The notes beneath the pieces are model-generated. The model searched no databases. It saw only the letters and a program-made list of their open reading frames with translations, and was not told the DNA's origin. The translations under genes were made by a program, and so were the position numbers. DNA of 64,000 nucleotides from Geobacter sp. FeAm09 (GTDB lineage: Bacteria > Desulfobacterota > Desulfuromonadia > Geobacterales > Pseudopelobacteraceae): NCBI RefSeq assembly GCF_008330225.1, contig NZ_CP042466.1:3466001-3530000 (forward strand), in the 5' to 3' direction. Of this stretch, positions 1 to 64,000 are shown one piece after another. Every line of letters begins with the position of its first letter. Position 1 is the stretch's first letter.

Positions 1-1221
1 CTGTTCGGTGCCCGGCACCGGCGTGGGCGTGAACTGCCCCCGGTCGTTCCTTTCCCAGGCGACCTCGACGGTGCGGACCGCCGTGACCTTGCCGTCCCCG
101 TCCCCCTCGAACCCCGTGGCGGTGGTCAGGTAGGTCCGCGGGTCGGCGCCGAACCTGGCCGCAGCCTCCTCCTGGCCGTAGTCCACCTTGTGCACCTTGG
201 GCCATTCGGGCCAGGGGTTGTCCGCGGCGCGTTCCTCGGGCGAGCGGGGCATGATCTCCAGCTGGGTGACGGAGCGGCAGCCGTGGCGCAGCGAGGTGCC
301 GACGCAGTCGGTGCCGGTGTCGCCGCCGCCGATGATGATCACGTCCTGGTCCCGGGCCGAGATGACGTCGGCGTCCCGGTTGAGCAGCGCCTTGGTGTTG
401 GCGGTCAGGAAATCCATGGCAAAGTGGACCCCCTTCAGGCCGCGCCCCTCGACGGGAAGGTCGCGCGGCACCGTGGCGCCGACGGCCAGCACCACGGCGT
501 CGAACTCGCTGCGCAGCCGTTCCGCCGGGAAGGTCGCGCCGCCGATCTCGGTATTGCACACAAAGGCGATACCCTCCGCCTCCATCAGCTTGATGCGGCG
601 CTGGACCACCTGGCGCTTGTCCAGTTTCATGTTGGGGATGCCGTAGGTCAGAAGCCCGCCGGGCAGATCCTCCCGCTCGAAGACCGTGACGCTGTGGCCC
701 GCCCGGTTGAGCTGCGCCGCCGCCGAAAGGCCGGCCGGCCCCGATCCCACCACGGCCACCCGCTTGCCGGTGCGGAGCCGCGGCAGCACCGGCACGATCC
801 ACCCCTCCTCGAAGCCCCGCTCCACAATGCTGACCTCGATGTTCTTGATGGTGACGGGAGGGTCGCTGATGCCGAGCGTGCAGGAACCTTCACAGGGGGC
901 CGGGCAGACGCGCCCGGTGAACTCGGGAAAGTTGTTGGTCTTGTGCAGCCGGTCGAGCGCCTGCCGCCAGAGATTGCGGTAGACCAGGTCGTTCCACTCC
1001 GGGATCAGGTTGTTGATCGGACAGCCGCTGGCCATGCCGCTGATGAGCTTCCCGGTATGACAGAACGGAATGCCGCAATCCATGCAGCGGGCCCCCTGGG
1101 TGCGCAGGGCCTCGTCCTCCATATGCAGGTGGAACTCGTTCCACCCCTTGATCCGCTCCAACGGCTCCCGGTCGGCCGGCACTTCCCGCTGGTATTCCAA
1201 AAATCCGGTTCTTTTTCCCAT
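1..1221 (-). CDS. gltD: Glutamate synthase small subunit (C-terminus beyond window)
   Basis: Beta subunit of NADPH-dependent glutamate synthase, which passes electrons to the large subunit for making glutamate from 2-oxoglutarate and glutamine. About 407 residues are visible; the family is about 480-490, so the C-terminal part lies left of the window. The N-terminal iron-sulfur region shows [10 protein letters not shown] (Cys46, 49, 54) with GCP at Cys67, then CPAPCEGSC (Cys106, 110, 114). A Rossmann dinucleotide site [12 protein letters not shown] lies near residue 158 and a second, [12 protein letters not shown], near 285. The ATG at 1219-1221 gives the expected N-terminus [10 protein letters not shown]. 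It lies 60 bp downstream of gltB on the same strand and is almost certainly cotranscribed. The reading frame is open to the window edge. Confidence 0.95.
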
Positions 1222-1281
1222 GTCGTTTTCCTATATCCGTGTGCTTGAATTCGAACAGATTCCGCCTGACGCCCAGACCGC

Positions 1282-4200
1282 CTAATGGGCACCGAGCCGG
1301 GCGTTTTCCTCGAAAGCGGCGGCCAGTGCCTCATCGCCGCTCAGGCCGGCGGCGTGCGCCCTTTCAAGGGCCTGCACGACCCGCTTGTAGTCCTTGGGCA
1401 TGACCTTGACAAACCGGGGCAGGAACCGGTCCCAATCCGCCAATACGGCGGCTGCACGCTCACTCCCGGTCAGTTCCCCATGGCGGCCGATCATGTTTTT
1501 GAGGGTGGCCGCATCCCGGTCGTCGAGCTCCTCGAGGCCCACCATCTGGGTATTGCAGCGGCCGGCGAAATCGCCCGCTTCGTCGAGCACATAGGCCACG
1601 CCCCCGCTCATGCCGGCCGCGAAGTTGCGGCCCGTCGGGCCGAGGACCACCACCGTGCCGCCGGTCATGTACTCGCAGCCGTGGTCGCCCACCGCCTCGA
1701 CCACCGCGTTGACGCCTGAGTTGCGCACGCAGAAGCGTTCGCCCGCCATGCCGCGGATGAAGGCCTCGCCGCTGGTGGCGCCGTACAAGGCCACGTTGCC
1801 GGCGATGATGTTCTCTTCCGCCTTGAAGGGCGACCCCGCGGGGGGGTAGACCAGGATCGTGCCGCCGCTCAACCCTTTGCCCAGGTAGTCGTTGGCGTCG
1901 CCGCACAGCCCCAGGGTGACCCCCCGGGGCACGAAGGCGCCGAAACTCTGGCCGGCCGAGCCGTTGAACCGCAGGTTGACGGTCCCGTCCGGGAGCCCCT
2001 GGGAGCCGTGCCGCCGGGTGATCTCGTTGCCGAGGATCGTCCCCACCACCCGGTCCACGTTGGTGATGGGCAGCTCCGCGTCAACCGGCTCTCCGCGTTC
2101 GATGGCGGGCCGGCAGAGGTCGAGGAGCACGGTCATGTCGATGGACTTCTCCAGGCCGTGATCCTGGGCCTCCATGCAGTAGCGCCCCACATCCAGGCCG
2201 ACGGGGGGCTGGTACAGGATGTTGGAGAAATCGAGCCCCTGGGCCTTCCAGTGGGCAATGGCCCTGCGGGGTTCCAGGACGTCCGCGCGGCCGACCATCT
2301 CGTTCAGGGTCCGGAAACCGAGCCGGGCCATGATCTCCCGCAGTTCCTGGGCCACGAAGCGCATGAAGTTGACCACGTATTCCGGCTTGCCGGCGAACCG
2401 GGCCCGCAGGACCGGGTCCTGGGTGGCCACGCCGGCCGGGCAGGTGTTGCTGTGGCAGACCCGCATCATGATGCAGCCGAGGGACACCAGCGGCGCCGTG
2501 GCGAACCCGAACTCCTCGGCCCCCAGCAGGGCGGCGACGGCCACGTCGCGCCCGGTCTTCAACTGGCCGTCCGCCTCGATGACGATGCGGCTGCGCAGGT
2601 TGTTCAGGACCAGGGTCTGGTGGGTCTCGGCCACGCCCAGCTCCCAGGGGAGACCGGCATGCTTGATGCTGGAGACCGGCGAGGCGCCGGTGCCGCCGTC
2701 ATAGCCGCTGACGAGCACCACGTCGGCATGGGCCTTGGCCACGCCGGCGGCGATGGTGCCGACCCCCACCTCGGACACCAGCTTGACGCTGATGCGGGCG
2801 CGGCGGTTGGCGTTTTTCAGGTCATGGATCAGTTCGGCCAGATCCTCGATGGAGTAGATATCGTGGTGCGGCGGCGGCGAAACCAAGCCGACCCCCGGCG
2901 TGGTATGGCGCGTCTTGGCGATCCAGGGGAACACCTTCTGGCCGGGCAGTTCGCCCCCCTCCCCCGGCTTGGCCCCCTGGGCCATCTTGATCTGGAGCTC
3001 CCGGGCGTTGGTGAGATAGTCGCTGGTAACGCCGAAGCGGCCGGACGCCACCTGCTTGATGGCGCTGTTCTTGGAATCGCCCTGTTCGTTGGTCCAGGTG
3101 AAGCGCTCCGGGTCCTCCCCCCCTCGCCGGTGTTGGAGAGGCCGCCGATCCGGTTCATGGCGATGGCCAGCGCCTCGTGGGCCTCCTGGCTGATGGAGCC
3201 GTAGGACATGGCGCCGGTCTTGAAGCGCTTCATGATCTCTTCCACCGGCTCGACCTCCTCGATCGGCACCGGGACGGTGGTTTCCCGGAACTCCAGGAGG
3301 CCGCGCAGGGTAGAGAGGCGGGTGTCCTGCTCGTCGATCAGCGCGGAGAACCGCTTGAACTCCTGGTAGTCGTCGGTGCGGACCGCCTTCTGGAGCGAAC
3401 TGATGGTGAGGGGATTGTACTGGTGCTCCTCCCCGTCCTCGCGCCACTGGTAGACCCCGCCCGCGTCCAGGGTCGGATCGGCGGGCACCCGCTCGGGCCA
3501 GGCCCGGTGGTGCCGCGCCAGGAGTTCCGTGGCGATCCCGTCCAGATCGGTGCCCCCGATGCGGGACGGGGTCCAGGTGAAGTACCGCTCGATCACCGAC
3601 TGGTGCAGGCCGACCGCCTCGAAGATCTGGGCGCCCCGGTAACTCTGCACGGTGGAGATGCCCATCTTGGCCATGGTCTTGACGACCCCCTTGATGGAGG
3701 CCTTGATGAAGTTCTTGACCGCCTTTTTGTAGGTGATGTCCGTCAGCATCCCCTGGCGGATCATGTCGTCCAGGGACTCGAAGGCCAGATAGGGGTTGAT
3801 GGCGTTGGCGCCGTACCCGAGCAGCACGGCGAAGTGGTGGACTTCGCGCGGCTCGCCCGATTCCAGCACCAGGGAGACCCGGGTGCGGGTGGCGGTCCGG
3901 ATCAGGTGGTGGTGCAGCCCGGCAACCGCCAAAAGGGCGGGAATGGCGGCATGCTCCCGGTCAACGCCGCGGTCGGAGAGGACCAGGATGGTGGTGCCGG
4001 CCTCCACCGTTATGACCGCCGCCTCGAAAAGCCGCTCCAGGGCCTTTTCCAGTCCGGCGGCGCCCTCGGCCGCCGGGAAGAGCAGCGACAGGGTGACCGC
4101 CTTGAAATCGGGCTTGTCCACGTGGCGCAGTTTTTCAAGCTCCTCGTTGGAGAGCAGGGGGTGTTCCAGCCTGATCATGCGGGCGCTGGCGGCGGCCGGC

Positions 4201-5861
4201 TTGAGCAGGTTGGCCTCGGAGCCGATGAGGGTGGTCGTGGAGGTGACGATCTCCTCGCGGATCGGGTCGATGGGGGGATTAGTCACCTGGGCGAACAGCT
4301 GCTTGAAATAGTTGTAGAGCAGCTGCGGCTGGTCGGACAGCACCGCCAGCGGCGTGTCGGTCCCCATGGAGCCGAGCGGCTGGACGCCGTCCATCGCCAT
4401 GGGTCCCAGGATGACGCGCTGATCCTCGAAGGTGTAGCCGAAGGCCTGCTGGCGCTGCAGGACCGTATCGTGGTCCGGCCCGTACACATGGAGCGCATCG
4501 GGCAGGTCCTCGAGCAGGATGTGATTGTCCCGCAGCCACTCGGCGTAGGGCTTGGCCGCCGCCAATTCGCGCTTGATCTCCTCGTCCGGCACGATGCGCC
4601 CCTGTTCCGTATCCACCAGGAACATGCGCCCCGGCTGCAGGCGCCCCTTCATGAGGACGCGCTCCGGCTCGATGGGCAGTACGCCGGCCTCGGAGGCCAT
4701 GACCACCAGGTCGTCGCTGGTGACGTAGTACCGCGACGGGCGCAGGCCGTTGCGGTCGAGCACGGCGCCGATGCTGCGGCCGTCGGTGAAGGCGATGGCC
4801 GCCGGGCCGTCCCACGGCTCCATCAGGCAGGAATGGTATTCGTAAAAGGCCTTTTTGGCGGGCTCCATGGTTTCATGGCTCTCCCACGGCTCGGGGACCA
4901 TCATCGTGACCGCATGGGGCAGGGACCGCCCCGCCATGACCAGGAGCTCCAGGCAGTTGTCGAACATGGCCGAGTCGGAGCCGTCGGTATTGATGATCGG
5001 CAGCGCCTTCTTCATATCGTCCCCGAACAGGTGGCTGCTGAAGAGCGACTGCCGGGCATGCATCCAGTTGACGTTGCCGCGCAGGGTGTTGATTTCGCCG
5101 TTATGGGCCAGGAAGTGGTAGGGGTGGGCCCGGTCCCAACTGGGGAAGGTGTTGGTGGAAAAACGGGAGTGCACCAGCGCCAGCGCGGTTTCCACCGCCG
5201 GGTCGCGCAGGTCGGGGTAGTACTGGTCCACCTGGACCGGCATGAGCATCCCCTTGTAGATCATGGTGCGGGTGGACATGCTGGCGACGTACCAGTGGCT
5301 ATCCACGCCGGCGCGGCGAATCTCGCCGGTTGCCCGCTGATTGAGGATGTAGAGCTTGCGGTTGAACGACAGCTCGTCCAGGTCGTCGGCGTTCGCCTTG
5401 AGGAACAGCTGGCGCACCACCGGCTCGCTGGCCCGGGCGGTGGCGCCGAGGGACGAATGGTCGGTGGGCACATCCCGCCAGCCGATGATCTTGAGCCCTT
5501 CCTCGGCAACGACCTTTTCCAGTATGTGGCGGGCGCTGTTGCGTTCCGTCGGGTTGGGCGAGGTGAACACCATGCCGACGCCGTAGCGCGAGGGCTCGGG
5601 CAGCTCCATGCCCAGCGGCGCGCAGACCTTGCGCAGAAACCGGTCCGGCATCTGGATGAGGATGCCGGCGCCATCCCCGGTATTGGGTTCGCAACCGCAG
5701 GCGCCGCGGTGATCGAGATTGACGAGGACGGTCAAGGCCTGGCGGACGATCTCGTGGGATTTTGCCCCCTTGATGTTGACCACAAAGCCGACGCCGCAGG
5801 CGTCGTGTTCGAATTGGGGATCGTAGAGGCCCTGTTTTTTGGGTGGTTCGATGTTTTTCAT
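1282..5861 (-). CDS. gltB: Glutamate synthase large subunit, interrupted by a one-base frameshift
   Basis: Alpha subunit of glutamate synthase: an Ntn-type glutaminase domain, a central domain, an FMN/3Fe-4S synthase domain and a C-terminal beta-helix domain. After a 21-residue propeptide the predicted mature protein starts at Cys22 (ACGVGF), the glutaminase nucleophile. The cluster region [10 protein letters not shown] is present in the synthase part. The reading frame from 5861 is good until about residue 913 (LSNTGEGG), then becomes nonsense; the correct continuation (EDPERFTW) is in the next frame. The switch is at a run of seven C on the plus strand (3117-3123); one extra base restores a product of about 1,526 residues, normal for the family. 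The cause is probably an indel error, but a real lesion cannot be excluded from sequence alone. A plausible promoter is at 5990-6018. Confidence 0.93.
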
Positions 5862-5989
5862 ATGGCTGCCTTTATGTGTGGTGCTGGTATCTTGTCATGT
5901 ACCGCTCGACGGTGAGGCGGGTAGAGGCTGAACGTGATACGGTGCAGTTCCCGGACGGGGGTGTGTACAAACGATACATTAAGAGGGAT

Positions 5990-6018
5990 AACATACCTAT
6001 TTGTTACGATATTTTCAA
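5990..6018 (-). promoter_or_regulatory. Putative sigma-70-type promoter of gltBD
   Basis: On the minus strand TTGAAA (6013-6018) and TATGTT (5990-5995) are separated by 17 bp, about 130 bp upstream of the gltB start. The 5862-6154 stretch holds no recognisable gene. The match is reasonable but not perfect, and the gltB ribosome site (AAAGGCAGCC) is weak. Confidence 0.4.
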
Positions 6019-6154
6019 CATCAAATACCGGATCGCGCAAGAAAAGGTGACGACGGGGGGCGCGCGGGAGGGGAGCGGCGCCCAAATCCGGTGCGGACAG
6101 GGGACGTCACCCGCCCGCCGCACCCGGAAAACGGGGCGCGCGGCAACGAAAACG

Positions 6155-6183
6155 AAAAAAGGGCCGGACGAGGTGTCCGGCCC
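6155..6183 (-). terminator. Rho-independent terminator of the tRNA cluster
   Basis: A perfect 9-bp stem GGGCCGGAC / GTCCGGCCC with a five-base loop is followed on the minus strand by six T. It lies just downstream of the tRNA-Lys(CTT) 3' end and closes the tRNA transcription unit before the gltB promoter region. Confidence 0.85.
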
Positions 6184-6193
6184 TTCGGGTCGA

Positions 6194-6269
6194 TGGTGGG
6201 CATAGTTGGGATCGAACCAACGACCTGCCGATTAAGAGTCGGCTGCTCTACCAGCTAAGCTATATGCCC
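6194..6269 (-). tRNA. tRNA-Lys (anticodon CTT)
   Basis: A 76-nt cloverleaf with a GGGCATA/TATGCCC acceptor stem and an encoded ACCA end. The anticodon stem GCCGA/TCGGC encloses the loop CTCTTAA, giving anticodon CTT (reads AAG). The T arm is GTTGGTTCGATCCCAAC. It is the last of three clustered tRNA genes. Confidence 0.95.
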
Positions 6270-6311
6270 AACGAAATAAGGCCCCGGACTGATGTCCAGG
6301 GCCATTGTTTT

Positions 6312-6389
<78 letters not shown>

Positions 6390-6396
6390 GTTTCAG

Positions 6397-6472
6397 TGGT
6401 GAGCCGCGTTGGGATCGAACCAACGACCACCTGATTAAAAGTCAGGTGCTCTACCAACTGAGCTAGCGGCTC
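6397..6472 (-). tRNA. tRNA-Lys (anticodon TTT)
   Basis: A 76-nt cloverleaf with acceptor stem GAGCCGC/GCGGCTC and an encoded ACCA end. The anticodon arm CCTGA-CTTTTAA-TCAGG gives anticodon TTT. It is the first gene of the cluster, starting about 7 nt after the predicted transcription start. Its D and T arms closely resemble those of the Lys(CTT) gene at the other end. Confidence 0.95.
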
Positions 6473-6485
6473 AAAGAGAATTGGA

Positions 6486-6514
6486 TATTTACAACAGAAA
6501 TGAGATCGAGTCAA
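6486..6514 (-). promoter_or_regulatory. Sigma-70-type promoter of the tRNA cluster
   Basis: On the minus strand TTGACT (6509-6514) and TAAATA (6486-6491) are separated by exactly 17 bp. The predicted start is near 6479, just before the first tRNA. The surrounding 6473-6540 stretch is AT-rich and non-coding. Confidence 0.7.
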
Positions 6515-6540
6515 CAATTATTTTTTATCCCGCAACAAAA

Positions 6541-7842
6541 TTAATCTCCGGCAATGCCGTCGTCCTCGCCGCGGGGCTGTTCCGCCAGGCGCCCCTTCTT
6601 GTCGTATTTGTCCTGGTACATGCGCCGGTCGGCCATCTTGAGCGAGGCGCAGAGCTCGGACGCGTCATGGGCGGTGGCCACCCCCAGGGAGAGGCCGCGC
6701 GAATAACCGTTCTTCTCCCGCCGCGGGCGGAACTCCCCCTGGACGATGCGCCGCACCGCCGCCTGGGCGGTTTCCTGGTCGGTGCGCGGCAGCAGCACGG
6801 CGAATTCGTCCCCGCCGATGCGGGAAACCACGTCGCCGGCCCGGAAGGCCGACAGGAGCGATTCGGCCGCCATGCGGATCAGCCGGTCCCCTTCGTCGTG
6901 GCCGTAGGTGTCGTTGATCATCTTGAGGCCGTCGATATCGGCGATGACGATGCTGACCGGGAAATCCCGGCTGGCCGCCAGCCGGCTCATCTCGGCCTCG
7001 AAATAGGCCCTGTTGTAGAGATTGGTGAGCGAGTCATGGGTGCTGAGATAGCGCAGGTTCTCTTCATAGTGCTTGCGCTCGGTAATATCCTGGGATACCT
7101 TGAGATACTTGATGACGCCACCCCCGGAATCGCGCAACGGGCAAAACTTCGCCAGTTCCCAATAGACCGTGCCGTCCTTGCGGCGGTTGGCCAGCTCGCA
7201 CTCCCACTCCTCTCCGGCACTGATGCTGCTCCAGAGGTCCCGGTACAGCTCGGGGGGATTGAGTTCCGACTTGAAGATGCGGGGGTTGCGGCCGACGACC
7301 TCCCCTGCGCGGTACCCGGTCATCTTGGTGAAGGTGGCATTGACATATTCGATGGTGCCGTTCAAGTCCGTAATGAGAACCGAGGTGGGCGCCTGCTCCA
7401 TGGCCTGGGAAAGCAGGTTGAGGGACTCGTCCTGTTTTTTGAGGCGGCGCTTCAGGTTGACGTACTCGCAGCATTGCGTCACGGCCTCCATGAGCTTGGC
7501 AACATCCACCGGCTTCCCGATGTAGTGGTTGATGCCGATGGAGACGCAGTCCAGCAGATATTCGGTATCGCTGAACGCCGTCAGGACGATGACGGGGCAA
7601 TCGGGCCGGATGCGGCGGATCTCGTGCACCATCTCCATGCCGTTCATGACCGGCATCCTGATGTCGGTCACCACCACATCGGGGAGATGGGCCCGGTACA
7701 TGGCGAGCCCCTCCCTGCCGTCGGCGGCCACGTACACGGTGCCGACCGCGCGCATGAGCAGGCGCGAAACCGTGTCCCGGGTGATCTGGTCGTCCTCGAC
7801 ATAGAGCAGCGAGATGTCGTTATGGAGCAGCGATGGCGACAT
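6541..7842 (-). CDS. Response regulator with PAS and GGDEF domains (diguanylate cyclase)
   Basis: A 433-residue cytoplasmic signalling protein that likely makes cyclic di-GMP when phosphorylated. The receiver domain spans residues 1-122, with acidic residues at YVEDD, phospho-acceptor Asp60 (VVTDIRMP) and Lys110 (GKP). A PAS domain follows at about 135-255 (GTIEYVNATFTKMTGY). The GGDEF domain spans about 265-425, with an intact active-site motif RIGGDEF at residues 341-347. The product-inhibition site RxxD is also present (Arg334-Asp337), five residues before GGDEF. No kinase is adjacent; the gene stands alone between the tRNA cluster and a divergent DUF362 gene. The ATG at 7840-7842 gives the expected receiver N-terminus. 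Confidence 0.93.
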   Translation of the reverse strand: MSPSLLHNDISLLYVEDDQITRDTVSRLLMRAVGTVYVAADGREGLAMYRAHLPDVVVTDIRMPVMNGMEMVHEIRRIRPDCPVIVLTAFSDTEYLLDCVSIGINHYIGKPVDVAKLMEAVTQCCEYVNLKRRLKKQDESLNLLSQAMEQAPTSVLITDLNGTIEYVNATFTKMTGYRAGEVVGRNPRIFKSELNPPELYRDLWSSISAGEEWECELANRRKDGTVYWELAKFCPLRDSGGGVIKYLKVSQDITERKHYEENLRYLSTHDSLTNLYNRAYFEAEMSRLAASRDFPVSIVIADIDGLKMINDTYGHDEGDRLIRMAAESLLSAFRAGDVVSRIGGDEFAVLLPRTDQETAQAAVRRIVQGEFRPRREKNGYSRGLSLGVATAHDASELCASLKMADRRMYQDKYDKKGRLAEQPRGEDDGIAGD

Positions 7843-7945
7843 GGCTTCGCACCGGTTTCATAGTGGATTCCCCTGTAGCCACCAGTGTATCGCATAATCG
7901 GCGCGCCGCAAGTAGCCCGGCGGGCCGCCGGATAAAGGAAGCCCC

Positions 7946-9094
7946 ATGGAAAAAGTAAGCCTCGCCCAGTGCAACGACTATGACCCCGCCCGGGTACGGG
8001 AGGCGCTGATCTCGCTCCTGGAACCTCTGGGCGGCATGGCGGCCTTCGTCCGGCCGGGGGAGCGGGTGCTGCTCAAACCGAACCTGCTGGCCGCCAAGCC
8101 CCCGGAAGCGGCGGTCACCACCCACCCTGTTGTCGTGAAGGCGGTCGCGGACCTGGTCGGGGAGGCGGGGGGCAGGGTCATGATCGGCGACAGCCCCGGC
8201 ATCGGCGGGTTCCGCAAGGTGGCCGACAAAAGCGGCATCAGCCTGGCGGCGCGCGAGAGCGGCGCCGAACTGGTCGAGTTCGACGAGACCGTCGAACTCA
8301 ACGGTGCGGGGACCTTCCGCCGCATCGCCATAGCGCGCGCCTACTGGGAGGCCGACAAGGTCATCAACCTGCCCAAGCTGAAGACCCACGAGATGATGAC
8401 CATGACCTGCGCGGTGAAGAACCTCTTCGGCGTGGTGGTGGGGACGGAAAAACCGGCGTGGCACCTGAGGGCCGGGCAATCGCGCGAGCAGTTCGCCCGG
8501 CTGTTGCTGGAGATATACCTGCTGAAAAAACCGGCCCTGAACATTGTGGACGCCATCGTGGCCATGGAGGGGAACGGACCGGGGAGCGGCGACCCGATCG
8601 GCCTTGGGGCGTTGCTCGCCGGCGTCAACCCGGTGGCGGTGGACACGGTGGCCGGCCGCCTGGCCGGGATAGCCGCCGAGCTGCTGCCTGTGGAGCGGGA
8701 GGCGGCGCGCATGGGGCTGACGGGGACGGACATGGGCGAACTGGAGCTTGCCGGCGCGCCCCTCGACCGGTTCGGCGGAAAACGGTTCAGGCTCCCCACC
8801 GGCCTGGATGTGCAATTCGGCCTGCCGGCCTTCATCAAGAACGGCCTCAGGCGCCACCTGCTGTCGTTCCCCGTGGCCGACGCCCGCCGCTGCGTGCTGT
8901 GCGGCATCTGCCGGGACGCCTGCCCGCCGGAAGCCATACAAATAAAAAACAGCTCCCTGGCGGTCAACCAAAGGAGCTGTATTCGTTGCTGGTGCTGCCG
9001 TGAACTGTGTCCCCACGACGCCATGCAGGTGCGGCGGGGGGTGCTGCTGAGGATTGCAACGGCCTTCAGCCGTTCACGGGGGAAACGGCGCTAG
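7946..9094 (+). CDS. DUF362 domain protein with C-terminal 2x[4Fe-4S] ferredoxin module
   Basis: A 382-residue protein. Residues 1 to about 250 match the DUF362 family (LLKPNLLAAKPPEAAVTTHP; later LPKLKTHEMMTMTCAVKNLFG). The C-terminus carries two classical CxxCxxCxxxCP cluster motifs, at Cys316/319/322/326 and Cys345/348/351/355. DUF362-ferredoxin proteins are common in anaerobes, and their substrate is not established; a redox role is inferred from the clusters. There is no signal peptide. The start ATG at 7946 follows AAGGAAG. It is divergent from the GGDEF gene and converges with the dksA-type gene, overlapping its 3' end by 4 bp. Confidence 0.88.
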   Translation: MEKVSLAQCNDYDPARVREALISLLEPLGGMAAFVRPGERVLLKPNLLAAKPPEAAVTTHPVVVKAVADLVGEAGGRVMIGDSPGIGGFRKVADKSGISLAARESGAELVEFDETVELNGAGTFRRIAIARAYWEADKVINLPKLKTHEMMTMTCAVKNLFGVVVGTEKPAWHLRAGQSREQFARLLLEIYLLKKPALNIVDAIVAMEGNGPGSGDPIGLGALLAGVNPVAVDTVAGRLAGIAAELLPVEREAARMGLTGTDMGELELAGAPLDRFGGKRFRLPTGLDVQFGLPAFIKNGLRRHLLSFPVADARRCVLCGICRDACPPEAIQIKNSSLAVNQRSCIRCWCCRELCPHDAMQVRRGVLLRIATAFSRSRGKRR

Positions 9095-9531
9095 GCGTCC
9101 TCTTCCTCGCCGCCGAGCGGGATCTCGCGATAGGCGCGGTCCTCCTCGAAACGCTTGGTCTGGGCCTGCAGCTTCTCCAGATCGGATTTGCACTTGACGC
9201 AATGACGCGCGAACGGCATGGCCTTGAGCCGCCCCAGGGGGATTTCCTCTTCGCATTCCTCGCAGATGCCGTATTCCCCCTCGTCGATCCTGAGGAGGGC
9301 CTCGTCGATGCTGTGCAGCTTTTCCCGTTCCCGGTCCCCCAAGAGCAGCCCGAGCTCCCGGTCCCGCTCCGATGACGCCTGGTCATAGATGTCGCCGCTC
9401 GGCTCGCCGGAAACCGTGGTTTCGGCGCCGCTCTTGACGGTCTTGGATATTTCCCGCAGGGTATCCTGCTTCATTTGTTGAAGGATTTCCCTGATTTCCT
9501 GCCATTTCTTTTTTGCCGGTTTCGTGGCCAT
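9091..9531 (-). CDS. DksA/TraR-family zinc-finger transcriptional regulator
   Basis: A 146-residue protein of the DksA/TraR family, which binds RNA polymerase in its secondary channel and modulates transcription, often with ppGpp. The N-terminal half is a charged coiled coil (about residues 8-95). The C-terminal zinc finger is complete: CEEC and CVKC separated by 17 residues. I chose the ATG at 9529-9531 (MATKPAKKKW) because GAGGG lies upstream at normal spacing; a longer frame reaches 9621 but adds an unconserved-looking stretch. It lies 102 bp downstream of rimO on the same strand, so cotranscription is possible. The tip acidic residues of true DksA were not verified, so no symbol is given. 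Confidence 0.88.
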   Translation of the reverse strand: MATKPAKKKWQEIREILQQMKQDTLREISKTVKSGAETTVSGEPSGDIYDQASSERDRELGLLLGDREREKLHSIDEALLRIDEGEYGICEECEEEIPLGRLKAMPFARHCVKCKSDLEKLQAQTKRFEEDRAYREIPLGGEEEDA

Positions 9532-9633
9532 GGTGCCCTCACTCCCCTGGTCTGCTTTCGTACCACCCCTGAAAAGGGGGCAAACTATTGCAGAAAACGG
9601 ATTGTTTGTCAAGCCAAACAACCGGGGGCGGCG

Positions 9634-10980
9634 TCAAACGACTATTTCGCCGATCAGGTCGTAATCCGACGAGTCCGTGACCTTGAGGGAAACGATGTCG
9701 CCCACCTCGGCGGTTCCGGCGGTGATGTAGACCTGCCCGTCGATATCCGGCGCCTGGCGCGACGAACGCCCCCTGAGGAGCAGTTCGGTTTCTTCGCTGT
9801 ACCCCTCCACGATGACCTGCTCCGTGGTGCCGATGAGGGCCCGGTTGCGGCGGAACGACAGCCGTGCCTGGGTCCGCATCAGCTTGCGGCAGCGCTCGCG
9901 CTTGACCCGCTCCGAGACCTGGTCCGGCATGGCGGCGGCCGGCGTATTCTCTTCCCGCGAGTAGCAGAAGACCCCCAGGCGATCGAACTGCGTCTGCTCG
10001 ACGAACTGCATGAGGCTGGCGAAGTCGTCCACCGTCTCCCCGGGGAACCCGACGATCAGCGAGGTGCGCAGCGCGATGCCGGGGATCTCCCGGCGCAGCG
10101 TGGCGATCAGGTTGCGGATCTGCGCCTCGCTGCTCCGGCGGTTCATCCGCTTGAGGACCTGGTCGGCGATGTGCTGGATCGGAATGTCCAGGTACTTGCA
10201 GATCTTGGGCTCGTCACGGATCAGCTCGATCAGGCCGTCGGTGATGCCGTCGGGATACGCGTACAGAAGGCGGATCCAGCGAATCCCTTCGATGGCCGCC
10301 AACCGGCGCAGCAGCGTCTCCAGAGTGGAGCCGTCGTCCAGGTCGCTGCCGTAACGGGTGACATCCTGGGAGATGACGTTGATCTCCTTGACCCCGCGGG
10401 CGGCCAGCCGTTCCGCCTCGGCCACCAGCGCATCCAGCGGGCGGGACCGGTAGGCGCCCCGCAACTGGGGGATCACGCAGTATGAGCAGCAATTGGAGCA
10501 GCCTTCGCCGATCTTGAGGTAGGAATACCATGCCGGCGAGGAGTTGAGGCGCGGCAGGGTTTCGTCGTAGATGTAGTCCGGGTCGCCCACGTAGCGCAGC
10601 TGGCCGTCCGAATCCTTTTTCTCCGCCAGGATCTCGGCAATGCGGGGGTAATCGCCGGTGCCGATGAAGATATCCACCTCGGGCAGATCGTTGGCCAGCT
10701 CCTCCTGATACCGTTGCGGCAGGCAGCCGGAGACGATCAGGGTGTGGCAGCGCCCGTCGTGTTTGCGTTCCGCCAGGTCCAGGATGGCGTCGATGCTCTC
10801 CTGCTTGGCTTCCTTGATGAACGAGCAGGTGTTGACGATGATCACGTCCGCATCCTTTTCGTCGGTCGTGATCTCGTACTCATCCTTGGCAAGCACACCG
10901 AGCATGACCTCGGCATCCACCAGGTTCTTGGGGCAGCCCAGGCTGACCATGCTTACTTTCTGTTTAACGCTTTCGCTCAC
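9634..10980 (-). CDS. rimO: Ribosomal protein S12 methylthiotransferase RimO
   Basis: A 448-residue radical-SAM enzyme that methylthiolates the conserved Asp of ribosomal protein S12. The N-terminal MTTase domain starts [16 protein letters not shown] and has further cysteines at VNTCSFI and SGCLPQRY for the second cluster. The radical-SAM motif is [12 protein letters not shown] (CxxxCxxC). A TRAM domain lies at the C-terminus (about 385-448). The start is a GTG at 10978-10980, preceded by AAGGGG at about 5 nt; upstream in-frame codons run into a repeat region and look non-coding. The family length is about 430-450. RimO fits better than MiaB because of the SLGCPKNxVD(S/A)E signature. Confidence 0.93.
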
Positions 10981-11012
10981 ACACACCCCTTTTATTCCAT
11001 TAACGGCAATTA

Positions 11013-11146
11013 GGCCACAGAGCCACTGCGGCACAGAGAAAATCGCGGAATGTTTTCAGCCGGAACAGCCCACCGGATAATGACGCGTAAAAACGGTTAT
11101 TGCCTCTCGTCCTGTTCGCTCCGCGTCTCTGTGGCTCCGTGGCACA
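11013..11146. repeat. Intergenic inverted repeat, CCACAGAG family (copy 1)
   Basis: Left arm GCCACAGAGCCACTGCGGCA near 11014 and right arm CGTCTCTGTGGCTCCGTGGC near 11124 are imperfect reverse complements. They lie between the rimO start and the yajQ end. The same core occurs at 16186-16372 and, as a single arm, near 25024. Confidence 0.6.
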
Positions 11147-11171
11147 TTCTTTCCACTGATTTGTTTTTCAG

Positions 11172-11656
11172 CTACTCCCTGAAATTCCCGAACTGCATCT
11201 CGACCCCCAGGTCCTTCCCCTTGAGGAGCTGAATCGCCTCCTGCAGGTCGTCCCGGTTCTTGCCGGTCACCCGCACCTGGTCATCCTGGATCTGCGCCTG
11301 CACCTTGAGCTTGCTCTCCTTGATGGCGGCGACGATCTCCTTGCCCTTCTCCTTGGAGATCCCCTGCTGGACCGTGATGATCTGGCGCACCATCCCCCCG
11401 AGGCGGCCTCGACCTTGCCGTACTGCAAGGCTTTGATGGAGATGTTGCGCTTGATGAACTTGGACTGGAGCACGTCCACCACGGCCTTGAGCTTGTAGTC
11501 GTCGTCCGCCAGGATCTTGACGGCGTCCTTCTCCTGGGTGATCTCGCTCTTCGACCCCTTGAAGTCGTAGCGCTGGCCGATCTCCTTGATCGCCTGGTTG
11601 ACCGCGTTGTCCACTTCCTGCATGTCCACTTTCGAAACAATGTCGAATGACGGCAT
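11172..11656 (-). CDS. yajQ: YajQ-family nucleotide-binding protein, interrupted by a one-base frameshift
   Basis: A small cytoplasmic protein of the YajQ/DUF520 family; some members bind cyclic di-GMP or other nucleotides, but the role here is unknown. The N-terminal part [19 protein letters not shown] to about residue 88 is in one frame, and the rest ([19 protein letters not shown] to FGNFRE) is in the next. The switch lies at a run of six C on the plus strand (11394-11399); one extra base restores 161 residues, the usual family length. The start ATG at 11654-11656 follows GGAGG. The break resembles those in gltB and the amylase-like gene and is most simply an indel error. Confidence 0.88.
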
Positions 11657-11760
11657 AGAGGCATCCTCCGAAGTTGTAATATATACGAGCATATCCCCTC
11701 GTAGCCCACAGGGGATGCAGTGAAGCCATTCAGCCCGGCATGCCCGCACCGGGCAGGGCC

Positions 11761-12477
11761 TTACGGTTTGACGACCTCGACCCCTGCGGGGACCTTGAAG
11801 GTGAACGTGCCGTTGTCGAGCCCTTTGTTGACCCTGACGCGGCTGTAGTCGATGCGGGTCTGGTTGCCGGCGGCATCGTGCACGACCGAAGCCCGCACCG
11901 GGAAGAGGTCCTGCACGTTCCCCTGGCGCAGAAAACGCTCCACCGCCTCGGCCGAAACCGTCAACTGGAGCCGCGCCAGAACCGTCGTCGGCTTTTTGGG
12001 GACCAGTTCCAACTGGTAGTTGCCGTTTTTGTCACGCTGCTCCCTGGCGAAGGAAACGGTAAAATCCCGCGTCACATGCCCCAGGCCGGTCAGGTAGGAG
12101 AGCGCAATGGCATTGCCCCCCTTGAACATGTCGGCCACGGAGCTGACCATCACCTGCCGGTTTTCGGGCAGATAGAACCAGACCTGCCTGCCGTTGGAGA
12201 CGATCTGCTGCTTGGGTTTGGCATAATTGAAGCGGAACATGGCGGCGCTCGAAGCGGGCCGTTTCAGGAACAGCTCGCCGCTGCCCTTCTGTTCGCGGCC
12301 GACCCCGGCGATAAGCGTCCGTTGGGAAAAATCGGCGTGAACGTCCTGCAGCCCTGCGTACCCCTTTTCCAGCGCCCCGATCACGTCCTTGAGAGCGGCG
12401 GGCTTGTCGGCAGCCTGCAGCGGTGTCCAGACCAAAACCAGCAAAAGCGTCAAACTGCATGCCAGCCAGCGTATCAT
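11761..12477 (-). CDS. lolA: LolA-like outer-membrane lipoprotein carrier protein
   Basis: A 238-residue periplasmic protein. Residues 1-22 form a signal peptide ([19 protein letters not shown], cleavage after QAA or near it). The mature part matches Lol[14 protein letters not shown], a [10 protein letters not shown] stretch, and a [20 protein letters not shown] strand pattern typical of the half-barrel. LolA ferries lipoproteins from LolCDE to the outer membrane. The start ATG at 12475-12477 is preceded by AGGAAAGG. It lies 95 bp downstream of cheA on the same strand. A LolA-like paralogue with another cargo is the main alternative. Confidence 0.85.
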
Positions 12478-12572
12478 GAGGTAGCCTTTCCTGAATAAAT
12501 GCAAAATGGCGAAAACCGGTCGTTGATTCTGCCACAGGAGCGCACCTGGCGCAACCGCTTTCAAGAGGCGTG

Positions 12573-14204
12573 CTATACCAGCGCAGCGGCATCCACGACG
12601 TACACGATGCGGCCGTCTCCCGTGATGGCCCCGCCGGTAAGCCCCGTGACGCGGCTCAACGGAATGCCGAGCGGCTTCACGAAGATCTCCCGCTGGCCGA
12701 GCAGGCGGTCTGCGGCCAGCCCCACCATCATGCCGCCCGCCTCGACCACGACCGTCGGGACAAACTCCCGGGCAGCGGGCGACGGTGCCTGCCCGAGCAG
12801 GCGATTGAGGCTCCTGAGGGGGACCTGCCGGCCATCGAGCAGGAAAAAGGACTGCTCCCGCTCCTCGAAGATCTCCTCCCGCCTGACCTCGATGGTGCGC
12901 GCGACGGCATTGACCGGAAACGAGAGCGTCAGGGGCCCGCACTCCACCAGCAGGGCGTGGATGATGGAAACCGAGATGGGGAGGCGCAGCAGGAAACGGC
13001 TGCCCCGGCCCGCCTCCGATTCGATGGCGAGCCCTCCCCCCAGGGCGTGCATGGCGGCCCTGACGGCGTCCATGCCGACGCCCCGCCCCGAAATGTCGCT
13101 GACGGTTTCCGCCGTGGAAAAACCGGGGGCGCAGATCAGCATGAGCGCCTCATGCCGCGTCAGGGCATCGGCCTGTTCCCGGCTGAGCATGCCCCGCGCC
13201 ACCGCCTTGCCGGCGAGCCGTGCCGGGTCCATGCCCCGGCCGTCGTCGCTGACCACGATCGTCACGCAATCCTTGTCGCGGGTCACGACGATGCGAATCG
13301 TGCCGAGGCCGGGCTTGCCGGCCGCGACCCGCTCTTCGGGCGGTTCCATGCCGTGATCCACGGCATTGCGCAGGATATGCACCAGCGGCTCGCTGATTTC
13401 TTCGAGAATGCCCCGGTCCAGCTCGATCTCTTTCCCCTCCACCCGGAAAAGGACCTCCTTGCCCTGCTTGCGGGACAGGTCGCGCACCAGCCGGGGGAAA
13501 CGATCGGCGACAAAGGAAAAGGGGAGCATGCGGGCCTGGAACACTTCGTCCCGCAGTTCCCGCAGCAGCGCGGAAAGCCGGGTGAGCGGCTCTGCCAGCT
13601 CTGCGCCCTCGCAGCGCAGCGCACGGTCGGCCAGGCGGTAGCGGGTGGTGATCAGTTCGCCGGTGATGGTGACCAGGCGGTCCAGGGTCTCGGTCCTGAC
13701 GCGGACGCTCTTGAAGGAATCGGCATGCCGGGGCTGGTGCTCGGGGGCCGCCTCGGCCCGCTCGCGGCCGGCGGTTCCCGGTTCGGCATCCGTGGTGACG
13801 GCCGGCGGGGGGGTGGCGGGAGTGCCGGCGGGGTCGAAGCCGGCCAGCCGGGTGACCAGGCCGGCGGCATCCGGCAAGCGCTCGTCACCGGTCTCGATGG
13901 CCGAGATCATGGCGGCGAGGGTATCGTTCCCCTGCAGCAGGAGATCGGCCAGGCCCGGGCTGAAGCCGAACGCGCCGCTGCGCACCTTGCTCAGCAGGTC
14001 TTCCATGCCGTGGGCGAGGTCGGCGATGGTCTGGTACTCCATGGTGGCGGCCATCCCCTTCAAGGAATGGGCATGGCGGAACAGCTCGTCGATGGCGGCC
14101 TGGTCGGCGGCGCCATCCTCAAGCCTGACGATCAGTTCGTTGAATACCTGGATATGCCCCCTGGATTCAGAGATGAACAAATCCCGGTATTGGGACATGT
14201 CCAT
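12573..14204 (-). CDS. cheA: CheA-type histidine kinase lacking an obvious P2 domain
   Basis: A 543-residue chemotaxis-family kinase. P1/HPt domain at about 1-105 with phospho-His46 in HAHSLKGMAA. Residues about 130-170 are a Pro/Ala-rich linker where the CheY-binding P2 domain would be expected. The P3 dimerisation helices follow (about 170-230), then the P4 ATPase with LRNAVDHGMEPPEER, SDDGRGMD and GRGVGMDAV, and a CheW-like P5 domain from about 400 (LVECGPLTLSFPVNAV). It lies 3 bp downstream of cheY, so the two are an operon. No cheW, cheR, cheB or receptor is adjacent, so the output may be something other than the flagellar motor. Confidence 0.92.
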   Translation of the reverse strand: MDMSQYRDLFISESRGHIQVFNELIVRLEDGAADQAAIDELFRHAHSLKGMAATMEYQTIADLAHGMEDLLSKVRSGAFGFSPGLADLLLQGNDTLAAMISAIETGDERLPDAAGLVTRLAGFDPAGTPATPPPAVTTDAEPGTAGRERAEAAPEHQPRHADSFKSVRVRTETLDRLVTITGELITTRYRLADRALRCEGAELAEPLTRLSALLRELRDEVFQARMLPFSFVADRFPRLVRDLSRKQGKEVLFRVEGKEIELDRGILEEISEPLVHILRNAVDHGMEPPEERVAAGKPGLGTIRIVVTRDKDCVTIVVSDDGRGMDPARLAGKAVARGMLSREQADALTRHEALMLICAPGFSTAETVSDISGRGVGMDAVRAAMHALGGGLAIESEAGRGSRFLLRLPISVSIIHALLVECGPLTLSFPVNAVARTIEVRREEIFEEREQSFFLLDGRQVPLRSLNRLLGQAPSPAAREFVPTVVVEAGGMMVGLAADRLLGQREIFVKPLGIPLSRVTGLTGGAITGDGRIVYVVDAAALV

Positions 14205-14207
14205 GAC

Positions 14208-14573
14208 TCATTCCCCCAGGCTTTTCAGCGCTTCCGCGATCTTTTCCGGACTGAAGGGCTTCTGGACAAAGTACCGGGCCCCCTGGTCCAGCCCCTTCCT
14301 GACGATCGCCTCCTGGCCGATGGCCGAGCAGAGGACCACCTTGGCCCGCGGCTTCATCTTGAGAATGAAGTCCAGCAGTTGGATGCCGTTGGCATCGGGC
14401 AGGATGATATCCAGAAAGATGATGTCCGGATCGCAGTCGTGGAGCTTTTTCATGGTCTCGATGCCGCTGGCCGCCTCGGCCACAACGGTGCAGCCCTTGT
14501 CCCGCAGGATGGTGCCGAGATTGTTGCGCATGAAAAGGGCGTCATCGACGATCATCACCGTAGCATTGCTCAT
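14208..14573 (-). CDS. cheY: CheY-like single-domain response regulator
   Basis: A 121-residue receiver domain without an output domain. The acidic pair is at VDDALF (Asp10/11), the phospho-acceptor is Asp55 (IIFLDIILPD) and the conserved Lys is in YFVQKPF. I chose the ATG at 14571-14573 because GGAGG lies 7 nt upstream; an earlier start (14606) adds a poor N-terminus. It is directly upstream of cheA and likely its phosphoryl acceptor. Confidence 0.92.
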   Translation of the reverse strand: MSNATVMIVDDALFMRNNLGTILRDKGCTVVAEAASGIETMKKLHDCDPDIIFLDIILPDANGIQLLDFILKMKPRAKVVLCSAIGQEAIVRKGLDQGARYFVQKPFSPEKIAEALKSLGE

Positions 14574-14698
14574 TGCGGCCTCCATTGCGCTGACAACCGG
14601 ATACATGAACCCAGAAAAGCATGTGCCACAGAGCAGCTGTGGCAGGACTGCCGATTTATAATGAATCTATCCGGTGTGGTGTGAACACCGGAGCGGTG

Positions 14699-16141
14699 TC
14701 ATCCCTTGAGTTTGGCCAGGAGGAGTTCGTTCACCACCGCCGGGTTGGCCTTGCCCTTGCTGGCCTTCATGACCTGCCCGACGAAGAAGCCGAACACCTT
14801 TTCCTTGCCCCCCCGGTACTCCTCCACCTGGGCGGCGTTGGCGGCGATGATCCCGTCGATGACGGCTTCGATGGCGCCGGTGTCGGAAACCTGGGCCAAT
14901 CCCTGCTTCTCCACGATCGCCTGGGGGTCTCCGCCGTTTTTCCACATCTCCTCGAAGACCGTCTTGGCGATCTTGCCCGAAATGGCGCCGCTGTCGATCA
15001 ACGTGATCAGCTCGGCCAACTGGCGCGGGATGACGGGACACGCGGCGATGGCCGTCCCCGAATCGTTGAGCGCCCGGGTCACCTCGCCCATCAGCCAGTT
15101 GGACACGGCCTTGGCGTTGTGGTGAAAGGCCACGCACTCTTCGAAATAATCGGCCAGTTCCCGGCTGGCGGTGAGCACCAGCGCATCGTACTCCGGCAGC
15201 TCCAGCTCGGTGATGAAGCGCTGCTGCCGATGCTCCGGGAGTTCCGGCAATTCCTGCTGCGCCCGCTGCACCCAATCGGCGCCGATGACCAGCGGCACCA
15301 GGTCGGGGTCGGGGAAATAGCGGTAGTCGTGGGCCTCTTCCTTGCTGCGCATGGAACGGGTCGTCCCGCTGTTCGGATCGAACAGGCGCGTCTCCTGGAC
15401 CACGCTGCCGCCATCCTCGATCAGGTCGATCTGGCGCTGGATCTCGTACTCGATGGCCTGCTTCACGAACTTGAACGAGTTGACGTTCTTGATCTCGGCC
15501 CGGGTGCCCAGGGTATCGGAACCGACCGGCATGACCGAGACGTTCGCGTCGCAGCGGAAGCTCCCCTCCTCCATGTTGCCGTCGCAGATCCCCAGCCAGG
15601 TCACGATGCGGTGCAACTGCTTCAGGTAGGCCACCGCCTCGTCCGACGAGCGCAGGTCCGGCTCGGAGACGATCTCCAGAAGCGGCGTACAGGCCCGGTT
15701 CAGGTCAACCCCGGAGCCATCCTCCAGGCCGGGGACATCGCCGTGGACCAGCTTGCCCGCATCCTCTTCCATGTGGATGCGGGTGATGCCGATGCGCTTT
15801 GGCTCCTCCCCTTCCAGTTGGATATCGAGCCACCCCCTGCGGCAGATCGGCTCCTCGAACTGGCTGATCTGGTACCCCTTGGGGAGGTCGGGATAAAAGT
15901 AGTTCTTGCGGGCAAAGACGCTGTGGTGGGCAATGGTGCAATTGGTGGCCAGCCCGGCCCTGATGGCGAATTCGACCACCTTCTTGTTCAGCACCGGCAA
16001 GGCGCCCGGCAGCCCCAGGCAGACCGGGCAGGTCTGGGAGTTGGGCTCGGAACCGAAGGTCGTGGAACAACCGCAAAAGATCTTTGACCCGGTCTTGAGT
16101 TGGGCATGGACCTCAAGGCCGATAACGGGCTGGAATTTCAT
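14699..16141 (-). CDS. gatB: Aspartyl/glutamyl-tRNA(Asn/Gln) amidotransferase subunit B
   Basis: A 480-residue kinase/tRNA-recognition subunit of the GatCAB transamidosome, which converts Glu-tRNA(Gln) and Asp-tRNA(Asn) to the amides. The N-terminus [15 protein letters not shown] and the motif FCGCSTTFG with [10 protein letters not shown] (zinc-binding cysteines) are typical; the C-terminal YqeY-like tail ends in [13 protein letters not shown]. The ATG at 16139-16141 is preceded by GGAG at 8 nt. It is third in the order gatC-gatA-gatB, but is separated from gatA by a 240-bp spacer that carries a large inverted repeat. Confidence 0.96.
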
Positions 16142-16185
16142 ATATAGTGGCTCCAAAATTAAGTTGAAAGCAGAATATCATAAAC

Positions 16186-16372
16186 CTGCCACAGAGGCAC
16201 AGAGACACGGAGAACGTCAAAGGCAGAACCTATTTTACATGGATGAACAGGATGAAAGGGATAATACCCTGAAAACCATTGGTTAAATCTTTACGCCTTA
16301 TCCGGTATATCCTGTTCATCCAATGTAGTGTCCGATTTTGTCCCACTCTGCGTCTCAGTGTCTCTGTGGCAG
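16186..16372. repeat. Nested inverted repeat between gatA and gatB (CCACAGAG family, copy 2)
   Basis: The outer arms are 27 bp (16186-16212 and 16346-16372), CTGCCACAGAGGCACAGAG paired to CTCAGTGTCTCTGTGGCAG with a few mismatches. Inside are inner arms ACATGGATGAACAGGAT (16237-16253) and ATCCTGTTCATCCAATGT (about 16309-16326). No coding sequence is seen. It fills most of the gatA-gatB spacer. Confidence 0.75.
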
Positions 16373-16382
16373 ATTTCTGCCT

Positions 16383-17840
16383 TTAAATCTCAGCCTTCCG
16401 CGTATGCCACTCCGTGGCCTGTTCGAAGGCGTGGCCCGCGCGCAGGATGGTCTCCTCGTCGAAGGGCCTGCCGATCAGCTGCAGGCCGATGGGGAGGCCG
16501 GAGGCGGAGAAGCCGGCCGGAACGGACATGGCGCAGGTGCCGGCCAGGTTGACCGGAATGGTGAAGATGTCCGACAGGTACATCTGCAACGGGTCATCGA
16601 CCTTCTCGCCGATCCTGAAGGCCGGCGTCGGCGCCACCGGGGTCAGGACCACGTCCACATCCCCGAAGGCGCGGGTGAAATCGCCCATGATCAGGGTGCG
16701 CACCTTCTGGGCCTTGACGTAATAAGCGTCGTAGTAACCGGAGGAGAGGGCATAGGTGCCCAGCATGATGCGGCGCTTGACCTCGGCCCCGAACCCTTCG
16801 CTGCGGCTCTTGGTCATCATGTCGATCAGCCCTTCGGCCCGGTCGCTGCGATGCCCGAAACGGACGCCGTCGTAGCGGGCCAGGTTGGAGCTGGCCTCGG
16901 CGGTGGCGATCAGGTAATAGGTCGCCACGGCGTAGTCGGTGTGGGGCAGGGATATGTCGACGAACTCCGCCCCCAGGCGGCGGTAGGTCTCGATGGCCTG
17001 GTCCATGGCCGCCTGCACGTCCCGATCGAGGCCGTCGATAAAGTACTCCTTGGGCAGGCCGATTTTCAGGCCCTTGACGTCGCCGGTCAGGGCGGCCGTG
17101 TAATCGGGCACCGGCGTGTTGACGCTGGTGGAGTCCTTGGGGTCGTAGCCGGCGACCGCCCCCAGCATGATGGCGCAATCGGTCACGTCCCGCGTGATCG
17201 GGCCGACCTGGTCGAGGGAGGACGCGTAGGCGATCACCCCGTAGCGCGAGACCCGGCCATAGGTCGGCTTGAGGCCGACGCAGCCGCAGTGGGAGGCGGG
17301 CTGGCGGATGGAGCCGCCGGTATCGGTCCCCAGGGTCGCCGTGGCCTGGCGGGCGGCGATGGCCGCCGCCGAACCGCCGGACGAGCCCCCCGGGATGCGG
17401 GTGGTATCCCACGGGTTGCGGGTGACGCCGAAGGCGCTGGATTCGTTGGACGACCCCATGGCGAATTCGTCCTGGTTGAGCTTGCCCACGAGGACGCAGC
17501 CGCTGTCGCGCAGCCGTTCCCACGCGGTGGCGCTGTAGGGGGGGATGAAATTGTCGAGGATGCGCGAACCGCAGGTAGTGCGGATACCTTCGGTCAGAAA
17601 GATGTCCTTGAGGGCCAGGGGAATCCCCGTGAGCACGTGGCCATCGCCGGAAGCGATGCGCCGGTCGGCGGCCTCCGCCTCGGCCAGGGCCGACTCGGGG
17701 GTCCGGGTGATGAATGAACCGACCCGGGGCTCGACCGACTCGATGCGCTCCAGCATGGCCCGGGTCGCTTCGACGGAGGACACCTGGCGCGCTTTCAGCT
17801 TCCCGTGCAGTTCATGGATGGTAAGCTCAAAAATATCCAT
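16383..17840 (-). CDS. gatA: Aspartyl/glutamyl-tRNA(Asn/Gln) amidotransferase subunit A
   Basis: A 485-residue amidase-signature glutaminase that supplies ammonia to GatB. The catalytic triad is visible: Lys78 (PLALKD), Ser153 ([11 protein letters not shown]) and Ser177 ([11 protein letters not shown]). The length is normal. It lies between gatC (154 bp upstream) and gatB (240 bp downstream) on the same strand. The gatC-gatA gap (17841-17994) has no gene. Confidence 0.97.
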
Positions 17841-17994
17841 TTGAATAACATCTCCGATTTTTAAGGCATTTCACAGCAAAATTTCGCACGTAACGCAAAC
17901 GAAACATGGCGGCAACCCTATCGCCAATTTTGCGGCGTATGGTAGGCAACTTGCGTTCTTTGAGCCTTGCGGCCCGCAGACCGGCATGCAGGCG

Positions 17995-18282
17995 TCATTC
18001 GATGACCTTCGGCACGCGGTAGAAGTTGTCCGCCCGGTCCGGAGCATTGGCAAGGGCCTGTGCGACACCGATGGAAGGCTGGGTGGCATCCTCGCGGAAG
18101 GCGTTTTCCACCGGAACGGCATGGGAGGTGGGACGGATGTCGGCGGTGTCCAATTCGTTCAGCTTTTCCACATAGCCGAGAATCGCATCCATCTGCCCGG
18201 CAAAGAGGTCCGTTTCAGCCGCGCTCAACTCCAGGCGGGCCAGGCGGGCCACATACTCAACGTCGGCAACCGATATTTTCAT
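17995..18282 (-). CDS. gatC: Aspartyl/glutamyl-tRNA(Asn/Gln) amidotransferase subunit C
   Basis: A 95-residue small subunit that stabilises GatA. The sequence MKISVADVEYVARLARLELS, with a LNELDTADIRPTSHA centre and a C-terminus ADNFYRVPKVIE, is characteristic. The ATG at 18280-18282 has GGAG 9 nt upstream; a longer frame to 18372 overlaps the promoter and is not used. It is first in the gatCAB order. Confidence 0.95.
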   Translation of the reverse strand: MKISVADVEYVARLARLELSAAETDLFAGQMDAILGYVEKLNELDTADIRPTSHAVPVENAFREDATQPSIGVAQALANAPDRADNFYRVPKVIE

Positions 18283-18328
18283 GACGCCATGCTCCACTAG
18301 TAGAGAAATTAGTCCGTGCGAGGACTGT

Positions 18329-18357
18329 TTTGTAGCATGAAACACGGCGCTTGACAA
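18329..18357 (-). promoter_or_regulatory. Putative sigma-70-type promoter of gatCAB
   Basis: On the minus strand TTGTCA (18352-18357) and TACAAA (18329-18334) are spaced by 17 bp, about 45 bp upstream of the gatC start. It is divergent from the porin promoter. Confidence 0.5.
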
Positions 18358-18412
18358 CCACGTTCGCGGCACCGTTCACGGGCGGCAAAGCCCCGTAAAA
18401 ACCACTTTTTGC

Positions 18413-18440
18413 TTGACTTTGGTTTTATTTATTGTATATT
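18413..18440 (+). promoter_or_regulatory. Sigma-70-type promoter of the porin gene, with a long leader
   Basis: TTGACT (18413-18418) and TATATT (18435-18440) are spaced by 16 bp in a very AT-rich patch. The predicted start near 18447 leaves a leader of about 355 nt before the porin ATG. The leader has a perfect 9-bp hairpin, TTGTCGCTT/AAGCGACAA at 18507-18534, and no convincing coding sequence. I could not match it to a known riboswitch class. Confidence 0.6.
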
Positions 18441-18802
18441 TTGCACAACTTTTTAGAACATATCCTGAAACAGACGATCCGCCAAAACAGCTATCCTGTT
18501 GTTTTATTGTCGCTTTTATTATTTGAAGCGACAACGACCAAAGGGAGCCGATGACACTGTGAACCGTTTCGGAGAATTATCGAAAAAAGCGAGAGGATTC
18601 CTTATTACCTTCAGGTTGCCGGTTTGATGCGGGCTACCTGGGGGTATTTGTGTTTTATAGCCATGATTCAGCGGCGGTAATAGCGGTTCCTGACGCCAAA
18701 TTCGCAATGAAAGGTGGTGATCGCCGAGAACCAATCCAACGGTAACATTATGTTTGCAGCCCGCAGTAGTATCAGCATTCAATAAAAATGAAGGAGGCAC
18801 AC

Positions 18803-20317
18803 ATGAGTATCAAAAAGAGGATTCTGGCAGTTGCAGCAGCAAGCGCCCTCGGCGCCATGGCCGCTGTGCCGGCAATGGCATTCGAGAACGAATTCCACGG
18901 CAGCTACACCCTGAAATACTTCCTGTCCAACTACGAAAGAGGCGCTGAAGGCAACGGCGTGATCACCCCCGGCGTCGCATACGCCAACGCCACGCAAAAC
19001 CTCAAAACCAACAATTACTTCGAGCAGCGCGCCCGCATCTTCTACACCGCCAAGGCCAACGACGATCTGAAACTGGTAACCGCCTTCGAGATCGACTCCG
19101 TGTTCGGCGACAGGGCTCAGGGCAGCATCGCAGCCACCAACTCCAACGTTGCTCAATCGAACGTGACCGCCGGATTCCGCAACTCCGGCGGCGCCATGGA
19201 ATCCGACGCGGTCAACCTGGAAACCAAATGGGTCTACCTGCAGTTCAAGGTGCCCTCGACCCCGACGACCGTCATCGCCGGTATCCAGCCGTTCAAAGAC
19301 TCCATCAAGGGGATCTTCCTCGATGCCGACATCGCCGGCGTGATCACCTCGACCAAGCTGAACAACGCCACCCTCAACGCAGGCTACCTGCGCGCCTATG
19401 ACCAGTCCTACTTCAGCGCCAGCAGCGGCCAGACCAACCTGGTGCGCGGCAACGAAAACCTGGACATCGGAGCGGTGGAACTGAAGTACGCCCTGAGCAA
19501 GGACGCAAACGTGGGCGGAGCCTACTACATCTATGCCGACGGCCGCACCAACTACGTCAGCGGTGCTGAAAACGGCTCCACCATGGTACACGTCATCGCC
19601 CTGACCGGCGACGCCAAGATCGGCAAGGTTGCCCTGAGCGGCTTCGGCGCCTACCAGGGCGGCGTAATCCGCGGCGTGACGACGCAGGGCGACAGCGCCT
19701 ACCTCAACGCCTTCGCCTACAACGTGGCAGCCAAAGCCGCCGTCGGCCCCGGCACCCTGCGGAGCGCCCTGCTCTTCACCTCCGGCAACGCCAACAACCC
19801 CGGCAAGCACTACACCGGCTGGGTGGGCGTCATGCAGTCCCCCAACTCCACTTGGTCCTCGACGAACGGCGCCAACTCCTACAACGAATCGGGCATGATG
19901 CTGTTCAACCGCAACGCCGGCGCCCAGGGAACCAGCACCGACTCCTCCCTGGTGTACAACTCGGGCAACGGCACCTCCCCGATCAACGGCCAGGGCCTCT
20001 ACCTCTACACCCTCGGGTATGATGCCACCATCACCCCGAAGGCCTTTGCCAGCGCCAATGTGGGCCTGGGCTGGGCAGCTCACACCAACAGCCTGAAACC
20101 GACCGACAAGAGCCTCACCGGTTCGCCCAAGAACGCTTCCAACTTCATGGGTACCGAAATCAACGTGGAAACCGGCTACAAGATGTATGACAACCTGACC
20201 GCCAAGATCCAGGCTGCCTATCTCGTCCTGGGCGGTTACTATGCAAAATCCGCCACCGGCGGCAAAGATCCGGAAAACCCCTACACGGGTCGCGTTGTGC
20301 TGAGCTACGCATTCTAA
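18803..20317 (+). CDS. Outer-membrane porin, probably OmpJ-like
   Basis: A 504-residue exported beta-barrel protein. A signal peptide (residues 1-26, ending VPAMA) precedes the mature N-terminus FENEFHGSYTLKYFLSNYE. The body alternates short strands with Gly/Asn/Ser-rich loops and ends in VVLSYAF, with the C-terminal aromatic typical of BAM-assembled barrels. Codons are more AT/AAC-rich and regular than in neighbours, as for a highly expressed gene. The ATG at 18803 has a strong GAAGGAGG site. From memory, the Geobacter porin OmpJ also lies near hisZ and purA, as here; this needs alignment, so the symbol is left empty. It has its own promoter and terminator. Confidence 0.85.
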   Translation: MSIKKRILAVAAASALGAMAAVPAMAFENEFHGSYTLKYFLSNYERGAEGNGVITPGVAYANATQNLKTNNYFEQRARIFYTAKANDDLKLVTAFEIDSVFGDRAQGSIAATNSNVAQSNVTAGFRNSGGAMESDAVNLETKWVYLQFKVPSTPTTVIAGIQPFKDSIKGIFLDADIAGVITSTKLNNATLNAGYLRAYDQSYFSASSGQTNLVRGNENLDIGAVELKYALSKDANVGGAYYIYADGRTNYVSGAENGSTMVHVIALTGDAKIGKVALSGFGAYQGGVIRGVTTQGDSAYLNAFAYNVAAKAAVGPGTLRSALLFTSGNANNPGKHYTGWVGVMQSPNSTWSSTNGANSYNESGMMLFNRNAGAQGTSTDSSLVYNSGNGTSPINGQGLYLYTLGYDATITPKAFASANVGLGWAAHTNSLKPTDKSLTGSPKNASNFMGTEINVETGYKMYDNLTAKIQAAYLVLGGYYAKSATGGKDPENPYTGRVVLSYAF

Positions 20318-20341
20318 ACCGTAACACCTGAAGCGGCACCG

Positions 20342-20373
20342 AAAGGGCGGGAGCGATCCCGCCCTTTTTTTTT
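20342..20373 (+). terminator. Rho-independent terminator after the porin gene
   Basis: A 10-bp stem AAAGGGCGGG / CCCGCCCTTT with a six-base loop is followed by a run of T. It lies 24 bp after the porin stop codon. Its T tract overlaps the -35 box of the next promoter. Confidence 0.92.
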
Positions 20374-20400
20374 GACATGTCCGGGCTATTTTGCGATAAT
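20372..20400 (+). promoter_or_regulatory. Sigma-70-type promoter of the downstream periplasmic-protein gene
   Basis: TTGACA (20372-20377) and GATAAT (20395-20400) are spaced by 17 bp, close to consensus. The -35 box begins within the T tract of the porin terminator. The downstream gene starts at 20485. Confidence 0.7.
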
Positions 20401-20484
20401 CCATCGGTTTCCTGCTATTCGGCATTCAATGCAGAGCTGACCGCCCCCAAACAAACGTTCCCCGAAACAGGCTGAGGAGAAACC

Positions 20485-21999
20485 ATGAAAAAAGTGATCG
20501 TACTGCTTGCCGCGCTCTTCCTTCCGCTGGCGGCCCTGCCGGCCTTTGCGGCACAGCTGCGGGTGTTCGTGTCCGAGATGAACGCCATCGGCGTCCCGAA
20601 CAAGGATGAGATGAAAACCACGCTCCAGGCCCTGCTGGCGGCGCGCCTGAACAGCGACAGGATCATGGCCGTCGGCAGCGCGGCCGAGGCCGACGCCGTC
20701 GTGAGCGGGACGTACGTGGTCCTGGGCAAGGTCTTCAGCATGGATGCCCTGGCCAGAACGAGCGGCGGCAAAACCCTGACGCGCGCCTACATCCAGGGGG
20801 ACAGCAGCGAAGAGCTGATTCCGGCGGTGGGGAAGCTGGCGGAGAAGCTGGCCGCCGAGCTGGATAAGATCCATCCCGGGCAACCGGCAGCCGGTGCTCC
20901 CGTTGCCGCCGTTCCGGTCGTTGCGGCGGCAGCGCCGCTGGCGGCGCCGAAGTCCGACATCATCAAAAACGAGCAGGTCCGTGTGGCCCCGGCCGGCGAT
21001 TTCATCAAGCCCAAGGAAACGGAACAGGGCAACACCGGCGGCTGGCTGAGCAAGCGCCTGACCGGCGCCGCCAACCTGGTGGCCCTGGGCGCCACCCTGC
21101 CCGACGGCAGCCGGGAGGTGTTCCTGGCCGAGGAGCGCCGCCTCTCCTACTACCGCCAGGCCGGGGAGATGAAACTGGTGGCCGACACGGAGTTCAGAAG
21201 CTCCGAGAAGATCCTCTCCCTGGATACCATCGACGGCAGCAAGGGCCTTGAAATCTATGTGACCATCATTCGCGGCGACGAGCTCGCCTCACAGGTCTGG
21301 CAGGTGCAGGGCGACAAACTGGTGAAACTGGCCGGAGACCTGCCCTGGTTCTTCCGCGCCTTCAGCCTGGCCGGCGGGCCGAAAAAACTCTACGTCCAGG
21401 CCATGGGCCGTGATGCGGACTATTTCGGCGACGTCTTCGAGGCGACCCGCTCCGGCAACGAAATTGCCCTGAAGAACCCGGTCAAGATGCCCCGTTTCGG
21501 CACCATCTACACCTTCAACCAGCTCCGCGACCAGGACGGCAAGACGCTCACGGCCGTCATCAACCCGGACGGCTACCTGGTCGTCTACGATCAGGAGCAG
21601 AAAGAGTTCTGGCGCAGCAACGACAAGTTCGGCGGCTCGGAACTGTACTTCCAGAAAGAGGACACCGGTGTCAATGCCCGCGTGTCCGGGGAAAAATACC
21701 GCTGGGTCTTCATGAACATGCGTATCCAGGCAACCGCCGGGGGCGCCATCCTGGTGGGCAAAAACGACGGGTTCTGGGTGCTGGGCAATGCCCGCTCCTA
21801 CAAGAAGGGCACGGTCTACTGCTTCTCCTGGAACGGCTCGAGCCTGGACGAGAAGTGGCGTACCCGCGATACCCAGAACTACATGCCGGACTACTATTTC
21901 GACGAGGCCAAAAACGAGCTGTTTATCCTGCAGACCGTGCAGCGCTCCGGGATAACCACCCGCGGGGCTTCGTCCCTGGCCATCAAGAAGGTGGAATAA
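20485..21999 (+). CDS. Exported hypothetical protein with beta-propeller-like C-terminal part
   Basis: A 504-residue protein. Residues 1-22 form a signal peptide (MKKVIVLLAALFLPLAALPAFA). Residues 25-135 resemble the domains of periplasmic proteins that predict expression from a lipoprotein assembly or flagellar context (LRVFVSEMNAIGVPNKDEM, SGTYVVLGKVFSMDALART), but I cannot name the family. An Ala/Pro-rich linker (about 138-160) follows. The rest has repeated strands with Asp/Gly turns (DGSREVFLAEERRLSYY, DGKTLTAVINPDGYLVVYDQ), suggesting an FG-GAP/VCBS-like propeller. Function unknown. It follows the porin with its own promoter and precedes hisZ. Confidence 0.75.
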   Translation: MKKVIVLLAALFLPLAALPAFAAQLRVFVSEMNAIGVPNKDEMKTTLQALLAARLNSDRIMAVGSAAEADAVVSGTYVVLGKVFSMDALARTSGGKTLTRAYIQGDSSEELIPAVGKLAEKLAAELDKIHPGQPAAGAPVAAVPVVAAAAPLAAPKSDIIKNEQVRVAPAGDFIKPKETEQGNTGGWLSKRLTGAANLVALGATLPDGSREVFLAEERRLSYYRQAGEMKLVADTEFRSSEKILSLDTIDGSKGLEIYVTIIRGDELASQVWQVQGDKLVKLAGDLPWFFRAFSLAGGPKKLYVQAMGRDADYFGDVFEATRSGNEIALKNPVKMPRFGTIYTFNQLRDQDGKTLTAVINPDGYLVVYDQEQKEFWRSNDKFGGSELYFQKEDTGVNARVSGEKYRWVFMNMRIQATAGGAILVGKNDGFWVLGNARSYKKGTVYCFSWNGSSLDEKWRTRDTQNYMPDYYFDEAKNELFILQTVQRSGITTRGASSLAIKKVE

Positions 22000-22128
22000 C
22001 CCACCCCCGGCCCTCCCGACTCCGGACCGGAAAGCCGCACTCCCCTCTGGGCGGCTTCCCGGTCCGAATGCTTTGTACGCGCCGCAGCAGGGGTGTATGA
22101 GAACCAATTCTTCCAGGAACAGAGATTC

Positions 22129-23436
22129 ATGACCATGTTATCACCCGACATTTCACTCCCCCGCGGCGTCAGCGACTTCCTGCCGGACGCCGCCGCCAAG
22201 ATCGGCTTCATCGAAGCGAAGATCCGCCATGTCTTCGAGCTGTGGGGGTTCCGGCGCATCATCCCCCCCAAGCTGGAATACGAGGACGTGCTGACCATCG
22301 GCATGGGAGAGGAGCTGAAGGGCAAGACCTACCGCTTCGACGACCGGCAGACCGGGCGCCTCTTGGCGTTCCCGCCGGACATCACCCCCCAGATCGCCCG
22401 CATCGTGGCGACCCGCCTCTCCGGCTGGCCCCTGCCCCACCGCATCAGCTACAGCGGACGCGTGCTGCGCCAGACCGAGAGCCAGACCGGCCGCAGCCGG
22501 GAGCTCTTCCAGTCGGGGGTGGAACTGATCGGCCTCGACTCGCCCGAGGCGGATGCGGAAATGGTGACCATGGCGATCGAGGCCATGCAGAAACTCGGCT
22601 TCGACAACTTCAAGATCGATCTGGGGCAGGTGGAGTTCTGCCGCGGGATCATGGCCGCCTCCGGCCTGGAGGGCCAGCCGCTGCGGGAGTTGCAGGAGGC
22701 CATCGCGCGCAAGGATGCGTCGGCCGTGTCGCGGGTACTGGCCGCCAGCACGGTTTCGGATGCCTCCCGGCGCGAGATCGCGGCCCTGCCGCGCCTCTTC
22801 GGCGGCCGCGAGGTGCTGACCGAGGCCGAAAAGGTGGTGGTCAACCAGCGTTCCCGGGCGGCGCTGGCGAATCTGCGCCAGGTGCTGGACATCCTGGACA
22901 TCCACGGGGTCGGCGACCACCTGACCATTGATCTGGGGGAAACGCGCGGCCTTGGCTACCATACCGGCATCACCTTCGAGGGGTTCGTCGGCGGCCTGGG
23001 CGAACCGGTCTGCAGCGGCGGCCGCTACGACAACCTGACGGCCCGCTACGGTTTCGCCGCCCCGGCCACCGGCTTCACCTTCAACGTGCTCAGCCTGCTC
23101 CAGGCCCTGGAGCGGCGGCCCGAGGTCGAGGCCAGCACCACCCGGGACTTCCTCTTGTTCAACCGCCGCGACGACCGGCGCGAGGTGCTCGAAGTCGCAC
23201 GCCTCCTCCGCTCCCGCGGGTATACCGCCGCCCGGGACATCATCCGCCGGGACTATGAAGACTCGCTGGCCTATGCCAGGCGCATGAACATCCGCAGCAT
23301 GCTGGTCATCGGGGACGAGGCGGGCGGCGATGCCTATACCGCCGTGCGGGTCCGCGACGGCAAACGATTCACCATCAGCAAAGAGATGATGCTGACCGAA
23401 AATCTTGTTACTTTTATTGAAGAGACAGACTGTTGA
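22129..23436 (+). CDS. hisZ: ATP phosphoribosyltransferase regulatory subunit
   Basis: A 435-residue histidyl-tRNA-synthetase-like protein without tRNA charging, needed as partner of the short form of HisG in the first step of histidine biosynthesis. The N-terminus [20 protein letters not shown] and motif 2-like region [21 protein letters not shown] are typical, as is [11 protein letters not shown] later. The assignment to HisZ over HisS rests on the PRGVSDFLP start, the shorter length and the purA neighbour. Two ATG codons (22129 and 22135) are possible; the first is preceded by AGGAACAGAG. It is followed by purA on the same strand, across a repeat element. Confidence 0.88.
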
Positions 23437-23443
23437 AACACTC

Positions 23444-24927
<1,484 letters not shown>

Positions 24928-24944
24928 CCGGTCTTTGACCAAGC

Positions 24945-24984
24945 AAAAGCCCCCGGAGTTTGAATGCTTCGGGGGCTTTTTTTT
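24945..24984 (+). terminator. Rho-independent terminator after purA
   Basis: AAAAGCCCCCGGAG pairs with CTTCGGGGGCTTTT across an 8-base loop, followed by a run of T. It lies 18 bp after the purA stop. Confidence 0.92.
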
Positions 24985-25023
24985 ATCTCTCCGCCAATCG
25001 GGAGGATTGGAGCTGAAAGCTTT

Positions 25024-25053
25024 CACCACGGAGGACACGGAGGTGCACGGAGG
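25024..25053. repeat. CCACGGAGG-type repeat arm
   Basis: CACCACGGAGGACACGGAGG continues to GTGCACGGAGG, a quasi-tandem of the (C)CACGGAGG unit related to the CCACAGAG repeats near 11.0 and 16.2 kb. No partner arm is seen nearby. It lies in the otherwise empty 24985-25106 spacer. Confidence 0.5.
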
Positions 25054-25106
25054 AAAAGCACCAAAGCTCACGTCATCTTGCTTGGACCTCGCAGGTGCCG
25101 CTTCCG

Positions 25107-27092
25107 CTACCAGATGTAGTCCTTGGCGATCTCCCGCTTGTCGTGGCCGAACAGCAGGTGCAGCACCCTGATCCGCTTCAGGGCGGGGGGCGACAGGCTC
25201 CCCAGGGGGATAAAGACGATCTTCTTCCCCATGCCGGCCGCGATGCGCTTGAAGATGCTGCGCGGCGGGCGGGCCGCCGCATAGACCACATGAGTGTCCG
25301 GCGAATAATCCAGGGCGGCCATGAGCAGGATCTCGGCCTTGGTCCCCCACCCCCGGTAGGCGGGGTCCTGCCACACATCCCGCATCCGGCGCGGCGGATA
25401 TGAAAGCAGCAGGCCGCCGTACTCGCAGCGGCAGATCCCCGGCCCGCTCACGTTGTCGCCCGGCTCGGTGGCGTAGAAGGCCATGTCCGACTCCTGCTCG
25501 TGCTCTCCCAGCCAGGTCATGGCAAAGGGGTAGCGGTTGCGGCGGTCCTCGTCGAAGATGACCACCACGCTCCCCACGCCCCCTTTGATCCGCAGCCGCT
25601 CCCGCACATAGATGCGGCCGTCGTGGGGCCGATTGCGGATCGTCTCGCGCAGGTCGATGCCGTCCAGCAATGACGTGCTCAGGGGTTCCACCCGGCTCTG
25701 CTCCTCGGAGAGCTGCCGCAGCCCCGTGCGCTTCAGCAGCTTGCCGTAATTTTCGATGACGATGTCCTCGGGCGGCCAGGAGCAGATCGAACCGTCGTCG
25801 AATCCCGCCAGCCATTCGCCCGGCCGCTGCTCCCGCTTCCGGTTGAGGAAGCGCAGACCGGAGCGCCCCTTGGCCGACGACGTGCGGGGACGAAAGCGGA
25901 TCGTGCGGCTGTGGTCCCACAGATCCTCGACCCGCAGGCGCACCACCGGGATCTCCGCCTCCTCCCGCTGCCAGGGATAACACCCGGCCAAGCGCCAGAA
26001 GGCGTAGGCGAAGTTGTCGTCCACACACCCCCGGGCAGCGGTCAGAAGCTGGAAGAGGTCGGGGAGCAACCGCCCCGAAAGGGCGGCATAGTTGCGGCAG
26101 AAACGGAAGAAGGCCCGTTTCTGCCAGTAGTGGATATGCTCCCCCGTTTCCTGCCGGTAGTGCCGGGCGGCCTGTTCGAACAGGCGCAGATGGATGCGCT
26201 GCCGGTCCGGCATCTCGGTGCCCGCCCCCACCTTGCGCGCGCTGTTTTCCATGGCTGCCCGCATGATCTCCCGCTCGGGGAGGGCCCGTTTCCCCCCCGC
26301 GATCAACTCCAGGGCGTTGAAACGCCGCCGCAGGGAGGGCGTCGCGTCCTCCGGCTCCGGCGGCAGGCCGTTGCGCCGCATCTCGTAGACGGCCGAGGCA
26401 AAGGGGAACTCGCCCATGACCTCGCCGCAGGAGTCGGGATGGAGGCTGGAGATGCGGACGCCGTCGCGGCGCACCCTGCCCAGCGGTTCGCTGCGCGGCT
26501 GCCCGTAGAACTCCCTGATCCGCCCCACATGGGCCATCCCCCCCACGAACAGGATGCGCTCGTGGCGCTGTGCCAACTGCTGCAGCCGGAAGGCCATCCC
26601 CTGTTCCCGGCGCAGGTCCTGGCGGCACGGCGCCGTCCCCGCCGTGGCGCGGCAGTATTCCCGGTAATAGTCGGCAAGGCCGATGCGCTGAACCGCATAG
26701 GAATCGGGCAGGGATTCCGGCACCGCCGGGTAATCGTCCAGGTCCACGTCCACCAGGTGGAGCGGGATCGCCTGCTCCAGGGCGCAGCGGGCGGCCTCCG
26801 CCAGAGGGTCGGCCGGCTCCACCAGCAGGTGGATGGTGTGGTGCGCGGTACTGCCGGAGGAGGGTGGAGAAGAACGGGGGATGGTGTCGTAGGAAACGAC
26901 CGAGACCTGGGGCAGGCGGCGCACCGCCTGGAGGAAGCGCTCCTCCAGAGTGGCGGGCAACTCGACGGCGATGCAGTCGGGCCTGACCTCGAGGACGGCC
27001 TGGCGCACCAGATGGGCGAACTCCAGACGGTAATGCAGGATGGGCAGGGCGTGGACGGGGCCGAAGATTTCCAGGTGGAGACGGCTGGGCAT
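25107..27092 (-). CDS. Unrecognised 661-residue protein, possibly TraB/DUF5682-like N-terminus
   Basis: I do not recognise this protein with certainty. The first 60 residues (HLEIFGPVHALPILHYRLEF then VRPDCIAVELPATLEERFL) have the pattern of TraB/PrgY or DUF5682 proteins, in which a conserved acidic residue follows a PD-x-(V/I)-x-(V/I)-E strand; RILFVGGMAHVGRI near residue 178 fits the same fold. The middle (about 250-420) is Arg- and aromatic-rich. The C-terminus has strands such as GSVVVIFDEDRRNRYPF and IVFIPLGSLSP. There is no signal peptide or membrane segment. It is last in a same-strand cluster with a MoxR-type ATPase and an amylase-like protein; DUF5682 proteins are known to accompany MoxR ATPases, which is the main support for the guess. 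Confidence 0.6.
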   Translation of the reverse strand: MPSRLHLEIFGPVHALPILHYRLEFAHLVRQAVLEVRPDCIAVELPATLEERFLQAVRRLPQVSVVSYDTIPRSSPPSSGSTAHHTIHLLVEPADPLAEAARCALEQAIPLHLVDVDLDDYPAVPESLPDSYAVQRIGLADYYREYCRATAGTAPCRQDLRREQGMAFRLQQLAQRHERILFVGGMAHVGRIREFYGQPRSEPLGRVRRDGVRISSLHPDSCGEVMGEFPFASAVYEMRRNGLPPEPEDATPSLRRRFNALELIAGGKRALPEREIMRAAMENSARKVGAGTEMPDRQRIHLRLFEQAARHYRQETGEHIHYWQKRAFFRFCRNYAALSGRLLPDLFQLLTAARGCVDDNFAYAFWRLAGCYPWQREEAEIPVVRLRVEDLWDHSRTIRFRPRTSSAKGRSGLRFLNRKREQRPGEWLAGFDDGSICSWPPEDIVIENYGKLLKRTGLRQLSEEQSRVEPLSTSLLDGIDLRETIRNRPHDGRIYVRERLRIKGGVGSVVVIFDEDRRNRYPFAMTWLGEHEQESDMAFYATEPGDNVSGPGICRCEYGGLLLSYPPRRMRDVWQDPAYRGWGTKAEILLMAALDYSPDTHVVYAAARPPRSIFKRIAAGMGKKIVFIPLGSLSPPALKRIRVLHLLFGHDKREIAKDYIW

Positions 27093-27109
27093 AGGTCAGG
27101 ACTCTCTTA

Positions 27110-27284
27110 CCTGAAACCGTGACGCCGGAATGCCGCAGTGTCCGGAGGGCCGGGGCCTGCCCGCCGCCCAACCGCCTCAAACCACTCACTTCATCGGTCC
27201 TCCGCCGGCTTGATGGCATCTTCTCAAGGGCAAGGGCAGAGGCCTTTCGGACCAACGAAGGCATGGAGGCGTCACGGTTTCAGG
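27110..27284. repeat. MITE-like dispersed repeat, family B (copy 1)
   Basis: A 175-bp element with perfect 17-bp terminal inverted repeats CCTGAAACCGTGACGCC / GGCGTCACGGTTTCAGG. Inner parts are also imperfectly palindromic (GGGCCGGGGCCTGC versus GGCAGAGGCCTTTC). A related 174-bp copy lies at 48218-48391. It fills the spacer between the MoxR gene and the 661-residue gene. Confidence 0.88.
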
Positions 27285-27286
27285 TT

Positions 27287-28105
27287 TTATTTCAGATATT
27301 CCAGCGCCTCGTCCCCCAGCACCCGCTCCACGGCCAGGGGGAGCAGTTCGGCGGCCTCCGTGCCCTGCATGCGCATCATCTTGAGGGCGTAGCGGGCGAT
27401 GTTGATGCCGTCCCGCACGGAATACGCTTCATCGGCGGCATGGGCGCGCTGCAGGAAGTCCACCACGTACTGCAGGATCCGGCCGCTGCTGAAGGGGAGG
27501 TTCTCCCTGAGGATGAGCAACTCCTCGTCGGCCGCCGGGAAGTCGATGTAGATCTGGGGCTGGAGCCGGGAGTGGATGTATTCCGGCACCTCGAAGGTCG
27601 AGGCGTCTTCGTTCATGGTGACCACGATGCGGAAATCCCGGGCCGCCGGGATGCGCAGGCCGGTGACGATGGATTCCACGTAGCGGCGGTCGTCCAACAG
27701 CGGCGCCAGGGAGGCCCAGGCCTTCTCGCTCATGCGGTTCCCCTCGTCCAGGATCAGCACCCCTCCGGCGAGCATGGCCGAGACCAGCGACGACGCGGCG
27801 TACTGGATCTTCCCGTCCGGGCTGATCACCGGCGAGATGATCAGGTCTTCGGGCCGGGTGTCCATGGTGGCCTGGTAGAGGTAGACCGGCCGCCCCAAAT
27901 GCCGGGCCGCGGCATAGGCCAGGGTGGTCTTTCCCACCCCCGGCCGCCCCACCAGGCGGGGATTGAAGGGGATGTCCCGCTCGTCGATCACCATCCAGGC
28001 GGCCAAGAGCTGGGTGAGCAACTCTTCCTGCCCCACCCATTTCAGGGCCAGGCTCACCGGCGCGGCCAGGTTCAGGGCAATACCGTCGATCATGGTCTGC
28101 TTCAT
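27287..28105 (-). CDS. MoxR-type AAA ATPase (AAA_5)
   Basis: A 272-residue ATPase. Walker A is GRPGVGKTTLAYA at about residues 53-65, Walker B GGVLILDEGNRM near 116-127, and a sensor-1-like strand FRIVVTMNEDASTF near 158. The arrangement and NPRLVGRPGVGKTT are typical of MoxR/AAA_5 chaperone-like ATPases, which remodel partner proteins, often with VWA-domain proteins. No VWA gene is visible nearby; the neighbours are an amylase-like gene 133 bp upstream and an unrecognised large protein downstream. The ATG at 28103-28105 gives MKQTMIDGIAL. Confidence 0.85.
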   Translation of the reverse strand: MKQTMIDGIALNLAAPVSLALKWVGQEELLTQLLAAWMVIDERDIPFNPRLVGRPGVGKTTLAYAAARHLGRPVYLYQATMDTRPEDLIISPVISPDGKIQYAASSLVSAMLAGGVLILDEGNRMSEKAWASLAPLLDDRRYVESIVTGLRIPAARDFRIVVTMNEDASTFEVPEYIHSRLQPQIYIDFPAADEELLILRENLPFSSGRILQYVVDFLQRAHAADEAYSVRDGINIARYALKMMRMQGTEAAELLPLAVERVLGDEALEYLK

Positions 28106-28238
28106 CGGTCTCTCTCCTCACTCACAGCCGCGGCAACCCGTCCAGGATGGTCGGGGGATGGGGCGGGCAGCCGGGGATGGTGAGATCCGCCGGCAGAAAT
28201 GTATCGACGCCGTCGTGCCCGTGCAACGGGCCGCCGGT

Positions 28239-31200
28239 TCAGCGGGGCCGCGTGCCGTCCGGTGTTTGTGCCGTACGCGCCCGGGCGCCGCCTCGGGCAG
28301 CCGCACCCTTTTCGCTGTCCCGTTTCGCCGGGATTCCCGCGCCGGTCTTCGCTGTCGGTTCCGATAGCTGTTGAAACAGCTGGCTGCGGTAGCCGGCATG
28401 GGCGGCCAGAGCGGTGCACGCCGCCAGCTCCCGGTCGGCCGCGGCCAACCATGCCGCGACGGTGCGGCCGGCCGGCCGTTTCAACGCCAGCGCCGCCAGA
28501 GCGGACACGCTGAGCCAGACGGCCAACTCCTCGAAGCGCTCCTTGTTGAACCACTCGGTGCCCCCGCTTTCGTGGACCAGCATGAAATCGCGGCAGGCCG
28601 GGAAGGAAAAGGCCCGCGCCATGGTTGTTCCCGGCACCCCGCCCTGGTCGCCGCCCTCCGGGGCGCTCCATGCCAGCAGAGCCCGGAGAAGCTGCACGGC
28701 CCGTTGCGAGGCGTCCCGGTCCGCAGCCCCCTCAAGCACGCGGCGCAGGGTGCAGTCGAGCCCGAACTGATCGAGGCATGCCGCGCCGTCAGACCTCAGG
28801 AGCAGCCACCCCAGCAGCACCCGGGCGCCCACCGGGGCGTCCAGCAGTTCCACCAGCCGCGCATGCGCCGCCCGGGCGGCCTTGGCGGCGGGTTTCATCG
28901 CCCGAAAGGCCGCCATGAACCCGCGCCAGGCGGAGATCGTCTGCAGCGCGGCATCAGCCCCGCTCGTTCCTTCGGCCAGCTGGGCATGCAGGACCGCCAG
29001 GAAGCGCCGGGCGGCCCGGGCCTCGGCCGCTGGTGGCGCAACGGGGCTCTCCCCGGGGCGCAGCACGGCCCGGAAGGCCTCGTTCAGGGAGGCGTACCGC
29101 TGCTGTTTGCGTTCGTCCTCCAGGCTTTCCACGCCGCGGCCGCTGAGCGCCGCGCAGAGGTCCTGCCAGCTTCCTTCCCCATCATCGCGGATCTCGCGGA
29201 AATCCATGAAGACGTGGAACTGGTATTCGCCCAGCTCCACGTAGAGTCCCTTTTCCCGCAGCTCCCGGCCGTTGCGCACGTATTCCAGACCCCGGGTATG
29301 GTCGCGGAAGGCGTAGTAGAGGTGCTCGTCCCCCCTGATGCCGAGGGCTTCCCCCAGGGTCGTGCGGCGCAGCTCGGCGGCATCGCCGGCGGTCTTGACG
29401 GCGAACGCGGCGGAATCCTTGATCCATCCCGCGCAACCGGCGTAGCGGTTGTGGTACAGGACCAGCGCCCGCTGCTCGCCCGCCCGGTTCGAATAGGCGA
29501 AGACGTTCTCGTCCACCGCGTGGCCGGCGTAGAAATCGTACAGCACGAAGTTCTCCGCGCCGGAGAAGAGCCAGCGCCGGCGCAGCAGCGGGAAGATCCA
29601 CATCTCGTGGCCGCGCACCAGCCCCTCGTCAACCGCCTCGTCCCAGTAGGCCCGCTTGTACTCCATGCCGTACTTTTCGTGGAAGCCTTCGATCTGGCCA
29701 TGGCCGAGCATGGGCAACCCCGGCATGGTGGCCAGCAGCACGCAGGCGCCGAAGTATTTGCCCTGGCTCCCGAATTGCTCCACAGCGGTCTTCTCGTCCG
29801 GGTTGTTCATGAAGTTGACGAAACGCTTGAGCACCTCGGGGTTGAACTCCAGGACATTCTTGATGGTCTGGCGGTACTTGGCGTTCTCCTCCATCTTGAG
29901 CATGTTCATGAAGGCGCTGTTGTAGACCCGGTGCATGCCCAGGGTCCGCACGAAATAGCCTTCCATCAGCCAGAAGGCCTCGGCCAGAAGCAGGGTGCCG
30001 GGCGCTTCGGCCGCCACCCGGTCCACCACCTCGCGCCAGAACTCCACCGGGAAGAGGGCATCGAACTCCTCCCGGCTCATGCCCTGCCCGGCCCGGGACG
30101 GGATGCCGCCCCCCAGGCCGCGGATCGGGAACCAGAGGCGCTGGTAGTGCTTCTTGGCCAGGGTCATGGCGGCGTCGAAGCGGATGATCGGGAAATTGCG
30201 CGCCACGTGCAGGATGGTCCGGATGACCGCCTCCCGCACCTCGGGGATCAGGTAGTTGAGCTGGGCCGTGTCGTTCCAGGGGATGCTGGTGCCGTCGTTG
30301 CCGTGGTAGATATAGCGGATGCGGCCGGTGGCGCGCTCGATCAGCCGGAAGACCACGGCGGCCTCGGTCCTGGTCCAGTAACCGTCCTCGAGCTGGATGC
30401 AGGCGTCGCCCGACAGGGACAGGTCCTCGCCGGTGAAGGTATAGGTGGGGAACGGGGGATAGTCGGTCTGGACGAACCAGTCCGGATGCTGGACGACCCA
30501 GCGGGAATAGATGCCGGTGTGGTTGGGGACCATGTCGCTGGCCAGGCGGATGCCCCGCCGGCCGGCCCGCTCCCGCAGGCTGCCCAGCGCCTCCCAGCCC
30601 CCCAGGTCCGCGGCGATCTCGTAGTCGTACAGGGAATAGGCCGAGGCGATGGCATCGGGGTTGCCGCTCAACTGTTTGATGCGCTGGGAGGCCGGCGAAC
30701 GTTCCCACACCCCGATCAGCCAGAGCCCGGTGATGCCGGCGGCCGCAAGCCGGTCCAGCTCCCCGTCCGGCACCTGGTCCAGGCGGGCGATGGGCCAGCC
30801 GTACCGTTTGGAGAGCTGATCGAGCCAGACATAGACCATCTTGGCGATCAGCACCACGTTGGACATCCAGTCCGCATCCGGCGAGAACCGTTCGTACTCG
30901 GGGTAATCATAGCCGCCGAAGACCGACCCGCCCCCCGCCTGGCCGTGTTCCGCCCCCCCCGGCCGAACTCCAGGACCGGCGGCGGTCCCGGCTCTCCGCC
31001 ACCGCCGCCCCATTCCCGCTCCTCTTCCGCCAGGATATCGAAGGCGATGGCCACCTCTTCCAGCAGGTCCGGCGGCAGCAGCGTGACCCAGCGGCTGCGG
31101 ATAAAACCCAGTTGATCGGCAAGCGAGGTGGGGGCCGAACCGATGGGCGCCCACAACGCCTCGCCCAGGGTGCAATCCAGTTCATCGAGAAGCGGCCCCC

Positions 31201-31783
31201 GCTTCAGGGCGGCATGCATGGCGGCGGTCATGGCCGGGTAGGGCGTTCCCTGGGCCAGGGCCCGGTCGTCCAGGATCGGGCGGAAGCTGTCGAGGGCCGG
31301 GTTCTGCGCCGCCAGGCTGAGCAGCAGCATCTCCCGCAGGACCAGCCTGCGCCCCCGGTCGCCGGCGGCCTCAAGCCATTGGTCGCTCTGCTGCACCCCC
31401 TGCAGGACGCCGTCCGGCGGAAAGAACGCCACGAAACGCTCCAGGGTGGCACGCGTTTGCGCCCCGGCGGGATCGTATCCCCCGCGTTGCAGGGCATCCG
31501 CCATCACCCCCGGCGTGGCACGCTCCCCGAAGACATCGATGACATGGCGGTAGACCTTGAGCAGCGTGGCGTACAGGAGGAGCTGGCCGGTATGGACCGG
31601 AGGCGCGTCGGGGGTCTTGCCGCGATTCAGCCGTAAGGCCAGTTGGCGGTAGAACATGACGCCGGGGATGCCGCGGGCAGCGATGAGTTGGGAAAGCGCT
31701 CCCAGGTCGAGGTCGCGCCACTGGCGGGCGGCTATCTGGATGGTGCGGGGAAAATAGGCTCGTGCGCTGCTCAGTTCAGTCAT
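28239..31783 (-). CDS. GH13 alpha-amylase-family protein with large N- and C-terminal extensions, frameshifted
   Basis: About 1,181 residues once one base is restored. Residues 1 to about 275 are a helical region of unknown family. The GH13 barrel follows: GLWLIGVWERSPASQ, SDMVPNHTG, the nucleophile strand IIRFDAAM (Asp near 537), the acid strand LLLAEAFW (Glu near 602) and NNPDEKTA (Asp near 660). The last 350 residues are Ala/Arg-rich and helical. There is no signal peptide, so it acts in the cytoplasm, perhaps on glycogen-type glucans. The frame breaks at a run of eight C on the plus strand (30953-30960); one more restores the frame. It is first in a cluster with a MoxR ATPase. Confidence 0.82.
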
Positions 31784-31842
31784 ATCTATGTCCAGCCGTG
31801 GGTGTTAGGAGGCTAGTAATAATAAGTTGAACAGAATTGCGC

Positions 31843-31945
31843 TCAGATTTTGGTCAGATTTGGCTGTAGCGATTGGACAAAACCGTAGGCGTAGCAGGGC
31901 TGCGTCGAGGATTTTGTGATTGAGCTGCGGTCAAAGATGGCCGGA
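31843..31945. repeat. Palindromic intergenic repeat, family C
   Basis: In the 277-bp spacer upstream of the amylase-like gene, GCGATTGGACAAAACC then GTAGGCGTAGC is an imperfect inverted repeat of GCTGCGTCGAGGATTTTGTG, with outer GGTCAGATTTGGC paired to GGTCAAAGATGGCC. Only one copy is in the window. Its layout (nested arms, GTAGC core) resembles family A, and I recall similar sequences in Geobacter genomes. Confidence 0.5.
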
Positions 31946-32060
31946 AGATGAGATGCAAGATGTTCATGTTATTGTTGCCAGCCTCCTTAGGGTTACAGCG
32001 GCGGGAACGCCGGAGCGGGACTCCCCGCGATCCGCCGAACCGATGAACGCACCATGGGTG

Positions 32061-34019
32061 CTATTGTTTTTTCTTGGCCTTGCCCTTTTCCGCTTTTGTG
32101 GATTTGCCGCTCTTGGACGCTTTTGTCTTCTTGGCCTTTTTGGCCTTGCTCTTCTTGCTCTTGCTGCCGATCTTGCTGCTGATCTTCCGCGGTTCCGGGC
32201 TGAACTCGTCACGGATATTGTTCAGCAGCACCGAGGCCTCCTCAAGGGAGGGGTCGGCCTTCTTGGCCGCTTCGAGCGTCTCTTTCGCCTCGGTAAGCCG
32301 GCCGGTCTTCAGGTAGAGGCGTCCCAGGGCGTTGAGGGAACGGGCATGGTCCGGCTTCAGCGCCAGGGCCTTTTTATAGCTGGCAATGGCGTTTTCGTAA
32401 TCCTTCTTGAAATCGTAGATCAGGCCCAGCTTGTAGTGGTTGTTGGGATCATCGGGGAAGATTTCCGCCGTGCCCTTGAGCAGTTCGGTAATCTCGTCGT
32501 AGCGTTTGTCCTTGACGTAGAGCGACACCAGGGCGTTGCGGGTCTCCACATCGTCTTTCTGCTGCACCAGCACCCGCCTGTAATGGTCGATGGCCTTGTC
32601 GTTCAAGCCTTTGGCCTTGTAGAGGGCGGCGATCTCCCGATTCGCGTCCGCGTTGTCGGGCGACTGCTTCAGCACCGCCAGATACCCCTCGATGGCCAGG
32701 TTCGTTTCCTTGGTGCGGGCGAAGAGCCGCGCCAGCTTGAGCTGGATATCGGGGCTGTTTGGCCTGAGCTTGAGGAATTCGCCGTACTGCTCCACCGCCT
32801 GGGCGTTGCTCCCGCGGTTCAGGTAGATGTCGGCCAGGCGCAGCCTGGCGTCGGCGTTCTGGGGCTTGACCTGAACCGCCTGCTTGTAGGCGACCACCGC
32901 CTCGTCCAGCAGGTCCTGCTTCTCGTAGAGAATCCCCAGGTTGAGGTACACGTCGCTGCTGGTGCTGTTGCGGTAGGCCGCTTCCTTATAGGCCGCAATG
33001 GCCTCGTTGTCCATCCCCGCGGAACGGTACAGGTTGCCGAGTTCCTCGTACGCCGCCACGCCATCGGGCTGATCCTTGATGGTTGCCTTCAACCGTGCGA
33101 TCGCCTTGTCCAGCTCCGCCCGGGATTGCGGTTCGGCAGCCGGCCTGGCGACCGGTGCGGCAGCCGGCTTGGCCGCGGCGGGCGCCGGGGCAGCGGGCGG
33201 AGGCGTGACAACGGCCGCTGCGGACGCAGCCGGCTTGCCTTTGCCCCCCAGGAATTTTTCATACTCGGCCTGTTTTTTATCGCCCTTCTTCGCGTAAATA
33301 TCGGCCATCATCAGATGGATTTCGCGGTTTTGCGGGCTGGACAACGCGCCTTTTTTGAGTTGGTCCAGCGCCTTGTTCAGGTCGTTGCGCTCCAGGTGGA
33401 TGGCGGCGATGCCCAGATGGGCCTTTTCGGAATTCGGATCGGCCGTGAGCGCCCGCCGGTACTCCTCCAGCGCCTTGCCCTGCTGACCCATGGCGACGTA
33501 CACCTCCGCCAGGCCGGTAAACACGCTGGCGTCCGAGGTCAGTTCGCGCCCCGCTTCATTGAAATGATAGATGGCCAGGGGGTAGACCTTGCGCTCCGCC
33601 AGGATCATGGCCATGGCCTTATGGTACTTGGGGTTGGAAACCGTCGCCAGGCCGCGGGCCAACTCCACCGAGGCCTCGTCGTTCATCCCCTTCTGGGCGT
33701 ACAAAAGCCCCAGGTTGCCGCTTGCCAGGGGAAAAGACCGCTCCAGTTGCAGCGCCTTGCGATACTCGGCAATCGCTCCGTCCAGATTGCCGACCCGCTC
33801 GAACTGGAGGGCGGTGACGTAATGGCCGGCTGCGCCGTCGGGGCAGATGGAGAGGATCTCCGCCTCGGCCTGGCGCACCTGGGCCTCATCGCGAAGCGCC
33901 CCCAGCTGCCCGGCGAGTTCCAGGGCCTTGGGGCATTTGTCGGCCCCGAACCCCCACGTGAAACCGGTCAGCATGAGCACCGCGCAGGGCAGGGCAAGAT
34001 AGGTGCGAATCATTGGCAT
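32061..34019 (-). CDS. Exported TPR-repeat protein with lysine-rich tail
   Basis: A 652-residue protein. Residues 1-25 look like a signal peptide (MPMIRTYLALPCAVLMLTGF). Two blocks of tetratricopeptide repeats, about 50-250 and about 310-600, are split by an Ala/Pro-rich linker (about 262-305). The repeats show the usual W/Y-x2-LG-x2-Y and A-x3-Y-x2-A-L-x-L-x-P pattern (ASYKKALALKPDHARSLNAL). The last 40 residues are almost all Lys, Ala and Ser, a basic tail that could bind nucleic acid or anionic polymers. TPR proteins scaffold protein complexes; the partner is unknown. It is divergent from the HDOD gene. Confidence 0.85.
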   Translation of the reverse strand: MPMIRTYLALPCAVLMLTGFTWGFGADKCPKALELAGQLGALRDEAQVRQAEAEILSICPDGAAGHYVTALQFERVGNLDGAIAEYRKALQLERSFPLASGNLGLLYAQKGMNDEASVELARGLATVSNPKYHKAMAMILAERKVYPLAIYHFNEAGRELTSDASVFTGLAEVYVAMGQQGKALEEYRRALTADPNSEKAHLGIAAIHLERNDLNKALDQLKKGALSSPQNREIHLMMADIYAKKGDKKQAEYEKFLGGKGKPAASAAAVVTPPPAAPAPAAAKPAAAPVARPAAEPQSRAELDKAIARLKATIKDQPDGVAAYEELGNLYRSAGMDNEAIAAYKEAAYRNSTSSDVYLNLGILYEKQDLLDEAVVAYKQAVQVKPQNADARLRLADIYLNRGSNAQAVEQYGEFLKLRPNSPDIQLKLARLFARTKETNLAIEGYLAVLKQSPDNADANREIAALYKAKGLNDKAIDHYRRVLVQQKDDVETRNALVSLYVKDKRYDEITELLKGTAEIFPDDPNNHYKLGLIYDFKKDYENAIASYKKALALKPDHARSLNALGRLYLKTGRLTEAKETLEAAKKADPSLEEASVLLNNIRDEFSPEPRKISSKIGSKSKKSKAKKAKKTKASKSGKSTKAEKGKAKKKQ

Positions 34020-34107
34020 GTTCTTGAATTGTCCTTGGCAAGATCGAGTTTTGGGAGCGGATTATACATGGCGCCTGTTCAAAATTCAATTATTTAGGCA
34101 AATATCT

Positions 34108-34135
34108 TTGATTATTTACATTTTCATGCAATAAT
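34108..34135 (+). promoter_or_regulatory. Putative sigma-70-type promoter of the HDOD gene
   Basis: TTGATT (34108-34113) and AATAAT (34130-34135) are spaced by 16 bp in an AT-rich divergent spacer, 64 bp before the HDOD start. Confidence 0.45.
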
Positions 34136-34198
34136 CCCCTCGGGTGAAACCCGCCGGCCGCCACGTCAGCATGCCGGTATGCCGCAAGGAGCAGAGAA

Positions 34199-35044
34199 AT
34201 GAATCACGAGCTTGAAACGCTGATCATGAATGCCGGCGACCTGCCCACCATCCCGGTAGTTGCGACCAAGGTCATGCAGCTTGTGGGCAGCGAAACCACA
34301 ACGTCGGAAGCGCTGGCCAAAATCGTGGCGTCCGATCCGGCCATTACCGCCCGGGTCCTGAAGATATCCAACTCCTCCTTTTACGGCTGCCAGCGCCAGA
34401 TCCAGACCCTGTCCCACGCCATCATGATCCTGGGCTTCAGCACCCTGAAAAGCCTCGTGGTGGCGGCCTCGGTCAAACAGGTGTACAAACCCTACGGCCT
34501 GACCGAGAAGATGCTGTGGGAGCACTCCTTCGGCGCCGCCCTGGCCGCCCGCATCATCGCCGGCGCAACCCGGCTGGCGAATGAGGAGGAGGCCTTCCTG
34601 GGGGGGCTGTTCCACGATATCGGCAAGATCATCATGAACACCATGGACAGCCAGCAGTTTCAGGCCGTCATGCAGAAATGCTATAACGACAGGATCTCGT
34701 TCCTTGAGGCCGAGCGGCAGGTCTATCCCTACAGCCATGCCGACGTGGGGGCGCTGGTCATCAAGAAATGGAACTTCCCCACGATCCTCATGCAGGCGGT
34801 CCAGAACCACCACACCTTCGACTTCGCCGCCGACGAGGACCCCTATCAAATGCGCCTGACCTGCGTCGTCGGCCTGGCGAACCTCTTCTGCCACAGGGTC
34901 GGGGCCGGCATGCGGGAACCGGAGGAGTTTCCTCTCCACGAGACGCCGCCCGCCATCATTCTCAACATCGACGAGGAAGAGATGAATTTCCTCCTGGAGA
35001 CCTTCGTGGAATCCTTCAACCGGGACAAGGTCTTCTTCAGCTAG
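34199..35044 (+). CDS. HDOD-domain signalling protein
   Basis: A 281-residue protein consisting almost entirely of an HDOD domain (residues about 10-210): LPTIPVVATKVMQLVGSE, SDPAITARVLKISNSSFYG and LGFSTLKSLVVAASVK are signature stretches. A partly kept HD-like motif, GGLFHDIGKIIMN, is present, but typical phosphodiesterase residues were not all found. HDOD proteins act in c-di-GMP, motility and stress signalling as scaffolds. The ATG at 34199 follows AAGGAG. No kinase is adjacent. Confidence 0.9.
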   Translation: MNHELETLIMNAGDLPTIPVVATKVMQLVGSETTTSEALAKIVASDPAITARVLKISNSSFYGCQRQIQTLSHAIMILGFSTLKSLVVAASVKQVYKPYGLTEKMLWEHSFGAALAARIIAGATRLANEEEAFLGGLFHDIGKIIMNTMDSQQFQAVMQKCYNDRISFLEAERQVYPYSHADVGALVIKKWNFPTILMQAVQNHHTFDFAADEDPYQMRLTCVVGLANLFCHRVGAGMREPEEFPLHETPPAIILNIDEEEMNFLLETFVESFNRDKVFFS

Positions 35045-35056
35045 AGGGGGGAAGAT

Positions 35057-35242
35057 TCAGGAGCCGCTCCCGCCCCTTTCCTCCAGCGCCTTTTCACTGG
35101 CCTCCCGTGAAATATCCACACGGTCGTCTTCCGGCCCTTTCCGGCGGCCCGCCCCCTTTTCCCGCTTGAAGACGGCGCCCTCCCGGGAGCTGTTCCTGCC
35201 GACATCCTTGACCCCGCCGATGCCCCTGACCGAATCCGTCAT
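35057..35242 (-). CDS. Small hypothetical protein (61 aa)
   Basis: MTDSVRGIGGVKDVGRNSSR is followed by a Lys/Arg-rich centre and an acidic end (DRVDISREASEKALEE). I do not recognise it. The D-x-V-x-(I/L)-S-x-E-A string faintly recalls FlgM-like or other small flagellar regulators, but this is weak. Support for coding: a strong GGGAGGGG site just upstream of the ATG at 35240-35242, and charged, low-complexity-free composition. It converges with the HDOD gene and is divergent from def. Confidence 0.55.
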   Translation of the reverse strand: MTDSVRGIGGVKDVGRNSSREGAVFKREKGAGRRKGPEDDRVDISREASEKALEERGGSGS

Positions 35243-35409
35243 ATCCCCTCCCGCGCCGCCGACCACGATGAAAAATTGATTTTTTTCATCTGAAATAGTA
35301 TCGTTATACTTGATGTGATGTCACAATAGCCGATGAGTATTCTTCAGACCCGCAACCCAAGGAGCGCCACGATGGCGCCGAGCATGCCGAATACGCCGCA
35401 AGGATGTCT

Positions 35410-35925
35410 ATGATCCGTACAATCCTCACCTATCCCGACCCCGAACTCAAAAAGAAGTCGGCACCCGTTACCGTTATCAACGATTCCGTCCAGCAACTGG
35501 TCAAGGACATGGCAGAAACCATGTACGACGCGCCGGGGGTCGGCCTGGCCGCCCCGCAGATCGGCGTGCACCAGCGCATCGTGGTAATCGACGTCTCCGC
35601 CAAGGGCGAGCCGCCGGCATTGATTGTAGCAATCAACCCGGTCATTGTCCACGCCGAGGGGGAGGCCTACGAAGAGGAGGGGTGCCTTTCCGTCCCGGGG
35701 TACGCCGCCAATGTCCGCCGCCATGCCAGCGTCGTGGTCAAGGGGCTGGACCTGGCCGGAAACGAAACGACCTGGCGGGCGGAAGACCTGCTGGCCATCG
35801 CCTTCCAGCACGAGATCGACCACCTGGACGGGATTCTCTTTGTCGATCACCTTTCGCCGCTCAAGCGCGACCTGTTCCAGCGCAAGTTCCGCAAGGCCGC
35901 CGAAGAGAAAAGGGGCGGAAAATGA
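35410..35925 (+). CDS. def: Peptide deformylase
   Basis: A 171-residue metalloenzyme that removes the formyl group from nascent N-terminal Met. All three motifs are intact: GVGLAAPQIG, EGCLSVP and QHEIDHLDG. I place the start at 35410 because AAGGA lies 5 nt upstream; an ATG six bases earlier overlaps that site. It overlaps fmt by 4 bp (ATGA), so the two are translationally coupled. A second deformylase is at 53711-54217. A 13-codon frame with its own AAGGAG site (35372-35413) ends by overlapping this start. Confidence 0.95.
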   Translation: MIRTILTYPDPELKKKSAPVTVINDSVQQLVKDMAETMYDAPGVGLAAPQIGVHQRIVVIDVSAKGEPPALIVAINPVIVHAEGEAYEEEGCLSVPGYAANVRRHASVVVKGLDLAGNETTWRAEDLLAIAFQHEIDHLDGILFVDHLSPLKRDLFQRKFRKAAEEKRGGK

Positions 35926-36884
35926 CCGGCTGGCGGATTATTTTCATGGGGACCCCCGAATTTGCGTGCCCCACGCTCCAGGTACTCATAGACCGCGGGG
36001 AAAACCTGGTGGCGGTGGTCACCCAGCCGGACCGTCCCAAGGGGCGCGGCCAGAAGCTGATGCCGCCGCCGGTGAAGGAGCTGGCGCTCGGCCACGGCAT
36101 CCCGGTGCACCAGCCCCTCAAGGTGCGCGACCCGGCCTTTATCGAAGAGATTCTTAGGCTCGAACCGGACGTGATCGTGGTGGTGGCCTTCGGACAGATC
36201 CTCCCCAAGGCGCTCCTGGAAATCCCTCCCTATGGCTGCATCAACGTCCACGCCTCGCTCCTGCCCCGCTACCGCGGGGCTGCGCCCCTCAACTGGTGCA
36301 TCGTCAATGGCGAGAGCGAAACCGGCGTCACGACCATGCTCATGGATGCCGGCCTGGACACCGGCCCCATGCTGCTCAGCCGCTCCACCCCCATCGACGG
36401 GGACGAGAATATCGTTGCCCTCCACGACCGCATGGCCGCCATGGGCGCCCATCTGCTGGCCGAAACCCTGGATGGGCTCAAGTCCGGTTCCGTGGCACCC
36501 CGGGAACAGGACAACGCCCTCTCCTGCTACGCCCCCCTGCTGAAGAAGGAGGACGGCCTGATCGACTGGTCCCGCGACGCCCGCGCCATCCACGACCAGG
36601 TGCGGGGCCTGTGCGTCTGGCCCGGCGCCTACACCTTCATGGACGGCCAGGTGCTCAAGATCTTCCGCACCCGGACCGGCAGCGGCAGCGGCCAGCCCGG
36701 CACGGTCCTGCGGGCGGACAAGGGGGCGTTCGAAATCGCCTGCCTGACCGGGAGCATCATCATCGAGGAATTGCAGACGGCGGGGAAGAAGCGCCTGGAT
36801 GCGGCCAGCTTCCTGGCCGGCTATCCGGTTGCGGCAGGCTCCCTGCTCGGGATCGACGGCAACGGCGAGGGGGCAGCGCAATGA
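35922..36884 (+). CDS. fmt: Methionyl-tRNA formyltransferase
   Basis: A 320-residue enzyme that formylates initiator Met-tRNA using 10-formyltetrahydrofolate. The N-terminus WRIIFMGTPEFACPTLQ, the catalytic region NVHASLLPRYRGAAP and the motif MDAGLDTGPML are conserved; a C-terminal OB-like domain follows from about residue 205. The ATG at 35922 overlaps the def stop (ATGA), and its own stop overlaps the next start in the same way. Confidence 0.97.
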   Translation: MTGWRIIFMGTPEFACPTLQVLIDRGENLVAVVTQPDRPKGRGQKLMPPPVKELALGHGIPVHQPLKVRDPAFIEEILRLEPDVIVVVAFGQILPKALLEIPPYGCINVHASLLPRYRGAAPLNWCIVNGESETGVTTMLMDAGLDTGPMLLSRSTPIDGDENIVALHDRMAAMGAHLLAETLDGLKSGSVAPREQDNALSCYAPLLKKEDGLIDWSRDARAIHDQVRGLCVWPGAYTFMDGQVLKIFRTRTGSGSGQPGTVLRADKGAFEIACLTGSIIIEELQTAGKKRLDAASFLAGYPVAAGSLLGIDGNGEGAAQ

Positions 36885-37678
36885 CCGGCACCAAAGAGAC
36901 CGCCACCCCGCCCCGCAAACGCCTGTTCATCTCGCTGATGGGCTTCACCTGCCTGATCGTGGTCGGCCTGATCTTTCTCGCCTGGTGGGTTCCCAATCGC
37001 GGCCTGGCCAATATCCACCCCCAATTGCCCCACATCGTCGGCATCGTCGTGGCGGTGCTCTCGGGCGTGGCCATCCTGGGGACCGGTCTTTTGGTGCTGA
37101 CCACCGCCCTGGGCAAGGACATCTTTTTCACCCGCTTCATGCGCCTGGTGGTCATCAAGTTCCTCCTGCCCATGATCGAACTGGTCGGCCGCGGGCTGGG
37201 ACTCGACAAGGACAGCATCCGCCAGTCCTTCATCGCCATGAACAACAGCCTGGTCATCTCCCAGCGCCAGAAGGTCAGGCCCGACCGCATCCTGGTGCTG
37301 CTCCCCCACTGCATCCAGCTGTTCGACTGCGAGATCAAGGTCACCGGGGACATCGGGAAATGCGTGCAGTGCGGCCGCTGCGACATCAAAGGCCTGGTGG
37401 GCATCGGCAGGAAGTACCATGTGGACATATCCGTGGCCACCGGCGGCACCCTGGCCCGCAAGGTGATCGTGGAGAAACGCCCGAAACTGGTGCTGGCCGT
37501 GGCATGCGAACGCGACCTCACCTCCGGCATCAAGGACTGCTACCCCTTGCCGGTCATCGGCATCCTCAACGACCGCCCCTTCGGCCCCTGTTTCAACACC
37601 ACCGTGGACACCGCCAAGATCGACGCGGCCCTGAGCCAGGTGATCCTCATGGAAGAGCCGGCTTCACCAAACGCCTGA
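36881..37678 (+). CDS. DUF116-family membrane protein
   Basis: A 265-residue protein with two membrane segments (about residues 16-37 and 47-70), followed by a cytoplasmic DUF116 domain. Eight conserved-looking cysteines lie in LPHCIQLFDCEIK, KCVQCGRCDIKG, AVACERDL, DCYP and GPCFN, suggesting a metal or iron-sulfur site. The function of DUF116 is not established. The start overlaps the fmt stop (ATGA), so it is third in a tightly coupled def-fmt-DUF116 operon, an order I recall from other Geobacter genomes. Confidence 0.88.
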   Translation: MTGTKETATPPRKRLFISLMGFTCLIVVGLIFLAWWVPNRGLANIHPQLPHIVGIVVAVLSGVAILGTGLLVLTTALGKDIFFTRFMRLVVIKFLLPMIELVGRGLGLDKDSIRQSFIAMNNSLVISQRQKVRPDRILVLLPHCIQLFDCEIKVTGDIGKCVQCGRCDIKGLVGIGRKYHVDISVATGGTLARKVIVEKRPKLVLAVACERDLTSGIKDCYPLPVIGILNDRPFGPCFNTTVDTAKIDAALSQVILMEEPASPNA

Positions 37679-37681
37679 TAC

Positions 37682-37727
37682 AACAAAACAGCGAAGGGCG
37701 GGGTTCTCCCGCCCTTCGCTGTTTGTT
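37682..37727. terminator. Bidirectional terminator between DUF116 and the AhpD-like gene
   Basis: AACAGCGAAGGGCGGG pairs with CCCGCCCTTCGCTGTT across a six-base loop, extended by AACAAA/TTTGTT flanks. It sits between two convergent genes and can serve both. The T tracts are short. Confidence 0.8.
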
Positions 37728-37980
37728 ATTCCTTTTCAATCTCCGCCAGCATATCCAGGGCAAAATTCTTGGCCCTGCCGCCGGGGGCGATGGCGCCGTA
37801 GGCGATCGCCTCACGGAGCTCCGCATCCGTGGCGCCATAGGACTTCGCGGCCGCGAAGTGTTTCTTCAGTCAGGTGGGGCACCCCACGGCGATGGCGCAC
37901 CCCACGCGGATCAATTCGCGCGTGCGGCCGTCCAGCACCTCTTCGTACTCATAGTCAAGGAACTTCTTGCGGATGTTCAT
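37726..37980 (-). CDS. AhpD/carboxymuconolactone-decarboxylase-like selenoprotein (84 aa, UGA = Sec37)
   Basis: Read from the ATG at 37978-37980, the frame gives MNIRKKFLDYEYEEVLDGRT, then IRVGCAIAVGCPT, an in-frame TGA (37870-37872), LKKHFAAAKSYGATDAELRE, AIAYGAIAPGG and a TAA at 37726. The AhpD/CMD family has a redox CxxC followed by a helix with His; here it is Cys34-Pro-Thr-Sec37 and KKH. Ten bases after the UGA comes a perfect palindrome ACTTCGCGGCCGCGAAGT, fitting a bacterial SECIS hairpin. The ribosome site is strong (AAAGGAGGGAG). selB is encoded in this window. It is 18 bp downstream of glnE, so third in an mtnA-glnE operon. The alternative is a pseudogene with a Cys-to-stop change. 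Confidence 0.82.
37842..37869 (-). promoter_or_regulatory. Putative bacterial SECIS element
   Basis: Immediately 3' of the UGA on the minus strand: a 10-nt spacer, then a 7-bp stem ACTTCGC/GCGAAGT with loop GGCC. The loop begins 18 nt after the UGA and its first two bases are G, both within the accepted rules for bSECIS elements recognised by SelB. Confidence 0.7.
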
Positions 37981-37998
37981 GGCTCCCTCCTTTCCCCG

Positions 37999-40900
37999 TC
38001 ACGCCAACTCCCCGAGAATCCGGGCGTAGCAGTCCCGGATTCTGCCGGTGATCTCCTCGTAATCGCTGATCAGCGCCACGCCCGGATGTTTCAGGGCAGG
38101 ATCGTAGCCCAGGCGCCGGGCCAGCTTGTTCAGGTAGTTTTTCGATCCCGCCAGATCATTCACCGAATAGTCGTGGATGATGCGCAGGCGGTTTTCCAGC
38201 TTGCGCAGGAAGGTGAAGCCGGAGAGCAGCACCTCGGCGCCGTTTTCCGGCACAAGACCGAGCCCCCCGATCTCCTTGAGGGCCACGAAGGTGCTGGTGG
38301 TGCGTAGTTCGGGATACCGGCACCCGTACTTGAGCTGCAGATACTGGGTGACGAATTCCACATCCACGATGCCGCCCCGGCCGGTCTTGATATTGTAGCT
38401 GCCGTCCCTCTCCCGCGCCAACTCGTTCTCCATGCGCATCCGCAGCCGGTGGATCTCCCGGCGCCCCTCGTCGTCGATGGAGGTCCCGTAGACCGTATGG
38501 CGGATCACGTCGTGCAACTGGGACCCGAGGTTCTCGTTCCCCAGCACCACCCGCGCCTTGGTGAGCGCCTGGCGCTCCCAGATCTGCGCCTCCTTGCGGT
38601 GATACTCCAGGAACGAGTCCAGGGAGGTGACCAGCGGCCCGGCATTGCCCGACGGCCGCAGGCGGGTGTCGATCTTGTACACGTACCCCTCGCGGGTCTG
38701 CATGCTCAGGATCGAAATGATCTTTTGGGCGAGCTTGGCGAAGTATTCGTGGTTGGAGATCTGTTTCTCGCCGTTGGTGGTACCCTGTCGGTCATAGACG
38801 AAGATGATGTCCAGGTCCGAATGGTAGTTGAGATCGCCCCCCCCCAGCTTGCCCATGGCGACCACCGCCAGGGAGGCCTCGGCATCGTTGTCCTCGAAGC
38901 GGAACATGGGGCGGCCGAAACGTTTCAGGTCCTGCACCGCCAGGCGGTAGGCCGCCGCCAGGCAGGCCTCTCCCAGCAGGGTCAGCTGGGCGGTGGCCTC
39001 TCCCTGACCCAGCTTGCCGTGGATGTCGTTCAGGCCGATGCGCAGGAACTCCTCGTTGCGGTACCGGCGCAGCACGTCCAGTTGTTCCTCGAAATAGTCG
39101 GACCGCTCCAGCAGGCCCACCAGTTCCCGGTCCATCATCTCCCGGGGCTTGAGCGTGGAGGCGTAGCTGCGGGCCACCATGCTGTCCAGGAGTTCCGGGT
39201 GGTTGATCAGGATCTTGGAGAGGAATTCGGACATGCCGAACAGGGACACCAGCAGCTTGAGCGTCTCGCGGTTTTCGGCCAGCAGGGCATAGTAGGAGGA
39301 ACGGGTGCCGATGGCCGCCAGAAAACGCTCCAGGTTGGCCAGGGCCATGTCCGGGTCGGGCGACAGGAAGATCTCCTGCAACAGCGGGGGAGCGATCTTT
39401 TCCAGGGTGCGGCGGCCCCGCTCGGTGAGATTGCCGCTCTCGGGACCGCGCCGCAGCGCCTGGAGGTTCCCGTAGGCGCGCTCCACATCTTCGAAGCGGC
39501 GTTCGGCCAGCATATCCTTGACCAGGTCGGGATCGGCCTTGGCATCGAGGAAGAGGAGCACCTGGGGGTCCACATCCAGCTTGAGCTTCTCGTCGCGGGA
39601 ATGGAACAGGTTGCCGTAGATGGCGGAGACATTGCCGCGATGCCGCTCCAGCACCTCCAGAAAGCGTTCCGGGCCGTCGGGGCGCAGGAAACCGCAGCGC
39701 CGGGCCAGGGCGCACAGCTCCTCCTCCCTGGCGGGGAGGTTGTGGGTCTGACGTTCCTGGACCACCTGGATGCGGTGCTCCACCGTGCGGAGGAAGCGGT
39801 AGGCATCGGAGAGCCTGCGGTGGTCGGCGTCCGTAATCAGCCGCGCCGCCAGCAGGGTATCCAGCGCCCTGAGGGAATTGCGCTCCCGCAGATTGGGGTT
39901 CTTGCCGGCATAGACCAGCTGCAGGGCCTGGATGAAGAATTCCACCTCCCGTATCCCCCCGCGCCCCAGCTTGAGGTTGGCCTCCCCCTCCATGGAACGG
40001 GCCAGGGAGGCATCGATCTTCTGCTTCATGTTCTTCATATCCTCGATCAGGTTGTAATCGAGATATTTGCGGTAGACGAACGGCTGGAGCATCTTCAGCA
40101 ACTGGTTGCCCAGCTCCAGGGAGCCGGCCACCGGCCGCGCCTTGAGCATGGCGGTACGCTCCCACGACTGGCCCCAGGACTCGTAGTAGATCTCGGCCGA
40201 GCGCAGGGAAACCGCCATGTCGCCCGCTTTCCCCTCCGGCCGCAGCCCCACGTCCACCCGGAAGACAAAACCGTCCTCGGTCACCAGGGAGAGCGCCTTG
40301 CTGATCATCTCCCCCAATTTGTTGAAAAAGGTGTGCAGGGAGACGACCCCCTTCCGCCCGCCGGAGCCGTTCTCCAGGCCGCTGGTCTCCCCCCGGTCCG
40401 ATTCGTAGAAGTAGATGATGTCGATGTCCGAGGAGAAGTTCAGTTCATTCCCCCCCAGCTTGCCCATGCCGATCACGGTCATTTCCGCCTCGCGGGGGCC
40501 GTCGTCGCTTTCCATCAGGGGGACGCCGTATTCCCGGATCAGGCAGCGGCGGCAGACCTCGTAGGCTACCTGCAGCGCCGCGGCCGCCAGGCTGGAAAGC
40601 TCGCCGGTCACCTCCTCCAGGGAGGCGAGGCCGTTCAGGTCGCGGGCGGCGATGCGCAGGATCTCGGCCCGCTTGAAGCAGCGCAGCACCCTGAGCAGTT
40701 CCGTGAAATCGGTCCCCTCGTCCACCCGGGAGCGGAGGGCGGCCAGCATCTCCCCGTCCCTGCGGGCACGATCGATGGCATTCTCCAGAAACAGCCAGCG
40801 GAATACGGCGGGGGTCTTGTAGATCAGATTGACCAGGAACGGGGAGGAGCCGCACACCTGGATGAACTGCCCCAGGCGCTTCCTGCGCCGGGCGACCTCG

Positions 40901-41169
40901 GCCAGATCTTCGGGGGCGATGACGCCGGTCAGGCGCTCGAAGGCGTTGAGCGCCATATCGGGCAGGGGGGTGAGGAGCGAGCCGACGATGATGCGGTGCA
41001 GCGAAGCGACGGAGAAGTGCGACCCGGTCAGGATGGCGTTCTGCGCCGAACGCTCGCCGTGGAGATAGCCGTGGGACTCCAGGAAGGCGGCCAGGGCGCG
41101 GGCCCGGTCGCCAGGCTCGGCAAGGCCCATGATACGGCCGAACTCATGGGAGAAGCGTTCCACATGCAT
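37999..41169 (-). CDS. glnE: Bifunctional glutamine synthetase adenylyltransferase/deadenylyltransferase
   Basis: A 1,056-residue enzyme that adds AMP to and removes it from glutamine synthetase under PII control. It has two nucleotidyltransferase domains: LNFSSDIDIIYFYE in the N-terminal half and LNYHSDLDIIFVYD in the C-terminal half, each followed by helical domains (GRGGIREVEFFIQ and GRGGIVDVEFVTQ). The length is about 100 residues over the E. coli form but normal for this group. It is 3 bp downstream of mtnA and 18 bp upstream of the AhpD-like gene. Together with gltBD it covers ammonium assimilation. Confidence 0.96.
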   Translation of the reverse strand: MHVERFSHEFGRIMGLAEPGDRARALAAFLESHGYLHGERSAQNAILTGSHFSVASLHRIIVGSLLTPLPDMALNAFERLTGVIAPEDLAEVARRRKRLGQFIQVCGSSPFLVNLIYKTPAVFRWLFLENAIDRARRDGEMLAALRSRVDEGTDFTELLRVLRCFKRAEILRIAARDLNGLASLEEVTGELSSLAAAALQVAYEVCRRCLIREYGVPLMESDDGPREAEMTVIGMGKLGGNELNFSSDIDIIYFYESDRGETSGLENGSGGRKGVVSLHTFFNKLGEMISKALSLVTEDGFVFRVDVGLRPEGKAGDMAVSLRSAEIYYESWGQSWERTAMLKARPVAGSLELGNQLLKMLQPFVYRKYLDYNLIEDMKNMKQKIDASLARSMEGEANLKLGRGGIREVEFFIQALQLVYAGKNPNLRERNSLRALDTLLAARLITDADHRRLSDAYRFLRTVEHRIQVVQERQTHNLPAREEELCALARRCGFLRPDGPERFLEVLERHRGNVSAIYGNLFHSRDEKLKLDVDPQVLLFLDAKADPDLVKDMLAERRFEDVERAYGNLQALRRGPESGNLTERGRRTLEKIAPPLLQEIFLSPDPDMALANLERFLAAIGTRSSYYALLAENRETLKLLVSLFGMSEFLSKILINHPELLDSMVARSYASTLKPREMMDRELVGLLERSDYFEEQLDVLRRYRNEEFLRIGLNDIHGKLGQGEATAQLTLLGEACLAAAYRLAVQDLKRFGRPMFRFEDNDAEASLAVVAMGKLGGGDLNYHSDLDIIFVYDRQGTTNGEKQISNHEYFAKLAQKIISILSMQTREGYVYKIDTRLRPSGNAGPLVTSLDSFLEYHRKEAQIWERQALTKARVVLGNENLGSQLHDVIRHTVYGTSIDDEGRREIHRLRMRMENELARERDGSYNIKTGRGGIVDVEFVTQYLQLKYGCRYPELRTTSTFVALKEIGGLGLVPENGAEVLLSGFTFLRKLENRLRIIHDYSVNDLAGSKNYLNKLARRLGYDPALKHPGVALISDYEEITGRIRDCYARILGELA

Positions 41170-41172
41170 GGG

Positions 41173-42213
41173 TCAGATACCCGCGATCTTTCTGAGGCCG
41201 AAGAGGTAATCGCCGCTGACGATCCCCTTTTCGGTGATGATGGCGGTAATGTAGCGGGCCGGCGTCACGTCGAAGGCCGGGTTGCGCACGCCGACGCCGG
41301 CAGGCGCGATGGCGACGCCCTTGATATGGGTGACCTCGTCCCGGTGGCGTTCCTCGATGGGGATCTGGCTGCCGTCGCTCAGGGAGAGGTCCAGGGTCGA
41401 GAGCGGCGCGGCCACGTAGAACGGGATATTGTTCTCCTTGGCCAGCACCGCCACCGAATAGGTGCCGATCTTGTTGGCCGTGTCGCCGTTGGCGGCGATC
41501 CGGTCGGCCCCCACCACGCAGCAGGTGATCTCCCCGCGGTTCATGAAAAATCCGGCCATGTTGTCGGAGATCAGGGTGGCGGGAATCCCCTCCTTGACCA
41601 GCTCCCAGGCGGTCAGGCGCGCCCCCTGCAGCCAGGGGCGGGTCTCGTCGGCAAAGACCTTGACCGCCTTGCCCGCCTCGTGGGCGGCCCGGATCACCCC
41701 CAGGGCGGTGCCGTAGCCGGCGGTCGCCAGGCCTCCGGCGTTGCAGTGGGTCAGGATCGTGGCCTCCTGGGGGATCAGGGTGGCGCCCCATTTGCCGATG
41801 TTGCGGCAGATGGTCAGGTCTTCCTCCTCGATGCGGATGGCCTCCTTCTTGAGCGCCTCGCGGATCTGGTCCAGGCTCTTGCCGCGATGGGCCTCGGCCA
41901 CCCGCTTCATGCGCTCGATGCCCCAGAACAGGTTGACCGCCGTGGGACGGGTCCGGGCCATGATCTCGCAGACGTTCTCCAACTGGCGGAAAAACGACTC
42001 GTGGGTATCGGCGATGATCTCCCGCGCCCCCAGGGCGATCCCCATGGCCGCCGCAACGCCGATGGCCGGGGCCCCCCGGATGATCATCCCCCTGATGGCC
42101 TCGGCCACGGACTTGAAATCCTCGTAGGTATTGTAGACCTCTTCCCCCGGCAGGCGGGTCTGGTCGATCATGACCACGGCGTTGTCACGCCACTCGATGG
42201 TGCGGAAGGACAT
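41173..42213 (-). CDS. mtnA: S-methyl-5-thioribose-1-phosphate isomerase
   Basis: A 346-residue aldose-ketose isomerase of the methionine salvage pathway. The motifs [16 protein letters not shown], the catalytic Cys in [18 protein letters not shown] and the catalytic Asp in [20 protein letters not shown] are present. The latter string also separates MtnA from eIF2B-like relatives. The ATG at 42211-42213 follows GAGGAG at 7 nt. It heads an operon with glnE and is divergent from the helicase gene. No other methionine-salvage gene is in the window. Confidence 0.96.
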
Positions 42214-42406
42214 GCGCGGCTCCTCGGAAAGTGTTATTGCAACACGTGGATGAATGTATCACGGAGGCCCGGACGCAGGCAATCATTTCGACCGCGCCGG
42301 CGTCCCCTTTTTCCTTGCCGCTCCCCCGCGGCGCTGCTAAACTCTCAAGAGGGTTTGCGGCATCCCTCCGGCATACCGATCAGCACGAAAGAAGCACATA
42401 CAGCCA

Positions 42407-44923
42407 ATGCACAACTATTTCAGCGACGACGCGCTGCTGCTCATGCGCCACGAGATCGAGGCCGCCGCCGGCAACGAGGTTTTCTTCATCGGCCGGGCAA
42501 ATATCGAAGGCATCGTTTTCGAGGTGGAGGCCATCGCCCGCGGCAGCAAGCAGGCCGTACCGGCCATCCTCACCCGTGCGGCCTGCGGCGACGTGGTCAT
42601 CCACAACCACCCCTCCGGCGACCTGACCCCGTCCGGGGCCGACATGGACATCGCCTCGGTGGCCGGCAACCAGGGGATCGGCTTCGCGATCATCGACAAC
42701 GGCTGCACCCGCTGCTACCAGGTGGTATCCCCCTTCACCGAGAAAAAGGGGGAATTGCTCTCCCTGGACGAGATCGCCCGGGTCTTTGCCCCGGACGGGA
42801 TGATGGCCCGCCTCAAGGGGTACGAGCAGCGGGACGAACAGGTGCGCATGGCCTTCGCCGTGGCCGAGGCGTTCAACCGCGACCGGGTGGTCCTGGTGGA
42901 GGCGGGCACCGGCACCGGCAAATCCCTGGCCTACCTGGTGCCGGCCATCCTCTGGGCGGTGCGCAACAACCAGCGGGTGGTGGTTTCCACCAACACCATC
43001 AACCTCCAGGAGCAGTTGATCCGCAAGGACCTGCCGTTCCTGGCGCGCAACTCCTCCCTGGAATTCAAGGCGGTGCTGGTCAAGGGGCGCGGCAACTACG
43101 CCTGCCTGCGCAAGCTGGAAAACGCCGAGGCCGAACCATCCCTGTTCCCGGACGAATCGGCGGCGGAGCTGACCGCCATCATCGAGTGGAGCAAAAGCTG
43201 CCAGGACGGCTGCCGCAGCGACCTGGCCTTCACCCCGCGGGCAGGCACCTGGGAGGAGGTCTGCTGCGAGGCGGACCAGTGCAGCCGCTCCCGCTGCAAG
43301 CATTTCAACCGCTGCTTCTTCTACCGGGCCCGGCGCGACGCCTCGGCCGCCAGGGTGCTGGTGGTCAACCATGCCCTGCTCCTGTCGGACATCGTGCTGC
43401 GCAAGGAGACCGGCTACGACGCCACCGCCATCCTCCCCCCCTTCACCCGCCTGATCTTCGACGAAGGGCACCACCTGGAGGATGTGGCCACCAACCACCT
43501 CTCCCTGACCATCTCCCGCGGCGGCATCCTGCGCCAGCTGCAGCGGCTGGTCCCCCCGAAGGCCAACCGCAGCGGCCTGTTGACCATCATCTCGGCCCGC
43601 CTGGCCCGGGATCTGCCGGACACCATGGAGGCGCTCTACACCGAGCTGTCGGCCCTGCTGGAAAGCCACCTGCTTCCCAAGGCCCACGACCTGGCCGGGC
43701 TGACCGAACAGAGCATGGACTGGCTGGCCCTGGCCGTGGAGCGGGAAACCGGGGGCGAAGGGGGACGGGAGCGCAAGCTGCGGGTCACGCCGGCCCTGGA
43801 GCAGGGGGCCTTCTGGCGGGAGTGCAGCCAGCGGGCCCGGACCATGGCCGATGCGCTGAACGACTATACCTCGGCCCTGCGCAGTCTCCTACGCCGGTGC
43901 GAGGACCTGCCGGACCGCCTGCGGGAGAAGATGGCCGATCAGCTGCTGGATGCCGGCGGCATCGAGGGACGCCTCCAGACCATGGCCGACGGCCTTTTGT
44001 TCTTCATCTCCGATGCCGAAGGCTATTGCCGCTGGATCGAGGCCCGCTCCGGCCACCGGGGCGTGCAGGCCCGGCTCTGCGCCGCGCCGCTGGACATCGC
44101 GGGCCAGGTGAAGGAAACCATCCTGGACCGGCTCAAGACCATCATCGTCACCTCGGCCACCCTGACCGTGGGGGGCGATTTCGGCTACCTGAAGAAACGC
44201 ACCGGCTTCGCCCTTCTGGCCCCGGAGCGCCTGGAAGAACTCCGCCTGGCCTCCCCCTTCGACTACGCCTCCCAGGTCTTCGCCGGCATCCCGGAGGACA
44301 TGCCCGAGCCGACCGCGCCCGGGTTCCGCCAGGCGCTGGAGGAGCGCATCCTGCGGGCCGTGACCATCTCGAGGGGAGGGGCCTTTATCCTGTTCACCTC
44401 CTACGACCTGCTCAACCGCGTCCACGGCGCCCTGGCCCCGGAACTGGCCAGGCTGGGGCTTGTGGCCCTCAAACAGGGCGAAACCGGCCGCCATGCCCTG
44501 CTCTCCCGCTTTCGCACGGAGCACAACGCCGTGCTGTTCGGCACCGATTCGTTCTGGGAAGGAGTGGATGTCAAGGGGGAGGCGCTCCGGCTGGTGATCA
44601 TCGCCCGGCTCCCCTTCCAGGTGCCGACCGAGCCGGTGCAGCAGGCCCGCACCGAGCAGATCCAGGCGGCCGGAGGCGATCCGTTCCGCGAGTTTTCCGT
44701 GCCCCAGGCGGTCATCAAATTCCGCCAGGGGTTCGGCCGCCTGATCCGCAGCCGGGATGACCGCGGCGCGGTGCTGATCCTGGACCGGCGGGTGACCACC
44801 AAGAACTACGGCAGGATCTTTCTGCGCTCCCTGCCCGAGACGGCGCTGGTGAAAGGGGATTCGGAGGAGGTCTTTACGAGGATGGAAGCGTTTTTTAACG
44901 GACTTCCTTTTGTAAGGCCTTAG
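42407..44923 (+). CDS. DinG-family helicase fused to an N-terminal JAMM/RadC-like domain
   Basis: An 838-residue protein. Residues 1-110 form a JAB/JAMM metalloprotease-like domain with a complete motif: Glu24, then His66-x-His68-x7-Ser76-x2-Asp79 (IHNHPSGDLTPSGADMD). The rest is an XPD/DinG-type superfamily-2 helicase: Walker A EAGTGTGKS, the four-cysteine iron-sulfur region (NYACLRK; CCEADQCSRSRCKHFNRC), DEGH box LIFDEGHHLED, and the C-terminal GTDSFWEGVDVKGE motif. DinG unwinds R-loops and forked DNA. The fusion suggests a function joining DNA repair to a metal-dependent hydrolase. The gene stands alone and a weak ribosome site precedes the ATG. Confidence 0.9.
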   Translation: MHNYFSDDALLLMRHEIEAAAGNEVFFIGRANIEGIVFEVEAIARGSKQAVPAILTRAACGDVVIHNHPSGDLTPSGADMDIASVAGNQGIGFAIIDNGCTRCYQVVSPFTEKKGELLSLDEIARVFAPDGMMARLKGYEQRDEQVRMAFAVAEAFNRDRVVLVEAGTGTGKSLAYLVPAILWAVRNNQRVVVSTNTINLQEQLIRKDLPFLARNSSLEFKAVLVKGRGNYACLRKLENAEAEPSLFPDESAAELTAIIEWSKSCQDGCRSDLAFTPRAGTWEEVCCEADQCSRSRCKHFNRCFFYRARRDASAARVLVVNHALLLSDIVLRKETGYDATAILPPFTRLIFDEGHHLEDVATNHLSLTISRGGILRQLQRLVPPKANRSGLLTIISARLARDLPDTMEALYTELSALLESHLLPKAHDLAGLTEQSMDWLALAVERETGGEGGRERKLRVTPALEQGAFWRECSQRARTMADALNDYTSALRSLLRRCEDLPDRLREKMADQLLDAGGIEGRLQTMADGLLFFISDAEGYCRWIEARSGHRGVQARLCAAPLDIAGQVKETILDRLKTIIVTSATLTVGGDFGYLKKRTGFALLAPERLEELRLASPFDYASQVFAGIPEDMPEPTAPGFRQALEERILRAVTISRGGAFILFTSYDLLNRVHGALAPELARLGLVALKQGETGRHALLSRFRTEHNAVLFGTDSFWEGVDVKGEALRLVIIARLPFQVPTEPVQQARTEQIQAAGGDPFREFSVPQAVIKFRQGFGRLIRSRDDRGAVLILDRRVTTKNYGRIFLRSLPETALVKGDSEEVFTRMEAFFNGLPFVRP

Positions 44924-44941
44924 TAGGTCGTTGAAAAACCA

Positions 44942-45062
44942 AGGTTGTTCAAAAATAGTCAGATCGTCGCACCCGCAGAAAGCCCTGAGGAGGCGTAGCA
45001 GCGCTACGCCGCACGAAAGGGCTTTCGAGGATGGCGGCGAGATGGCTGTTTTTCAACAACCT
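44942..45062. repeat. MITE-like dispersed repeat, family A (copy 2)
   Basis: A 121-bp element, nearly one complete nested palindrome: AGGTTGTTCAAAAATAGTC at one end, GGCTGTTTTTCAACAACCT at the other, AAAGCCCT/AGGGCTTT inside, and GGCGTAGC-AGC-GCTACGCC at the centre. It lies between the DinG and the membrane-protein genes (convergent). Copy 1 is at 23444-23614. Confidence 0.9.
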
Positions 45063-45063
45063 C

Positions 45064-45552
45064 TTAGAGGCCCTGCTTCATGCGCTTTCTGACACTGAAG
45101 TTGAAGCACTGGAAATAGGCCAGGCAGGCGAAGAGGAACGAGAACAGGATGCCGGAAAGCACCAGCGGCGCCGCTTTCGTCTTTGTCTGATCGGGGGCCA
45201 GGACGACGAAGGTGAGAAAGAAGATGACGGCGCAGGATTTCCACAGGTCGCCCATCAGGCGTTTCCGGCGCAACGCGGCCACCTGTTCGCCGGACAGGCC
45301 GGGCACGCTCCCCTCGATCTCGATCCCGGCGTCGCGCCAGGCAAGCCGGTACACCGGATAGATGATGAGCACCTGGACCACGATGGCGACAACGATGCTG
45401 GTTATGAACTGGTCCGGCCGGCCGCGCAGGGCAAAAAGCCTCTGGAAGTTGAACGCCATATATCCCAGCAGGGCAAGCAGCGCCACCTGGACGACGCGGT
45501 AGACCATCACGGTGCGGTTAACCCGCTTTACATCGGGACTGGACATGGTCAT
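45064..45552 (-). CDS. Small integral membrane protein (162 aa)
   Basis: I do not recognise the family. Four predicted membrane segments lie at about residues 17-35, 47-66, 107-125 and 132-150 (VVQVALLALLGYMAFNF; FITSIVVAIVVQVLIIYPVY; AVIFFLTFVVLAP; LVLSGILFSFLFACLAYF), with a charged loop between the second and third. The start ATG at 45550-45552 follows GGAG. It is divergent from the ZnuA-like gene, with only 98 bp between them. Confidence 0.75.
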   Translation of the reverse strand: MTMSSPDVKRVNRTVMVYRVVQVALLALLGYMAFNFQRLFALRGRPDQFITSIVVAIVVQVLIIYPVYRLAWRDAGIEIEGSVPGLSGEQVAALRRKRLMGDLWKSCAVIFFLTFVVLAPDQTKTKAAPLVLSGILFSFLFACLAYFQCFNFSVRKRMKQGL

Positions 45553-45578
45553 TTCTTCTCCCCGGCGGCAATAATGGA

Positions 45579-45607
45579 TTGCGTTGGCGGCGCCCTGAGT
45601 TTATAAC
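45579..45607 (+). promoter_or_regulatory. Putative promoter of the binding-protein/two-component operon
   Basis: TTGCGT (45579-45584) and TATAAC (45602-45607) are spaced by 17 bp, 44 bp upstream of the ATG of the binding-protein gene. AAGGAG precedes that start. Confidence 0.5.
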
Positions 45608-45650
45608 AGAATAACACGGTTATACGCAAGCGTTCATAAGGAGCTGTTAC

Positions 45651-46562
45651 ATGGTGGTAGCATCGCTCAGAACGATCACGATCGTGATCCTCTGGCTTAC
45701 CGTTTTCCCCTTTGCCGCTTCGGCGGCCGAGGGGCCGGTCAGGGTGGTCGGCACGGTATCTCCCCTGAGTGACATTGTCCGCAAGATCGGCGGGCGGCAC
45801 GTGGTGGTGTCCACCGTCCTGGCACCCGGGATGTACCCCTCCGAATACGTCTTTCGCGAAGGGTACCTGGCACGGATGAAGGGGACGGAACTGGTCGTCC
45901 GCATCGGGGAGGGGGGAGACCCCTGGAGCGACCGCCTCGTCGCGGCGGTCGGCGCAAACGTGCCGGTCATCAACGCCGCTCGCCAGGAAGACCTGGCCGT
46001 GGCGCGCCGCTTCGCCAAGTCGCGGGAACCGGCCGGCGGGACCATCCCCCAACTCTACGTCTGGCTGGACCCGCGGATCGTGCGCGACCGCATCGCCCCC
46101 GCCGTCCTGCAGGCCCTGGTGGAATTGCGCCCCGCGCGGGCGGCGGAATTCAAGCGCAATTCCCGCCGCTTCTTCTTCGAACTCTCGAAAATGGACAACG
46201 AAACCGGGGCGTTGCTGGCGCAGATGCCTCCCAAGCCCTTCATGGCCCAAACCGGGGCCTGGAACTTTTTCTTCAACCGCTACGGCCTGATGCCCATGGA
46301 GGTGGTGGTGCCCGACGAGAGGACGGAGATCAGCCCGGAGCGGCTGTCGCGCATGGTGGCCCGGGGGAGGCTGGCGGGGGTCCACCTGATCTTCCGCAAC
46401 CACCGCCCCCCCACCCGGCAGCTCGCCCAGATCGCCAAAAGGATCGACGCCACCCTGGTGCCCCTGGGGGTGATGGGAAACGAGCACCCGGATATGATGA
46501 GCGGCAGCTACCTGGAGCTGATGCAGATGAATATCAGAAAACTGCTCATGGCGTTCCACTGA
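45651..46562 (+). CDS. TroA/ZnuA-fold periplasmic binding protein lacking the usual metal-binding histidines
   Basis: A 303-residue protein with a signal peptide (about residues 1-26, ending AASAAEG). The fold assignment rests on VGTVSPLSDIVRKIGG, YVWLDPRIVRDRIAPAVLQAL and the C-terminal YLELMQMNIRKLL, the hallmarks of cluster A-I metal-binding proteins (ZnuA, TroA, PsaA). Where the family has PH, H and H ligands, this protein has GMYPSEYVF, LYVWLDP and AQTGAWNFF, so the canonical Zn/Mn site is absent. There is no ABC permease or ATPase gene nearby. Instead a sensor kinase starts 2 bp after the stop and a response regulator follows. A ligand sensor for the kinase is the likely role. Confidence 0.8.
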   Translation: MVVASLRTITIVILWLTVFPFAASAAEGPVRVVGTVSPLSDIVRKIGGRHVVVSTVLAPGMYPSEYVFREGYLARMKGTELVVRIGEGGDPWSDRLVAAVGANVPVINAARQEDLAVARRFAKSREPAGGTIPQLYVWLDPRIVRDRIAPAVLQALVELRPARAAEFKRNSRRFFFELSKMDNETGALLAQMPPKPFMAQTGAWNFFFNRYGLMPMEVVVPDERTEISPERLSRMVARGRLAGVHLIFRNHRPPTRQLAQIAKRIDATLVPLGVMGNEHPDMMSGSYLELMQMNIRKLLMAFH

Positions 46563-46563
46563 C

Positions 46564-47499
46564 ATGAGGCTCCTCCGACGCATCTTGAACCCGGTCATGG
46601 CGCTGATCGCCGTCCAGGTGGTCTGGATCACCCTGGTGGTCTGCTGGATCTACTGGTTCATCGGCAAGCACCGCGAGTTTCGCAACCTGGCGGAGAAATA
46701 CCGGCCGGAACTGCTGGGCCAGGGGTACAACTGGCCGGTCATGGTCGAGGGGCTGGTCATGCTGGTGGCCATCCTGGTCGGCGTGTACGTCATCTTCCAT
46801 TTCTGGAACCGCCAGTCGAACCTGTACGCCCAACAGCGCAACATCATCTCCCAGGTGACCCATGAGCTGAAATCGCCCCTGGCCTCCATCCAGCTCCACC
46901 TTGAAACCATCCGCCTGCGGCGCCCGTCCGAGGAAAAGCTGGACAACTTCGTGGGCACCATGCTGGCCGATACGGAGCGCCTGCACTACCTGATCAACAA
47001 CCTGCTCATGGCGGCGCGGCTGGAACAGCGCCGCAAACCGCCCGAGCGGCGCCTGACCGACATGTCGGCGCTCCTGGATGAGCACGTGGAGCGGGAGCGG
47101 AACCGGCTGGCCCTGGGGGGAACCATCTCCCTGGAAACGGAGGCGGGGCTCAAGGCCAGCGTCGATCCCGAAGAGATGGGCATGGTGCTGCGCAATCTCT
47201 TTGAGAACGCCGAGCTCTATTCGCCGGAGACCCCCGATATCTCCGTGACCTTGGGCAAGGCCGGGGGCCAGCTCGTCCTCACGGTCAAGGACTGCGGACG
47301 CGGCCTGGAGTACCATGAGCGGAAAAAGATCTTCGAGATGTTCTACCGCGTCCGGCAGACCGACCAATACGTGCGGGGGACCGGGCTGGGACTCTATATC
47401 GTCCAGTCGGTCGTCAAGGGATACGGCGGCACGGTCGGCGTAACAAGCGAAGGGCTTGGCAAAGGAAGCACCTTTACCATCAAGATCCCCGCTGCTTGA
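46564..47499 (+). CDS. Sensor histidine kinase
   Basis: A 311-residue membrane kinase. Two membrane segments (about 12-34 and 59-80) enclose a short periplasmic loop of only about 25 residues, so it probably relies on a partner for sensing. The H box QVTHELKSPLASIQ has phospho-His100; the ATPase has LFENAELYSPE, a DCGRGLEYHE G1 motif and GTGLGLYIVQ. It is second in a three-gene operon with the binding protein (2 bp upstream) and the response regulator. Confidence 0.92.
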   Translation: MRLLRRILNPVMALIAVQVVWITLVVCWIYWFIGKHREFRNLAEKYRPELLGQGYNWPVMVEGLVMLVAILVGVYVIFHFWNRQSNLYAQQRNIISQVTHELKSPLASIQLHLETIRLRRPSEEKLDNFVGTMLADTERLHYLINNLLMAARLEQRRKPPERRLTDMSALLDEHVERERNRLALGGTISLETEAGLKASVDPEEMGMVLRNLFENAELYSPETPDISVTLGKAGGQLVLTVKDCGRGLEYHERKKIFEMFYRVRQTDQYVRGTGLGLYIVQSVVKGYGGTVGVTSEGLGKGSTFTIKIPAA

Positions 47500-47512
47500 G
47501 GATATGCAGAGT

Positions 47513-48223
47513 ATGACGAACGACAAACCCCACATCATGCTGGTGGAGGACGAAATCCACCTGGCGCGCGGCATCTGCTTCAACCTTGAGGAGGAGGGGT
47601 GCCGCGTCAGCCATTTCGACTCGGGCGAAAAGGCGCTGGCCACCCTGGAGGTGGAGCACTTCGACCTGATCATCCTGGATGTCATGCTCCCCGGCATGAG
47701 CGGCTTCCAGGTCTGCCGCGCCATCCGCACGCTGGACCCGCGCGTGCCGATCCTCATGCTGACCGCCCGCTCCGAGGACAGCGACCGGGTGGAAGGGCTG
47801 GAGAACGGGGCCGACGACTACCTGACCAAACCGTTCAACCTGGTGGAGTTTCTGCTGCGGGTCAAGGGGATGCTGCGCCGGTCCTCCTGGTACCGGCCCG
47901 AGCCGGTGGAGGAGGGATACCGCTTCGGGGCCAACGAGGTGTTCCTCCTCTCCTACCGCGCCCGCACCGCCCAGGGGGAGATCGACCTGACCGAGATGGA
48001 GGTGCGCGTCCTTGCGCTCTTCTTCCAGAAAGAGGGGGAGATCATCCCGCGGGGCGAACTGCTCCAGTCGGTATGGGGCTACACCAGCGACACCGAGACC
48101 AGAACCCTGGACAACTTCATCGTCCGCCTGCGCAGATACTTCGAGCCCGATCCCGGCAAACCGGTCCATTTCCAGACCGTACGCGGGGTGGGCTATCGCT
48201 TCAGCCGGCAGGCATCGCCCTGA
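47513..48223 (+). CDS. OmpR/PhoB-family response regulator
   Basis: A 236-residue DNA-binding regulator. The receiver (residues 1-125) has VEDE, phospho-acceptor Asp56 (LIILDVMLPG) and Lys (YLTKPFNLVE). The winged-helix domain (about 140-236) contains LTEMEVRVLALFFQKEG and TRTLDNFIVRLRRYFEPDP. The start could be 47504 or 47513; the second gives the best N-terminus. The stop codon TGA (48221-48223) is supplied by the first bases of dispersed repeat family B. Confidence 0.92.
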   Translation: MTNDKPHIMLVEDEIHLARGICFNLEEEGCRVSHFDSGEKALATLEVEHFDLIILDVMLPGMSGFQVCRAIRTLDPRVPILMLTARSEDSDRVEGLENGADDYLTKPFNLVEFLLRVKGMLRRSSWYRPEPVEEGYRFGANEVFLLSYRARTAQGEIDLTEMEVRVLALFFQKEGEIIPRGELLQSVWGYTSDTETRTLDNFIVRLRRYFEPDPGKPVHFQTVRGVGYRFSRQASP

Positions 48224-48391
48224 ATCCGTGGCGCCGGAATGCGCCGTATCCGGAAGAGCCGGGGCCTGCACGCCGCCATGCCGTACCATCCCACTCACGA
48301 GGCCCGTACTCCGCCCGATCGCCGCAAACCTATGCAACCGCACAGGCAGAGGCCTTCCGAAACGGCGCAGGGAGGGGCCACGGATTCAGGG
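48218..48391. repeat. MITE-like dispersed repeat, family B (copy 2)
   Basis: A 174-bp element with ends CCCTGAATCCGTGGC and GGCCACGGATTCAGGG and shared interior blocks (GCCGGGGCCTGC, GGCAGAGGCCTTCCG, CCACTCAC) with copy 1 at 27110-27284. It supplies the stop codon of the response-regulator gene and ends 48 bp before selB. Confidence 0.85.
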
Positions 48392-48439
48392 CACCAGCGC
48401 CCGCCCCCACCCCGGGGCCGATCCCAGGAAGGACATCCC

Positions 48440-50350
48440 ATGAAACACCTCATTCTCGGCACCGCCGGGCACATCGATCACGGCAAGACGTCCCTGGTCA
48501 GGGCCCTAACCGGCATCGACACCGACCGCCTCAAGGAGGAGAAGGCCCGCGGCATCACCATCGAGCTGGGGTTCGCCCACCTGGAACTGCCGGGCGGCAT
48601 CCGTTTCGGCATCGTGGACGTGCCGGGCCACGAGCGCTTCGTGCGCACCATGGTGGCCGGCGTGGGGGGCATGGACCTGGTCATGCTGGTGATCGCCGCC
48701 GACGAGGGGATCATGCCCCAGACCCGGGAACACCTGGACATCCTGCGGCTTCTGGGGGTGAAGAACGGACTGGTCGCCCTGACCAAGCGGGACATGGTGG
48801 AGCCGGAGTGGCTGGCCCTGGTGACCGAGGAGGTGCGGGAGTTCACGGCCGGCAGCTTTCTGGAAAATGCGCCGATCATCCCGGTGTCCGCGCGCAGCGG
48901 CGAGGGGCTGGATACGTTGAAAGCCGAGCTGGCCAGACTGGCGGAACAGAGCGCGGAAAAACGGCGGGAAGGGCACTTCCGCCTGCCGGTGGACCGGGTC
49001 TTCACCATGGCCGGCTTCGGCACGGTGGTGACCGGCACGCTCCTTTCGGGCGAGATCAGGGTGGGGGACGAACTGGAACTGCTCCCCTCGGGCCGGGAAG
49101 GGCGGGTACGCGGCATCCAGGCCCACGGCAGCAAGGTGGATACCGGTATGGCCGGGCAGCGCCTGGCGGTGAACGTGCAGGGGGTGGACCTGGACCAGGT
49201 GCACCGGGGCAACGTGCTCGTGCCGCGGGGGGTCTTCCGGGCCACCCGGACCGTGGATGCGCGCCTGGACCTTCTGGCCTCGGCCCCGCGGGAGTTGAAA
49301 CACCGCGCCACCCTGCGGCTCCATTCCGCCACCTACGAGGTGCCGGCCCAGGTCATTCTCCTGGACCGCGACACGCTGTCGCCGGGAGAGAGCGCTTTCG
49401 TGCAGCTGCGCCTCAAGGAGCCGGCCCTGCTCCTGCCGGGGGACAGCTACATCCTGCGGGTCGCCTCCCCCGCCACCACGGTGGGGGGCGGCGTGGTGCT
49501 GGACCCCTTCCCGCCCCGCCGGCGCCGGCGCAGCGGCGAGGCGCTCCAGTTGCTGGAGGTGCTGGGTAGCGAGGAGCACCAGCGCATCTGCGCCCTGCTC
49601 GTCAGCCAGAGCCTGCTCTCCGGGGTCGCCTTCGAGGAGATCCTGCTCCGCTCCGGCATCCCGCGCAAGGCGGCCGAGGCCGCCCTGGCCGGGCTCCTCT
49701 CCTCCGGGGAGGTCATTCAGGTGATCCGGGAGCCCCGCACCTTCCTCGCCCGCGAGGCGTTCGCCACGCTGAAGAGCGGCCTTGTGGGGGAGGTCACCGC
49801 CTTTCTGGCCGCCAATCCGCTCAAGGAGGGGATGGGCAAGGAGGAACTGAAAACGCGCCTGCCCAAGCGGAGCGACCAGCGCTTCTTCACCCCGGTGCTG
49901 TCGGCCATGGAGCGGGACGGCACCCTGTCCCTGGAACGGGATATCGTCAAACCGGTCGGGCGGGTGGTGCAGAGCACCGCCGCCGGCGACGGCCTGGCCG
50001 GGAAGATCGCCGCGTTCCTGGGAGAGAAGGGGAGCGAGCCGCCGACCATCAAGGAGATCATGGAGCGGTTCCGCTGCGACGAAAAGGGGGTGCGCGACAA
50101 CCTGGCGCTTTTGGTCAGGAAAGGGGAGGCGGTGCGCATCTCCAGCGATCTGTTCTACGCCGCCCCGGCCCTGGACGAGCTGCGGGAGAAGCTGGTGGCG
50201 CTGCTTATGGCCAAGGGGGAGATCACCCCGCCCGAATACCGGGAACAGACCGGCCTGTCGCGCAAGTACCTCATCCCGCTCCTGGAACACTTCGACAGCG
50301 AGAAGCTCACCATCCGGGTGGGGGACAAGCGGGTGCTGCGGAAGAGGTGA
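48440..50350 (+). CDS. selB: Selenocysteine-specific translation elongation factor
   Basis: A 636-residue GTPase that brings Sec-tRNA(Sec) to UGA codons next to a SECIS hairpin. The G1 motif [20 protein letters not shown], the switch region [17 protein letters not shown] and G3 [13 protein letters not shown] are typical of SelB and differ from EF-Tu. Domains 2-3 follow to about 340, and the C-terminal winged helices (about 360-636, SECIS-binding) have the LPKRSDQRF and [17 protein letters not shown] strings. The start ATG at 48440 follows AGGAAGGA. selA, selC and selD were not seen here. Its presence supports reading UGA as Sec in this genome. Confidence 0.95.
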
Positions 50351-50368
50351 CAACGGAAACGGCGGTCA

Positions 50369-50397
50369 TTGACACCGAAACGTGGTTACGATAGTAT
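50369..50397 (+). promoter_or_regulatory. Sigma-70-type promoter of the toxin-antitoxin pair
   Basis: TTGACA (50369-50374) and TAGTAT (50392-50397) are spaced by exactly 17 bp, 32 bp before the antitoxin start. It is close to consensus. Confidence 0.7.
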
Positions 50398-50428
50398 TTA
50401 GTTGTGAAATGCAAAAAGGAGTACGCAT

Positions 50429-50665
50429 ATGACTTCGCTATCGTTACGCATTCCTGACAACCTGTTGCATGAGGTGGACACCTCTGCCGAGCAGTTGCAC
50501 ATCCCCAGGGCCGCCTACGTGCGCAAGGCCCTGGAGCAGATGAACGCGGCGGTTGCAGCGGAGCGCCGCCGGGCGAGGCTGACAGAGGCCAGCCTGAAGG
50601 TGCGGGCGGAAAGCATGCGGGTGAATGCCGAATTCGACGGGATCGAGGATGCGCCCCATGCGTAA
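50429..50665 (+). CDS. Ribbon-helix-helix antitoxin
   Basis: A 78-residue protein. The start MTSLSLRIPDNLLHEVDTSA followed by IPRAAYVRKALEQM is a typical RHH/CopG-like N-terminal strand and two helices, a DNA-binding dimer that also represses its own operon. The C-terminal part is Arg/Glu-rich and should wrap the toxin. It overlaps the toxin start by 8 bp. It is a MazE-like partner in context, but the family is closer to RHH than to AbrB-type MazE. Confidence 0.85.
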   Translation: MTSLSLRIPDNLLHEVDTSAEQLHIPRAAYVRKALEQMNAAVAAERRRARLTEASLKVRAESMRVNAEFDGIEDAPHA

Positions 50666-51002
50666 CCACGGTGAAGTCTGGCTGGCCAACCTCAATCCGG
50701 GACGCGGCACCGAACCGGGCAAAGTCAGGCCGGTGCTGATTCTGCAAAACCAGGCCCTTCTGGACGCCGAACACCCTTCCACGCTCGTTATACCTCTGAC
50801 CACCAATCTGGTTGAGGATGCCGAACCGCTCCGTCTGCGCGTCCCTGCCCAAGGGCGGCTGGATAAGGACTCCGACCTGCTCGTGGATCAACTCCGCGCC
50901 ATCGACAACAAGCGCCTCATCGACGGGCCGCTGTTACGGCTCGATGGTCAGGCCATGGGACGGGTGTATCAGGCAGTCAGCGAGGTTTTGGGGATGGAGT
51001 AG
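50658..51002 (+). CDS. MazF/PemK-family endoribonuclease toxin
   Basis: A 114-residue protein with the MazF signature RNHGEVWLANLNPGRGTEPGKVRPVLILQN, an SH3-like barrel that cleaves single-stranded mRNA at specific short sequences. Conserved LVIPLTTN and LLVDQLRAIDNKRL strings complete the family profile. The ATG at 50658 overlaps the antitoxin by 8 bp; an earlier in-frame ATG at 50649 is also possible. It lies in a two-gene module with its own promoter, between selB and an oxidoreductase gene. Confidence 0.92.
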   Translation: MRNHGEVWLANLNPGRGTEPGKVRPVLILQNQALLDAEHPSTLVIPLTTNLVEDAEPLRLRVPAQGRLDKDSDLLVDQLRAIDNKRLIDGPLLRLDGQAMGRVYQAVSEVLGME

Positions 51003-51020
51003 CGGCTCAACGTATGGAAA

Positions 51021-53033
51021 TTACGCCCCCCTTACCTCCACCGCCACATCGTACAACGTGCTCCCCCGCCCGCCGTCGGTGAGGCGTTGCGACGTCAGGG
51101 CGTTCACCCCCCGTCCGCCGGGGCAGAACTCCCGCCACCAGACCCCTTCCGTGACCACGGTCCCCGCCGGGACCAGCTCCGTGACCCGCAGGACAAATAC
51201 CACCTCGCCGAGATTATTGTAGGCCGTCACCCGCTCCCCTTCCCCCAATCCCCGGGCAGCCGCATCCTGCGGGTGCATCCGCAGCGCCATGGCTCCCTGT
51301 TTCTCCCGCAGGTCGTCCTGCTCGTAAAAGCTGGAATTGAGGGCATAGGGGGTGGTTGCCGGCTGCAGGCGCAGGGGAAAGCCGTCCCCCGCGGCATGGG
51401 TGGGGAGCAGGCGCGGCAGGGGCTCCGGCTCCCGGGAGTTCAGGATCTCGATCCGGCCCGAGGGGGTCTGCCAGCCGCCCCTGGGGCTGGCAGGGGGCGT
51501 CAGCAATACCGGCTCCCCCTGCCGCAGGCGTTGGGTCGTCTCCCGGTCCCGCCAGGGGGTGTCGAAGGCGAGCAACTGTTCCACCAACTCGTCGGCCGTC
51601 TGCCGGAAGAAGGGTTCGTCCCACCCCATGCCGGCCGCCAGGAGCGAAAACACCTCCCAGTTGGATTTGGCCTCCCCCACCGGCGGCAGGGCCGCCCCGC
51701 AGCGCTGGCTGTGGTAGCCGCCGTAGCAGCGGTACAGGTCCGGCTGTTCCAGGGAGGTGGTGGCCGGCAGGACGATGTCGGCGTAACGGGCCGTATCGGT
51801 CAGAAAGCGCTCGTGCACCACGGTGAACAGGTCGTTGCGCTCAAGCCCCCTGATGACCGCATTCTGGTCGGGGGCCACGGCGGCCGGATTGGAGTGGTAG
51901 ACGTAGAGGGACATGACCGGCGGGTCGTTCAGTTCGGTCAGCGCGCTCCCCAGTTGGTTCATGCTCACCAGGCGCGTCGGCCGTTCCATGAATTCCTCCC
52001 GCGTGACCCGGTGCAGGGGGAAGGCGCCCCCGGTGGAGGTGCCGGGGAACACGCCGCCGCCGGGACGCCGCCATGCGCCGCTGAGGGCGGGGAGGCAGGC
52101 GATGGTGCGGACGGTCATGGCGCCGTTGCCGTAGCGGGAGAGGCCGCTCCCCAGACGGACGAAGGGGGCCTGCGCCGTTGCGAACTCCCGCGCCAGGCGT
52201 TCGATGACCCCGGCGGGCAGGCCGCAGGCCTCCGCCATCCGCTCCGGCGCGCACCCGGGGAGCACCTTTGCGGCGAACTCCTCGAACCCGAGGACGTTAT
52301 CCCGGATGAAATCCCGATCCGCCAGGCCGTCGCGGACCATGACGTGCATCATCCCCAGGGCCAGGGCGCCGTCGCCGCCGGGGCGCACGATAAAGGCCTC
52401 GTCCGCCGCCTCGCAGGTGGGGGTGCGGTAGGTGTCGATGGCCCACACCCGGGCGCCGCGCCGCCGGGGCACCTGGGCGTCCCGCATGGCGTGGATGCTG
52501 GTGGCGCTGGCGTTGATCCCCCACAGGATCACCAGGTCGCTCTGCCCCATCTCACCCGGCTCCATGGCCGGGGTATCCCCCATGACCGCCTTCCACCCCG
52601 CATCCTTGGCCGGGGAGCAGATGGTCCGTTCCAGGCGCGAGGCCCCCAGCTTGTGGAAGAAGGGATGCCCGCTGTTCCGCTGCACCAGTCCCATGGTGCC
52701 GGCATAGGAATAGGGGAGGACGCATTCCCCCCCGTAGCTGGCGATCAGCCCCTTCCAGCAGGAGCAGATGCGCTCGATCGCCTCGGCCCAGGAGACCGGC
52801 TCGAACAGCCCCTCCCCTTTCGGGCCGGTGCGCATCAGGGGGGTCGTCAGACGGCGCGGCGAGTGAACCGTGCGCTCGTAGCGGTGCATCTTGGGGCAGA
52901 GCAGGCCGCGGGTCATGGGGTGGTCGGGGTCGCCGGTGACGCGCACGGCGCGGCCGTCCTCCACCTCCACCAGCAAACCGCAGGTGTCGGGACAGTCGTA
53001 GGGGCAGACGGAGCGTACAATGTTGAGGCTCAT
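51021..53033 (-). CDS. Molybdopterin-dependent oxidoreductase (Cys-type)
   Basis: A 670-residue member of the DMSO reductase family. The N-terminal 4Fe-4S motif is complete: VCPYDCPDTCG (Cys10, 14, 18) and LLCPKMHRY. The predicted metal-ligand position reads TICSPAKDAGW, Cys where related formate dehydrogenases have Sec. Later motifs include SDLVILWGINASATS and RHxIVLPATTSLEQ-like ADIVLPATTS; the C-terminal domain (GRIEILNSREPEP; GERVTAYNNLGEV) binds the cofactor. There is no TAT signal, so it is probably cytoplasmic. Substrate unknown. No electron-transfer subunit gene is adjacent. The ATG at 53031-53033 has an AAGGA site. Confidence 0.87.
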   Translation of the reverse strand: MSLNIVRSVCPYDCPDTCGLLVEVEDGRAVRVTGDPDHPMTRGLLCPKMHRYERTVHSPRRLTTPLMRTGPKGEGLFEPVSWAEAIERICSCWKGLIASYGGECVLPYSYAGTMGLVQRNSGHPFFHKLGASRLERTICSPAKDAGWKAVMGDTPAMEPGEMGQSDLVILWGINASATSIHAMRDAQVPRRRGARVWAIDTYRTPTCEAADEAFIVRPGGDGALALGMMHVMVRDGLADRDFIRDNVLGFEEFAAKVLPGCAPERMAEACGLPAGVIERLAREFATAQAPFVRLGSGLSRYGNGAMTVRTIACLPALSGAWRRPGGGVFPGTSTGGAFPLHRVTREEFMERPTRLVSMNQLGSALTELNDPPVMSLYVYHSNPAAVAPDQNAVIRGLERNDLFTVVHERFLTDTARYADIVLPATTSLEQPDLYRCYGGYHSQRCGAALPPVGEAKSNWEVFSLLAAGMGWDEPFFRQTADELVEQLLAFDTPWRDRETTQRLRQGEPVLLTPPASPRGGWQTPSGRIEILNSREPEPLPRLLPTHAAGDGFPLRLQPATTPYALNSSFYEQDDLREKQGAMALRMHPQDAAARGLGEGERVTAYNNLGEVVFVLRVTELVPAGTVVTEGVWWREFCPGGRGVNALTSQRLTDGGRGSTLYDVAVEVRGA

Positions 53034-53146
53034 GGAGATTTTCCTTCCAGAGATACGGGATAACATATTATACTTGGATTTTATCTCTTGTGCAGACCAA
53101 ATCCGATTCCGTCACGACGACCATGACCGAATCCCGTGGGGGTTAT

Positions 53147-53707
53147 ATGACACCGCAGCCCGAGATCCTGCATTATGCCGTATCCGTCGTCGGCAAGGAC
53201 CGCACCGGCATCGTTTCCGGCATTGCCGAAGCGCTCTTCCGCCTGGGGTGCAACCTCGCCGACTCCAGTTGCACCATGCTGGCCGGCGAGTTTGCCGTGA
53301 TCCTGATCGTATCCCATGTCAGGCCGTTCAGCAAGGGGCGCCTCTACGACGAACTGAAACCGGTCTGCGACGGGCTCGGCATGTCCCTGGCCGTACGCAC
53401 CCTCCAGGCCGACGAGATCGCCCGCCTGGAGCCGCCCGGTGAGATCTGCCTGATCTCGGTCTACGGGGCCGACCAGCCGGGCATCGTCTACCGCGTGACC
53501 CAGGAACTGGCGGAACGGGGCGTCAATATCACGGACCTGAATACCAAACTGATCGGCACGCACGCAGAGCCGGTCTACGTAATGATGCTGGAGGCGGCCC
53601 TTCCGGAGGGGCAGACCCCCGAAGAACTCGAAGCGCTGCTGGGAGATCTGAAAAAGGAGCTGAACGTGGAAATCGGCGTGCGGGTGGTTACGCCGGTAGC
53701 CTTCTGA
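53147..53707 (+). CDS. ACT-domain regulatory protein (GcvR-like)
   Basis: A 186-residue protein with two ACT domains: VVGKDRTGIVSGIAEALFRL (about 13-32) and VYGADQPGIVYRVTQELAER (about 105-124). The pattern matches the glycine-cleavage repressor/ACT-only family, which binds amino acids and modulates gene expression or protein partners. I use the ATG at 53147 because it leads into the first ACT domain; starts at 53090 and 53123 are possible. It lies 3 bp upstream of the second deformylase gene and is probably cotranscribed. Confidence 0.85.
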   Translation: MTPQPEILHYAVSVVGKDRTGIVSGIAEALFRLGCNLADSSCTMLAGEFAVILIVSHVRPFSKGRLYDELKPVCDGLGMSLAVRTLQADEIARLEPPGEICLISVYGADQPGIVYRVTQELAERGVNITDLNTKLIGTHAEPVYVMMLEAALPEGQTPEELEALLGDLKKELNVEIGVRVVTPVAF

Positions 53708-53710
53708 CCT

Positions 53711-54217
53711 ATGGCAACTCAACCTATTCTGCGCTATCCGCACCCGGTGCTCAAGAAGCTCTGCCACCGGGTGGCGACCATTGACACTGCGATACATGAC
53801 CTGATCCGCGATCTGCTCGACACCATGCGCGAAGGACCGGGATCGGTGGGCGTGGCGGCCCCCCAGATCGGCGTCACCCTGCGGGTCTGCGTGGTGGACG
53901 TGTCGGCCAGCCGGCACGGCAAGGACAACAACCACGGCCAACTGTGCATGGTCAACCCGGAGATCACGGCCCGAAGCGGAACCGCCGTCATGCGCGAGGG
54001 GTGCATGAGCGTGCCGGACTACACCGGCGACGTGGAACGGGCCACCGAGATCACGGTCAGGTTCAACGAACCGGACGGAACGGAGCGGGTCATCACCGCG
54101 ACCGGATTCGAGGCGGTGGCCATCCAGCACGAGATGGACCACCTGGACGGCATCCTGTTTCTGGACCGGATCGTCAGCCTGAAGACCGGACTGTTCCGGC
54201 GCAAGAACTACAAGTAG
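53711..54217 (+). CDS. Second peptide deformylase
   Basis: A 168-residue paralogue of Def. The motifs are VGVAAPQIG, EGCMSVP and QHEMDHLDG, all with the metal-binding Cys and two His. Compared with the def-fmt copy it has an insertion after VVDVSASRHGKDNNHG and a Ser-rich N-terminal part. It sits with an ACT regulator and an AMMECR1 protein, not with fmt. Whether it acts on Met termini or on other formyl peptides is unknown. Confidence 0.93.
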   Translation: MATQPILRYPHPVLKKLCHRVATIDTAIHDLIRDLLDTMREGPGSVGVAAPQIGVTLRVCVVDVSASRHGKDNNHGQLCMVNPEITARSGTAVMREGCMSVPDYTGDVERATEITVRFNEPDGTERVITATGFEAVAIQHEMDHLDGILFLDRIVSLKTGLFRRKNYK

Positions 54218-54311
54218 GGGCGAACTGATGTTCGCCCAATCCGGGGCGTATGCACTACGGCCGGTATTGTATACATTTGACCACCAATGCATTAACCGCA
54301 GGGGAGGCGAT

Positions 54312-54860
54312 ATGGCGGAACTCTTGACCAAAAAGGAACGGAAGGAACTGCTGAAGATTGCCCGCGACACCATCGTTGCCTATGTGGCCACCGGGCAGGT
54401 CCCCCCGGTCGGGACCCCCTCGAAGGGGCTCGCCTGTGAAAACGGCTGTTTCGTGACCATCAAGCAGCAGGAGCGCCTGCGAGGCTGCATCGGCAACTTT
54501 GTCTCGGACCGGCCACTCTACAGCCTGGTACAGGAAATGGCCGTGTCGGCCGCGACCCGCGACCCGCGCTTCTACCCCATGAAACCCCGGGACCTGGACG
54601 ATTTCGACCTGGAGATATCGGTACTCTCCCCCCTGGAGAAGATCACGTCGGCCGACCAGATCCAGGTGGGGAAACACGGCATCTATATCGTCAAGGAAAG
54701 CTACCGGGGCGTCCTGCTGCCCCAGGTGGCCACCGAATACGGCTGGGACCGGGATACCTTCCTGAAACATACCTGCATCAAGGCCGGCCTGCCGGAGAAC
54801 GCCTGGCAGAAGGAGTGCGACATCTACATCTTCAGCGCCCTGGTGTTCGGAGAGCAGTAG
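54312..54860 (+). CDS. AMMECR1-domain protein (AmmeMemoRadiSam system component A-like)
   Basis: A 182-residue protein. The signature RLRGCIGNFVSDRPL, AVSAATRDPRFYPM and the closing LPQVATEYGWDRDTFLKHTC match the AMMECR1/PH0010 fold. In many anaerobes it is fused or adjacent to a MEMO-like and a radical-SAM protein; none is seen here. Function is not established. The ATG at 54312 is preceded by GGGGAGG. It follows the second deformylase by 94 bp. Confidence 0.9.
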   Translation: MAELLTKKERKELLKIARDTIVAYVATGQVPPVGTPSKGLACENGCFVTIKQQERLRGCIGNFVSDRPLYSLVQEMAVSAATRDPRFYPMKPRDLDDFDLEISVLSPLEKITSADQIQVGKHGIYIVKESYRGVLLPQVATEYGWDRDTFLKHTCIKAGLPENAWQKECDIYIFSALVFGEQ

Positions 54861-54978
54861 CGGCACAGCCGGTTCCGCGGCAGGGGGCTCATCCGGGCCC
54901 ATGCCGTCACGGCGAGCATCCCGGGCCGAAGCGCTGCCGGCAAGGGGCCAAAACTATCGCATTTCACGGGGTAAACCA

Positions 54979-56160
54979 ATGGAAACGCTCTGGAACATGT
55001 ATCTCAACCTGACCATCCGCGTCCGCATCATCATCCTCTGCGCATGCTACAGCTTCTGCATCATCGCCGCCGGGGCGGCCGGTCAGTTCCTCTCCCCCCC
55101 GGCCACATCCCTGGCCGTCATACTCTTTACCATTCTCGGCGCCCTGTTCAGCGGGATCAACATCTGGTCCATCACCTCGTCCATCAACAGGACCATCGAC
55201 TACCTCAAGGAAATGGCCACCGGCGATCTGCAGCGGGATATCCGGATCAAGCACAACAACGAGGTGAGCGCCATACTGCGTTCCCTGCGGGAACTGCAGC
55301 AGTCGGTGCGGGAAATCGTCACGGGCATCCAGACGACGTCGGGACAGGTCGCCGCCTCCTCGGAGCGGCTGCGGCAGACCTCCGCAAGCATCGCCGACGG
55401 CACCGAAAGCGCCGCCGCCCAGGCCGCCTCGGTCAGCACCGCCGTGGACGACCTGGCGGCCATGAGCGCGGACATATCCACCAGGTGCCTCGAAATGTCC
55501 GACATGGCCAGGGAGGCGGAGCAGGTCTCGCGGGAGGGGGAACGGATCATTTCCGGCATGTCGGGCACCATGGGGGCCATCGAGGGGGTCATCACCGAGA
55601 CCACCGAGGCGGTAAAATCCCTGGGGGATAATTCGACGCGCATCGGCGACATCCTGGCCACCATCGGGGACATCGCCGACCAGACCAACCTGCTGGCCCT
55701 GAACGCGGCCATTGAAGCGGCGCGGGCGGGCGAGCAGGGGCGCGGATTCGCCGTGGTCGCCGATGAGGTGCGCAGCCTGGCCGAACGGACCACCGCGGCG
55801 ACCCGCGAGATCCAGACCATTATCGACGCCCTGCAGCGGGATGTGCGGAACGTGGTCTCCTCCATGGAGCAGAGTTCGGGCAGCGTGCACGAGGGTGGCG
55901 AAGGGGTGCGCCACTCGTGCGAGGCCATCGGGACAATCCTCCGCCAGATCGGCGTCCTCCACGGGCAGGTGTCCCAGGTATCCACCGCCGCCACCGGCCA
56001 GTCCACGACCACCTCGGCCATAACCGGGAACATGCATCTCATCACCCGCGTCATCAGCGAGGCCGCCTCCGGGGCCGAACAGACGGAGGCGGCCGCCTCC
56101 AGCCTGGCCACGTCGGCCACGGAGCTTCAGCAGATGGTGAACCGCTTCAAGCTCTCCTAG
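54979..56160 (+). CDS. Methyl-accepting chemotaxis protein with minimal sensory domain
   Basis: A 393-residue receptor. Two membrane segments (about 13-35 and 44-66) are joined by a periplasmic loop of only a few residues, so there is no extracellular ligand domain. A HAMP-like region follows (about 70-115, EMATGDLQRDIRIKHNNEVS), then the signalling coiled coil with tip DIADQTNLLALNAAIEAARAG and GRGFAVVADEVRSLAERT. The C-terminus ends in MVNRFKLS without a methylesterase-binding pentapeptide. It may sense membrane state or signals inside the cell. The partner kinase could be the CheA at 12.6-14.2 kb, but this is a guess. Confidence 0.9.
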   Translation: METLWNMYLNLTIRVRIIILCACYSFCIIAAGAAGQFLSPPATSLAVILFTILGALFSGINIWSITSSINRTIDYLKEMATGDLQRDIRIKHNNEVSAILRSLRELQQSVREIVTGIQTTSGQVAASSERLRQTSASIADGTESAAAQAASVSTAVDDLAAMSADISTRCLEMSDMAREAEQVSREGERIISGMSGTMGAIEGVITETTEAVKSLGDNSTRIGDILATIGDIADQTNLLALNAAIEAARAGEQGRGFAVVADEVRSLAERTTAATREIQTIIDALQRDVRNVVSSMEQSSGSVHEGGEGVRHSCEAIGTILRQIGVLHGQVSQVSTAATGQSTTTSAITGNMHLITRVISEAASGAEQTEAAASSLATSATELQQMVNRFKLS

Positions 56161-56223
56161 CACATTTCACCAGCCTGCAGGTGTTCCGGGTGGCTGGCCG
56201 CGGGGAGTCATTCCGGGCACGGA

Positions 56224-58895
<2,672 letters not shown>

Positions 58896-58899
<4 letters not shown>

Positions 58900-59792
58900 T
58901 GCGGGCGATGATCGTTGCCCGTGAAAAAGTCCGGGAAATAGCGCACGGAGGAGGGATAGTACCGTTTGACGATCTTCAGGTAGCTGCCGTCCCTTTTCGA
59001 CTTGTCCAGAAACCGGTTGAAGGCCGCGTGCAGCTTGACGGCATCCATCGGGAACGCGACCCCCATCATCTGCTTGCGGGAGATGGGCCCCACGACCTTG
59101 AACCTGCCGGGCCATTTCTCCAGGGCGATCAGGGCGTCGGGGAAATCGAGGATGGTCATCTCCGCCTCTTTTTTCAGGAGCGCCGGCGCCAGCTCGTTCA
59201 GCTTGCCCTTGAAGCAGACCACCCTGGCGCCGGTCTCCGACAGCTTGTAGAGTGCCGGATCGAGACAGGTCTTTTCCAGGGCCAGCACGCTCTTCCCCTT
59301 CATCAGCCCCTTGGTGACGGCGATGTCCCGGTCCACGGAGCCGGTCGGCTTTATGGGCCGCACCTTGGACTCCGCCAGGGCCACCAGCCAGATCTGGCTG
59401 GGGAACACCGGCTCCGAAAACATGAACACCTTCTCCCGCCAGGGCAGGATGGTGAAACCGTTGGCGATCAGATCCCCCCTGACCGGCGTCGCTTCCAGCA
59501 GTTTCACCGCGCTTCCCGTTACCTTGAGCCTGGTGCCGAGAAGGTCCTGGGCGATGGTGTCCCAATCGGCCGGGACATATTCGTATCTCACCCCGAGACT
59601 GGCGGCGAACCCCCTGATCAGGTCAACATCCAAACCGTCGCCGGAACCGCTGACGAAGTTGGCGTAGGGGACCCCCAGGTGGCGCAGCACCCCCCGTTGC
59701 CGGACCTCCGCCAGGTCCGCAGCGAGGACCGAAGCCATGCAGCCAAGCGACATGACCGCCGCAAGGACCATGGCGGCACCGATTCTTGCCAT
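58896..59792 (-). CDS. Periplasmic solute-binding protein (family 3-like) in a kinase operon
   Basis: A 298-residue protein with a signal peptide (about residues 1-25, [19 protein letters not shown]). The mature part matches family-3 solute-binding proteins: [39 protein letters not shown] and [19 protein letters not shown]. These normally feed ABC transporters for amino acids or act as the sensor parts of BvgS-type kinases. No transporter is near; it lies between two hybrid kinases and overlaps one of them by 4 bp. I infer a ligand-binding partner for the kinases. The ATG at 59790-59792 follows GGGAGGGGAG; a longer frame to 59846 lacks a good signal peptide. Confidence 0.85.
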
Positions 59793-59793
59793 G

Positions 59794-63810
<4,017 letters not shown>

Positions 63811-63849
63811 AAGGTCTCCACACGACATGATGAAGAACGCTTTAAAAAA

Positions 63850-63877
63850 AATATACTCGCATATTCACTGTTTTCAA
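63850..63877 (-). promoter_or_regulatory. Putative sigma-70-type promoter of the hybrid-kinase operon
   Basis: On the minus strand TTGAAA (63872-63877) and TATATT (63850-63855) are spaced by 16 bp in an AT-rich stretch, about 40 bp upstream of the start of the large kinase gene. Confidence 0.55.
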
Positions 63878-63912
63878 ACTTTTATTTATAACGGCGCAGG
63901 TTTAAGAAAGAG

Positions 63913-63949
63913 GAAGGCCCCACGGAGGGACAGCGTCCGTGGGGCCTTC
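63913..63949 (-). terminator. Terminator of a minus-strand gene entering from the right edge
   Basis: A perfect 14-bp stem GAAGGCCCCACGGA / TCCGTGGGGCCTTC with a 9-base loop is followed on the minus strand by CTCTTTCTTAAA. It separates the hybrid-kinase promoter from a gene outside the window. Confidence 0.75.
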
Positions 63950-63974
63950 GCTCCAATGGTGCGGGGGGGCGGCG

Positions 63975-64000
63975 TCAGGGGGCCAGAGCCGCATGGGCCG
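63975..64000 (-). CDS. C-terminal end of a gene cut by the window edge
   Basis: On the minus strand the last visible codons read AHAALAP followed by a TGA at 63975-63977. A strong terminator 26 bp downstream supports a real gene end. Nothing more can be said about the product. Confidence 0.35.

Follow-up and report, generated by a model that had tools for sequence, protein, structure and literature searches.

The window analysed here, a stretch of 64,000 nucleotides from Geobacter sp. FeAm09 (NZ_CP042466.1, positions 3,466,001 to 3,530,000), almost certainly carries a functional gene for a selenoprotein of the GSU3128 family, in which a SelB-recruiting hairpin allows an in-frame UGA to be read as selenocysteine (Sec), giving a full protein of 84 residues. 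We favour this reading because each of the 115 distinct family genes compared has the TGA and the hairpin is conserved. The conservation of the UGA, the hairpin and the frame and the presence of the machinery emerge from comparison of sequences, and from these we infer the insertion of Sec itself. The observation on which the original prediction was built is confirmed and its interpretation as a selenoprotein is supported.

Insertion of Sec in bacteria by SelB and a SECIS hairpin is an established process. In the present case SelB, carrying Sec-tRNA-Sec, would be recruited during translation by the hairpin just past the UGA; the UGA would then be read as Sec and the complete 84-residue protein would be made.

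The gene, its neighbours and its family

The gene runs from 37980 to 37726 on the minus strand, and its product reads MNIRKKFLDYEYEEVLDGRTRELIRVGCAIAVGCPT-U-LKKHFAAAKSYGATDAELREAIAYGAIAPGGRAKNFALDMLAEIEKE*. The frame comprises 36 sense codons, counting the ATG at 37980, then the UGA, 47 further sense codons and the TAA at 37728-37726; a Shine-Dalgarno-like AGGAGGG (37985..37991, minus) precedes the ATG. The UGA (37870..37872, minus), which is codon 37, occupies the second position of a CxxC motif, here Cys-Pro-Thr-Sec, with the codon of Cys34, the presumed resolving partner of Sec37, at 37879..37881 (minus). The codons of Glu22 (37915..37917, minus) and His41 (37858..37860, minus) would specify proton relays, by analogy with AhpD. 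The palindrome ACTTCGC-GGCC-GCGAAGT (37859 to 37842) starts 10 nt past the UGA and corresponds to a bSECIS-type hairpin, ACUUCGC-GGCC-GCGAAGU (37842..37859, minus), with 7 bp in the window and a loop that runs from the 18th nt and opens with GG; the last base of the His41 codon is the first C of the conserved 6-bp stem. The original prediction had described the 84-codon frame at 37726-37980 with its proper stop, the ribosome site, the single in-frame TGA in the redox motif and the palindrome with this spacing, and each of these is found in the sequence. It had left the strand unstated; the plus strand, read in the same place, gives no such protein and the gene belongs to the minus strand.

Directly upstream, across a gap of 18 nt, lies glnE (37999..41169, minus; 812 bits against an equivalog cut-off of 487), itself preceded by mtnA (41173..42213, minus; TIGR00512, 458.2 bits against a cut-off of 279), and the selenoprotein gene is probably the last gene of a glnE transcript. 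A terminator-like stem of 17-18 bp (37686..37724, assigned to no strand), which is a consensus match only and has a T-rich tail on both strands, sits between the selenoprotein gene and a convergent DUF116 gene. The gene for SelB, the Sec-specific elongation factor (636 aa), is found at 48440..50350 on the plus strand, its start at the distance of about 10.5 kb that had been claimed. A search of the window against Rfam at gathering thresholds returned three tRNAs and nothing else. Very long open reading frames run antisense to glnE and its neighbours, for example that at 38449-44760 on the plus strand (2103 aa), and are probably an effect of GC-rich composition.

The mtnA-glnE operon that had been predicted holds as regards the identity of both upstream genes, whereas the linkage to glnE is local. 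Across the 115 distinct loci, glnE directly precedes the selenoprotein gene in 24 and an amine-oxidase-family gene does so in seven, and in 37 the upstream neighbour falls in no shared cluster; the next gene downstream belongs to a MatE transporter family in 30 loci, to the DUF116-containing family in 16 loci and to GreA/B in four. These neighbour families are named from one representative each and some loci are short, such that a missing neighbour is not always informative. We have rejected the neighbourhood as a guide to function, since neighbours so varied form no conserved operon and the context gives no firm functional hint.

For the family searches the UGA was translated as Cys. With C in place of U, the protein scores 143.1 bits (136.3 bits in a profile search of the genome) against the curated cut-off of 110 for NF041047, the equivalog 'GSU3128 family (seleno)protein', and matches Pfam CMD at 7.4e-15 (55.2 bits against a cut-off of 23), which bears out the AhpD/CMD identity originally proposed. 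It is like the members of NF041047 in its score over cut-off, in the one Sec, encoded by a single in-frame UGA, within CxxU, in its length of 84 positions and in its occurrence in Geobacter; there is no family-defining difference, and the loop GGCC, found in 10 of the 115 genes, stands in place of the commonest, GGUC. The nearest named relative among the matches listed is from Oryzomonas japonica, at 98% identity.

The window gene is thus an orthologue of a known selenoprotein, of a family known since the mid-2000s. Chaudhuri and Yeates (2005, PMC1242214) give a prediction in G. sulfurreducens that is similar to 4-carboxymuconolactone decarboxylase and is presumably the orthologue of the window gene, and Zhang et al. 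(2006, PMC1794560) list a 'distant AhpD homolog' in G. sulfurreducens and 'G. uraniumreducens', with two selenoproteins and one Cys-to-Sec event. The same name, with CxxU and AAR36519.2, is used in a review (PMC9312934), and a further review (PMC13188914) has a CxxU entry under NF041047 / WP_255296099.1. A literature search pairing 'selenoprotein' with 'GSU3128' returned no paper, the family being printed under other names. The original prediction took only the class to be known, when in fact the exact family is both curated and published. It also expected the gene to be split or missed by a standard caller: a caller that treats UGA as a stop does end the gene after 36 codons, but annotation based on models could catch it, since the family is curated and published.

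The hairpin and the selenocysteine machinery

Folded as a single sequence, the hairpin region is no more stable than its shuffles (z of -0.31, +0.94 and -0.46 at three lengths), and the RNA fold that had been proposed as a check is accordingly unremarkable. It is the comparison across relatives that is decisive, and on this comparative evidence the hairpin is real. We pooled the loci found in the order, those from a sample of the phylum and the best 80 of 121 relatives' contigs, for a total of 190 loci that represent 115 distinct genes. Of these 115, 111 have the stem of six pairs unbroken; when synonymous codons were redrawn 400 times, the number of such genes averaged 25.6 and never exceeded 39. 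Among 85 distinct sequences, the pair 14-29 is CG in 80, TA in three and TG in two, and the pair 20-23 is GC in 72, CG in nine, AT in three and TG in one, with changes on both sides in each case; the doubt originally attached to the conservation of the hairpin is dispelled by these compensatory changes. Furthermore, the ratio of observed to expected synonymous entropy has a mean of 0.20 in the hairpin codons, +5 to +9, against 0.86 in the other codon columns, and these five codons rank 1, 7, 2, 3 and 4 among 55 for low synonymous entropy; column +4 (His41), where the background consists of only three His codons, was excluded.

In the remaining four genes (L190, L194, L199 and L115) the standard stem is disrupted, and 3 nt downstream, at +17 to +32 counted from the first base of the UGA, there is a stem of 6-8 bp with the loop GGCA. 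Judged from these sequences, a GG-opening hairpin is rebuilt one codon downstream. The bSECIS rule calls for a set spacing from the UGA and for a G in the first two bases of the loop, and such a G, present in the conserved hairpin just 3' of the UGA in the window, is found in 104 of the 115 genes. The 11 genes that lack it in the standard register all belong to a Trichlorobacter-like genus (11 over-cut-off genomes): four regain GG by the shift of register, and seven, with CCUG, CUUG or UCUG loops in the standard register and competing folds, are without a clear bSECIS-conforming fold. These seven may be intermediates of the register shift. Five distant genes scoring below the cut-off have the same type of hairpin.

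The genome encodes selA (612.5 bits), selD (359.7 bits, with an in-frame TGA of its own) and two genes for tRNA-Sec(UCA), with the anticodon TCA, in addition to selB, such that the selA, selC and selD named in the original prediction are all accounted for. Within the taxonomic family (76 genomes), 63 have a Sec marker, defined as an over-cut-off tRNA-Sec or selA, and the gene occurs in 45 of these, versus three of the 13 without one (Fisher p = 0.003, kinship ignored); a genome with a match to residues 1-32 only (G133) was entered in this table as lacking the gene. Eighteen genomes have the marker and lack the gene. Matches to tRNA-Sec were accepted at E <= 1e-9 under stricter filters, and a second search of the 17 genomes without a match gave matches in eight, none of them over the family cut-off.

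Three genomes carry the gene without the marker. One, G073, is 66% complete and has selB. The other two, G082 (L086, 96% complete) and G092 (L080, 99%), are drafts in which the UGA gene and its hairpin are intact and in which we found no over-cut-off tRNA-Sec or selB and no selA; they represent two of the 48 gene-bearing genomes of the taxonomic family, and may be put down alternatively to assembly gaps, to mis-binning or to a recent loss of the machinery. The two would also suit a UGA that is read as an amino acid other than Sec (Trp or Cys, for example, by a suppressor tRNA), or a hairpin that serves ordinary regulated read-through. Set against such a reading are the association of the gene with the Sec marker, the bSECIS-like spacing and the loop G, the position of the UGA at the second Cys of the CxxC motif and the full machinery in the gene's own genome, and we consider it very improbable.

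The genome also holds a second selB (G000:C1:3339800-3341893; L129, L136), near the second tRNA-Sec gene, which is 75% identical to that of the window over 601 aa; the C-terminus of this copy, within the presumed SECIS-binding domain, lies out of frame. In G115 (L245) and G117 (L246) a second copy can be aligned without a break over residues 3-638. Two selB genes are present in three of the six genomes of the genus and two or three tRNA-Sec genes in four of the six, a duplication of selB/selC among Oryzomonas relatives. At L248 1784-1921, in G115, a tRNA-Sec gene is followed by a fragment that matches no more of SelB than its last 46 residues and is perhaps the remnant of a selC-selB unit. Multiple tRNA-Sec genes are reported elsewhere (PMC5330540).

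The UGA as a sense codon in relatives

A search of 141 genomes of the order, our own included, gave matches at E <= 0.001 in 119 and scores over the NF041047 cut-off in 91. All 91 over-cut-off genes have exactly one in-frame TGA, at the same position of the motif, following CP[T/D/V/A/S] or C[Q/R]T. The phylum sample (395 genomes) gave 16 genes over the cut-off, nine of which belong also to the order set, and the TGA is present in 16/16; each of five weaker matches, at 1e-17 to 1e-19, also has one TGA. Over the pooled set the TGA is found in 115 of 115 distinct genes, that of the window among them. Further AhpD-like matches below the cut-off have one in-frame TGA (G125:C1:1234191, G010:C101:16055, G009:C1:1115947, G056:C1:38503 and others) and perhaps represent other AhpD-type selenoprotein families.

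The frame downstream of the UGA evolves as coding DNA, as seen from the differences per site at codon positions 1, 2 and 3: 0.188/0.156/0.555 past the UGA, about the same profile as the 0.155/0.158/0.506 ahead of it. The pN/pS past the UGA is 0.31; this value is only indicative, since the proportions are uncorrected and the mean pS, 0.63, is close to saturation. In an alignment of 40 of the 91 proteins, Glu22, Cys34, His41 and residue 37 never vary, and the same holds for C28 and others. Release factor 2 competes with Sec insertion in bacteria, and one may therefore ask whether the UGA mostly terminates, with a peptide of 36 residues as the main product and Sec read-through as a minor, regulatory outcome; the likeness of the codon-position profiles on the two sides of the UGA and the location of the invariant His41 past it speak against this, and we regard it as a most unlikely account. 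A pseudogene or a sequencing error, in which a stop would have replaced a Cys codon of an AhpD-like gene and there would be no functional read-through, would take a single-base change from TGC or TGT to TGA and could appeal to the Cys-containing CMD proteins among the relatives of solved structure, but the comparison of relatives, which was to reveal Cys throughout if this were so and shows UGA in every distinct gene, together with continued selection on the downstream frame and a conserved hairpin (111/115), refutes it and leaves it practically no likelihood.

Protein fold, putative chemistry and selenium dependence

Returning to the selenoprotein that we take the gene to encode, an AlphaFold model with Cys for Sec is mainly helical (pLDDT 88.8, pTM 0.74), and its best Foldseek matches are structures of the CMD/AhpD family, with probabilities of up to 1.00 and a best E of 5.8e-3, no match reaching E 0.001. 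By sequence, the best matches among solved structures are 7y4r (RclX) and 3bey (O27018), at 8.7e-10 and 1e-9; both have Cys where the window protein has Sec, and 3bey resembles it further in a Cys aligned with Cys28. The Pfam CMD match, the helical model and the invariant E22, C34, U37 and H41 agree in placing the protein in the CMD/AhpD fold. AhpD of the Mycobacterium tuberculosis type (1knc, 1gu9, 1me5; Foldseek probability 0.90-0.96, E about 1) has a helical CMD fold around CxxC and shares the E-C-xx-U-H spacing, whereas the window protein is half as long (84 aa versus chains of 168-174 residues), has Sec for the second Cys and has glnE as its gene neighbour. The AhpD-like core is shared also with NF041537 (ArsM_AhpD_UU), NF045649 (MduS) and TIGR04169, but the window protein is far under their cut-offs, with 36 of 510, 31 of 380 and 29 of 120 bits, respectively; NF041537 and MduS are given as CxxU in a review (PMC13188914).

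The product would fold in the all-helical manner of CMD/AhpD; Cys34 and Sec37 would make up its CxxU redox pair, and Glu22 and His41 would serve as a proton relay, a role that we presume from AhpD enzymology. The selenolate of Sec37 would attack a peroxide or a disulfide, Cys34 would resolve the intermediate as a selenenylsulfide and a cellular dithiol would then reduce it. By analogy, we think such redox chemistry of Sec37 and Cys34 more probable than not.

More tentatively, and at somewhat less than even odds, the GSU3128 family may be Sec-obligate, with a SECIS able to move one codon along relative to a fixed UGA, which would point to a reaction that requires selenium. No Cys form of the family was met among the 115 distinct genes examined, and in 10 of the 13 marker-less genomes of the taxonomic family the gene is absent rather than converted to Cys, there being no over-cut-off match in these ten and so no Cys replacement at that level. 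This result covers the order (141 genomes), the 395-genome sample of the phylum and 80 of the 121 relatives' contigs; the search patterns for relatives came from an alignment of Sec members (the Sec codon excluded) and NF041047 may itself derive from Sec forms, such that a divergent Cys form could be missed.

With the present work a known selenoprotein family gains one well-supported, Oryzomonas-like member, and the comparison shows that the recoding signal and the protein are both under selection. The distribution of the family, so far restricted to Sec forms, offers a clean system in which to ask what selenium buys an AhpD-type enzyme.
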